A stretch of 36,633 bases of DNA, taken from Actinomycetes bacterium. Lineage in GTDB: Bacteria > Actinomycetota > Actinomycetes > Actinomycetales > Cellulomonadaceae. Every line of letters begins with the position of its first letter. Position 1 is the stretch's first letter. The translations under genes were made by a program, and so were the position numbers. The notes below the pieces were generated by a model, which ran no database searches, was not told the DNA's origin, and was given only the letters and a program-made list of their open reading frames with translations. Shown one piece after another: positions 1 through 36,633 of this stretch. Location: positions 1 through 36,633 of the forward strand of contig JAJYSG010000020.1 in the NCBI GenBank assembly GCA_021793675.1. The letters are read 5' to 3'.

Positions 1-1904
1 ACGCCAACCGCCGGCTGCTCGAGGAGGCGCAGGGCCTCGAGGCCCGCGCCCGGCGCCGTGACCTCGTGGTGGACGACGACGCGCTCTTCGACTTCTACGA
101 CGAGCGCGTGCCCGACGAGGTGGTCTCCGCCCGCCACTTCGACACGTGGTGGAAGGGCGCCCGCCGCGCCGACCCCGACCTGCTGACCTTCACGCGCGAC
201 GTGGTGCTGCGCCCGGGGGCGGACGCGATCGACGCGCGCGCGTTCCCCGAGCGCTGGCCGGCCGGCGACGCGTCGCTGCCCCTGACGTACCAGTTCGAGC
301 CGGGCACCGAGGCCGACGGCGTCACGGTGCACGTGCCGCTCGTCGTGCTGCCGCGGCTGCGCCCCGAGGGCTTCGACTGGATGGTGCCCGGGCTGCGCGC
401 GGAGCTGGTCCAGGCGACCATCCGCACGTTGCCCAAGCCGGTGCGGGTCCAGCTGGTCCCCGCCCCGGACGTCGCGCGCGCCGTGGACGCCTGGATGACC
501 GAGCACCTGGCCTCGTGGGAGGACACGGTACGGGCGGGCGATGCCGCACCGTCCTTCCACGACGCGTTCGCCGCCGCGGTGCGGGCTCTGCGGGACGTGG
601 ACGTCCCGGCGGAGGCGTTCGACGACGAGCGGCTGCCGGCCCACCTGCGGATGACCTTCCGGGTGATCGACGCCGGCGGCGGCATCGTCGACGAGGGACG
701 CGACCTGCTCGCGCTGCAGCGGCGCCTGGTGACGCGGTCCGACGCAGCGGTCTCGGCCGCCGTCCGCACCGCGGTGCGGGCCGCCATGGAGGAGGCTCGC
801 GCCGCGCGCGCCGGCACGGGTGCCGCGGGGACCGGCGCGGCGCCCGGGGCGAGCTCGGCGCCCGGTGCCGCCGCCGGCACCGCCGCGACCGGCACCGCCG
901 CCACCACGCCCGGCAGGCCGTCCGGCAGGCCCGACGAGACAGCCGTCGCCCCGACCCGCCGGCCCGACGCGACGGCCGACAGCCCGCTCGAGCGCGACGG
1001 GCTGACCACGTGGCCCCCGGACCTCACGCTGCCGCTCGTCGTGCAGACGCGCTCGCGCGGCATCGCGGTCACCGCGTACCCGGCCCTTGTCGACCTCGAG
1101 GCCGCGGCGCCGTCGCCGGCCGCCGGCCGGACAGCTGGCGCGGCGGGCCCGGTGGGTGTGCGGGTGCTCGGGTCACCGGCGGCGGCGCAGGCGGCGCACC
1201 GGGCGGGGCTGCGCCGGCTGCTGCTCGTCGACGCCGGCCTGGGCGCCGCGCGTGTCACCACGCGGTGGTCCGGCGCCCAGGCGCTCGCGCTGGCGGCGAG
1301 CCCGTACCCGAGCACGCCGGCCCTGGTCACGGACGTGCAGCTGGCCGCCATCGACGCGCGGCTGCCCGACGCGGCCGCGGTACGGGACCGCGCGGCCTAC
1401 GACCGGCTGCGTGCCGATGTGCGCGACCACCTGGAGGACGACGTGCACCGGCTCGTCGGCACGCTCGTGGAGGTGCTGACGGCCTGGCGCGAGGCCGACG
1501 CCGCCGTGGGCTCGTCGTCCAGCCTGGCGCTCGTCGCGGCGGCGCAGGACGTCCGGGCCCAGCTCGCGGGGCTCGTCGCGCCCGGCTTCGTGGTCCGCAC
1601 CGGCGCGGCACGGCTGCCGCAGCTCGTCCGGTACGTGCGCGCGGCCTCCTACCGGCTGGCCAAGGCCGCGGAGAACCCGCATCGCGACGCCGCGCTGCAG
1701 GCCCAGGTGCGCGAGGTGGCGGAGGCGTACGACGAGGCGGTGGCGCGGGCCGCCGCCGGCGCCGGCGACCCCGCGCGGGACGCCGTGCTCGACGCGGTCC
1801 GCTGGCAGCTGGAGGAGCTGCGGGTCTCGCTGTTCGCCCAGCACCTCGGCACGCCCGAGAAGGTGTCCGCCGCGCGGATCCGCAAGGCGCTCGCGGGGCG
1901 GTAG
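1..1904 (+). CDS. hrpA: ATP-dependent RNA helicase HrpA, C-terminal part (5' truncated by window edge)
   Basis: The reading frame is open from base 3, with no start codon before the window edge, so about 633 C-terminal residues are visible. The segment reading NRRLLEEAQGLEARARRRD followed by ALFDFYDERVP is typical of the DUF3418 region that closes long bacterial HrpA proteins (DEAH-box RNA helicases of about 1300 residues). The helicase motor itself lies outside the window. HrpA is a cytoplasmic 3'-5' RNA helicase implicated in mRNA processing and ribosome rescue. An Ala/Gly/Thr/Pro-rich low-complexity stretch (about bases 795-970) separates two conserved blocks and looks like a lineage-specific flexible linker. 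The GTG at 66 is internal and is not the true start. The stop is followed after 50 bases by tag on the same strand. Confidence 0.85.
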   Translation, partial: ANRRLLEEAQGLEARARRRDLVVDDDALFDFYDERVPDEVVSARHFDTWWKGARRADPDLLTFTRDVVLRPGADAIDARAFPERWPAGDASLPLTYQFEPGTEADGVTVHVPLVVLPRLRPEGFDWMVPGLRAELVQATIRTLPKPVRVQLVPAPDVARAVDAWMTEHLASWEDTVRAGDAAPSFHDAFAAAVRALRDVDVPAEAFDDERLPAHLRMTFRVIDAGGGIVDEGRDLLALQRRLVTRSDAAVSAAVRTAVRAAMEEARAARAGTGAAGTGAAPGASSAPGAAAGTAATGTAATTPGRPSGRPDETAVAPTRRPDATADSPLERDGLTTWPPDLTLPLVVQTRSRGIAVTAYPALVDLEAAAPSPAAGRTAGAAGPVGVRVLGSPAAAQAAHRAGLRRLLLVDAGLGAARVTTRWSGAQALALAASPYPSTPALVTDVQLAAIDARLPDAAAVRDRAAYDRLRADVRDHLEDDVHRLVGTLVEVLTAWREADAAVGSSSSLALVAAAQDVRAQLAGLVAPGFVVRTGAARLPQLVRYVRAASYRLAKAAENPHRDAALQAQVREVAEAYDEAVARAAAGAGDPARDAVLDAVRWQLEELRVSLFAQHLGTPEKVSAARIRKALAGR

Positions 1905-1954
1905 CGACGCTGGGGCCGGACGGGGTGTCGGCGGCACGCGCCAGGATGGCTGGC

Positions 1955-2524
1955 ATGACGACCATCGCGCCGTTCCGGTGCTTCGGCACCGGCGACCCGC
2001 TCATGGCGGCGTACCACGACGAGGAGTGGGGCCGCCCGGTGCACGACGACACCGCGCTGTTCGAGCGCCTCGCGCTGGAGGGCTTCCAGTCCGGACTGTC
2101 GTGGGCCGTCGTGCTGCGCAAACGGCCCGGCTTCCGCGCGGCGTTCGCCGGCTTCGACGCCGCGACCGTGGCGGCGTTCGGGGACGACGACGTGGCACGG
2201 CTGCTCGCCGACCCCGGCATCGTCCGCAACCGGCGGAAGATCGAGGCCACCATCAGCAACGCGCGCGCACTGGTCGCGCTCCACGAGGCGGGCGGCACGC
2301 TCGACGAGGTGCTCTGGAGCCACCGTCCCGTGACGGCCCGGCCCCGGCCGGTGACGGCGGCGGACGTGCCGGCGACGTCGCCCGAGTCGGTGGCGCTCGC
2401 GCGGCAGCTGCGGTCGCTCGGGTTCCGCTTCGTCGGGCCGACCACCGGCTACGCGAGCATGCAGGCGTGCGGCGTCGTCGACGACCACCTCGTCGGCTGC
2501 CTGGCGGTCCGTGACGCTGGGTGA
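1955..2524 (+). CDS. tag: DNA-3-methyladenine glycosylase I
   Basis: A 189-residue protein of the Tag family, which excises 3-methyladenine from alkylated DNA to start base excision repair. The family zinc ligands are visible: an N-terminal Cys (RCFG), the His in AYHDEEWG, and the C-terminal His and Cys in DDHLVGC. The catalytic-pocket segment LEGFQSGLSW and the helix FVGPTTGYASMQACG are also present. Length matches the family (about 187). The ATG at 1955 is chosen because AGGA at 1943-1946 lies 8 bases upstream; an in-frame ATG at 1946 overlaps that site and is less likely. The gene lies 50 bases after hrpA and may be read through from it. Function is confident from motifs. Confidence 0.93.
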   Translation: MTTIAPFRCFGTGDPLMAAYHDEEWGRPVHDDTALFERLALEGFQSGLSWAVVLRKRPGFRAAFAGFDAATVAAFGDDDVARLLADPGIVRNRRKIEATISNARALVALHEAGGTLDEVLWSHRPVTARPRPVTAADVPATSPESVALARQLRSLGFRFVGPTTGYASMQACGVVDDHLVGCLAVRDAG

Positions 2525-2563
2525 TTCCGCCGGCCGCCCGGGTCCGTCCCCAGCGGCCGGAGC

Positions 2564-2575
2564 TAGCATCGCCGC
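2564..2575 (+). promoter_or_regulatory. Leaderless -10 box before the 67-codon ORF
   Basis: TAGCAT at 2564-2569 fits the actinobacterial TANNNT -10 pattern and is followed by exactly six bases before the ATG at 2576. This is the usual arrangement for leaderless transcripts in high-GC actinobacteria. There is no well-spaced Shine-Dalgarno sequence before this ATG (the nearest GGAG is 13 bases away), which supports the leaderless reading. Confidence 0.5.
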
Positions 2576-2779
2576 ATGGGCGACAAGCCGGACGAATCCG
2601 GCGAGCTGCTGCGGGAAGCGGCTCGGGCGTACGCCGCGCCCGACGCCGCGGATCTCGCCCTGCTCGTGCGCCTCGACCGGGCGCTGCACACCGTGCCGGC
2701 CGGCGCGGGCGCCATGCTGCCCTGGCAGCGTCCCCCGCACGGCGGCGAGGAGGGCCTGACGAACCGCGCCCACTGGTGA
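2576..2779 (+). CDS. Small conserved-looking protein of unknown function (67 aa)
   Basis: An ORF of 67 codons with strong G/C bias at third positions, consistent with real coding sequence. The product begins MGDKPDESGELLREAARAY and has an amphipathic, Ala/Leu/Asp-rich N-terminal half (about residues 9-40, probably helical). It ends in a Pro/Gly-rich tail with GEEGLTNRAHW. There is no signal peptide, membrane segment or Cys motif. I do not recognise the family. It sits alone between tag and the SAM-riboswitch promoter of metF and appears to have its own leaderless promoter. It probably encodes a small cytosolic protein; no function is proposed. Confidence 0.65.
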   Translation: MGDKPDESGELLREAARAYAAPDAADLALLVRLDRALHTVPAGAGAMLPWQRPPHGGEEGLTNRAHW

Positions 2780-2822
2780 GGGACCGCCTGGCAGCACCGG
2801 GTGTCTCGCTGGGTGGGCTCGC

Positions 2823-2852
2823 TTGCCCGGAATGTGGGCAGGTCCGTACCAT
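2823..2852 (+). promoter_or_regulatory. Promoter of the SAM riboswitch-metF-metE unit
   Basis: TTGCCC at 2823-2828 and TACCAT at 2847-2852 form a -35/-10 pair with an 18-base spacer. The expected transcription start, around 2859, falls immediately before the first paired base of the riboswitch at 2861. This makes the assignment coherent, although it has not been measured. Confidence 0.55.
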
Positions 2853-2860
2853 CCACACGA

Positions 2861-2952
2861 CCATCCAGAGCGGCCGAGAGACCCGGCTCGTCGACGCCGC
2901 AGCAACCCCCCTCGGCATGAGGGAGTGGGTGCTTCCGCCGGGAACGATGGAG
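2861..2952 (+). ncRNA. SAM-I (S-box) riboswitch of metF-metE
   Basis: The RNA carries S-box hallmarks in order: P1 5' strand CCATC (2861-2865), the GAGAGAC kink-turn segment, GACGCCGCAGCAACC, a small P3 hairpin with CCCTC/GAGGG, GGTGCTTCCGCCGGGAA, and the P1 3' strand GATGG (2946-2950). SAM-I aptamers bind S-adenosylmethionine and shut down methionine biosynthesis genes. The P1 3' strand overlaps the metF ribosome binding site GGAG (2949-2952), with the ATG at 2958. SAM binding should therefore close P1 over the Shine-Dalgarno sequence and block translation directly. No U-rich terminator is visible, which also favours translational control. Confidence 0.88.
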
Positions 2953-2957
2953 ACGTG

Positions 2958-3938
2958 ATGAGCGAGCCCGCCCTGGGCACGACGCAGCGACTGGCACCGG
3001 CCGCGCCGCTCCGTGCGCCCGCGGACCGGCCCACGCTCTCGTTCGAGCTCTTCCCGCCCCGGGATGTCGACAACGCGCCACGCACGTGGCAGACCGTGCG
3101 GGCGCTGGAGGCCACCCACCCGGACTTCGTGTCGGTCACCTACGGCGCCTCGGGCCGCACCCGCACCACGTCGCGCGCCCTCGTCAGCCGCATCCTGCGG
3201 GAGACGACGCTCACCCCGATCGCCCACCTGACGTGCGTCGGGACGTCGCGCGACGAGGTCGCGACGATCGTCGGGGAGTTCCTCGACGAGGGCGTGCGCT
3301 CGTTCCTCGCGCTGCGCGGCGACCCGCCGTCGGGCGCCGAGACCTGGCAGCCCCACCCGGACGGCCTGCCGACCGCTGCCGCGCTCGTCGAGCTGCTCCG
3401 CCGGATCGAGGCGGACCGCTGCGCGACGAGTCCCGCCCAGGCGGTGCGGGCGCGCGTCAAGCCGCTGTCGGTGGCGGTGGCGGCCTTCCCGCGCGGCAAC
3501 GCCGTCACGGGCAGCACCCGTGCGCAGGACATCCAGGCGCTGCTGGACAAGCAGCGCGCCGGCGCCGACTTCGCCATCACCCAGGTGTTCTACGACGCGG
3601 ACGCGTACCTCGACCTGGTGGCCGAGGCGCGCCTCGCGGGCGTCGCCATCCCGATCATCCCCGGGCTGCTCGCCACCACCGACCCCGCGCGGCTGCTGCG
3701 CACGCAGGAGCTCACCGGCGTGCCGGTGCCCCGCGAGCTCCTCGAGCTGCTGGGCTCCGCGGACGACGAGGCCGAGCGGCACCGGCGCGGCATCCGGTTC
3801 GCCGCCGACCTGGTCGCCGGCGTGCTCGACGGCGGAGCGCCCGGCATCCACCTGTACACGTTCAACCGCCACGAGGCGGCGCTCGACCTGCTCGACGCCG
3901 TCGACCTCACGTCCCGCCCCACCCCGAGGAATCCCTGA
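2958..3938 (+). CDS. metF: 5,10-methylenetetrahydrofolate reductase
   Basis: A 326-residue MTHFR family protein that reduces 5,10-methylene-THF to 5-methyl-THF using an FAD cofactor, supplying the methyl donor for methionine synthase. The N-terminal barrel strand SFELFPPRD contains the catalytic Glu. [28 protein letters not shown], and the folate-site segment FAITQVFYD with IPIIPGL are all typical. Length is normal for bacterial MetF (about 290-330). The ATG at 2958 is preferred over the GTG at 2955 because GGAG at 2949-2952 leaves five bases before the ATG. The last base of the TGA stop is the first base of the metE ATG (TGATG), indicating translational coupling. The gene is controlled by the SAM-I riboswitch directly upstream. 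Confidence 0.95.
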
Positions 3939-6259
3939 TGACGCAGTCCCCCGCCTTCCCCACCGGCACGATCCTCGGCTACCCGCGGATCGGTCCCCGG
4001 CGCGAGCTGAAGAAGGCCCTGGAAGCCTTCTGGGCCGGCACGACGGGCGCGGCCGAGGTCGAGGCGACCGCCGCCACGCTCCGCAAGCGGACCCGCGACC
4101 GGCTCGCCGAGCTTGGCCTGTCGAGCGACGACGCGGCGATCCCCGGCAACTTCTCGTTCTACGACCAGGTGCTCGACACCGTGGTGCTCACCGGGGCGAT
4201 CCCCGAGCGGTTCGCCGACCTGCCGGACGCGGACGGGCGCCTCGACCTGGCGGGCTACTCGACGCTGGCGCGCGGCCGCGGCGACGACCTGCCGCTCGAG
4301 ATGACCAAGTGGTTCGACTCGAACTACCACTACCTGGTTCCCGAGATCGGTCCCGCCACGGTGTTCCGGTTCGCGGACGACCGCGTGGTGCGCGAGTTCG
4401 CCGAGGCCAAGTCCGACGGCGTGCTGACGCGGCCGGTGCTGGTCGGGCCCGTGACGTTCCTGGCGCTCGCCAAGCCGGCGCCCGGCACGCCGGGCGACGC
4501 CGCGCCGATCGACCGGCTCGACGACCTGCTCCCGGTGTACGCGGCCGTGCTCTCGGCGCTGGCCGCGGCCGGTGCCACCTGGGTGCAGCTCGACGAGCCC
4601 GCGCTCGTCTCGGAGTCCACCGGCGTGCCCGCCGACCGGCTCGTCGCGGCCGCTGCGCACGCCTACCAGGTGCTCGGTGGCCTGGCCGACCGCCCCGCGC
4701 TCCTCGTCGCCGCGCCCTACGGCGACCTCGGCGCGGCGCTGCCCGCGCTGGCCGCCACCGACGTCGAGGCCCTCGCGCTCGACCTGGTGCGGGGCGCGCT
4801 GCCCACCGGGCCGGTGCCGGGCCTGGAGACGAAGACGCTGGTCGGCGGCGTGATCGACGGCCACAACATCTGGCGCGCCGACCTCGACGCCGCGCTGTCC
4901 ACGCTGGAGCGGCTGGAGACCCTGGGCGCGGCCGCGGTCGCCGTGGGGACGTCCACGTCGCTGCTGCACGTGCCGCACGACGTGGCCGACGAACCGCACC
5001 TGGACCCGTCGCTGCGCGAGTGGCTGGCGTTCGCCGACCAGAAGGTGGTCGAGGTGGTCACGCTCGCCACCGGGCTGACCGAGGGACGCGAGGCGGTGCA
5101 CGAGGCACTGCTGGCCGCCGGTGACGCCCGCGCGGCGCGCGCGGCAGCCCCCGGCGTCGTCGTGCCCGCGGTCCGGGACCGGGTCGCGGCGCTGGACGAC
5201 GAGGCCTTCCACCGGGGCTCGTTCGCGCAGCGGCGTGCCGCGCAGGAGGCCCGGCTGCACCTGCCGGCGCTGCCGACGACGACCATCGGCTCGTTCCCGC
5301 AGACGCCGGAGATCCGGCTGGCGCGCGCGGCGCACGCCCGCGGTGAGCTGACCGACGCGCAGTACGAGGACGAGATGCGCGCGGAGATCCAGCGCGTCGT
5401 CGACCTGCAGGAGCGGATCGGCCTCGACGTGCTGGTGCACGGCGAGCCGGAGCGCAACGACATGGTGCAGTACTTCGCGGAGCACCTCGACGGGTTCGCG
5501 GTGACGGAGAACGGCTGGGTGCAATCGTACGGCTCGCGGTGCACGCGGCCGTCGATCCTGTGGGGCGACGTGTCCCGGCCGAAGCCCATCACGGTCGCGT
5601 GGGCCTCGTACGCGCAGTCCCTCACGGACAAGCCCGTCAAGGGCATGCTCACCGGACCGGTGACCATCCTGGCGTGGTCGTTCGTGCGCGACGACCAGCC
5701 GCTGGGCGACACCGCCAACCAGGTGGCCCTGGCGCTGCGCGACGAGATCGCCGACCTCGAGGCGGCGGGCATCGCGATCGTGCAGGTCGACGAGCCCGCG
5801 CTGCGCGAGCTGCTGCCGCTGCGCGCCCAGGACCACGCGGCCTACCTCGACTGGTCGGTGCGCTCCTTCCGGCTGGCGACGAGCGGCGTGCGGCCGGACA
5901 CCCAGATCCACACCCACCTGTGCTACTCGGAGTTCGGGCAGATCTTCGACGCGATCGACCACCTCGACGCCGACGTCACGTCGATCGAGGCGGCGCGCTC
6001 GAAGATGGAGATCGTCGACGACATCGCCGCGGCCGGCTACGAGCGCGGCATCGGCCCGGGCGTCTACGACATCCACTCGCCGCGCGTGCCGTCGGTGGAC
6101 GAGGTCACCGAGCTGCTCGCCGGCGCGGTGCAGGCGATCGACCCGGCGCAGCTCTGGGTCAACCCGGACTGCGGCCTCAAGACGCGCCGCTACGCGGAGG
6201 TCACCCCCTCGCTCGAGCACGTCATGGCCGCCACCCGGGCGGTGCGCGCCACGCTGTGA
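3938..6259 (+). CDS. metE: Cobalamin-independent methionine synthase
   Basis: A 773-residue MetE (5-methyltetrahydropteroyltriglutamate--homocysteine methyltransferase), the usual size for the two-barrel enzyme. The N-terminal barrel begins [19 protein letters not shown]. The C-terminal barrel has [22 protein letters not shown], the zinc ligands in HTHLCYSEF and the Cys in NPDCGLKTR, which bind and activate homocysteine. The ATG overlaps the metF stop, with GAGGA at 3926-3930 inside the end of metF as ribosome binding site. The pair metF-metE supplies 5-methyl-THF and then transfers its methyl group to homocysteine. Using MetE means methionine synthesis in this organism does not depend on B12 at this step. 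A strong hairpin follows the stop. Confidence 0.96.
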
Positions 6260-6301
6260 CGGTCCGGCGCGGCATGCCCCACGCCGCGCGGTCGGCACAT
6301 C

Positions 6302-6339
6302 CTCACCGGCTCGGCACCAGCACCTGCCGAGCCGGTGAG
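6302..6339 (+). terminator. Hairpin terminator after metE
   Basis: A perfect 15-bp stem pairs CTCACCGGCTCGGCA (6302-6316) with 6325-6339 around an 8-base loop, beginning 42 bases after the metE stop. There is no U-tract, as is common for actinobacterial terminators. A second copy of the inner right arm (TGCCGAGCCG, 6344-6353) follows directly and could compete for pairing. Confidence 0.75.
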
Positions 6340-6406
6340 CGACTGCCGAGCCGACGCGTGGGCAGCGGCGCGAGCCGCTGACCGGTCGGCGCGGCTCAGA
6401 TACCCA

Positions 6407-6658
6407 TCAGCGCCACCGACGGGGAGACGCGGCTGGCTCGCCGGCCGGGGCCGTCGACGCCGCCACGCCGAGCAGCACGGCGCCGAGCGTGCCGAGCTCG
6501 CGGCGGCACTGCAGCACCGCGATGCCCGGCGTGCCGGCCAGGCCGATCGCACCCACCACCACCGAGAACGACGTCAGGGCGTCGACCGCGACGAGCATGC
6601 CGCGGATGGCCTGCTGCACCGGCGCGGCGGCCCGGGGCACCAGGGCGGCGAACGGCAC
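6407..6658 (-). pseudogene. Decayed fragment of a membrane protein, possibly an FtsX-type ABC permease
   Basis: On the minus strand the frame from about 6658 to its stop at 6407 has almost exclusively G/C third positions. It contains a hydrophobic segment (ALTSFSVVVGAIGLAG) followed by QCRRELGTLGAV. This pattern of a transmembrane helix then a basic RRELGTLRA-like motif is reminiscent of the cytoplasmic edge of FtsX/MacB-type permease domains. Only about 85 codons remain, with no convincing ribosome binding site; an ATG at 6598 would leave just 63 codons. I infer the 3' end of a degraded gene. It could instead be a small membrane protein or chance bias in GC-rich DNA. Confidence 0.33.
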
Positions 6659-6822
6659 GCGCCGGCCCGGCGCTCGAGCATGGGCCGCCGCACGCGCGGC
6701 GCATGCCAGGCTGTGACGGCGAGGCGGCACCGGGCCGCCGCGACATCGGTGCGGATGCGCCGCTCGGACCCAGCGATGCAACGAGCCGGCGCGCGGGCAC
6801 CGATCCGGTGGAGGGGTGAGGC

Positions 6823-7989
6823 GTGAGCGAGCAGATGGTGCCGCCGTTCGACGTGCCGTGGGAGCGGCTGCGGGCACGCACGTCCGAGAAGTGGCGGCAC
6901 CACCCCCCGGACGTGCTGCCGCTGTTCGTCGCCGAGATGGACGTGGTCCCGCCGGAGCCGGTGATCCGCGCCGTCCATGACGCGCTGGCCACCGGCGACA
7001 CCGGCTACGAGGGCGACCGCGGCTACGCCGAGGCCTTCGCCGCGTTCGCCGACGAGCGCTGGGCGTGGACGGTGGACCCGGCCAGCGCGCGCCTGGTGCC
7101 GGACGTCATGCAGGGGATCGCCCACGTGCTGCGGCTGCTCACCGATCCCGGCGACGCCGTGGTCATCACACCGCCGGTGTACCCGCCGTTCCGCACCGTC
7201 GTCGAGCACATCGGCCGCCGGATCCTCACGGCCCCGTTGAACGCCGCCGGGCGGCTCGACCTCGAGACACTCGACCGCGCGTTCGAGCAGGCCAAGGCCG
7301 GCGGGCACCGGGCGGTGCTGCTGCTGTGCCAGCCGCACAACCCCACCGGCGTGCTGCACACGGCCGACGAGCTGGCGGCGCTGCGCGACCTCGCCGCCGA
7401 CTGGCGGGTCCGGGTGGTGGCCGACGAGATCCATGCCGCCCTCGTCCCGCCTCGGCCCGACGGCACCCGACCACCGGTGACTCCCACCACCACGGTCATC
7501 CCGGACGCCATCGCGCTGCACTCCGCCGCCAAGACGTTCCACCTCGCGGGGCTCAAGGCGGCGGTCGCGGTACCCGGCCCGGCCGCCACCGAGCTGGCCG
7601 TGCTGCCGCAGCTGGCGTCCGACGGCGTGAGCCACGTCGCGTCGATCGCGCACCAGGCGGGGTTCCGCCACGGCGGGCCCTGGCTCGACGGCCTGCTCGA
7701 CGCCCTCGCGGGCAACATCGGGCTCGTCGGGCGGCTGCTCGCCGAGCGGCTGCCCGCCGTCCGGTGGATCCCGCCGGAGGCGACCTACCTCGGCTGGCTG
7801 GACCTGCGCTCCGCCGGCATCCCCGAAGGCACCCCGCCAGCCGAGTTCCTCCTGGACAAGGCCCGTGTCGCGCTCGTCGAGGGCGCCGCCTTCGGCGCCG
7901 AGGGGGAGGGCTTCGCCCGCATCAACCTGGCCGCGTCCCGCCCGCTGCTCGACGAGGCGATCGTGCGCATCGCCGCCGCCCTGCCCTGA
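6823..7989 (+). CDS. MalY/PatB family PLP enzyme (putative cystathionine beta-lyase / C-S lyase)
   Basis: A 388-residue fold-type I aminotransferase-like protein of the MalY/PatB group. Near the start it has WERLRARTSEKWRHHPPDVLPLFVAEMD split over two conserved blocks, then GDTGYEG, PPVYPPF, LLCQPHNPTG, VVADEIHAALV and the PLP lysine in SAAKTFHLAGLK (Lys237). The IHA and HNPTG motifs distinguish MalY/PatB C-S lyases from plain transaminases. Known members cleave cystathionine or cysteine conjugates to homocysteine or thiols plus pyruvate and ammonia. Proximity to metF-metE fits a role in supplying homocysteine. The GTG start at 6823 follows GGAGGGG (6810-6816) at six bases. The gene ends convergently with the heat shock gene. 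Confidence 0.88.
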   Translation: MSEQMVPPFDVPWERLRARTSEKWRHHPPDVLPLFVAEMDVVPPEPVIRAVHDALATGDTGYEGDRGYAEAFAAFADERWAWTVDPASARLVPDVMQGIAHVLRLLTDPGDAVVITPPVYPPFRTVVEHIGRRILTAPLNAAGRLDLETLDRAFEQAKAGGHRAVLLLCQPHNPTGVLHTADELAALRDLAADWRVRVVADEIHAALVPPRPDGTRPPVTPTTTVIPDAIALHSAAKTFHLAGLKAAVAVPGPAATELAVLPQLASDGVSHVASIAHQAGFRHGGPWLDGLLDALAGNIGLVGRLLAERLPAVRWIPPEATYLGWLDLRSAGIPEGTPPAEFLLDKARVALVEGAAFGAEGEGFARINLAASRPLLDEAIVRIAAALP

Positions 7990-8072
7990 CGATCCCTGGG
8001 CAGCGCCGCGACGGCGCCGTCCGGCCGTCCGGCCGACCGGCTCGACGACGGGCCCCCGACGCCCGGCGTGCG

Positions 8073-8106
8073 AGGGCCCGGCCACCCCCGGTGGGTGCCG
8101 GACCCT
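8073..8106. terminator. Bidirectional terminator between convergent genes
   Basis: The arms AGGG-CCGG-CACCC (from 8073) and GGGTG-CCGG-CCCT (ending 8106) form a 13-bp stem with one mismatch and one bulge around a CCGGT loop. It lies between the stop of the C-S lyase gene (plus) and the stop of the heat shock gene (minus), so it can serve both. Confidence 0.55.
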
Positions 8107-8149
8107 CGACCTGCCGCCGACCGGCTGGTCGGACGCTGCTGCGCCGACC

Positions 8150-8599
8150 TCAGCCCTGCGCGGGCGCCGCCTCCGCCGTGATGCTGTGCTGCTCGGCGTT
8201 GCCGCGCGAGACGGTGATCTTGCGTGGCTTGGCCTCCTCCGCCACCGGGATGGTCAGCGTCAGCACGCCGTCGGTGTAGGTCGCGGTGATCTGGTCGAGG
8301 GCCAGACCGCGGCCGACCGTCAGCTGACGGGCGTAGGTGCCGACGGCACGCTCGCGGGTCAGCCACTGGGCGTCGCTCTCGTCGGACACCGCGGTGCGCT
8401 GCGCGCGGATGGTCAGCGTGCGGTCCTCGACGCCGACGTCGATGCTGCCCGGGTCGGCACCCGGCAGGTCGACGTGCAGCACGTAGTGGTCTCCCACCCG
8501 GTACAGGTCCATCGGCATCGCGATCGCCGAACGCTCCGACGTGAACATCTGACCCAACAGGCGGTCCATCTCTGCGAACGGGTCGAAACGGGTAGCCAT
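8150..8599 (-). CDS. Small heat shock protein, Hsp20/alpha-crystallin family
   Basis: A 149-residue ATP-independent holdase chaperone that binds unfolding proteins in the cytosol. The N-terminal segment ATRFDPFAEMDRLLGQMF is typical. The alpha-crystallin domain follows (about residues 30-135) with YVLHVDLPGADPGSIDV, LTIRAQR and the closing strand DGVLTLTIPV. A short Ala-rich tail lacks an obvious IxI motif. The ATG at 8599 is chosen over an upstream in-frame GTG at 8608 because GGAGGT (8612 to 8607 on this strand) is seven bases away. A CIRCE operator lies about 90-115 bases upstream, indicating HrcA-controlled heat induction. Confidence 0.93.
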   Translation of the reverse strand: MATRFDPFAEMDRLLGQMFTSERSAIAMPMDLYRVGDHYVLHVDLPGADPGSIDVGVEDRTLTIRAQRTAVSDESDAQWLTRERAVGTYARQLTVGRGLALDQITATYTDGVLTLTIPVAEEAKPRKITVSRGNAEQHSITAEAAPAQG

Positions 8600-8688
8600 A
8601 GCCCTCACCTCCGTCGTGCGCGGACCGCGGACCCCCCGCGGCCCCGAGTGCGGCGGCCTCTTCGGCCGCCGTGGCTACGGCCTCAGGA

Positions 8689-8715
8689 TTAGCACTCTCC
8701 GACGGGGAGTGCCAA
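8689..8715 (-). promoter_or_regulatory. CIRCE operator (HrcA binding site) upstream of hsp20
   Basis: TTAGCACTC (8689-8697), nine bases, then GAGTGCCAA (8707-8715) matches the CIRCE consensus TTAGCACTC-N9-GAGTGCTAA at 17 of 18 arm positions. On the minus strand the right arm reads TTGGCA, which can act as a -35 element, so HrcA bound here should block transcription of hsp20. CIRCE is classically found before groESL and dnaK operons. Confidence 0.93.
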
Positions 8716-8742
8716 CCCGTTCGCGGATGGTGAACGGGCGAG

Positions 8743-9174
8743 TCAGGCGAGGGTGCGCCCGGCCACGGCGTCGGCCAGCGCCTGCACGATGCGCACGTCG
8801 GAGTCGAGCCAGGGGACCTCGAGCCAGCGCCCCGGCGCCAGCCAGCGCACCTCGTCGTGCTCCACGAGCGGCTCCGGCGTCCCGGAGACGATGTCGACGA
8901 GCCACAGCCGCATCACGTACCGCGTCGACAGGATCCAGGCGCCGTCGTCGGGCCCCACCAGCTCGGCGCCCAGGCCCACCCGCAGCCCCAGCTCCTCGCG
9001 CAGCTCGCGGTGCAGCGCCTCCTCGGGCGACTCGCCGGGGTCCACCTTGCCGCCCGGGAACTCCCACCGGCCGGCCAGGCTCGCCGGCACCGCACGCCGG
9101 GCGGCGAGCAGCAGCTGCGGGTCCCGGAGATCGTCGACCACCGCTCCGGCGACGACGAGCTGTGGTGCGGCCAT
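8743..9174 (-). CDS. Nudix hydrolase, MutT-like
   Basis: A 143-residue single-domain protein with a complete Nudix box at residues 42-64: G42, E48, then R56-E57 and E60-E61 and G63 in the GX5EX7REUXEEXGU spacing. The preceding [12 protein letters not shown] is typical of MutT (8-oxo-dGTP diphosphatase) and related (d)NTP pyrophosphatases. The C-terminal half has EHDEVRWL and WLDSDVRIV, also MutT-like. The likely role is sanitising oxidised nucleotides; the exact substrate cannot be told from sequence. The ATG at 9174 has only a weak GA-rich ribosome binding site. The gene ends 28 bases before the CIRCE element of the next gene on the same strand. Confidence 0.85.
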
Positions 9175-9337
9175 GCCTGCAGTCTCTCAGGTCCCCCCGG
9201 ACCGCCGCGAACCTCCGGTGCGCGGGCGCCGTGACCGCGCCGGTGCTCTCGAGACGACGGCGGACGCCCCGGCCTTGCCCCTGGAACGACGACAGGGCCC
9301 GCCCGGCGGAGGCGCCGGACGAGCCCTTCGAGGTGCA

Positions 9338-9363
9338 CCACCGAGGCTGCGAGCCATCGGTGG
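9338..9363 (-). terminator. Terminator after the LuxR-type regulator gene
   Basis: CCACCGA-GGCT, a GCG loop, then AGCC-A-TCGGTGG forms an 11-bp stem with a single bulged A. On the minus strand it starts 20 bases after the stop codon at 9384 and before the Nudix gene. Confidence 0.65.
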
Positions 9364-9383
9364 CCGATCCCCCCGCCGCGGTG

Positions 9384-9620
9384 TCAGCGGCTGCCGTGCT
9401 CCTGTGCCCAGGCGACCGCCTCGGCGCGCGTGGAGGCGCCGATCTTGCGGTACACCGAGCGGACCTGCGACTTCACCGTGTTGCGGGTGACGAACAGCCG
9501 CGTCGCGATCTCCTCGAGCGTGACGTCCTCCGCAAGCTCGGCCAGCACGACCTTCTCGCGGCGGGTGAGCGGATCGCCCAGGATGGCCGATCGGGTGCTC
9601 GTGGTCTCAAGCATGCTCAT
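9384..9620 (-). CDS. Stand-alone LuxR/NarL-type HTH regulator (78 aa)
   Basis: A short DNA-binding protein made almost only of a LuxR/GerE HTH domain: DPLTRREKVVLAELAEDVTLEEIA, then FVTRNTVKSQVRSVYRKIG and ASTRAEAVAWA. The receiver or ligand domain of full-size NarL or LuxR proteins is absent, so it resembles single-domain GerE-type regulators. The ATG at 9620 is chosen because GGAGG on the minus strand (9631 to 9627) is six bases upstream; the frame continues upstream but with non-coding character, and an ATG at 9614 is the alternative. It stands alone, behind a long AT-richer leader containing a 12-bp hairpin. Its targets are unknown. Confidence 0.85.
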   Translation of the reverse strand: MSMLETTSTRSAILGDPLTRREKVVLAELAEDVTLEEIATRLFVTRNTVKSQVRSVYRKIGASTRAEAVAWAQEHGSR

Positions 9621-9640
9621 GGTGCCCCTCCGGTCTGCCG

Positions 9641-9669
9641 ACGACCACGCGGCCCGTCCGCGTGGTCGT
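9641..9669 (-). promoter_or_regulatory. 12-bp perfect inverted repeat in the leader of the LuxR-type gene
   Basis: ACGACCACGCGG (9641-9652), a five-base spacer, then its exact complement (9658-9669). It lies 21-49 bases upstream of the ATG, between a possible -10 region (GTAGCTGTACAA on the minus strand) and the ribosome binding site. It could be an operator read as DNA (autoregulation) or an RNA hairpin limiting translation. Confidence 0.6.
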
Positions 9670-9772
9670 TGTACAGCTACGTACCGGATGAGAGGGGGGT
9701 CAGGGCGCTCTATGACGCCGCTTCCCACCTACCTCTCGTCATCACGATGTCCCCCCGTGGTGCCGAACGCGC

Positions 9773-9851
9773 TGCGCCAAGAATGACCTGTTTGTCCACG
9801 TTCGGATACATCAGTCCACCTAGCAGACCATCGAATCACCCTTTTGGCGCA
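9773..9851. repeat. 8-bp inverted repeat bounding an AT-richer block
   Basis: TGCGCCAA (9773-9780) and its exact complement TTGGCGCA (9844-9851) flank about 63 bases that are close to half A+T, against about a quarter in the surroundings. The block lies upstream of the LuxR-type gene and probably contains promoter or regulatory sites, or is the trace of an inserted sequence. No gene is visible in it. Confidence 0.45.
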
Positions 9852-9852
9852 A

Positions 9853-9866
9853 GGGACATAGGTCCC
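9853..9866. promoter_or_regulatory. GGGAC-N4-GTCCC palindrome resembling a DevR/DosR or NarL-family operator
   Basis: GGGAC (9853-9857), four bases ATAG, and GTCCC (9862-9866) form a perfect palindrome. The DevR (DosR) consensus GGGACTWWAGTCCC has the same half-sites and spacing, but the middle bases differ here. It lies about 230 bases before the LuxR-type gene and 45 bases after gcvH. Function is inferred from form only. Confidence 0.4.
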
Positions 9867-9889
9867 CGCACCTAGGGCTGACCTGGTCA

Positions 9890-9905
9890 CGGCCATCTCC
9901 GGCCG
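9890..9905 (-). terminator. Possible terminator of the gcv operon
   Basis: CGGCC-ATCTCC-GGCCG forms a 5-bp G/C stem with a six-base loop, starting six bases after the gcvH stop on the minus strand. It is short and has no U-tract, so it is a weak call. Confidence 0.35.
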
Positions 9906-9911
9906 ACGGTC

Positions 9912-10286
9912 TCAGCGGGCGGCGAGCGCCGCGTACTCGGTCGCCGACAGCAGCGCCCCGGTGCCCGAGACGTCGACCTTGAGGAGCCAGCCGGCGCCGT
10001 ACGGGTCGGCGTTCACCACCGCCGGGTCGTCGATCGCCGCCTGGTTGACCTCGACGACCGTGCCCGAGACCGGCGAGAACAGCTCGGAGACGGACTTCGT
10101 CGACTCGATCTCGCCCACCACCGCGCCGGCCGCGACGACGGCGCCGACGGCGGGCAGCTCGAGGTAGACGATGTCGCCCAACGCGTCGGCCGCGACGTCG
10201 GTGATGCCGACCGTCGCGGGTGCGCCCGCGGCGTACCACTCGTGCTCGGCGGTGTACTGCAGGTCGGTGGGCGGCTGGCCGCTCAT
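9912..10286 (-). CDS. gcvH: Glycine cleavage system H protein
   Basis: A 124-residue lipoyl carrier protein that shuttles the aminomethyl intermediate among P, T and L proteins. YTAEHEWY near the N-terminus, the strand [12 protein letters not shown], and the lipoyl-lysine hairpin [15 protein letters not shown] are the family hallmarks; the Lys in ESTKS is the lipoylation site. The C-terminal region [11 protein letters not shown] is also conserved. Length is standard. GGAGAT lies three bases before the ATG at 10286. It is the last gene of gcvP-gcvT-gcvH, 36 bases after gcvT. No L protein gene (lipoamide dehydrogenase) is in the window. Confidence 0.96.
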
Positions 10287-10322
10287 GGCATCTCCTTCAG
10301 GGGTTCGGGCAAGGACGTGTCG

Positions 10323-11477
10323 TCACCGAGGACGACGGTAGAAGGGCAGCGGCACCACGTGCACGGGTTCGGCCCGGCCGCGCACGTCGACCGCCAGGCG
10401 CGTGCCCTCGGCGGCCACGTCCGGCGTGACGTACGCCATCGCCACCGGGTGCCCCAGCGTCGGGGACGGCGCACCGGACGTCACGGTGCCGACGACCGTC
10501 GCGCCCTCGTCGGGCCCGGACAGCACCGGGTAGCCGTGCCGGGCGGCCCGCCTGGTCTCGCCGACCAGGCCGACGAGGACGCGTTCCGGCGCGGCCTGCG
10601 CCCGGGCGGCCAGCGCCGCACGTCCGACGAAGTCCGGCGGGCCCACCAGCACGGGCTTGTCGAGCGCGACGACGCGCCCGAGGCCTGCGTCGAACGGCGT
10701 CGTGGTGCGGTCCAGCTCGTTGCCGTACAGCGGCATGCCGGCCTCGAGGCGCAGGCTGTCGCGCGCCGCGAGGCCCGCCGGCACCAGGCCGAACGGCTCC
10801 CCGGCGGCGAGCAGCGCGCGCCACAGCACCGGCGCGCGCTCCGCCTCGATCCAGACCTCGTAGCCGTCCTCGCCGGTGTACCCGGTGCGGCCGACGAGCA
10901 CGGGCTGCCCCTCGAACCGCATCCGCAGGCAGGCGTAGTACCTCAGCTCGTCGAACGCGGTGCCGCCCGAGATCGCGGCGTCCTCGGCGAGGCCGGCGGT
11001 GGCGCGCAGGATCTGCGCCGCCCGCGGGCCCTGCACCGCGATCAGGGCGGTGGTCGCCGAGTCGTCGCGCAGCCCGACGGTGAACCCGGCGGTGCGGCCG
11101 GCGAGCTCGTCGTAGACCGTCGCGGCGTTCGACGCGTTGGCGACGACCATGAGCTCGTCGTCGGCCACCCGGTACACGACGAGGTCGTCGATGATGCCGC
11201 CGTCCGGCGCGCAGATCATCGTGTACTTCGCGCGCATCGGCTTGACCTGCGAGATCGCGCCGACCAGCGCGTGGTCGAGGAACGCCGCGGCGTCCGGGCC
11301 ATGCACCGCGATCTCGCCCATGTGGCTCAGGTCGAACAGGCCGGCCGCCGTGCGCACCGCGATGTGCTCGGCGATGTCCGACGAGTAGCGCAACGGCATG
11401 AGCCAGCCGGCGAAGGGCGTCATGGTGGCGCCGAGCGCGACGTGCTCGTCGTGCAGCGGGGAGTGCTGGTCCGTCAT
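10323..11477 (-). CDS. gcvT: Glycine cleavage system T protein (aminomethyltransferase)
   Basis: A 384-residue THF-dependent aminomethyltransferase that releases ammonia and forms 5,10-methylene-THF from the H-protein-bound intermediate. FDLSHMGEIAVHG, AKYTMICAPDGGIIDDL, VQGPRA, GRTGYTGEDGYE and ARDSLRLEAGMPLYG are family signatures, the last around the folate site. Length is slightly above the E. coli enzyme (364). The ATG at 11477 follows AGGAG at six bases; an in-frame GTG at 11495 overlapping the gcvP stop is possible but has no site. The methylene-THF produced feeds one-carbon metabolism, including the metF-encoded step elsewhere in this window. Confidence 0.95.
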   Translation of the reverse strand: MTDQHSPLHDEHVALGATMTPFAGWLMPLRYSSDIAEHIAVRTAAGLFDLSHMGEIAVHGPDAAAFLDHALVGAISQVKPMRAKYTMICAPDGGIIDDLVVYRVADDELMVVANASNAATVYDELAGRTAGFTVGLRDDSATTALIAVQGPRAAQILRATAGLAEDAAISGGTAFDELRYYACLRMRFEGQPVLVGRTGYTGEDGYEVWIEAERAPVLWRALLAAGEPFGLVPAGLAARDSLRLEAGMPLYGNELDRTTTPFDAGLGRVVALDKPVLVGPPDFVGRAALAARAQAAPERVLVGLVGETRRAARHGYPVLSGPDEGATVVGTVTSGAPSPTLGHPVAMAYVTPDVAAEGTRLAVDVRGRAEPVHVVPLPFYRRPR

Positions 11478-11491
11478 CGGTTGCTCCTGGG

Positions 11492-14400
11492 TCACTGTCC
11501 GGCCTCCACGAACGCCTCGACCGGCGGGCACGAGCACACCAGGTGGCGGTCGCCGTAGGCACCGTCGATGCGGCGCACCGGCGGCCAGTACTTGTCGGCG
11601 CGCAGCCGCGGCACCGGGAACGCCGCGAGCCGGCGGCTGTAGGGATGGGTCCACTCGTCGGCCGTCACGGCGGCGGCGGTGTGCGGCGCGTTGCGCAGCG
11701 GGGAGTCCTCGAGCGGCCAGGTGCCGGCGGCGACCTCGTCGATCTCGTGGCGGATGGCGAGCATCGCCTCGACGAAGCGGTCGAGCTCGGCCAGGTCCTC
11801 GCTCTCCGTGGGCTCGACCATGAGCGTGCCGGGCACCGGGAACGCGAGCGTCGGGGCGTGGAACCCGTAGTCCGCCAGCCGCTTGGCGACGTCCTCGGCG
11901 GTGACGCCGGTCGCCTGGGTGAGCGGCCGCACGTCGAGGATGCACTCGTGCGCGACGAGCCCGGCCGGGCCCGTGTAGAGCACCGGGAACGCGTCCCGCA
12001 GCCGGGCGGCGAGGTAGTTCGCGGCCAGCACCGCCGCCTGCGTCGCCCTGGTCAGGCCGTCGCCGCCCATGAGCGCCACGTACGCCCACGAGATCGGCAG
12101 GATCCCCGCCGAGCCCCACCGCGCGGCGGCCACCGGCGCCACGCCCCCACGGCCGTCGGCGGAACCCTCGGACCCCTCCGCCGCGGTGTCGGCGACGTGC
12201 CGGCTCCACCGGGCGGACGGATGGCTCCGCCCGCCCGGGGTGGGGTCGCCGGGGAGGAACGGAGCCAGGTGCGCCTTGACCGCCACCGGCCCCACACCCG
12301 GGCCGCCACCGCCGTGCGGGATGCAGAACGTCTTGTGCAGGTTGAGGTGGCTGACGTCCCCGCCGAGCTCGCCCGGCCGCGCCAGGCCCACCAGCGCGTT
12401 GAGGTTCGCGCCGTCGATGTAGACCTGGCCCCCGGCGGCGTGCACCAGCTCCGCGACCGTGCCCACACCCTCCTCGTAGACGCCGTGCGTCGAGGGGTAG
12501 GTCAGCATGATCGCCGCGACGCGACCCTCGTGGTCGCCGAGCTTGAGCCGCAGGTCCTCGAGGTCGATCGAGCCGTCCTGCGCGGTGGCGACGACGACGA
12601 CACGCAGCCCCGCCAGCGCGGCGCTCGCCGCGTTGGTGCCGTGGGCGCTCGCCGGGATCAGGCACACGTCGCGGTGGCCCTGGCCACGGCTGCGGTGGTA
12701 GGCGCCGATCGCCCGCAGGCCGGCGTACTCGCCCTGGCTGCCGGCGTTCGGCTGCAGGCTCACCGCGTCGTAACCGGTGATCTCCGCGAGCCACTGGGAC
12801 AGGTCGCCGACGAGCCGCTCGTAGCCCGTGACCTGGTCGGCGGGGGCGTACGGATGGATGTCCGCGAAGCCGGGCCAGCTGATGGGCTCCATCTCCACGG
12901 CGGCGTTGAGCTTCATGGTGCAGCTGCCGAGCGGGATCATCGTGCGGTCGAGCGCCAGGTCCTTGTCGGCGAGCCGGCGCAGGTAGCGCATCAGGGCGGT
13001 CTCGCTGCGGTACCGGTGGAACACCGGGTGCTGCAGGTAGCCGGACGTGCGCCGCTTCCCCTCGGGGATGGCGGGACCCACCTCCGCGGGCTCCGTCGGC
13101 CTCGTCGTTCCGGACCCGCCCGGGGTGGGCTGCGGCCAGTCCGACGAGTCGTCGAGCTCGTCGGGCTCGGGGGCGTCCTCACCGCGCTGCCGCGGCAGGA
13201 GCTCCCAGACCTCCGTGAGCGCCGGGTGCGTGCCCTCGAACGCGGTCAGCGCGTCGGGGTGGCCGTCCGCGAGCGAGCGCTCGGCGCGGAACGCCGCCAC
13301 CACCGCCTGCACGTGCGCGCTCGTCGTGGTCTCGTCGCACGTCGCCTGGACGTGGTCGGCGTCCGGCGCCCAGAGGTTGATGCCGAGGACGGCGGCCGCT
13401 TCGACGACCACCGCCGCACGCCCCGGCACCTCGGCACGGATGGTGTCGAAGATCTCGTCGTGCTCCACCGCGACCCCGTCGGCGCGCAGCAGGGCCGCCA
13501 GGCCCACCGCGTGCGCGTGGACGCGCTCCGCGATCGCGCGCAGCCCGTCGGGGCCGTGGTGCACCGCGTACATCGCCGCGACGACGGCGAGCAGCGCCTG
13601 CGCCGTGCAGATGTTGCTCGTCGCCTTCTCGCGGCGGATGTGCTGCTCCCGGGTCTGCAGCGCGAGGCGGTAGGCCGGGGCGCCGTCGGCGTCGACCGAG
13701 ACCCCGACGAGCCGGCCGGGCAGCTGGCGCTCCAGGCCGGAGCGCACCGCGATGAACGCCGCGTGCGGGCCGCCGCCGAACAGCGGCACGCCGAACCGCT
13801 GCGCCGAGCCGACGGCGACGTCCGCGCCCAGGTCGCCCGGCGCGGCCAGCACGGTGAGCGCCAGCAGGTCGGCGGCGACCGTGACCAGCGCGCCGCGGGC
13901 ACGGGCCGCCTCGACCACCGCCGCGACGTCGTGGATCCGGCCGGAGGCGCCGACCTGCTGCACGACGACGCCGACGAGCTCGCCCTCGACGTCCGGCAGA
14001 CCGGCGGACAGGTCGGCGACCACCACCGGCAGGCCGACGTGCTCGGCGCGCCCGCGCGCCACGGCGAGGGACTGGCCGAACAGGTCGGCGTCGAGCACCA
14101 CCGTGCCGACCGGGGCCTTCGCCGCGCGCCACATCAGGGTCACCGCCTCGGCCACCGCGGTCGCCTCGTCGAGCAGCGAGGCCCCGGCCACCGCGAGCCC
14201 GGTGAGGTCCTCGACCATCTGCTGGAACGTCAGCATCGCCTCGAGGCGCCCCTGGCTGATCTCCGCCTGGTACGGCGTGTAGCTCGTGTACCAGGCGGGG
14301 TTCTCGAGCACGTTGCGCCTGATCACCGCGGGTGTCACGGTGCCGTAGTAGCCCTGGCCGATCATCGGCACGAGCGGCCGGTTCTCGCCCGCCATGCCCC

Positions 14401-14608
14401 GCAGCGCCGCCAGCACCTGCGCCTCGCTGCGGGCCGGCGGCAGCTCGAGCGGCCGCCGGGTGCGGATCGCGGCCGGCACGGCGGCGTCGACGAGCGCCGC
14501 GAGGTCGTCGTACCCGACGGCGGCAAGCATCCGGTCCACGTCGCCGCCGCGCGGCCCGATGTGCCGGTCGGCGAAGTCACGCGCGGACGGGGTCTGGGGG
14601 TCGATCAC
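11492..14608 (-). CDS. gcvP: Glycine dehydrogenase (decarboxylating), P protein
   Basis: A 1038-residue PLP enzyme that decarboxylates glycine and loads the aminomethyl group on the H protein. ADRHIGPR near the N-terminus, [29 protein letters not shown] (split over conserved blocks) and the PLP lysine in [17 protein letters not shown] are diagnostic. It is about 80 residues longer than the typical 950-960. The extra length sits in an acidic/Pro-rich insert between the two halves (about 13090-13190) and a Gly/Ser/Arg-rich insert in the C-terminal half (about 12130-12260). The GTG at 14608 is chosen because GGAGG lies seven bases upstream and because the longer frame (to 14740) runs into the glycine riboswitch. 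It leads the gcvPTH operon. Confidence 0.95.
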
Positions 14609-14654
14609 GCCGGGGCCTCCTGTCAGGGCGTCCGGCGACGAGCCGGAACGGTCG

Positions 14655-14870
14655 GGGCCTCCCCGCTCTGTCATCCGCCCGGCGAACCGGGCGACCTGAG
14701 AGTTTTGCCGGTCCGCCTGTCGGGGCGCGCCGGCTTGCACCGTCGGTGGGCCCGCATGGGCCGCTTTCCAGAGTCGCCTCGCCGCGGCGGTACGGGTGCC
14801 TGAGAGATTCCCGGGGAGGGTTGCTCCTACGGCGCCCCGCTCGTCGGCGGGATCTCTCCCGCCGCGGCTC
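14655..14870 (-). ncRNA. Tandem glycine riboswitch upstream of gcvP
   Basis: Read on the minus strand, two glycine-aptamer cores appear in a row. The first has GGCGGGAGAGATCCCGCC, GGAGCAACCCTCC and ATCTCTCAGGCAC, ending in GACTCTGGAAAG. The second has CACCGACGGTGCAAGCC, GGCAAAACTCTCAGGTC and GGATGACAGAGCGGGGAGG. The CTCTCAGG core and the GACAGAG/GACTCTGG closing segments, duplicated in tandem, are the signature of the cooperative two-aptamer gcvT-type RNA. Glycine binding normally switches the glycine cleavage operon on. The expression platform lies between about 14655 and the gcvP ribosome binding site. Confidence 0.93.
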
Positions 14871-14895
14871 GAGCAGCGTGTTCAGTTGTGGCGCC

Positions 14896-14901
14896 AGAGT
14901 A
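14896..14901 (-). promoter_or_regulatory. Probable -10 box of the gcv operon
   Basis: On the minus strand TACTCT fits the TANNNT pattern and places a start near 14889, about 20 bases before the first glycine aptamer. No convincing -35 hexamer is seen at 16-18 bases. Confidence 0.4.
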
Positions 14902-14916
14902 CGCGAGGACGGGTGC

Positions 14917-14948
14917 CCGGGGACCACGACGACGCGCGTGGCTCCCGG
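14917..14948 (-). terminator. Terminator after the ACT-domain gene
   Basis: CCGGG (14917-14921) and CCACG (14924-14928) pair with CGTGG (14937-14941) and CCCGG (14944-14948), giving a 10-bp interrupted G/C stem with an eight-base loop. It begins four bases after the stop of the ACT-domain gene and separates that operon from the gcv transcript. Confidence 0.6.
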
Positions 14949-14952
14949 CCGA

Positions 14953-15507
14953 TCACGCGGGGGGCTGGATGACCAGGACGTCGGCGGTCGCGCCCGCCGC
15001 CCGCGCCGCGTCGACCGCCGCCTCGACGTCCACCAGGGCGCCCTCCAGCAGCAGCGGCTCGCCCGCGGCGGTGTCCCCGGACCACCGCACCGGGGCGTGC
15101 GCCGGCGGCGTGAAGGCGGCACCCTGCGGCAGGTGCACCACCCCGGCCGCGCGCACGCCCAGGTCGTCACCCCGGCGCACGACGACCCCGCCGACCATCG
15201 GCAGCCGGTCCAGCGTCCGCGTCAGCAGCCGCTGGCGGCGTTCGCCGGTGCGGAACGTCACGACGACCAGCCCGGGCGCCCCCACCTGGTGCCCCGTGGC
15301 GAGCGAGCCGATGGACACGCCGCGCGCCGACAGCACGGCGGCCAGCGCGGCGATGGTGCCGGTGGTGTCGTCGGCCCGGACGAAGGCCACCCATCGCTCG
15401 TCGTCCTCGAGGGGGGCCACGGGCTCGTCGGGCACCGGGTCGGCCGTCCCCGCGGGGACGGCCGCCTCGTCGGCGAAGCACTCCTGCGGACCCGCGGGCA
15501 CGGTCAT
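14953..15507 (-). CDS. Stand-alone ACT-domain protein
   Basis: A 184-residue protein with an acidic N-terminal extension (about residues 1-35) and then an ACT-like fold: ERWVAFVRADDTTGTIAALA, VLSARGVSIGSLATG, and a beta strand LVVVTFRTG followed by a helix. The order and spacing match the ligand-binding ACT modules of homoserine dehydrogenase and related amino-acid enzymes. The C-terminal half (HLPQGAAFTPPAHAP, then a strand/helix rich in Ala/Val) is not recognised. It has no catalytic motif, so a regulatory or amino-acid-sensing role is inferred. Its ATG overlaps the stop of the dehydrogenase gene by four bases (ATGA). It is the last gene of a four-gene operon. Confidence 0.7.
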   Translation of the reverse strand: MTVPAGPQECFADEAAVPAGTADPVPDEPVAPLEDDERWVAFVRADDTTGTIAALAAVLSARGVSIGSLATGHQVGAPGLVVVTFRTGERRQRLLTRTLDRLPMVGGVVVRRGDDLGVRAAGVVHLPQGAAFTPPAHAPVRWSGDTAAGEPLLLEGALVDVEAAVDAARAAGATADVLVIQPPA

Positions 15508-16577
15508 GCCCCAGCCTCCCGCGGCGCCGTCCACGGGGCCACCGCGGCGGCCACGGTCGCGGCGACACCCGCCAGGGCCCGCTCCTCGTCGGCCGCCGGC
15601 TGGTCGAGGAGCACCCGGGTCCAGCCCTCCGGGCCGAGCTGCACCGGCACACCGAGCACGCCGCGCACCGGCTGCCCGGCGAGGCTCACCTCGCCGTCCA
15701 GGGCGACCTGGCCCGCGACGACGATGTCCCGTCCGTCGAGGATCGTCTCGACGAGGTCGATCGTCGCGCTCGCGGTCCCGGCGGCCGTCTTCGCGCCGCT
15801 GCGGTGCGTCAGGTACGGGCGCACGACGACGCGCAGGTCCGGCGGCAGCGTGTCGACGAAGCGGTAGCCGTCGGCGGTCTCGAGCTCCGCCACGCGCGCC
15901 TGCGCCGCGGCGACCTCCGCCGGGAAGTCGTCGAGCGACCGCGCGCCCCGCACCCGGGCCACGGCCCGCTCGCGCTCGCAGGCCTCGAGGCCGCCGACGC
16001 GGACGGTGGACCACAGCGGCACCGCACCCGGCCCGTGCTCGCCCCCGACGAAGCCGCCCACCCGGTGCCGGCGCACGCCGAGCGAGACGGCGACCTCGCG
16101 GCGGAACCGCAGCGTGTCGAGCCAGGCGCCCATGCCGATCACCCGTTCCCGCCCGAGCCGCCGCGCCAGGATCGCCACGCCGAGCTCGACCGGGTTCGTC
16201 ACGACCACGACGACCTCGGAGCCGGAGCCGTGCTCCGCCAACGCGTCGGCGTAGGCGTGGAAGATCGCGGCGTTGTCCGCGGCCAGCTCGCCCCGGGTGA
16301 AGGACTCGCCGTCCGGCGGATGCGTGCGGCCGGCGGCGAGCACGACGACGTCCGCCACCACGTCGGACGGGTCGAGGGCGACGTCGAGGATCGGCGCGTG
16401 CTCGTCGTAGGCGTCGATGAGGTCGGCGCGCAACCCGTGGGTCGCCCTCGCGCTGGCGCCGTCGGCGCGCCCGACGAGCTGGAGCCGGCTCGTCGCCGGC
16501 AGCAGCGCGCGCTCCACGAGCTGCGTGCACACCTGGCGGCCGACGTCGCCCGTCGCCCCGAGCACCGCGACGTCCAT
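15504..16577 (-). CDS. Divergent lactate/malate dehydrogenase-family protein
   Basis: A 357-residue NAD-dependent 2-hydroxyacid dehydrogenase homologue. The N-terminal Rossmann motif GATGDVGRQV, VVLAAGR, the strand VVVVTNPVELG, the substrate arginine region LDTLRFR and the catalytic histidine in GGEHGPG are all present. The mobile substrate loop, normally RKPGMSR-like after AAG, is replaced by THPPDGESFTRGEL, so the substrate is unlikely to be plain malate or lactate. The protein is longer than usual (about 310-330). The ATG at 16577 abuts the TAG stop of the aldo/keto reductase gene with no spacer. It is followed with a four-base overlap by the ACT-domain gene. The function is a redox step on an unknown 2-hydroxy/2-oxo acid (inference). 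Confidence 0.75.
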   Translation of the reverse strand: MDVAVLGATGDVGRQVCTQLVERALLPATSRLQLVGRADGASARATHGLRADLIDAYDEHAPILDVALDPSDVVADVVVLAAGRTHPPDGESFTRGELAADNAAIFHAYADALAEHGSGSEVVVVVTNPVELGVAILARRLGRERVIGMGAWLDTLRFRREVAVSLGVRRHRVGGFVGGEHGPGAVPLWSTVRVGGLEACERERAVARVRGARSLDDFPAEVAAAQARVAELETADGYRFVDTLPPDLRVVVRPYLTHRSGAKTAAGTASATIDLVETILDGRDIVVAGQVALDGEVSLAGQPVRGVLGVPVQLGPEGWTRVLLDQPAADEERALAGVAATVAAAVAPWTAPREAGA

Positions 16578-17411
16578 CTAGAGCTCTTCGTGCGTCGCGG
16601 GGTCGGCGCCGAACAGGCGGTGCGCCCGGCCGAGGGCGGTGAGCGCCGCGACCTCGTCGGCCGCCAGCGTGAAGCCGAAGACGTCGAGGTTCTCCCGCCG
16701 GTGGCCGGCCGACCAGGACTTCGGCAGCGGGACGATGCCGCGCTCGACGTCCCAGCGCAGGATCACCTGAGTCGGGGTGACCCCGTGCGCCGCGGCGATC
16801 TCCGCGATCACCGGCTCGTCGCGCAGCCCGCTGTCCTCGCCCACGGGTGCCCACGCCTCGGTGCGGATGCCGTGCGCCTCGTGGTACGCCTGTTGCTCGA
16901 CCTGCGGCAGCCAGGGGTGCAGCTCCACCTGGTTCACCGCGGGGACGACGCCGGTCTCCCGCTCGAGGCGGTCCAGGTGCTCCGGCAGGAAGTTGCTGAC
17001 GCCGATGGACCGAACCAGGCCGCGCTCGCGGCACTCGATCAGCGCCCGCCACGCCTCGACGTACAGGCCGATGCGCGGCAGCGGCCAGTGGATGAGGTAG
17101 AGGTCGATGGAGTCCAGCCCCATCCGCAGCACCGACTCCTCGACCGCCGCGACCGCGGCGTCGTGCGCGTGGTACCGGCCGACGAGCTTGGACGTGACGA
17201 CGATCTCCTCGCGCGGGATGCCGCAGGTCCGCACCGCGGCGCCGACGGCACCCTCGTTGTCGTAGTGGAAGGCCGAGTCGAGGAGCCGGTAGCCGGCACC
17301 CAGGGCATCGACCAGCGCGCCGACGCCGGCATCCCCGCGGAACGAGTAGGTACCGAGGCCGATCGCCGGGATCGTCGTGCCGTCGTTGAGCGTGTACCGG
17401 GGGATGCCCAC
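16578..17411 (-). CDS. Aldo/keto reductase (2,5-diketo-D-gluconate reductase-like)
   Basis: A 277-residue NADPH-dependent reductase of the AKR superfamily. IPAIGLGTYSF, LLDSAFHYDNE (catalytic Asp and Tyr), VVTSKL (Lys), YLIHWPLP (His), RSIGVSNFLPEHLDRL, VNQVELHPWLPQ and the cofactor-binding IVPLPKSWSAGHRREN are all in place. The GTG at 17411 follows AAGGA at seven bases. An alternative GTG at 17531 overlapping the aminotransferase stop (GTGA) would add 40 residues and couple the two genes; family alignment favours the shorter form. It is the second gene of the aminotransferase/reductase/dehydrogenase/ACT operon. The substrate is unknown. Confidence 0.87.
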   Translation of the reverse strand: MGIPRYTLNDGTTIPAIGLGTYSFRGDAGVGALVDALGAGYRLLDSAFHYDNEGAVGAAVRTCGIPREEIVVTSKLVGRYHAHDAAVAAVEESVLRMGLDSIDLYLIHWPLPRIGLYVEAWRALIECRERGLVRSIGVSNFLPEHLDRLERETGVVPAVNQVELHPWLPQVEQQAYHEAHGIRTEAWAPVGEDSGLRDEPVIAEIAAAHGVTPTQVILRWDVERGIVPLPKSWSAGHRRENLDVFGFTLAADEVAALTALGRAHRLFGADPATHEEL

Positions 17412-17527
17412 GGCGGGGTCCTTCCACTGGTCGGGATCGGGCCTACCCTGCCACGCCTGGTCGCCGCCGAGCACCGAGACGGCGGTGGGTCGCGGGCCGT
17501 GGCGCGCGCCCGGGTGCGCGCGATCGG

Positions 17528-18700
17528 TCACGCGCCGGTCGTCAGACCGTCCTGCCAGGCGACGATGCGGTCGATGGCGGTGGCCAGCTCGTCTGGCGCG
17601 ACGGCGAAGCTGAGCCGCACCCGAGCCCGGCCGCCGACGGGGTCGAAGTCCGTGCCGGGCGTCAGGGCGACGCCGGCCTCGTCGAGCAGCCGGGCGCAGT
17701 AGGTCGGCGAGTCCAGGCCGGTCCACGCGATGTCGCCGTAGAGGTAGAAGGCGCCGTCCGCCGGGGCGACGGGGTCCCACCGCAGCCTCGGCAGCGCGTC
17801 GAGCAGCATCTGGCGGCACTGCGCGTACCGCTTGGTGGCTGCCCGGGCGGCGGCCATGCCGTCGTCGTCGAACGCCGCGAGCGCGGCGTGCTGGGCGAGG
17901 GTCGGCGGGCACAGCGCCAGGTTCCCGGCGAGCGCGTCGACGGGCGCGACGAGGTCGTCGGGCAGCACGAGCCAGCCGAGCCGCCAGCCGGTCATGCCCC
18001 AGAGCTTGGAGAACGACGAGACGACGATCGCGCCGTCCTCGCGGAAGGCGGCGGCGGTGGCGGCCTCGGGGGCGCCCGCGTAGGTGATGCCGTGGTAGAT
18101 CTCGTCGCTGACCAGGCGCGTTCCGGTGCGGCCGCACCATGCCGCGATGGCCGCCAGCTCGTCGGGCGTGACCATGGTGCCCGTCGGGTTGGCCGGGCTG
18201 GCGAGCACCAGGCCGTCGAACGGGCCCTCCGCCTCGAGCTGCTCGACCGTCGGCTGGTAGCGCTGGTCGGGGCCGCACTCGAGGTCGACGACCTCGCAGC
18301 CCAGCGCGGTGAGGATGTTGGCGTAGGCCGGGTAGCCCGGGCGGGCGAGCGCCACGCGGTCGCCGTGCTCGAACGCGGCGAGGAAGGCCAGGAGGAAGGC
18401 GCCCGACGAGCCGGTGGTGATCGCGATGGCGTCCGCCGGGACATCGGCGCCGTACGTGGCGCGGTAGTGCCGGGCGAGCGCCGCCTTCAGCTCCGGGGTG
18501 CCGGTGGCCTCGGTGTAGCCGAGGTCGCCCTGCGCGAGGAGGGCCGCCGCCCGCTCCCGGACCCCCGCCGGGGCGCCCCCCGACGGCTCGCCCGCGCAGA
18601 GGATGACGACGTCCTTGCCGGCGGCCCGCCGCGCCTTGGCCGCGGCGAGGATCTCCATGACGGCGAACGGCGGGACATCGGACCTGCGGGCGACCTTCAC
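17528..18700 (-). CDS. Class I/II PLP-dependent aminotransferase
   Basis: A 390-residue fold-type I aminotransferase of the aspartate aminotransferase Ib-like group. RRSDVPPFAVMEIL, ILCAGEPS, LGYTEATGTPELK, RPGYPAY, LASPANPTGTM, VSDEIYHGITY and the PLP lysine motif SSFSKLWGMTGWRLGW are present, together with the C-terminal substrate arginine in RVRLSFA. The GTG at 18700 (VKVARRSD) is preferred because GGGAGG lies nine bases upstream and related proteins begin just before the RRSDVPPF block; the ATG at 18709 has no room for a ribosome binding site. It is the first gene of a four-gene minus-strand operon. The amino donor and acceptor cannot be read from sequence. Confidence 0.88.
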   Translation of the reverse strand: MKVARRSDVPPFAVMEILAAAKARRAAGKDVVILCAGEPSGGAPAGVRERAAALLAQGDLGYTEATGTPELKAALARHYRATYGADVPADAIAITTGSSGAFLLAFLAAFEHGDRVALARPGYPAYANILTALGCEVVDLECGPDQRYQPTVEQLEAEGPFDGLVLASPANPTGTMVTPDELAAIAAWCGRTGTRLVSDEIYHGITYAGAPEAATAAAFREDGAIVVSSFSKLWGMTGWRLGWLVLPDDLVAPVDALAGNLALCPPTLAQHAALAAFDDDGMAAARAATKRYAQCRQMLLDALPRLRWDPVAPADGAFYLYGDIAWTGLDSPTYCARLLDEAGVALTPGTDFDPVGGRARVRLSFAVAPDELATAIDRIVAWQDGLTTGA

Positions 18701-18719
18701 GGCGCCCATCCTCCCGCGG

Positions 18720-18777
18720 CGCAACCAACCGCATCGCCCGCGGCCGCCCCACCACTCGGTAGCCGCGGTTGGTTGCG
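18720..18777 (-). repeat. 13-bp perfect inverted repeat upstream of the aminotransferase operon
   Basis: CGCAACCAACCGC (18720-18732) and its exact complement (18765-18777) are separated by 32 bases. The near arm ends only a few bases before the ribosome binding site of the aminotransferase gene. A partial third copy (CGCAACCGG) follows near 18792. It could be an operator with two AACC-type half-sites or a long RNA stem in the leader. Confidence 0.6.
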
Positions 18778-18844
18778 ATCCGCGAGCCCATGCGCAACCG
18801 GCCGCGACCGTCGGCGGCGGAGAGACCGTTCAGCGGCGGGGTTG

Positions 18845-18960
18845 ATCTCTCGTGCCACCGGACGCCGAGGTCTCGTCGGTCGACGGATGTCGTGGCACTG
18901 CCACCGCGCCGCCGGACGGCGCTGTCGCGGCGGTCGTCAAATGTCGTGGCACCGCCGGCC
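18845..18960. repeat. Short repeats with GTGCCAC/GTGGCAC ends
   Basis: CGTGCCACC, then TGTCGTGGCACTGCCACC, then TGTCGTGGCACCG occur in a row. This gives two adjacent units of about 46 and 54 bases, each starting TGCCAC and ending ATGTCGTGGCA or AATGTCGTGGCA. The units are G/C-rich inside and palindromic at the ends, like small REP-type intergenic elements. The rest of the interval between the aminotransferase and phosphatase genes (18701-19001) shows no coding sequence. Confidence 0.45.
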
Positions 18961-19001
18961 GGGCGGGCATCCGGCGACGGTCGCGCCCTGACGACGCGGC
19001 G

Positions 19002-19505
19002 TCAGCGGTCGGCGAGCGCGTCCCTGACGTAGGCGACGACGCCGTCGGCCGCCGCCTCGATCTGGTCGAGGCACTGCTCGAACTCGAGTGGGCCGCCGAA
19101 CCACGGGTCGTCGATGTCGAGGCGGCGCTCGTCGTGCGGGTCGGTGACCGACGGCGCAGCGGGGTCGAACCGCCGCAGCATCACCACGTTCGCCTCGGGG
19201 TCGAGGCGGCGCAGCGCGCGGGCGTGCAGGGCCGTCATCGGCAGGGCGAGGTCGCGGTCGGCCAGCTCGTCCGCCGAGACCTGCCGTGCGCGGTGGCCGT
19301 CACCTCCCGCGTAGCCGTGCCCGACGAGCACGCGCCGCGCACGCTGGTCGATCGGGTTGCCCCACTCCTCGTCGGACACCCCGGTGGAGTCGACGACGAC
19401 CTCGTCGGCCAGCCCGGCAGCGGCGAAGCGCGCACGCAGCACCACCTCGGCCATCGGCGACCGGCAGATGTTGCCGGTGCACACCGTCATCACGCGGTAG
19501 GTCAT
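19002..19505 (-). CDS. Low-molecular-weight protein tyrosine phosphatase
   Basis: A 167-residue LMW-PTP. The P-loop CTGNICRS near the N-terminus (Cys9 to Arg15, CX5R) gives the nucleophile. MAEVVLRA follows as usual, and the general acid Asp lies in DIDDPWFGG near the C-terminus. Family members dephosphorylate tyrosine (or arginine) residues, often counteracting tyrosine kinases in exopolysaccharide control; here no kinase or capsule gene is nearby. The ATG at 19505 has GAGGA four bases upstream and overlaps the GNAT stop by four bases (ATGA). Translation is therefore probably coupled to the acetyltransferase. Confidence 0.92.
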   Translation of the reverse strand: MTYRVMTVCTGNICRSPMAEVVLRARFAAAGLADEVVVDSTGVSDEEWGNPIDQRARRVLVGHGYAGGDGHRARQVSADELADRDLALPMTALHARALRRLDPEANVVMLRRFDPAAPSVTDPHDERRLDIDDPWFGGPLEFEQCLDQIEAAADGVVAYVRDALADR

Positions 19506-20113
19506 CGTGTCCTCGCCTCCAGCAGCAGTCCGGCGCCGCCGGTGAACGTGACCCCGGCGAACGCACCGGCCCGGGCGATCTCCCGGAAGCCGAGCCGGAC
19601 GTGCAGATCCAGGGACGCCCGATTCTGGGCATTGACCAGGCTGAACAGAGCGCCGCCCCGGGCTGAGGTCCACGTGAGCAGGTCGTCGAGCAAGACGCTG
19701 GCGACACCCTGACGCCGCCACGACGGGTCGACGACGAGCCAGCTGACATACCAGCCGTCGGGGGCATCGTCGTGTCCGGTCCACCGCGCGGCCATCGCCC
19801 AGCCGGCAACTCGCTCGGCCCCGCCGACCAGCACGTCGGCGTAGGCACCACTCGCGCCAGCCACCGGCCGGTCGTCGTCAGCCTGACCCCGCTCGTCGCG
19901 CAGCCCCGCGACAATGACCCGCCGCTCGTCGTCGCCCACCCACGCCGCGAGGCGGCCGTCGAACGGGGCGGGCTGCGGCCCGCGGGTCCGGGCGACGGCA
20001 GCGAGCGCGGGCACGTCGCCGGACACCGCGGGCCGCACGACGAGCCGTCGATGGGGTGTCCCGTGCGCGTCCGGCGCGTAGTCCTCGAAGAAGGGCACGC
20101 GGCATCGTCCCAT
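19502..20113 (-). CDS. GNAT family N-acetyltransferase
   Basis: A 203-residue protein with a GNAT fold in its C-terminal two thirds. RLVVRPAVSGDVPALAAVA opens the domain; YVSWLVVDPSWRRQGVASVL carries the acetyl-CoA motif A (R/Q-x-x-G-x-A type); ALFSLVNAQNRASLDLHVRLGF is motif B with the LHxRLGF ending. The substrate is not predictable. The ATG at 20113 is used; a GTG 15 bases downstream is possible. It overlaps the downstream phosphatase gene by four bases, forming a two-gene unit. It diverges from padR across 119 bases that contain the padR promoter. Confidence 0.8.
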   Translation of the reverse strand: MGRCRVPFFEDYAPDAHGTPHRRLVVRPAVSGDVPALAAVARTRGPQPAPFDGRLAAWVGDDERRVIVAGLRDERGQADDDRPVAGASGAYADVLVGGAERVAGWAMAARWTGHDDAPDGWYVSWLVVDPSWRRQGVASVLLDDLLTWTSARGGALFSLVNAQNRASLDLHVRLGFREIARAGAFAGVTFTGGAGLLLEARTR

Positions 20114-20161
20114 CCGTCCCGGCCGTGCCGAGGCTGCCCGAGAACTCGTCGTGCCGAGGCC

Positions 20162-20189
20162 TTGCCAGACGACAGGGACGCGATATAGT
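20162..20189 (+). promoter_or_regulatory. Promoter of padR
   Basis: TTGCCA (20162-20167), a 16-base spacer and TATAGT (20184-20189) make a good sigma-70-type promoter. The predicted start is near 20196, leaving a leader of about 37 bases to the ATG at 20233. Confidence 0.65.
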
Positions 20190-20220
20190 CGAGATATATT
20201 CGATGCCGAGCATTCGATAT
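20181..20220 (+). promoter_or_regulatory. AT-rich dyad/direct-repeat operator, probably for PadR
   Basis: CGATATA (20181-20187) faces TATATTCG (20195-20202) as a near dyad overlapping the -10 box. ATTCGAT occurs twice (around 20198 and 20212), the second copy ending in CGATAT (20215-20220). Such an AT-rich island in this GC-rich DNA, covering the -10 and start region of an autoregulated repressor family, is most simply a PadR binding site. Confidence 0.5.
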
Positions 20221-20232
20221 GGAGTGATAGCC

Positions 20233-20913
20233 ATGGCGCCGCGCACCAGGAACAACCCGCTGGCGCTGGCCGTGCTGGTTCAGCTCTGGGAGCGGCCGAT
20301 GCACCCCTACGAGATCTCCATGACGCTCCGCGAGCGCCGCAAGGAGGAGTCCGTCCGCCTCAACTTCGGCTCGCTGTACTCGGTCGTCGAGTCGCTGGAG
20401 AAGCACGGGCTCATCGAGGCCGCGTCCACCGAGCGCGACGGCAACCGGCCCACCCGCACCGTCTATCGGGTCACCGACGCCGGCGTCACAGAAGCGATCG
20501 ACTGGCTCACCGACCTGGTCCGCGACCCTGTCAAGGAGTTCCCGCAGTTCGAGGCGGCGCTCTCGTTCCTGCCGGTGCTCGCGCCCGACGACGCCCTGCG
20601 CCTGCTCCGCATCCGCACCGAGGCGCTGCGGATGAACCTCACGGCCAACGACGCGACGAGAGAGGCAGCCCGCGCCCAAGGCCTGCCCGAGCTGTTCGAG
20701 CTCGAGGGCGCGTACGAGGCCGCGATGCAACGTGCGGAGCTTGCGTTCGTCGAGGACCTGACCAGCCGCATCGTCAACGGCACCCTCGCCGGCGTCGACC
20801 TCTGGCGCCAGCTCCACGACACACTCGTCCACGACGGGCGCGTCGATCCCGACGAGATGGCGAAGGCCGTCGCCGAGCTCGAGGCCGCGATGGGAGGCCC
20901 GCCGGCCAGCTGA
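20233..20913 (+). CDS. PadR family transcriptional regulator
   Basis: A 226-residue PadR-type repressor. The N-terminal winged helix shows LALAVLVQLWERPMHPYEI, LNFGSLYSVVESLEKHGLIEA and the wing RTVYRVTDAG. The longer C-terminal half is helical (PQFEAALSFLPVLAPDDAL) and is probably the dimerisation and ligand-sensing part, as in the PadR-s1/Vir_act_alpha_C type. The ATG at 20233 follows GGAG (20221-20224) by eight bases. A potential upstream start at 20203 would lie inside the operator and is rejected. PadR proteins commonly repress adjacent drug-efflux ABC transporters and themselves; the next two genes encode such a transporter. Confidence 0.92.
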   Translation: MAPRTRNNPLALAVLVQLWERPMHPYEISMTLRERRKEESVRLNFGSLYSVVESLEKHGLIEAASTERDGNRPTRTVYRVTDAGVTEAIDWLTDLVRDPVKEFPQFEAALSFLPVLAPDDALRLLRIRTEALRMNLTANDATREAARAQGLPELFELEGAYEAAMQRAELAFVEDLTSRIVNGTLAGVDLWRQLHDTLVHDGRVDPDEMAKAVAELEAAMGGPPAS

Positions 20914-20914
20914 C

Positions 20915-20968
20915 TTCCCCGTCCGGGGAAACCGGTCGGCCCAGGTGCGTCAACACCCGGGCCGACCG
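20915..20968 (+). terminator. Two consecutive hairpins between padR and the ABC transporter genes
   Basis: Directly after the padR stop, TTCCCC-GTCC-GGGGAA (20915-20930) forms a tight 6-bp hairpin. Then CGGTCGGCCC (20933-20942) pairs with 20959-20968, with an inner GGTG/CACC and a six-base loop, giving a 14-bp stem with one mismatch. They either end padR transcription or partly attenuate readthrough into the transporter. Confidence 0.6.
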
Positions 20969-21066
20969 TCCACGAACCGACCGAGGCGACGCCTCCTGTG
21001 CGATCCGCTGCACGTTCAGCATAGGAGCGCCGCCCCGGTCGAACCCTTCGATCGAGGAGACGCACC

Positions 21067-21843
21067 ATGCCATCGACCCTCGCCGTGGAAGCTCACGGCC
21101 TCGTCAAGACGTACCCCGGCCGTCGCGGCCGCCCACCGGTCCAGGCCCTCGACGGCCTCGATCTCGCCGTCCCGGCCGGCACCGTCCACGGGCTGCTCGG
21201 CCCCAACGGCGCCGGGAAGACGACCACCACCAAGGTGCTCACCACGCTGTCCGCCGCCACCGCGGGCACCGCGAAGGTCGCCGGCCACGATGTTTCACGT
21301 GACGCAGACGCCGTCCGCCGTGCCATCGGCTACGTCTCGCAGGGGACCGGCGCGGACCCGCTGCTCACCCCGCGGGAAAACCTCGTCATGGCCGCGCGGC
21401 TCCGTGGCGCCGGCCGTGCCGCGGCCGACGAGCGGGCGCGCGAGCTCCTCGCCCGCATGGGCCTGCACGACGAGGCCGGGCGCCGCACCAGCACGCTGTC
21501 CGGGGGCACGCGCCGCAAGCTCGACGTCGCCCTCGGGCTCGTCGACGCGCCGCGCGTGCTGTTCCTCGACGAGCCGACGACCGGGCTCGACCCGGAGGCC
21601 CGGGCCTCGATGTGGCAGGAGATCCGTTCCCTGGCGGCCGACGACGAGGTGACGGTGCTCCTCACGACCCACTACCTCGAGGAGGCAGACCGCCTCGCCG
21701 ACGCGGTGAGCATCGTCGACCACGGCCGGGTGGTCGCCACCGGCAGCCCCGTTGCGCTCAAGGCGGACATCGGCGCCGCCTCGTTGGAGGACGTCTACCT
21801 GCACCATGCAGGGCGCGCCTGGGATGCGGAGGCGATCCGATGA
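21067..21843 (+). CDS. ABC-2 type transporter, ATP-binding protein
   Basis: A 258-residue nucleotide-binding subunit of the DrrA-like exporter group. Walker A GPNGAGKTTTT, Q-loop YVSQG, signature LSGGTRRKLDVA, Walker B VLFLDEPTTGLDPE and the switch histidine in LLTTHYLEEADRLA are all intact. It lacks the C-terminal extension (about 50-60 residues) of DrrA/NodI-type proteins and ends shortly after LEDVYLHH. The ATG at 21067 follows GAGGAG. It overlaps the permease gene by four bases (ATGA). Together they should form a homodimeric ABC-2 exporter for drugs or lipids, probably controlled by the PadR repressor encoded just before. Confidence 0.92.
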   Translation: MPSTLAVEAHGLVKTYPGRRGRPPVQALDGLDLAVPAGTVHGLLGPNGAGKTTTTKVLTTLSAATAGTAKVAGHDVSRDADAVRRAIGYVSQGTGADPLLTPRENLVMAARLRGAGRAAADERARELLARMGLHDEAGRRTSTLSGGTRRKLDVALGLVDAPRVLFLDEPTTGLDPEARASMWQEIRSLAADDEVTVLLTTHYLEEADRLADAVSIVDHGRVVATGSPVALKADIGAASLEDVYLHHAGRAWDAEAIR

Positions 21844-22643
21844 CCGCCGCACCCCTCGCCGCCGTCCGGGCCCCCTGGCCGGTGCAGACAGCGCTCGTCA
21901 CGCGCCGCTGGCTCGTCGACGGCGTGCGGATGCCCTGGGGCCTGGGCGTCTCCGTCATCCAGCCGGTCGTCTGGATCGTGCTGTTCGGGAGCGTGTTCAA
22001 GGCGGTCACCCAGGTGCCGGGCTTCGGGCACGCCAGCTACCTGACGTTCCTGGTGCCCGGGATCCTCATGATGACGATGCTCTACTCCGGCGCCTGGGCC
22101 GGCACCGGCTTCATCGACGACATCCGGTCCGGGGTCATGGACCGGCTGCTGTCGTCGCCGGTGTCGCGGTCGGCGCTCGTCGCCGGCCAGCTCGTGCAGC
22201 AGCTGCTGCTGTCGCTGGTGCAGGGCGGGGTGCTGCTGCTCATCGGCTGGGCGGCGGGCGCGCGGTACGCGGGCGGGCCCGGCGGCATGGGGATCGCCCT
22301 CGCCGCGTCGCTGCTGCTCGCTGCGGCGTTCTGCTCCGTGTCGGCGGCGGTCGCGCTCACGGCACGGGACCAGACGGCGCTCATCGGGATCTCGACGCTC
22401 GTCGTGCTGCCGGCGACGTTCCTGTCGACGGCCCTCATGCCGGTGGCCCTGCTGCCGCACTGGGTCGAGGCGACCGCGCGGTTCAACCCCCTGACCTGGG
22501 CCACCGAGATCGCGCGCACCGCGATGTCGGCCTCGGTCGACTCCGGGGTGGTCGTCACTCGTGGCCTGCTGCTGCTCGCGCTGGCGACCGTGACGTACGC
22601 GTGGTCGGTCGCCGCGATGCGGAGCTACCAGCGGTCGCTCTGA
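21840..22643 (+). CDS. ABC-2 type transporter, permease protein
   Basis: A 267-residue integral membrane protein with about six transmembrane segments (around residues 35-55, 65-85, 112-136, 148-170, 178-200 and 240-260). The cytoplasmic signature IRSGVMDRLLSSPVSRSALVAGQ is the DrrB/ABC-2 hallmark contacting the ATPase. FNPLTWATEIAR before the last helix is also typical. The start codon ATG at 21840 is embedded in the end of the ATPase gene. The substrate is unknown; DrrAB-like pairs export antibiotics or lipids. Confidence 0.9.
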   Translation: MTAAPLAAVRAPWPVQTALVTRRWLVDGVRMPWGLGVSVIQPVVWIVLFGSVFKAVTQVPGFGHASYLTFLVPGILMMTMLYSGAWAGTGFIDDIRSGVMDRLLSSPVSRSALVAGQLVQQLLLSLVQGGVLLLIGWAAGARYAGGPGGMGIALAASLLLAAAFCSVSAAVALTARDQTALIGISTLVVLPATFLSTALMPVALLPHWVEATARFNPLTWATEIARTAMSASVDSGVVVTRGLLLLALATVTYAWSVAAMRSYQRSL

Positions 22644-22658
22644 CCGTCGCTGGAGTGC

Positions 22659-22699
22659 GGAGGGCCGGGTCGCGCCTCGTCGTGCGGCCCGGCCCTTCC
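22659..22699. terminator. Bidirectional terminator between the ABC permease and map
   Basis: GGAGGGCCGGG (22659-22669) pairs with CCCGGCCCTTCC (22688-22699) in an 11-bp stem including one G-T pair, with an 18-base loop that can pair further. It sits between two convergent stops, at 22643 (plus) and 22714 (minus). Confidence 0.7.
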
Positions 22700-22713
22700 G
22701 TGCGAGCGTGCGG

Positions 22714-23478
22714 TCAGTCGCGGGCCGTCAGGACCAGCGGGCCTGCGGGCGTCAGCGCGATGGTGTGCTCGAAGTGCGCCGTCAGCGAGCCGTCGGCGGA
22801 GCGGATGGTCCAGCCGTCGTCGTCGACGACGTACTCGTCGCCGCCGGCCATGAACCACGGCTCGATCGCCACGACGAGCCCCGCCCGCAACTTGAGCCCG
22901 GTGTGACGGCGGCCGAGGTTCGCCACGTGCGGGTCCTCGTGCATGGTGCGGCCGACGCCGTGGCCGCCGAAGTCGGCGTTGATGCCGTAGCCGGCGTCAC
23001 GGCCCACCTTGCCGATCGCGGCGGACACGTCGCCCAGGTGACCGCCCGGCCGGGCGGCGGCGATGCCGGCGTCGAGGGCGGCGGCCGTCGTGGCGATCAG
23101 CCGCTGCGCGTCGTCGGACGTGGTCCCGAGCTGGAAGGTCAGCGCGGAGTCGGCGACCCATCCCTGCAGCTCGCACGCGAAGTCCACCGAGACGACGTCG
23201 CCGTCGACGAGCACCCGGTCCGAGGGCAGGCCGTGCAGCGCCGCGTCGTTCACGGAGATGCACAGCACACCGGGGTACGGCATCGCGCCGAACGACGGGT
23301 GGTAGCCGAGGTACACCGAGCGGGCGCCGGCCTGAGCGATCATCTCCGCCGCGTGGGCGTCGAGGTCCCACGTCGTCATGCCGATGCGCGCGTACTCGCG
23401 CAGCGACGTCAGGACGTCCGCCACCAGGCGGCCGACGGGCCGCATCTGCTCGGTCTCTTGGGGGGTCTTGAGAGGCAC
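22714..23478 (-). CDS. map: Type I methionine aminopeptidase
   Basis: A 254-residue metallopeptidase removing the initiator methionine from nascent proteins. The five metal ligands of the pita-bread fold are visible: Asp in SVDFACEL and VADSALTF, His in GHGVGRTMHEDPHVAN, Glu in IEPWFM and Glu in FEHTIAL. YHPSFGAMPYPGVLCISVN with the downstream ALHGLPSD is family-typical. The GTG at 23478 (VPLKTPQETEQMRPVG) is chosen because residues before it in the longer frame are Pro/Gly/Ala-rich non-coding sequence. The ribosome binding site is not optimal; GGAGG lies about 15 bases away. It is not in the usual secY-adk-map ribosomal context, so this is probably an additional map copy. Confidence 0.92.
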   Translation of the reverse strand: MPLKTPQETEQMRPVGRLVADVLTSLREYARIGMTTWDLDAHAAEMIAQAGARSVYLGYHPSFGAMPYPGVLCISVNDAALHGLPSDRVLVDGDVVSVDFACELQGWVADSALTFQLGTTSDDAQRLIATTAAALDAGIAAARPGGHLGDVSAAIGKVGRDAGYGINADFGGHGVGRTMHEDPHVANLGRRHTGLKLRAGLVVAIEPWFMAGGDEYVVDDDGWTIRSADGSLTAHFEHTIALTPAGPLVLTARD

Positions 23479-23876
23479 GCCCCCACTCTCGCACCTCCCG
23501 GGGGCCACTCCGTCACGGGGTCCGGGGGGGGCAGGCCGGTGGGCGGCACCGGCCGACGGTCCGCGCAGGGGCAGGCCAGACGGGTGCCCCGCGGCCAGGG
23601 GCGGGCATGGCCCCCCGGGCGCGGGCATGGGACAGCCCGTGGGCCGGACCCCGGGCGGGGCCCTGCCGCGGTGGACGATGTCGCGGCTCCCACGGGCTGC
23701 GGTGGCTGCCGGTACTCGCTCGGGCCGCTCGGGGCCTGGGACGACGGCAGTCCGTCCTGGTTCGACGGGCGGCTAGCGGACAGCCACCTCACGCGTCCTG
23801 GGATGAACCATCTCCGGACCACCTCCTCTCCCGTGTGCCGACGACGCTACGTCGCCCGGGCGGCACCGCCAAGCGT
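23479..23876. other. 398-base gap between the DUF58 cluster and map
   Basis: No gene with coding-like character and a credible start is seen on either strand. The gap contains an 11-bp perfect inverted repeat, CAGCCCGTGGG (23633-23643) and its complement (23689-23699), enclosing other G/C hairpins. This could end the minus-strand DUF58 cluster transcript. The right end (about 23800-23876) is AT-richer and the left end should hold the map promoter. Confidence 0.5.
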
Positions 23877-24473
23877 TTACCGGTCGCGGTCCCGGCGCGC
23901 AGCCGGCAGCGCGACGACGAGCAGCGCGACGACGGCGACGAGCGCGACGACCCGCCACACCTCACCGCCCGGCAGCACCCGCGCCGGCCCGAGGAGCCAC
24001 ACGACCAGGCCCGCGAGCTGGGCCGCCAGCTGCAGCGGCCAGGCCCGGCGCAGCGCAGCCATCGGCACCGCGACCTCCACCCGGGAGCCCGGCTCGGCGC
24101 GCCCCGACAGCAACGCCGCGAGCACCGCGAGGTGCACCACCAGCAGCAGCGCCGCGAGCTGCCCCACCGGCAGCGCCGCACCGGCGAGCAGCACCCGCAG
24201 GCCCGCGAGCACCAGCAGCCACGCGACCCACCCGGTGCCCGGTCGCACCGCGAGCAGCACGACGAGCAGCACGGCCAGCCCGTCGGCGACCACGGCCCCC
24301 ATGCCGCGCAGCGACGCGAACCCCGCGGCGACCGGCACCAGCAGGCCCAGCACGGCGGCCACGCCACGCACCGCCGACCCCGGCACCGTCCGCACGCCCT
24401 CCAGCTCGACGCCGGTGACCCGGTCCTCGTCGCGCGCCGCCTGCAGCGCGCGCAGCACGTCGCCGGCGGTCAC
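23877..24473 (-). CDS. Integral membrane protein at the end of the MoxR/DUF58 cluster
   Basis: A 198-residue hydrophobic protein with about five predicted membrane segments. The N-terminal cytoplasmic part (VTAGDVLRALQAARDEDRVT) is followed by segments rich in Ala/Leu/Val, such as VRGVAAVLGLLVPVAAGFA, and a last helix VVALVAVVALLVVAL before a basic tail RRDRDR. I do not recognise a named family. The GTG at 24473 overlaps the DUF58 stop (GTGA). In similar clusters membrane proteins accompany MoxR and DUF58 in chaperone-like or cell-envelope assembly functions; that link is inference. Confidence 0.72.
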   Translation of the reverse strand: MTAGDVLRALQAARDEDRVTGVELEGVRTVPGSAVRGVAAVLGLLVPVAAGFASLRGMGAVVADGLAVLLVVLLAVRPGTGWVAWLLVLAGLRVLLAGAALPVGQLAALLLVVHLAVLAALLSGRAEPGSRVEVAVPMAALRRAWPLQLAAQLAGLVVWLLGPARVLPGGEVWRVVALVAVVALLVVALPAARRDRDR

Positions 24474-25780
24474 CGCGGCACCCCCGCGCCGGGGCGGCGC
24501 CGGTCGGAGCGGGCGAGCACCGCGAGCGCGAGCGCCGGGTCGTCCCGCCACGTCACCACCTCGACGTCGAGGTCGCGCAGGTCGGCCAGGCGGTCCTCCC
24601 GGTCGACCAGCACCAGCCGCGCGGCGGTGGCGGCCCGGCCGGACAGGTGCCCGGTGCGCAGCCGCGGCAGCACGTCCACCGCGACCACCCGGTGCCCGAT
24701 GCGCCGCCACGCGGCCGCGGCCTCGGCCGGCTCGTCGTCCAGGAACGTCGAGAAGACGACGACGAGCGCGCCCGACGGCAGCCGGGGCGAGCGCACCCGG
24801 TGCCGCGACCAGCCCTCGGGCTTCGTCAGCGCCAACGCGTGCACGATCCGGTCCAGCTGTCCCCGCCCGCCTCCGGGGGGCAGCGGCCGGCGGACCACGC
24901 CGAGGTCGTCCAGCCCCACCCGGTCCCCGCCCGCGATGAACGCCCGCGCCACCGACGCCGCGGCGCGGCGGGCGACGTCGAGCGACGTCGGGTCGTCGGG
25001 TCGCGTCGGGCGGCCGCCGGCCCACGTGCGCGGGTCCGGCCCCACCTCGTCGCGCGAGTCGACGACGAGCACCACCGCCGCCTCCGCCAGCGCGTGCTCG
25101 CCGCGCACGTAGAGCTCGCCCAGCGTCGGGGAGCGACGCGCCGTGACACGCCAGTCGATGCGACGCAGCCGGTCACCCGGGTGGAACTGGTGCACGTCGC
25201 GCAGGTCGCCCCCCTCGCCGGGCCGCCGCGAGGGATGGCTGCCGGTCAGGCCGCGCAGCCGGGCGGGCAGCGGCACCTGACGCAGCGGCGCGGCCGACGG
25301 CAGCACCAGCGTGTCCCGGCGCACCGGCCCTGCCGACTCGCTCACGGCGATCAGACCGGGACCCAGCCCCTGCGCCTCGACGCTGGCGACCTCCTGCGGT
25401 CCGGTCCGCACGGTGCGCACGACGAGCGGCACGCGCCGCTCGACGGACCCGGTCGCGGCGTCGGGCAGCGCCAGCAGCACGTCCAGCGCCGGCAGCCCGC
25501 CGCGGTACACGCCGAGCGCGACCGCCGCCGTCCCGACGGGCGCCGTGACGTGCAGCTCCGCGCGCAACGCGCCCTCGTCGTCGGACCGCGCGGGGCGCCC
25601 CAGCACCAGCCGCACCTCGCCGGCCGGCCGGCGCAGCAGGTCCCACGCGCCCGCCACCAGGGGCAGCGCGCCCAGCAGGGCGACGTCCCCGCGACCCGCG
25701 AGCGCACCGAGCGCGAGCAGCACCGCACCGGCCAGCACCACGCCGGTGCCGGCCACCGTCACGTGCCACCGTTCAGCCAC
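24470..25780 (-). CDS. DUF58 domain-containing protein
   Basis: A 436-residue protein with two N-terminal transmembrane segments (about residues 7-45), a beta-rich middle part, and the DUF58/vWA-like domain. The diagnostic DUF58 motif reads GGDLRDVHQFHPGDRLRRIDW. After it come RRSPTLGELYVRGEH and VVLVVDSRDEVG, the latter the MIDAS-like strand of the vWA fold. DUF58 proteins are almost always encoded next to MoxR AAA ATPases, with which they are thought to act in metal-ion insertion or complex assembly. The GTG at 25780 overlaps the end of moxR by eight bases. Confidence 0.9.
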   Translation of the reverse strand: MAERWHVTVAGTGVVLAGAVLLALGALAGRGDVALLGALPLVAGAWDLLRRPAGEVRLVLGRPARSDDEGALRAELHVTAPVGTAAVALGVYRGGLPALDVLLALPDAATGSVERRVPLVVRTVRTGPQEVASVEAQGLGPGLIAVSESAGPVRRDTLVLPSAAPLRQVPLPARLRGLTGSHPSRRPGEGGDLRDVHQFHPGDRLRRIDWRVTARRSPTLGELYVRGEHALAEAAVVLVVDSRDEVGPDPRTWAGGRPTRPDDPTSLDVARRAAASVARAFIAGGDRVGLDDLGVVRRPLPPGGGRGQLDRIVHALALTKPEGWSRHRVRSPRLPSGALVVVFSTFLDDEPAEAAAAWRRIGHRVVAVDVLPRLRTGHLSGRAATAARLVLVDREDRLADLRDLDVEVVTWRDDPALALAVLARSDRRRPGAGVPR

Positions 25781-26741
25781 GGGCGGTCGTCGGCCCCGGG
25801 ACGTGCTCCAGCACCTCCCGGACCACGGCCTGCGGCAGCGTGCCGGTGGCCCAGGCCTGCGGCGTGAGGGACAGCCGGTGCGCCAGCGCGGCGACGGCCA
25901 CCTGCTTGACGTCCTCCGGGAGCACGTAGTCACGCCCGTCGAGCACCGCCAGGGCGCGTCCGACGAGCAGCAGCGCCTGCGAGCCACGCGGCGAGGCGCC
26001 CACCTCGACGGCCGGGTGGCTGCGCGTGGCGGCGGCGAGGTCCACGCAGTACCGCAGCACGTCGGTGTCGACGGCGACGGCCTCGACACCCGCCTGCATG
26101 GCACGCAGCGTGACGGCGTCCACCACGCGGTTCACCGGCGCCCACTCCGTGCGCCGCAGCAGCCGCCGTCGCAGCACGTCCACCTCGGCGTCCGCCGTGG
26201 GGTAGCCCACCGCCAGCCGCACCATGAACCGGTCCAGCTGCGCCTCCGGCAGCGGGTACGTGCCCTCGTACTCCACCGGGTTGGACGTCGCGACGACGAA
26301 GAACGGCTCCGGCAGCACGTGGGTCGCACCGTCCACGGTCACCTGCCGCTCGGCCATCGCCTCGAGCAGTGCGGACTGCGTCTTCGGGGCGGTGCGGTTG
26401 ATCTCGTCGGCCAGCAGCAGGCCGGCGAACACCGGGCCCGGCCGGAAATCGAACGTCGCGGTGCCGGGGTCGAACACGGACGAGCCCGTGATGTCCGAGG
26501 GCAGCAGGTCGGGCGTGCACTGCACGCGGCGGAAGTCGAGACCCAGGGCCGCGGCCAGCGAGCGCGCGGCGAGCGTCTTGCCGAGCCCGGGCACGTCCTC
26601 GAACAGCACGTGGCCACCGGCCAGCAGGGCGGCGAGCGCGAGCCGCAGCGGGTCACGCATGCCGACGACGACGGTGCCGACCTCGTCGAGCACGGCGCGA
26701 CCGCGGGCGGCGACCTCGGGGACCGGAAGGGGGGTGCTCAT
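25773..26741 (-). CDS. MoxR family AAA ATPase
   Basis: A 322-residue AAA+ ATPase with Walker A in EDVPGLGKTLAARS, the MoxR signature FRRVQCTPDLLPSDITG, Walker B LLADEINR followed by APKTQSALLEAMAE, sensor 1 VVATSNPVEYEGTYPLPEAQ (two adjacent conserved blocks), and a C-terminal lid with SPRGSQALLL. MoxR ATPases act as chaperones for their vWA-type partners, here the DUF58 protein encoded next. GGAG is nine bases before the ATG at 26741, which overlaps the upstream gene stop (ATGA). Confidence 0.95.
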   Translation of the reverse strand: MSTPLPVPEVAARGRAVLDEVGTVVVGMRDPLRLALAALLAGGHVLFEDVPGLGKTLAARSLAAALGLDFRRVQCTPDLLPSDITGSSVFDPGTATFDFRPGPVFAGLLLADEINRTAPKTQSALLEAMAERQVTVDGATHVLPEPFFVVATSNPVEYEGTYPLPEAQLDRFMVRLAVGYPTADAEVDVLRRRLLRRTEWAPVNRVVDAVTLRAMQAGVEAVAVDTDVLRYCVDLAAATRSHPAVEVGASPRGSQALLLVGRALAVLDGRDYVLPEDVKQVAVAALAHRLSLTPQAWATGTLPQAVVREVLEHVPGPTTARG

Positions 26742-27238
26742 CGCGGGTTGCTCCTCGAGGAGATGGTGGTCCGGGCCGGGGGGCCGGGACCGATGCGGTC
26801 CAGTGCGGCGACGGTGCGGTCGATGTCGCCCAGGCGGGGCCACGGCTCACGCGCGCAGCGCAGCGTCGCGAGCGCTCGCGGGCCGATGAGCGCGCGCAGC
26901 GCGGCGGTGTCGGCAGGCGAGGCCAGGTCGAGCCCGTGCCGCGCCAGCCGGTGTGCGCCCACCTGCTGCACGCGCTGCAGCGCGCGCGGGCCGACTCGGC
27001 CGTCGCGGCCGGCGAGCGCCCACGTCAGCAGGAGCGCCTCGCGCCGCTCGCCCGCGCGCGGCGGGCGCTCGGGGAGCCATCGCCACGGCTCGCCGGCCGG
27101 GTCCAGTCGCTGCACCACCAGGCCGAGCACCGCGACGCCGAGCCCGATGGTGACGGCGCCGATCCAGTCCAGCAGCAGCACCCGGGTGAGGCCGGCGACC
27201 ACGAGCGCCACGACGGCCACCGGCACCGCGCGCCTCAC
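26738..27238 (-). CDS. Membrane-anchored protein of unknown function in the MoxR cluster
   Basis: A 166-residue protein with two hydrophobic segments at about residues 5-21 and 27-43, then a soluble Arg/Ala-rich domain (REALLLTWALAGRDGRVG, then helical segments) ending in TTISSRSNPR. No family was recognised. Position between the DUF4129 and MoxR genes is comparable to where DUF4350 proteins occur in related clusters, but the sequence does not look like DUF4350. The GTG at 27238 overlaps the upstream stop by four bases (GTGA) and its own stop overlaps the moxR ATG. Confidence 0.7.
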   Translation of the reverse strand: MRRAVPVAVVALVVAGLTRVLLLDWIGAVTIGLGVAVLGLVVQRLDPAGEPWRWLPERPPRAGERREALLLTWALAGRDGRVGPRALQRVQQVGAHRLARHGLDLASPADTAALRALIGPRALATLRCAREPWPRLGDIDRTVAALDRIGPGPPARTTISSRSNPR

Positions 27239-27993
27239 GACGAGGTCTCCGGCCCGCGCCAGGGCGCCGTGCGCGCCGGCCGTGGCAGTGCGGCGGCGAG
27301 CTGCGCCAGCGCGGCCTGTGCCGCCGCGACGTCGCCCGGTCCCACCTCGTGGTCGCTGAACCGTGCCCGGTGGTACAGCCGCAGCAGTGTCCGCGCCGCA
27401 CCGGGCTCCGCGGGCGTGCGGTCGAGCAGCGCGAGCGTGAACTCGGTGGCGGTCTGGGCGGGCTCGCGCAAGATCCCGCCACGGCCGGCGGCCTGCTCGA
27501 GCGCGAGCCAGGCGGCGATCACCGCATCCCCGGGGGGCTGCTCCTGGCGCAGCGCCCGGCCGGCGTCGAGGAGCCCCTCCTGCAGCGCCGCCTGCGTCAC
27601 GTCATCGATCTCGTCGAGGAGCTCGTGCCCGGCGGCCTGGTCGCCGTCGCCGCCGAGGTCCACCGACCTGAGCCGCTCCCGCACCACCCGGGAGACGTAC
27701 CTGATCAGCAAGAACGCGAGGACGGCCAGGGCGGCGAGCATCACCCAGCGGACGGTCTCGTTCACCCAGCCGGGGATGTGCGCCGACGACTGGCTGCCTC
27801 CGGCGGGCGCGGGCGGTGACGCGGCGGGTGGCGACCGCGTCGGGAGTGCCCCGTCCAGCGCCAGCCATGCCGGCGCCTCGTGCCACCGGGGCGCCATGGG
27901 CCCGGCGAGCACCGTCACGAGCACGACGATCGCGGCCAGCAGCACCACGAGGAGCTCGCGTCGCCCCGTCGTCGGCCCGTGCCCCGTCGCCAC
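27235..27993 (-). CDS. DUF4129 domain-containing membrane protein
   Basis: A 252-residue protein with an N-terminal membrane segment (ELLVVLLAAIVVLVTVLAG), an extracytoplasmic Pro-rich part, and a second membrane helix (VRWVMLAALAVLAFLLIRY). The cytoplasmic DUF4129 domain ends it: AWLALEQAAGRGGILREPAQTATEFTLAL in adjacent blocks, then LLRLYHRARFSDHEV. The YxxARFS motif is the DUF4129 hallmark, shared with the C-terminal end of TgpA transglutaminases. The GTG at 27993 is seven bases after a TAGGCT box, suggesting leaderless transcription. It is the first gene of the five-gene cluster. Confidence 0.85.
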   Translation of the reverse strand: MATGHGPTTGRRELLVVLLAAIVVLVTVLAGPMAPRWHEAPAWLALDGALPTRSPPAASPPAPAGGSQSSAHIPGWVNETVRWVMLAALAVLAFLLIRYVSRVVRERLRSVDLGGDGDQAAGHELLDEIDDVTQAALQEGLLDAGRALRQEQPPGDAVIAAWLALEQAAGRGGILREPAQTATEFTLALLDRTPAEPGAARTLLRLYHRARFSDHEVGPGDVAAAQAALAQLAAALPRPARTAPWRGPETSS

Positions 27994-28000
27994 GCCCGCG

Positions 28001-28006
28001 AGCCTA
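28001..28006 (-). promoter_or_regulatory. Leaderless -10 box of the DUF4129-MoxR-DUF58 cluster
   Basis: On the minus strand TAGGCT (TANNNT pattern) is followed by seven bases and the GTG at 27993. No Shine-Dalgarno sequence is present before that GTG, which supports leaderless initiation. The -35 region is not clear. Confidence 0.45.
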
Positions 28007-28090
28007 GCCAGCCCGGTGCGGCCGGGTGAGCGGCGCGACCGCCGCCGCCGTGACCAGTAGGACGACGACCACCAGGGCCATCGCCGCCCG

Positions 28091-28172
28091 CCCCCCGCGA
28101 GACCGGGGGGCTCCGCAGCGGCAGATAGCCCGCGAGGGCATTCCCGACGCCCCCCCGAGACCGGGGGGCTCC
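28091..28172. repeat. Duplicated C6/G6 hairpin element
   Basis: CCCCCC-gcgagacc-GGGGGG (28091-28110) and CCCCCC-gagacc-GGGGGG (28151-28168) share the 17-mer CGAGACCGGGGGGCTCC, repeated with a 58-base period. Each copy can form a 6-bp all-G/C hairpin. The role is unknown. Confidence 0.6.
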
Positions 28173-28451
28173 CGCCCGGTCGACGGTTCGCCGGTGCCCG
28201 GCCCCGGGGGCGACGGCGTCGCGCTCGACTCCCGCGGTACGGCCCATCGGTGCGCGACGGCCGTCCCCGGACCGAGCCCGCCCGATGGGGTGGACATCCA
28301 TGCGCCCACCCGCTGCAATCCCACCCGAGCGTGCTGCGCCCGCCCTCCGGGAGGGTGCCCGGCACCGAGCACCCGGGGCGCACCCGCCGGGAGAGGGTCC
28401 GCGTGTGCGTGGTGCGACGTGGAGGGGGTCGCAAGGTCGGTCGCGACGGGT

Positions 28452-28530
28452 GGCAGCATGACCGGACGGGGTGCATGGCGCGGCGACAAGGACCCGGCCG
28501 GGCGGCACCATGACCGCGCCGGGTGCACGG
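28452..28530. repeat. Imperfect 27-base direct repeat, two copies
   Basis: 28452-28478 and 28504-28530 share the pattern GGCASCATGACCG, two variable bases, CSGGGTGCAYGG at 52-base spacing. Copies differ at only a few positions. The motif overlaps nothing coding. Confidence 0.5.
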
Positions 28531-28594
28531 TGGGGTGGCGGGGCCGAGGGGCGCGAACCGGACCGGAGCGCTGCGCGGCGAGGCGAGGCGAGGC

Positions 28595-28755
28595 GACGTG
28601 GATCGGGTCCCGGTCGCGGCGCGGCGACGTGGATCGGGTCCCGGTCGCGGCGAGGCGACGTGGATCGGGTCCCGGTCGCGGAGGCGTGACGTGGATCGGG
28701 TGTCGGTCGCGGCGGGGCGAGGCGAGGCGACGTGGATCGGGTGTCGGTCGCGACG
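28595..28755. repeat. Five-copy 31-bp tandem repeat
   Basis: GACGTGGATCGGGT begins at 28595, 28626, 28657, 28688 and 28729, so four copies are in exact 31-base register and the fifth is shifted by ten extra bases. In copies 1-3 the continuation gives GATCGGG-T-CCCGGTC, a 15-base near-palindrome; copies 4-5 have GATCGGGTGTCGGTC instead. The array ends about 50 bases before the SDR start codon. It could be a cluster of protein-binding sites in the SDR promoter or a minisatellite-like repeat. Confidence 0.85.
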
Positions 28756-28804
28756 GGCGTGAGCGGGACGGGACGAGAGGTGCAGTGAGGTGGAGGAGAT
28801 CACG

Positions 28805-29533
28805 ATGAGGGGTTCGCAGGACGTCGTCGGACGCACGGCGCTGGTGACCGGTGCGGGCGGCGGCATCGGTGCGGCGCTCGTCGTCCGGCTGCTCGAGGCC
28901 GGTGCCACGGTCGTCGCCACGGCCCGCGGCCCCCGGCCCGCACGGCTCGCGGGCATTCCCGACGAGCTGCGCGGCCGCCTCGACACCCGCGTCGCGGACA
29001 TGCGCGACCTCGCCGCGCTCGCGCCGCTCGTCGCCGCCGTGGAACGTGACCACGGCTCGCTCGACGTGCTGGTCCCGGCGGCCGGTCTCGGCCCGGTCCA
29101 CGGGCTCGACGTGCCGCTCGACGTGTGGCAGGAGACGCTGACGGTGAACCTCACGGCGCCGTGGCTGCTGGCCCAGGCCGCACTCCCGGGCATGACCGCC
29201 CGCGGCTTCGGCCGGATCCTGTTCGTCTCCTCGATCGCGGCCTACACGGGCGGCAAGATCGGCCCGCACTACGCCGCCTCCAAGGCCGCCCTGCACGGGC
29301 TGACGCACGCCATCGCGTCCCGCACGGTGGCGGACGGCGTCACGGCCAACGCCATCGCGCCCGCGCTCATCGGCGGCACCGACATGGTCGCGGCCATCCC
29401 CGACGTCACGCTGCCGCCGGTCGGCCGCTTCGGTCGGCTCGACGAGGTGACGTCGCTGGCCATGGCGATGCTCACGAACGCGTACCTCACCGGACAGGTG
29501 GTGCTGCTCGACGGCGGGATCCGGCCGGACTGA
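28805..29533 (+). CDS. Short-chain dehydrogenase/reductase (SDR)
   Basis: A 242-residue classical SDR oxidoreductase. The cofactor motif TGAGGGIG is at residues 15-22, NLT around Asn115, the catalytic Ser in LFVSSIAAY and the YAASK pair Tyr156/Lys160. The C-terminal region VTANAIAPALIGGTDM and LDGGIRPD is family-typical. It resembles FabG-like 3-oxoacyl reductases, but the substrate is unknown. The ATG at 28805 follows GGAGGAG at six bases; an in-frame ATG at 28790 lies before this site and is rejected. The tandem repeat array lies directly upstream. Confidence 0.92.
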   Translation: MRGSQDVVGRTALVTGAGGGIGAALVVRLLEAGATVVATARGPRPARLAGIPDELRGRLDTRVADMRDLAALAPLVAAVERDHGSLDVLVPAAGLGPVHGLDVPLDVWQETLTVNLTAPWLLAQAALPGMTARGFGRILFVSSIAAYTGGKIGPHYAASKAALHGLTHAIASRTVADGVTANAIAPALIGGTDMVAAIPDVTLPPVGRFGRLDEVTSLAMAMLTNAYLTGQVVLLDGGIRPD

Positions 29534-29615
29534 GATCCACCCGCTCGTCGCCTCACGTCCGTCCGTCCACGGCCGACAAGAAGAGTGGGGCGGCTGGAAG
29601 CACCAGGAGCGCGAC

Positions 29616-31961
29616 ATGGAGGCGATGCGAACCTCGGCCGTGCCGTTCCGCGGGGCGGTCGGCGTGGCGTTGCTGGCGAGCGCGCTCTTCCTGGTCGCCT
29701 CGGTGGAGGTCCGGCTGTGGTCGCTCGTCGCGGCACCGCTGCTCGCCGCGGCGGCGATGGTCGTCATGGTGGCGCGCAACCGGCCCGCCCGACCGCGGCC
29801 GTGGCTGCTCCTCGCGGTGGCGCTGCTGGCTGCCGCCGGGGGATCGGCGGCGCAGGCCACGCAGCGGGCGCTGACGGCCGGCGCGTGGGTCGGCTTCGTC
29901 GGTGGCTCGGTCGCGGTGGCGGCGGCCATCATCGGCTTCACCACGCCGGTACCGCCCGACCGGGACCCGCTCGCCTGGCTCGACGTCGCGATCGGCGTGG
30001 TCTCGTTGGCCACCCTGGCCTACCAGTTCCTGGTGCAGCCGTACGTCATCTCAGGCGCCGGCGGCGCCGCCATCGCCTCCGCCGTGGCGCTCTCCACGCT
30101 CGACCTCACGCTGGTCACGCTGCTGCTGCGGCTGCGCGACCACCGCCCGTTGCACACCCCGTCGCTCGCGATCCTGGCGGCCGCACTGTTCGGGGGCGTC
30201 GGGGCGGACACCGTCGTGGGCCTGGCCACCGTCAACGGCCGGTACCGACCCGGCTCGGCGTGGGACGTGTTCGCGTGCGCCGCCTACCTGGCGCTGGGCG
30301 TCGCCGCCATGCACCCGTCGATGACACGCGTGGGGCTGCCCGCCCGGGGGCCCGCGCCGTCCCGGGTGCCGGGCCTGCTGCTGCTGTTTCCCGCGGGCGC
30401 GGTGGTGCCGGTGCTGATGCTGGCGGCGGGGCACGGCCTGCTGCACCTCGACCTGCGCCTGGCTGCGACCGCCGGGCTGACGCTGTACCTGCTCGCCATG
30501 GTCCGGGCGGTCCAGCTGCTGGCCCGCACGGAGCGGACCAGCCTGCACGACGAGCTGACCGACCTGGCCAACCTGCGGCGGCTGCGTCATGAGCTGACAC
30601 GGGCCGGCGGGCTGCCGCACGGCACCACGGCGCTGCTCGCGATGCTCGACCTCGACGACTTCAAGGGCATCAACGACACGTTCGGCCACCCCGTCGGCGA
30701 CGCGCTGCTGGTCCAGGTGGCCGAGCGGCTCACCGCCGCCCTGCCGCCACCGCTGCTGGTCGCCCGGTTCGGGGGCGACGAGTTCGGCGTGCTCGCCGTC
30801 GGGCCCGAGGCCGATGCCGACGCGTACGCCGACCGTGTCGGGAACCTCATCCTGTCGTCGTTCGCCGAGCCGTTCGATGTCGACGGGCTGCCGCTGCGGA
30901 TCTCCGCCAGCGTCGGGGTCGTCATGTCGCCGGACGCCGGCACGCTCGAGCGGCTGCAGACCGACGCGGACATCGCGATGTATGCCGCGAAGAACGCCGG
31001 CCGCTCCACGTACCGCGTCTACACCGCCGAGCTGCGCGAGCAGGTGCTGGGGGAGCGCAGCCTGGCCACCGCGCTCGACGACGCGCTCCACCACCCGGAG
31101 TCCGGCGGCCTGTGGGTGGCCTACCAGCCCGTCGTGGCGCTCGACGACGGCGCCACGATCGGCCTCGAGGCCCTTGTCCGGTGGCAGCACCGCACCCGCG
31201 GGCCGCTGCTGCCGGCGCAGTTCCTCCCGGCTGCGGAACGGGCCGGGCTGTCGGCCGCCGTCGACGAGTTCGTGCTGAGCACGGCCCTGCGACATGCGAC
31301 CGCCTGGTGCCGGGCGGATCCCGGGTTCTCGTCGGTCCGCGTCGGCGTCAACATGACCGCCGCCTCTCTCGACCGGGCTGACCTGGCCCGCTACGTCCTG
31401 GCACAGCTGGCAGCCGTGGACCTGCTGCCCACCCAGCTGACGATCGAGATCACCGAGCAGGCGGCCATCCCCGGCGACGTCGAGCTCGTCGCCGCGCTGC
31501 ACGAGCTCGACGCAGCGGGCATCCACCTGGCGATCGACGACTTCGGCACCGGCTACTCCGCGCTGATGTACCTGCAGCGGTTCCCCGTCTCGATCCTCAA
31601 GCTCGACAAGACGCTGGTCGACTCCGTCGACGCGCACCCGTCACCGCTGCTCGCCGCAGTCACGGCCCTCGCGCACACCTTGGGGCTGACCCTGCTGGCC
31701 GAGGGCGTCGAGAGCCCGGGACAGCTCGCCGCGCTGCGCGAGCTGGACGTGCCGCTCGCGCAAGGGTTCCTCTTCGCGCCGCCGCTGGCCCCGGACGAGG
31801 TCGAGCGCTACCTGCGCGCGCACCCGGCCCGACGAGGTAGCGGGCCAGACCGCCCTGCGCGGCGCCGAGCCGGCGCCGGGCCGGGCGGCATGCCCCATCA
31901 GCGTTCGTCGGCGGGTGGCCCGCCGGTGCCCGCGCTGGGCACCACCGACGAGGAACCGTAG
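29616..31961 (+). CDS. Membrane-bound GGDEF-EAL protein (c-di-GMP cyclase/phosphodiesterase)
   Basis: A 781-residue protein. Residues 1-300 hold about nine transmembrane segments of unknown sensory type. A GGDEF domain follows, with an intact RFGGDEF motif (386-390), and then an EAL domain (EAL at 518-520). EAL catalytic residues are in place: GLEALVRW, VGVNMTAASL, TIEITEQA, AIDDFGTGYS (Asp640-Asp642 region), LKLDKTL and LLAEGVES. The position of the inhibitory I-site RxxD before GGDEF is occupied by PPPL. Both synthesis and breakdown of c-di-GMP are possible. AGGAG lies four bases before the ATG at 29616. The gene starts 82 bases after the SDR stop and may be cotranscribed. The last 45 residues are Arg/Gly/Pro-rich and unstructured. 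Confidence 0.93.
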   Translation: MEAMRTSAVPFRGAVGVALLASALFLVASVEVRLWSLVAAPLLAAAAMVVMVARNRPARPRPWLLLAVALLAAAGGSAAQATQRALTAGAWVGFVGGSVAVAAAIIGFTTPVPPDRDPLAWLDVAIGVVSLATLAYQFLVQPYVISGAGGAAIASAVALSTLDLTLVTLLLRLRDHRPLHTPSLAILAAALFGGVGADTVVGLATVNGRYRPGSAWDVFACAAYLALGVAAMHPSMTRVGLPARGPAPSRVPGLLLLFPAGAVVPVLMLAAGHGLLHLDLRLAATAGLTLYLLAMVRAVQLLARTERTSLHDELTDLANLRRLRHELTRAGGLPHGTTALLAMLDLDDFKGINDTFGHPVGDALLVQVAERLTAALPPPLLVARFGGDEFGVLAVGPEADADAYADRVGNLILSSFAEPFDVDGLPLRISASVGVVMSPDAGTLERLQTDADIAMYAAKNAGRSTYRVYTAELREQVLGERSLATALDDALHHPESGGLWVAYQPVVALDDGATIGLEALVRWQHRTRGPLLPAQFLPAAERAGLSAAVDEFVLSTALRHATAWCRADPGFSSVRVGVNMTAASLDRADLARYVLAQLAAVDLLPTQLTIEITEQAAIPGDVELVAALHELDAAGIHLAIDDFGTGYSALMYLQRFPVSILKLDKTLVDSVDAHPSPLLAAVTALAHTLGLTLLAEGVESPGQLAALRELDVPLAQGFLFAPPLAPDEVERYLRAHPARRGSGPDRPARRRAGAGPGGMPHQRSSAGGPPVPALGTTDEEP

Positions 31962-31980
31962 CCAGGCGCACGGCCGGCAG

Positions 31981-31998
31981 CGGCCGCGGGAGCGGCCG
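31981..31998. terminator. Bidirectional hairpin between the GGDEF-EAL gene and the MgtE-N/CBS gene
   Basis: CGGCCGC-GGGA-GCGGCCG forms a 7-bp all-G/C stem, 20 bases after the GGDEF-EAL stop. Further CCGG-rich sequence follows up to the convergent stop at 32049. Confidence 0.5.
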
Positions 31999-32048
31999 GC
32001 CGGAGCCGGGCCGGCACGGCGCCGGGCCGCGACGCGCCCCGGCCGCCA

Positions 32049-33302
32049 CTACTCGCCGGAACGGGGTTCCGGCCGGGGCGCAGGGTCCCGCAGTCGCCAG
32101 TCCCGCGGCAGGGTGGCCGGCAGCACGTCGTCCACGGTGATGACACCGAGGAGCTGGCCCTCGGAGTCCACTACGGGCAGGGTCGCGAGGTTGTGGTCCG
32201 CCATGAGCAGCGCGAGGTCGGCCAGGTCGGTGTCGGGAGTGACGCGCACCGGGTCCCGGTCGGCGAGCTCGAGCAGCGGGCGGTGGGGGTCCGCCTGCAC
32301 CAGCCGCAGCAGCGGGATGGTCCCGGTCAGGCGCCCGTCCACGTCGATGAGGTGCACCGTGCCGGCCGCCTCGAGCGGCGTGTGCCGCGCGGACCGGACG
32401 ATGCCCAGGGCGGCGTCCGCCTCGAGGTCACCGGGGACGGCGAGGTACTCGATGCTCATGAGTCCGCCTGCGGTCGTCTCGTTGTACGACAGCAGGCTGG
32501 CGACGGCGGCCCGGGTTCCTCCGGGCAGCAGGTCGAGGACGTTGGCGCGCCGCGACGTGGGCAGGTCCATCACCGCGTCGGCCGCGTCGTCGGTGTGCAT
32601 CCGGGTCAGCAGCCGGGCGATCTCGGCGTCCGGGCGGGCGGCGAGGATGCTCCCGCGGTGCTCGTCGAGCTCTTCGTAGACGTCGGCCTCCAGCTCGGGG
32701 TCCTGGTGGACGAGCGCAAGGATCTCCGCCTGCTCGTCGCGCGACGCGTCCTCGAGCAGGTCGGCGAGCTCAGCCGGCCGCAGCGACCTCAGCCGCCCGA
32801 ACGCGGCGCGTACCAGGACGGTCGGCTCGTGCCCGATGAGCGCCTCGAAGGCGCGCCACTCGCGGAACGCGGTCGTCGCCCCCGGGCGCGCGCGACGCGT
32901 CCGGGTGGTGCGCACACCGCCGAGCACCAGGCCGCCCTCGGTGGACGCCAGCAGCAGGTCGTAGGCACGGACGAGCGTGGCGTGCGAGACGTCGACGAGC
33001 CGGTGGCCCAGCACGTCCGCGCGCAGCAGGACCTCCCCGGTGCGACGTTCGAAGGCCCGCACGTCGAGCTGGGCGCTGGTCAGCATCAGCTGCTCCGCCT
33101 GCCAGGCACGGATCTGCGTCGCCGGGACGAACACGTGCCGCCTGCCCACCTCCAGCACGATCCCGATCACCGGCGGCAGCTCCGTGCCGCGTAGCCGCAC
33201 GACGATGTCGGCGAGCCGGCCGAGCACCCGGCCGTCAGGCCCGGCGACGGCACGGTGGACCAGCTGGGACAGCACGAGGTCACCGGCCTGCGGCGCGGTC
33301 AT
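32049..33302 (-). CDS. PRC-barrel, MgtE N-terminal and CBS domain protein without a membrane part
   Basis: A 417-residue soluble protein. A PRC-barrel-like domain (about residues 10-110, with GPDGRVLGRLADIVV and VFVPATQIRAW) precedes an MgtE_N superhelical domain (about 145-270: LRPAELADLLEDASRDEQAEIL split over helices, MHTDDAADAVMDLP, LLSYNETTAGGLMSIEYLAV). A CBS pair follows (about 280-400, ending LPVVDSEGQLLGVITVDDVLP). In MgtE Mg2+ channels these two domains bind Mg2+ in the cytosol and close the pore; here the transmembrane pore domain is missing. The partner is probably the NRAMP-type transporter encoded 63 bases upstream on the same strand. GGAGG is eight bases before the ATG at 33302. 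Confidence 0.9.
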   Translation of the reverse strand: MTAPQAGDLVLSQLVHRAVAGPDGRVLGRLADIVVRLRGTELPPVIGIVLEVGRRHVFVPATQIRAWQAEQLMLTSAQLDVRAFERRTGEVLLRADVLGHRLVDVSHATLVRAYDLLLASTEGGLVLGGVRTTRTRRARPGATTAFREWRAFEALIGHEPTVLVRAAFGRLRSLRPAELADLLEDASRDEQAEILALVHQDPELEADVYEELDEHRGSILAARPDAEIARLLTRMHTDDAADAVMDLPTSRRANVLDLLPGGTRAAVASLLSYNETTAGGLMSIEYLAVPGDLEADAALGIVRSARHTPLEAAGTVHLIDVDGRLTGTIPLLRLVQADPHRPLLELADRDPVRVTPDTDLADLALLMADHNLATLPVVDSEGQLLGVITVDDVLPATLPRDWRLRDPAPRPEPRSGE

Positions 33303-33320
33303 CGTCGACACCTCCCGTGC

Positions 33321-33360
33321 GTCACCCTGCCTGTCGGAGCGACCCGTCAGGCAGGGTGAC
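33321..33360 (-). terminator. Strong hairpin between the NRAMP gene and the MgtE-N/CBS gene
   Basis: GTCACCCTGCCTG (33321-33333) pairs perfectly with 33348-33360, and after one T-T mismatch CGG pairs with CCG around a six-base loop. This makes about 16 bp of stem. It starts five bases after the transporter stop and ends shortly before the ribosome binding site of the next gene. It could terminate, attenuate or stabilise the 3' end of the transporter mRNA. Confidence 0.65.
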
Positions 33361-33365
33361 ACATG

Positions 33366-35024
33366 TCAGGCGCCGGTGGCGATCTGCACCACGCGAACGA
33401 CGACCAGGCTGCAGACCAGCGCGAGATAGACCCACATCAGCGCGAGGCTGACCCGCCGCGCACGGGACATCTCCGGACGCGCCAGCAGCGAGAGCGGCGG
33501 CATCCGCCAGGCGGCCTTCTCCTGCGGGTCGATCATGCGGTCGTCGGCAGCCACGCCGCCGCGGGAGCGCAGCACGTGCTGGCCAGCCACGACGGCGCCC
33601 ACCACCACCGCCAGGCCGGTGCCCGTGGCGAGGATGGCGACCATGGCCTGCCCGCTCATCTGAGGGAAGACCACCGACGCGGTGAGGATCACCGACAGCG
33701 TGACCAACACGGCGATGACGAACCCGGTGAACACGTTGGTGCCGGTCTTGTTGACCCAGGGCCCGAGGACCGCCTTGTCGTTGCACAGCAGCAGCAGGAA
33801 CACCGTGGCCGACGGGAGCAGGACGCCCGCGAGCGTCTGCACACCCTCGGTGAGCAGGCCCAGCGGACTGCCCGGCAGCAGGACGATCGTCGCCGACCCG
33901 GCGAGCAGGAGGCCGAAGACCGCGTAGAAGGCCTTGGCCTCGCGCGGCTTGCGGTGCAGCGAGTGCTTCATCCCGAGGACGTCACCGACGGCGTACGAGG
34001 TCGACAGCCCGACCGCGGCCGCGCCGATGATCGAGGCGTCGATGAGGGCGATCGCGAACAGCACCCCCGCGAGGTGGCCACCGGCGGCGGCCAGGCCGGC
34101 GGCGATGCCTGCGGCATCGGTGAACTGCCCGGCCCCCGACGTGCCGGCGAATGCCGCCGCCGAGAACGACATCATCGCGGCGGCGCCGACCACGACCACG
34201 ACGATGCCGATCCACAGGTCGACCTTCTCGTACCGCATGAACGCCGGGGTGATGCGCTTGTCGATCACGTAGGACTGCTGGAAGAACAGCTGCCACGGCG
34301 CGACAGTGGTGCCCACGATGGCGATGACCAGCAGCATCACCGTGGACAGCTGGGAGCTGCCGCCGGGCAGGCCGGGAACAAGCAGGTCGTGAGCCACCTG
34401 ACCGACGCCCGGGTGGACCATGAACACGATGGGGACCAGCACCAGGGACCCGGCCACCAGCGCGAGCGAGACCTGCTCGAACCTGCGGAACGAGCCGGTC
34501 GACGTCGCGGCAATGACCAACGCCACGGCGATGATCACCCCGGGGACCTTCGGCAGGCCCAGGTAGCCCAGGCCCAGCGTGATACCGATGAACTCCGTGA
34601 CGATGGTCAGCGCGTTGAGGATGAACAGGTCCACGACGCTGAACGCGCCCCAGAACTTGCCGAAGCGCTCGACGATCAGGCGGGCGTGGCCGACACCGGT
34701 GACGGCACCGAGGCGCAGCACCATCTCCTGGTTGACGTAGAGCACCGGCACCAGGAGCAGCAGGGTCCACACCAGCCGGGTGCCGTAGTTCTGGCCCGCC
34801 TGCGTGTAGGTGCCGAAGGCGCCGGCGTCGTTGTCGCCGACCATGACGATGAGGCCGGGGCCGACCACCGCGAGCAGCGTGCGGAGCCGCCGTGACATGC
34901 CGGACCGGCCGGCAGCGCCGGTCTCGCCGAACCGGATGGTCCCCAGCGCGCCTTCGATGTCACCGACGTGGGCGGTGTCGAGCACCGCTGAGGGCGTCGA
35001 GGTGGTGGTGTTCTGCACGGACAT
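33366..35024 (-). CDS. NRAMP-family divalent metal transporter, probably an NRMT-type Mg2+/Mn2+ transporter
   Basis: A 552-residue protein with about eleven transmembrane segments and a long N-terminal cytoplasmic tail. Helix 1 reads GPGLIVMVGDNDAGAFGT, where canonical NRAMPs have DPGN(F/W)AT, so the metal-coordinating Asn is replaced. Helix 6 reads GTTVAPWQLFFQQS instead of the canonical A-x-VMPHN, so the soft-metal-selecting Met is Ala. These replacements are expected for NRAMP-related Mg2+ transporters that prefer hard ions; the precise ion is inferred. The ATG at 35024 follows GGAGG by six bases. The long structured leader and the adjacent Mg2+-sensor-like gene support a role in Mg2+ or Mn2+ homeostasis. 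Confidence 0.85.
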   Translation of the reverse strand: MSVQNTTTSTPSAVLDTAHVGDIEGALGTIRFGETGAAGRSGMSRRLRTLLAVVGPGLIVMVGDNDAGAFGTYTQAGQNYGTRLVWTLLLLVPVLYVNQEMVLRLGAVTGVGHARLIVERFGKFWGAFSVVDLFILNALTIVTEFIGITLGLGYLGLPKVPGVIIAVALVIAATSTGSFRRFEQVSLALVAGSLVLVPIVFMVHPGVGQVAHDLLVPGLPGGSSQLSTVMLLVIAIVGTTVAPWQLFFQQSYVIDKRITPAFMRYEKVDLWIGIVVVVVGAAAMMSFSAAAFAGTSGAGQFTDAAGIAAGLAAAGGHLAGVLFAIALIDASIIGAAAVGLSTSYAVGDVLGMKHSLHRKPREAKAFYAVFGLLLAGSATIVLLPGSPLGLLTEGVQTLAGVLLPSATVFLLLLCNDKAVLGPWVNKTGTNVFTGFVIAVLVTLSVILTASVVFPQMSGQAMVAILATGTGLAVVVGAVVAGQHVLRSRGGVAADDRMIDPQEKAAWRMPPLSLLARPEMSRARRVSLALMWVYLALVCSLVVVRVVQIATGA

Positions 35025-35036
35025 GGCAAGCCTCCG

Positions 35037-35056
35037 TCCTGCCTGACAGGCAAGGA
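35037..35056 (-). promoter_or_regulatory. Palindrome next to the transporter ribosome binding site
   Basis: TGCCTG-A-CAGGCA, extended by TCC/GGA with one unpaired base, lies directly before GGAGG of the transporter gene. As RNA it forms a hairpin whose 3' side touches the ribosome binding site; as DNA it may be an operator. The 10-mer TGACAGGCAA in it recurs at 35269-35278. Confidence 0.5.
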
Positions 35057-35060
35057 TCGG

Positions 35061-35130
35061 GTGACGCGTGCGGCAGTCCTGAGAGCCTTCGGCTCACCAG
35101 GTCGGTCGAGCGTGCGTCAGCACGCGTCAC
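35061..35130 (-). ncRNA. Structured attenuator-like leader of the NRAMP transporter
   Basis: On the minus strand GTGACGCGTG (35130 to 35121) is exactly complementary to CACGCGTCAC (35070 to 35061). This long-range stem encloses a GAA-capped hairpin (35101 to 35078: CCTG, GAGCC, GAA, GGCTC, CAGG). The 5' strand can instead form a local 6-bp hairpin, GCGTGC-TGAC-GCACGC (35125 to 35110). The two structures exclude each other. The 5' strand is also the end of a short ORF. No known riboswitch consensus (M-box, yybP-ykoY) was recognised. Confidence 0.5.
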
Positions 35131-35182
35131 GGACGGACGAGGAGCGCGTCATGATCGGACTATGACCAGGTGCGGTGTCCAT
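35117..35182 (-). CDS. Candidate 21-residue leader peptide upstream of the transporter
   Basis: The ATG at 35182 is preceded by GGAGGAGG (35199 to 35192), nine bases away. This is one of the strongest ribosome binding sites in the window, although no large gene uses it. The peptide starts MDTAPGHSPIMTRSSS and ends VRDAC before a TGA at 35119-35117. Its last codons are the 5' strand of the leader stems, and the stop codon lies in the loop of the local hairpin. A ribosome reaching the stop would prevent the long-range stem, the classic layout of a leader-peptide attenuator. A 10-codon GTG ORF overlaps in another frame but has poorer spacing. There is no direct evidence of translation. Confidence 0.5.
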   Translation of the reverse strand: MDTAPGHSPIMTRSSSVRDAC

Positions 35183-35240
35183 GAGCGCTCACCTCCTCCG
35201 TCGGGGGCCCGAAGGCCGCGCGCGGACCACTGGCCCGCAA

Positions 35241-35278
35241 CCGCCCGCCAGCATGACACGTCCTCCCATGACAGGCAA
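35241..35278 (-). promoter_or_regulatory. Possible promoter of the transporter leader
   Basis: On the minus strand TTGCCT (35278 to 35273), 17 bases, then CATGCT form a weak -35/-10 pair upstream of the leader-peptide ORF. A start near 35245 would give a leader of about 220 bases. A second -10-like CATAGT (35164 to 35159) lies inside the leader ORF and would give a shorter transcript without it. Confidence 0.3.
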
Positions 35279-35314
35279 CCCAGGCGCGCCTCGCCCGCGG
35301 GCCAGGACGCGGTG

Positions 35315-36424
35315 TCAGCCTTGCGCCGGGGCGATCATCGTCGCGTAGTCCTGCGCATTGGCCGCCTTCAACGTCCCGGGGTCGGTGCCGAGGAACGACG
35401 AAGACAGCCCGAAGACCAGCCAGCGGGTGCCGTAACGGAGGAACGAGACCCCTCCGACCATGGGGCCGTTGGGCGTCCCGTAGAGCACCGCGTACTCCGC
35501 GTACTCGTCGGCCCGGTAGGGCGCGGCCATGCTCGCGAAGGCGGTGGCCAGCTGCGGGCGGCCAACCCCGACCATGTCGACGTGCAGCACGGTCAGCCGG
35601 GCCATCGGCGCGGGGTCGAGGCGGCTGGCCAGCGCGGCGGCGGTGCTCGCGTCGCCGATCACGGCAGTGGTCGTGGGGTCGTCCTGCGGATCGACGACGC
35701 TCCACGTCATCGCGCGCAGCTGGGCGGTGATCTGAGCGGCCCGCTGCCCGAGGTCGAGCGTGCGGTAGTACGGCGTGGACGACGGGAGCCATGTGTACGG
35801 ACCCATGGCGCCCATGCGTGCCAGCTGAGCGGCGAAGTCGTAGCCGTCGACCATCGACGTGGTCGCGAACGCGGTCGCGGCACCGGCGGCGTCGCCGGCC
35901 GCCAGCCGCTGGGCGAGGAACGCCACGGCGTCCTGCGGCGTGGCGAACGTGCCCTCGGCGGCCGCGAACGTGGCAGCGCCGCCAGCCTCCGACGTGCTCG
36001 TGGCGGTGGGCACCGGCGTGGACGCCGCCCTGGCCGAGGCCGCCCCCTCGCCCGCGGGCTGGGGCCGCAGCCAGGAGCCCGCGGCGACGAGGACGGCCAC
36101 CGCCGCCACTGCCCAGGGCACCCAGCCGGACGTGCCATGCCTCGCCGTGGCCGTCCCGCCCACGGCCCCAGGCGGCGTGGCCACGGGCGATGCCCCGCCG
36201 GCGGCCTGTGGCGTGGCGATGACGGGCACCGCCTCGACCGTGGCCTGCGGCACGCCGCCCGCCGCCTGGATCCAGGCACGCAGCTCCGGGTAGGCCGCCG
36301 GATGGCTCGCGACCAGCGCCCGCAGCTCAGGGTGCGCGCCGGCGATCTGCGCCAGCTCCGCCGCCGTCACGTCCGGCTCCGCGAGCCGGCGCGCGGCCTG
36401 CTCCAACGACGACAGGTCAGCCAC
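35315..36424 (-). CDS. LRV-type N-terminal segment, single-pass membrane protein of unknown function
   Basis: A 369-residue protein. Residues 1-55 (SLEQAARRLAEPDVTAAEL, then GAHPELRALVASHPAAYPEL) form a short helical, leucine-rich-variant-like module found in actinobacterial membrane proteins. A Pro/Ala/Thr-rich linker is followed by one transmembrane helix (about 101-118, WVPWAVAAVAVLVAAGSWL). The extracytoplasmic part contains two Ala-rich regions and a C-terminal domain with TPQDAVAFLAQRLAAGD and GGVSFLRYGTRWLVFG, possibly a small NTF2-like fold. Inside-to-outside topology is inferred. The GTG at 36424 is chosen because GAGAGGA is seven bases upstream; a GTG at 36442 is the alternative. 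No function is assigned. Confidence 0.75.
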   Translation of the reverse strand: MADLSSLEQAARRLAEPDVTAAELAQIAGAHPELRALVASHPAAYPELRAWIQAAGGVPQATVEAVPVIATPQAAGGASPVATPPGAVGGTATARHGTSGWVPWAVAAVAVLVAAGSWLRPQPAGEGAASARAASTPVPTATSTSEAGGAATFAAAEGTFATPQDAVAFLAQRLAAGDAAGAATAFATTSMVDGYDFAAQLARMGAMGPYTWLPSSTPYYRTLDLGQRAAQITAQLRAMTWSVVDPQDDPTTTAVIGDASTAAALASRLDPAPMARLTVLHVDMVGVGRPQLATAFASMAAPYRADEYAEYAVLYGTPNGPMVGGVSFLRYGTRWLVFGLSSSFLGTDPGTLKAANAQDYATMIAPAQG

Positions 36425-36447
36425 GTCTGGGTCCTCTCTCACGGCAG

Positions 36448-36485
36448 CCGGTGACGTCCGGCCGCGTTCGTAGCGAGGTCACCGG
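36448..36485. repeat. 8-bp inverted repeat in the divergent promoter region
   Basis: CCGGTGAC (36448-36455) and GTCACCGG (36478-36485) are exact complements with 22 bases between them. They lie between the LRV-type gene (minus) and the possible gene start at 36530 (plus), where a shared operator would be expected. Confidence 0.4.
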
Positions 36486-36529
36486 ATCGAGGCGTCCAGG
36501 TCAACCGCAGCGGCAGCCGATCGTAGGTC

Positions 36530-36633
36530 ATGCCAGCGACGCCGAGGACCACCCCCGCCGAGGTCTGTGCCTGGGCCAAGGCGCGGCTGGCCTGTCTCGA
36601 CGCCAACCGGCTCCGGTGCGCCGTGGTGGCGTT
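36530..36633 (+). CDS. Possible start of a gene running off the window
   Basis: From the ATG at 36530 the frame stays open to the window end, with strongly G/C third positions. It reads MPATPRTTPAEVCAWAKARL and continues with CLDANRLR. No Shine-Dalgarno site is visible; TAGGTC just before the ATG is a poor -10 match. With only 34 codons visible no family can be named. Confidence 0.4.
   Translation, partial: MPATPRTTPAEVCAWAKARLACLDANRLRCAVVA

What the first reader, a model, noticed from the sequence alone, without database searches (positions are those of the whole stretch)
35037..35278. Leader peptide plus mutually exclusive RNA stems before an NRAMP-type transporter: candidate attenuator or new metal-responsive RNA
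Seen in the sequence: a 21-codon ORF (35182 to 35117) with a perfect GGAGGAGG ribosome binding site; a 10-bp perfect long-range stem (35130-35121 with 35070-35061) whose 5' arm is the end of that ORF; a competing local hairpin with the ORF stop codon in its loop; a GAA-capped middle hairpin; and a last hairpin touching the transporter ribosome binding site. Known: leader-peptide and riboswitch control of Mg2+ transporter genes (mgtL/mgtA, M-box) exists in other bacteria. Inference: translation of the short ORF or direct ion binding sets transporter expression. The sequence does not resemble the M-box or yybP-ykoY consensus I know.
Basis: partly seen in the sequence, partly recalled or inferred. 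Interest (0 to 1): 0.72.

Follow-up and report, generated by a model that had tools for sequence, protein, structure and literature searches.

The report
Riboswitch-less leader peptide for magnesium transporter
A short, conserved leader gene sits just before a bacterial magnesium-transporter gene; in many relatives it lies behind a magnesium riboswitch, but here the riboswitch is missing and the leader gene and its RNA stem remain, which suggests that translating the leader may itself sense magnesium.

Summary
The described ORF, ribosome-binding site and stems are real; the ORF and the long stem are conserved. The downstream gene is an NRMT-type Mg2+ transporter (best PDB match 7qia, EleNRMT), followed by a MgtE_N-CBS gene. 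In relatives the same kind of ORF follows an M-box Mg2+ riboswitch: 46 of 48 full-M-box rows of my transporter tree and 29 of 30 loci fetched by M-box. It resembles uORF2/Rv1805A, described in mycobacteria in 2026 as genus-specific, role unknown (PMC12810186). No M-box was found in the window or its six clade-mates (L007: only 147 nt held before the ORF), yet all seven keep the ORF; the same recurs in Streptomyces. The ORF's first half is constrained as peptide (pN/pS 0.41) and nearly fixes the Ser codon AGT (107 of 120; 0 of 105 in the second half); the second half is constrained as RNA (stems P0, P1). Best reading: a cis-acting, mgtL-like Mg2+ leader-peptide attenuator that outlived its riboswitch. 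Sensing and its direction are inferred. Predicted release of the transporter's ribosome site failed in Streptomyces.

The parts
35250..35278 (-). Promoter-like pair TTGCCT (35278-35273) and CATGCT (35255-35250), 17 nt apart; would leave about 60 nt of leader before the uORF, too little for an M-box
   Evidence: read by eye by analogy with TTGACT...CATCCT in L003/L004; the consensus scan found no promoter, so weak
35192..35199 (-). Ribosome-binding site GGAGGAGG of the uORF
   Evidence: SD at the same place in relatives
35117..35182 (-). Leader uORF, 21 codons, MDTAPGHSPIMTRSSSVRDAC*
   Evidence: same type in relatives
35156..35170 (-). Conserved N-terminal motif PGHSP (CCT GGT CAT AGT CCG) with the conserved Ser codon AGT
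35132..35147 (-). P0 3' arm: uORF codons complementary to the uORF's own RBS
   Evidence: MFE; conserved in 34 Streptomycetaceae-type leaders, not above shuffles in the 4 Cellulomonas leaders
35120..35130 (-). P1 5' arm, the last codons of the uORF
   Evidence: compensated between clades
35061..35071 (-). P1 3' arm
35110..35125 (-). Local hairpin with the uORF stop in its loop
   Evidence: present but not formed in L003/L004 (by eye)
35078..35101 (-). GAA-capped hairpin inside P1
   Evidence: replaced by another hairpin in L003 (by eye)
35034..35060 (-). P3, hairpin at the transporter RBS (SD GGAGG 35035-35031)
   Evidence: similar hairpins by eye in L003, L004, L006 and in Streptomyces
33366..35024 (-). 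NRMT-type NRAMP gene, 552 aa (Mg2+ transporter clade)
   Evidence: Pfam Nramp 2.5e-77; best PDB hit 7qia 2.7e-52, which is EleNRMT
32049..33362 (-). MgtE_N-CBS gene directly after the transporter

Best explanation
A cis-acting leader-peptide attenuator of an NRMT-type Mg2+ transporter operon: the uORF part of an actinobacterial 'M-box riboswitch + uORF' module, kept in a lineage without the riboswitch. Shown by comparison: the uORF is conserved; in Streptomycetaceae its first half is constrained as peptide and in its AGT Ser codon, and its second half is constrained as RNA, forming P0 with its own RBS and P1 with the spacer before the transporter; P1 is also kept in the window's clade, so that a ribosome at the stop codon must open P1. 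Inferred: the leader acts in cis; what is sensed is ribosome progress over the Pro/Gly/His-or-Asp/Ser-AGT/Pro motif, which Mg2+ changes as it does for MgtL; the outcome is set by whether the C-rich spacer is folded into P1 or exposed to Rho. Preferred direction (inferred, about 55:45): early drop-off at low Mg2+ lets P1 form and the transporter is made; full translation keeps P1 open and favours termination. In M-box relatives this would be a second checkpoint after the riboswitch.
For: uORF with SD called before the transporter in 59 of 101 tree rows, by a pattern drawn from the first peptides seen. In 34 Streptomycetaceae-type ORFs start, motif and stop stay in one frame although codons are gained or lost; N part pN/pS 0.41, C part 1.14; Ser codon AGT 107 of 120 in the N part, 0 of 105 in the C part. 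Upper P1: 282 of 305 cells paired, 0 of 1000 arm swaps as good (best swap 0.921, observed 0.925); lower P1: 410 of 543, also 0 of 1000. Between clades P1 pair 2 changes from G-C to U-A (3 rows; U-G in a fourth) and pair 3 from C-G to G-C (4 rows). P0 mean -24.2 kcal/mol, against -16.5 with the coding part shuffled, and 29 of 2000 row swaps as good. Mg2+ link: M-box upstream in relatives, NRMT-type protein, known M-box control of NRMT genes (PMC4072509, passages). Retention without M-box: the window's clade, 7 of 7 with uORF, and Streptomyces-part rows L014, L017, L020, L084, L118, L011, L102; pure output of a lost riboswitch would not be expected to persist. Precedents: MgtL drop-off at low Mg2+ (PMC11282234, passages); M-box-uORF with Rho-dependent termination in M. 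tuberculosis (PMC12810186, parts 1-4 of 6). The spacer has more C than G in 34 of 34 Streptomycetaceae-type leaders and in the window (0.37 against 0.32).
Against: No expression, TSS or Mg2+ data for this organism. The window's motif (D2, P5, P9) is much less acidic than EPDP of MgtL. Masking the uORF end did not free the transporter SD in Streptomyces (rises in 17 of 34, mean 0.238 to 0.257); small rise in 4 of 4 Cellulomonas (0.255 to 0.330). P0 is not above shuffles in the 4 Cellulomonas leaders. RNAalifold on the whole 34-row alignment found no long stem; P1 was counted on a hand-justified alignment, and the arms outside Streptomycetaceae were placed by hand. Rows are related, so swap counts are not probabilities. 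L106 keeps a full M-box but has lost the uORF's SD and N-terminal motif; L152 has an M-box and no start codon; L074 is unclear. Twenty more distant transporter copies (34-58% identity) have neither M-box nor called uORF in the flank held, though some may lie behind a longer operon (G211 has an M-box about 3 kb upstream of its copy). No terminator was predicted; Rho sites were not tested.
Confidence: 0.6

Rival explanations
1. Translational relay without sensing: the uORF only couples ribosome loading to Rho exclusion or P1 opening; in M-box relatives the riboswitch does all the sensing, and in the window the uORF gives constitutive read-through or reports general translation.
For: In M. tuberculosis the M-box gates uORF2 translation and Rho acts in the leader (PMC12810186). 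A possible anti-SD CTCCTTGCCG lies between M-box and uORF in several Streptomyces leaders (by eye). L106 loses the N-terminal motif yet keeps M-box and P1 arm.
Against: A relay does not need a conserved peptide motif with one Ser codon, nor explain its retention after repeated M-box loss.
Confidence: 0.25
2. The uORF encodes a trans-acting small protein (as proposed for Rv1805A: regulator or subunit of the transport system), and P0/P1 are incidental.
For: N part under peptide-level constraint; PMC12810186 reports a homologue outside the M-box context and discusses a trans role.
Against: Mostly 13-27 residues (L007 reads on to 70), C part free at peptide level (pN/pS 1.14) but fitting RNA pairing. 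In the cases seen it lies in a leader, but I searched only there. No visible biofilm effect in PMC12810186.
Confidence: 0.08
3. A new ion-binding riboswitch in the window leader.
For: Stable leader fold (z -3.06).
Against: No Rfam match; only about 60 nt before the uORF if the promoter-like pair is used; the middle hairpins are not conserved (by eye); the conserved pairs are those tied to the ORF.
Confidence: 0.04
4. Decayed leftover: after M-box loss the uORF and stems persist by recent common descent without function.
For: The transporter is rare in the genus (2 of 36 same-genus genomes at E 1e-80, the window's own included) and may have moved horizontally.
Against: Across L001/L003/L004/L006 the ORF keeps its frame and start while codons change, with a one-codon length difference between L001 and L003/L004, and P1 stays paired through substitutions.
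Confidence: 0.03

Closest known systems
M-box - uORF2 (Rv1805A) leader of Mycobacterium tuberculosis pe20 (PMC12810186)
   Same: Short ORF with strong SD in the leader of a Mg2+-linked operon, conserved N-terminus with Pro; M-box loci fetched here from genomes that look mycobacterial carry MSSSDSP/MSPGDSP ORFs of the same type
   Different: The window has no M-box; the gene is an NRMT transporter; the paper calls the peptide mycobacteria-specific, whereas the type is found here in records named Streptomyces, Kitasatospora, Cellulomonas, Leifsonia, Propionibacteriaceae and others.
MgtL leader peptide of mgtA (Enterobacteriaceae)
   Same: Short translated leader before a Mg2+ transporter gene, destabilising early motif, RNA conformation set by leader translation, Rho (PMC11282234, passages)
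   Different: No sequence similarity sought or claimed; window motif PGHSP rather than EPDP; a large stem whose 5' arm is the ORF end; different transporter family; drop-off and Rho unproven here
M-box riboswitch RF00380 before NRMT genes (PMC4072509, Clostridium; passages)
   Same: Same transporter clade and ligand logic; M-box present in many relatives of this locus
   Different: Aptamer absent in the window; no intrinsic terminator found
B12 riboswitch plus uORF in M. tuberculosis (PMC11260477, search listing only)
   Same: Riboswitch acting with uORF translation
   Different: Other ligand and genes; riboswitch present

Membership tests
M-box riboswitch (RF00380) | Covariance-model match in the leader | tested here: not met
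   No match in the window or L001, none in the window's 61.9%-complete genome; nine relatives score 115.7-144.9 bits
M-box-associated uORF2 / Rv1805A type | Short ORF with strong SD and conserved N-terminus containing Pro, in the leader of a Mg2+ operon | tested here: met
   Rv1805A letters not seen
M-box-associated uORF2 / Rv1805A type | M-box directly upstream | tested here: not met
MgtL-type Mg2+ leader peptides | Short leader ORF before a Mg2+ transporter gene | tested here: met
   transport itself untested
MgtL-type Mg2+ leader peptides | Early destabilising acid/Pro motif (EPDP) | tested here: inconclusive
   window has D2, P5, P9; more acidic forms in relatives; proteobacterial test post hoc
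MgtL-type Mg2+ leader peptides | Leader 3' end takes part in RNA pairing that translation would open | tested here: met
   P1, P0 in Streptomycetaceae; an alternative partner of P1 was not established
MgtL-type Mg2+ leader peptides | Mg2+-dependent drop-off and Rho-dependent termination | not testable with these tools
   needs experiments
NRMT (Mg2+ clade of SLC11/NRAMP) | DxxG-TxxA/T site instead of DxxN-A/CxxM | tested here: inconclusive
   window D-A-G-A and T-T-V-A; Met absent, Gly replaced by Ala; EleNRMT 7qia by far the best PDB match (181 against 70 bits for the next); signature from PMC8806188

The most novel reading that the evidence does not exclude
A widespread Mg2+-sensing leader-peptide class, in which the ribosome reading a short motif with a fixed Ser codon (AGT) is the sensor, controls NRMT operons across Actinomycetota and has acid/Pro-rich counterparts before proteobacterial NRMT genes; it works in series behind the M-box in most actinobacteria that have it and has repeatedly outlived the loss of the riboswitch, as in the window. 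Rv1805A would then be a cis leader peptide and not a small effector protein.
Probability: 0.35. Interest if true: 0.8.

Novelty: new variant of a known kind. Interest (0 to 1): 0.62.

Why it matters
If true, a peptide recently described as mycobacteria-specific and of unknown role is a widespread actinobacterial cis leader, and natural variants that have lost the riboswitch (or, in L106, the uORF motif) offer a ready-made dissection of two stacked Mg2+ controls. The fixed AGT Ser codon among mostly GC-ending codons is a concrete, testable oddity. It would extend Mg2+ sensing by the translating ribosome from MgtL to another phylum and another transporter family.

Tried and rejected
Rfam at E 10 on 34700-35900 gave only two chance-level matches. 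The promoter/terminator scan found nothing. Release of the transporter SD by a ribosome at the uORF stop: rejected for Streptomyces as a thermodynamic prediction (17 of 34). RNAalifold on the whole alignment: no long stem. P0 in Cellulomonas: not above shuffles. The short hairpin around CAYAGT was compared only by eye and not tested. Proteobacterial acid/Pro ORFs: 14 of 29 loci with score 3 or more forward against 3 of 29 on the reverse strand; 17 of 50 against 3 of 37 ORFs, Fisher p 0.005; score and cut-off were chosen after seeing the peptides and rows are related, so this is a lead only. One search held two wrong rows (L101, L102), corrected and recounted; one search took the first of two possible 3' arms for L034, and the AGT count includes the doubtful ORF of L074. 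For the tree I left out four near-duplicates (L112, L116, L111, L117) and 20 loci of 60% identity or less, but kept six such loci that have an M-box. The 34-row set is a hand-picked list of Streptomycetaceae-type leaders without those four duplicates; L109 (masked bases), L106 (uORF start lost) and L034 and L012 (other families) are not in it.

Papers: PMC12810186 parts 1-4 of 6 read; PMC11109978, PMC8806188, PMC4072509 and PMC11282234 passages only; PMC11260477 seen in the search listing only. That I found no paper describing this uORF outside mycobacteria rests on the searches in an open-access library.

Full report
What is there. The minus strand carries, in order, a promoter-like pair (weak, by eye), an RBS GGAGGAGG, a 21-codon ORF, an 11-bp long-range stem P1 whose 5' arm is the last codons of the ORF, a hairpin P3 at the next RBS, and an operon-like pair of an NRAMP-family gene and a MgtE_N-CBS gene. 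The stem is unlikely by chance (3 of 5000 shuffles). The NRAMP protein is of the Mg2+-transporting NRMT type: the best solved relative is 7qia, which is EleNRMT, and the binding-site letters are D-A-G-A and T-T-V-A, close to the NRMT signature DxxG-TxxA/T (PMC8806188 passages).

Conservation. In all 125 loci were compared; 101 went into a transporter tree. The 29-row proteobacterial clade has another kind (below), and 20 more distant copies outside the tree (34-58% identity) have no called uORF and no M-box in the flank held.

Link to the M-box. Rfam finds an M-box riboswitch before this ORF in 9 of the first 20 loci scanned; an nhmmer model from those hits finds it within the held upstream flank (at most 2.5 kb) in 55 of 125 loci, three of them (L011, L061, L102) only as a 3' remnant. 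In the tree 48 rows have a full M-box; the ORF was called in 43, and is readable in L016 and L088 and L109, thus 46 of 48; L106 has lost its SD and N-terminal motif and L074 is unclear. Searching the other way, RF00380 occurs in 25 of 394 Actinomycetes genomes and was not found in the window's own, 61.9% complete, genome. Of 46 matches, 30 loci were fetched, mostly mycobacteria-like and at least one (L133) the same place as a transporter locus (L087). A short SD-preceded ORF of this kind, judged by eye, follows the M-box in 28 by script and in L139 (masked bases) by reading, thus 29 of 30; L152 lacks a start codon. This fits uORF2/Rv1805A of M. tuberculosis, reported as mycobacteria-specific, with a conserved Pro7, translated, gated by the M-box and combined with Rho (PMC12810186).

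Loss of the riboswitch. The window's clade (support 91, SH-aLRT) has 7 rows; no M-box was found in any, and all have the ORF. For L007 only 147 nt before the ORF are held; for the others 698-2281 nt. L014, L017, L020, L084 and L118 in the Streptomyces part of the tree were scored as without M-box (in L017 a 3' end is readable), and L011, L102 and, in another part, L061 keep only a remnant, all with the ORF; cmscan finds no match in these eight, nor in L026 and L035. The M-box label needs 13 changes on the tree, at least 7 by the starred branches. So the ORF outlives the riboswitch, which argues that it is more than the riboswitch's output. L106 is the opposite case.

Two kinds of constraint in one ORF. 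In 34 Streptomycetaceae-type ORFs (23-26 residues) start, motif and stop stay in one frame. The N part has pN/pS 0.41, the C part 1.14. Ser is AGT in 107 of 120 cases in the N part and in 0 of 105 in the C part; over the called uORFs it is 158 of 228 in the first 15 codons against 4 of 149 later, and 5 of 94 in the first 20 codons of the transporter genes. Other codons in the motif are mostly GC-ending (CCG 34 of 34, GGC 32 of 34), so a general preference for AT-ending early codons does not explain it. The C part pairs with the uORF's own RBS (P0: mean -24.2 against -16.5 kcal/mol shuffled, 29 of 2000 row swaps as good) and its last codons with the spacer (P1: 282 of 305 upper cells, 410 of 543 lower cells; partners slid by 1-3 columns give 26-62% and 42-54%). 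Between Cellulomonas and Streptomyces two neighbouring P1 pairs change on both sides (arms placed by hand).

How it may work. A ribosome at the uORF stop must open P1; a ribosome lost early, or none, lets P1 form. Masking the uORF end in silico did not free the transporter RBS in Streptomyces (17 of 34), so the output is more likely transcription termination in the C-rich spacer (C above G in 34 of 34) than SD release. MgtL gives the precedent for Mg2+-dependent drop-off (PMC11282234 passages). I prefer the same direction here, but only slightly; the relay model with opposite direction remains. Rho, drop-off and Mg2+ response are inference.

Beyond actinobacteria. The proteobacterial clade of the tree (29 rows, no M-box found) often has an acid/Pro-rich short ORF upstream, e.g. 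MPDPEPCSCP, MNDGPSRPAD, MPDSDSYPLC. The count (14 of 29 against 3 of 29 on the reverse strand) is post hoc and a lead only; 15 of 29 do not reach the score.

Verdict. The finding is real. It is a new variant of a known kind: a Mg2+ leader uORF of the M-box-uORF type that stands without its riboswitch.

Noticed in passing
window 14778-14871 (-), 2858-2953 (+), 23627-23836 (-): Rfam matches: glycine riboswitch, SAM riboswitch and the actinobacterial sRNA Ms_IGR-5.
   Followed up: no
L106, about 150-370 nt upstream of the transporter: Natural variant: full M-box kept, uORF RBS and N-terminal motif deleted, uORF 3' end and P1 arm kept, with an in-frame GTG.
   Followed up: partly
L087, L088; L051, L072, L078: A second small ORF of about 43-59 codons lies between leader uORF and transporter in mycobacteria-like and Paraburkholderia/Caballeronia loci.
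   Followed up: no
promoter regions of L007, L011, L014, L020, L042, L084, L112: Palindrome-like TTGCG...CGCAA or TTGCGCAA sequences lie upstream of uORF and M-box leaders, a possible DNA operator (by eye).
   Followed up: no
L094, L095: An ArsR-like reading frame (by eye, unsearched) lies directly upstream of more distant NRAMP copies.
   Followed up: no
L047 (1185-1361, 2011-2184); L015: Two M-boxes in one locus.
   Followed up: no
uORFs of the actinobacterial loci: Ser codon AGT is nearly fixed in the N-terminal motif; no pairing partner or decoding reason was found.
   Followed up: partly
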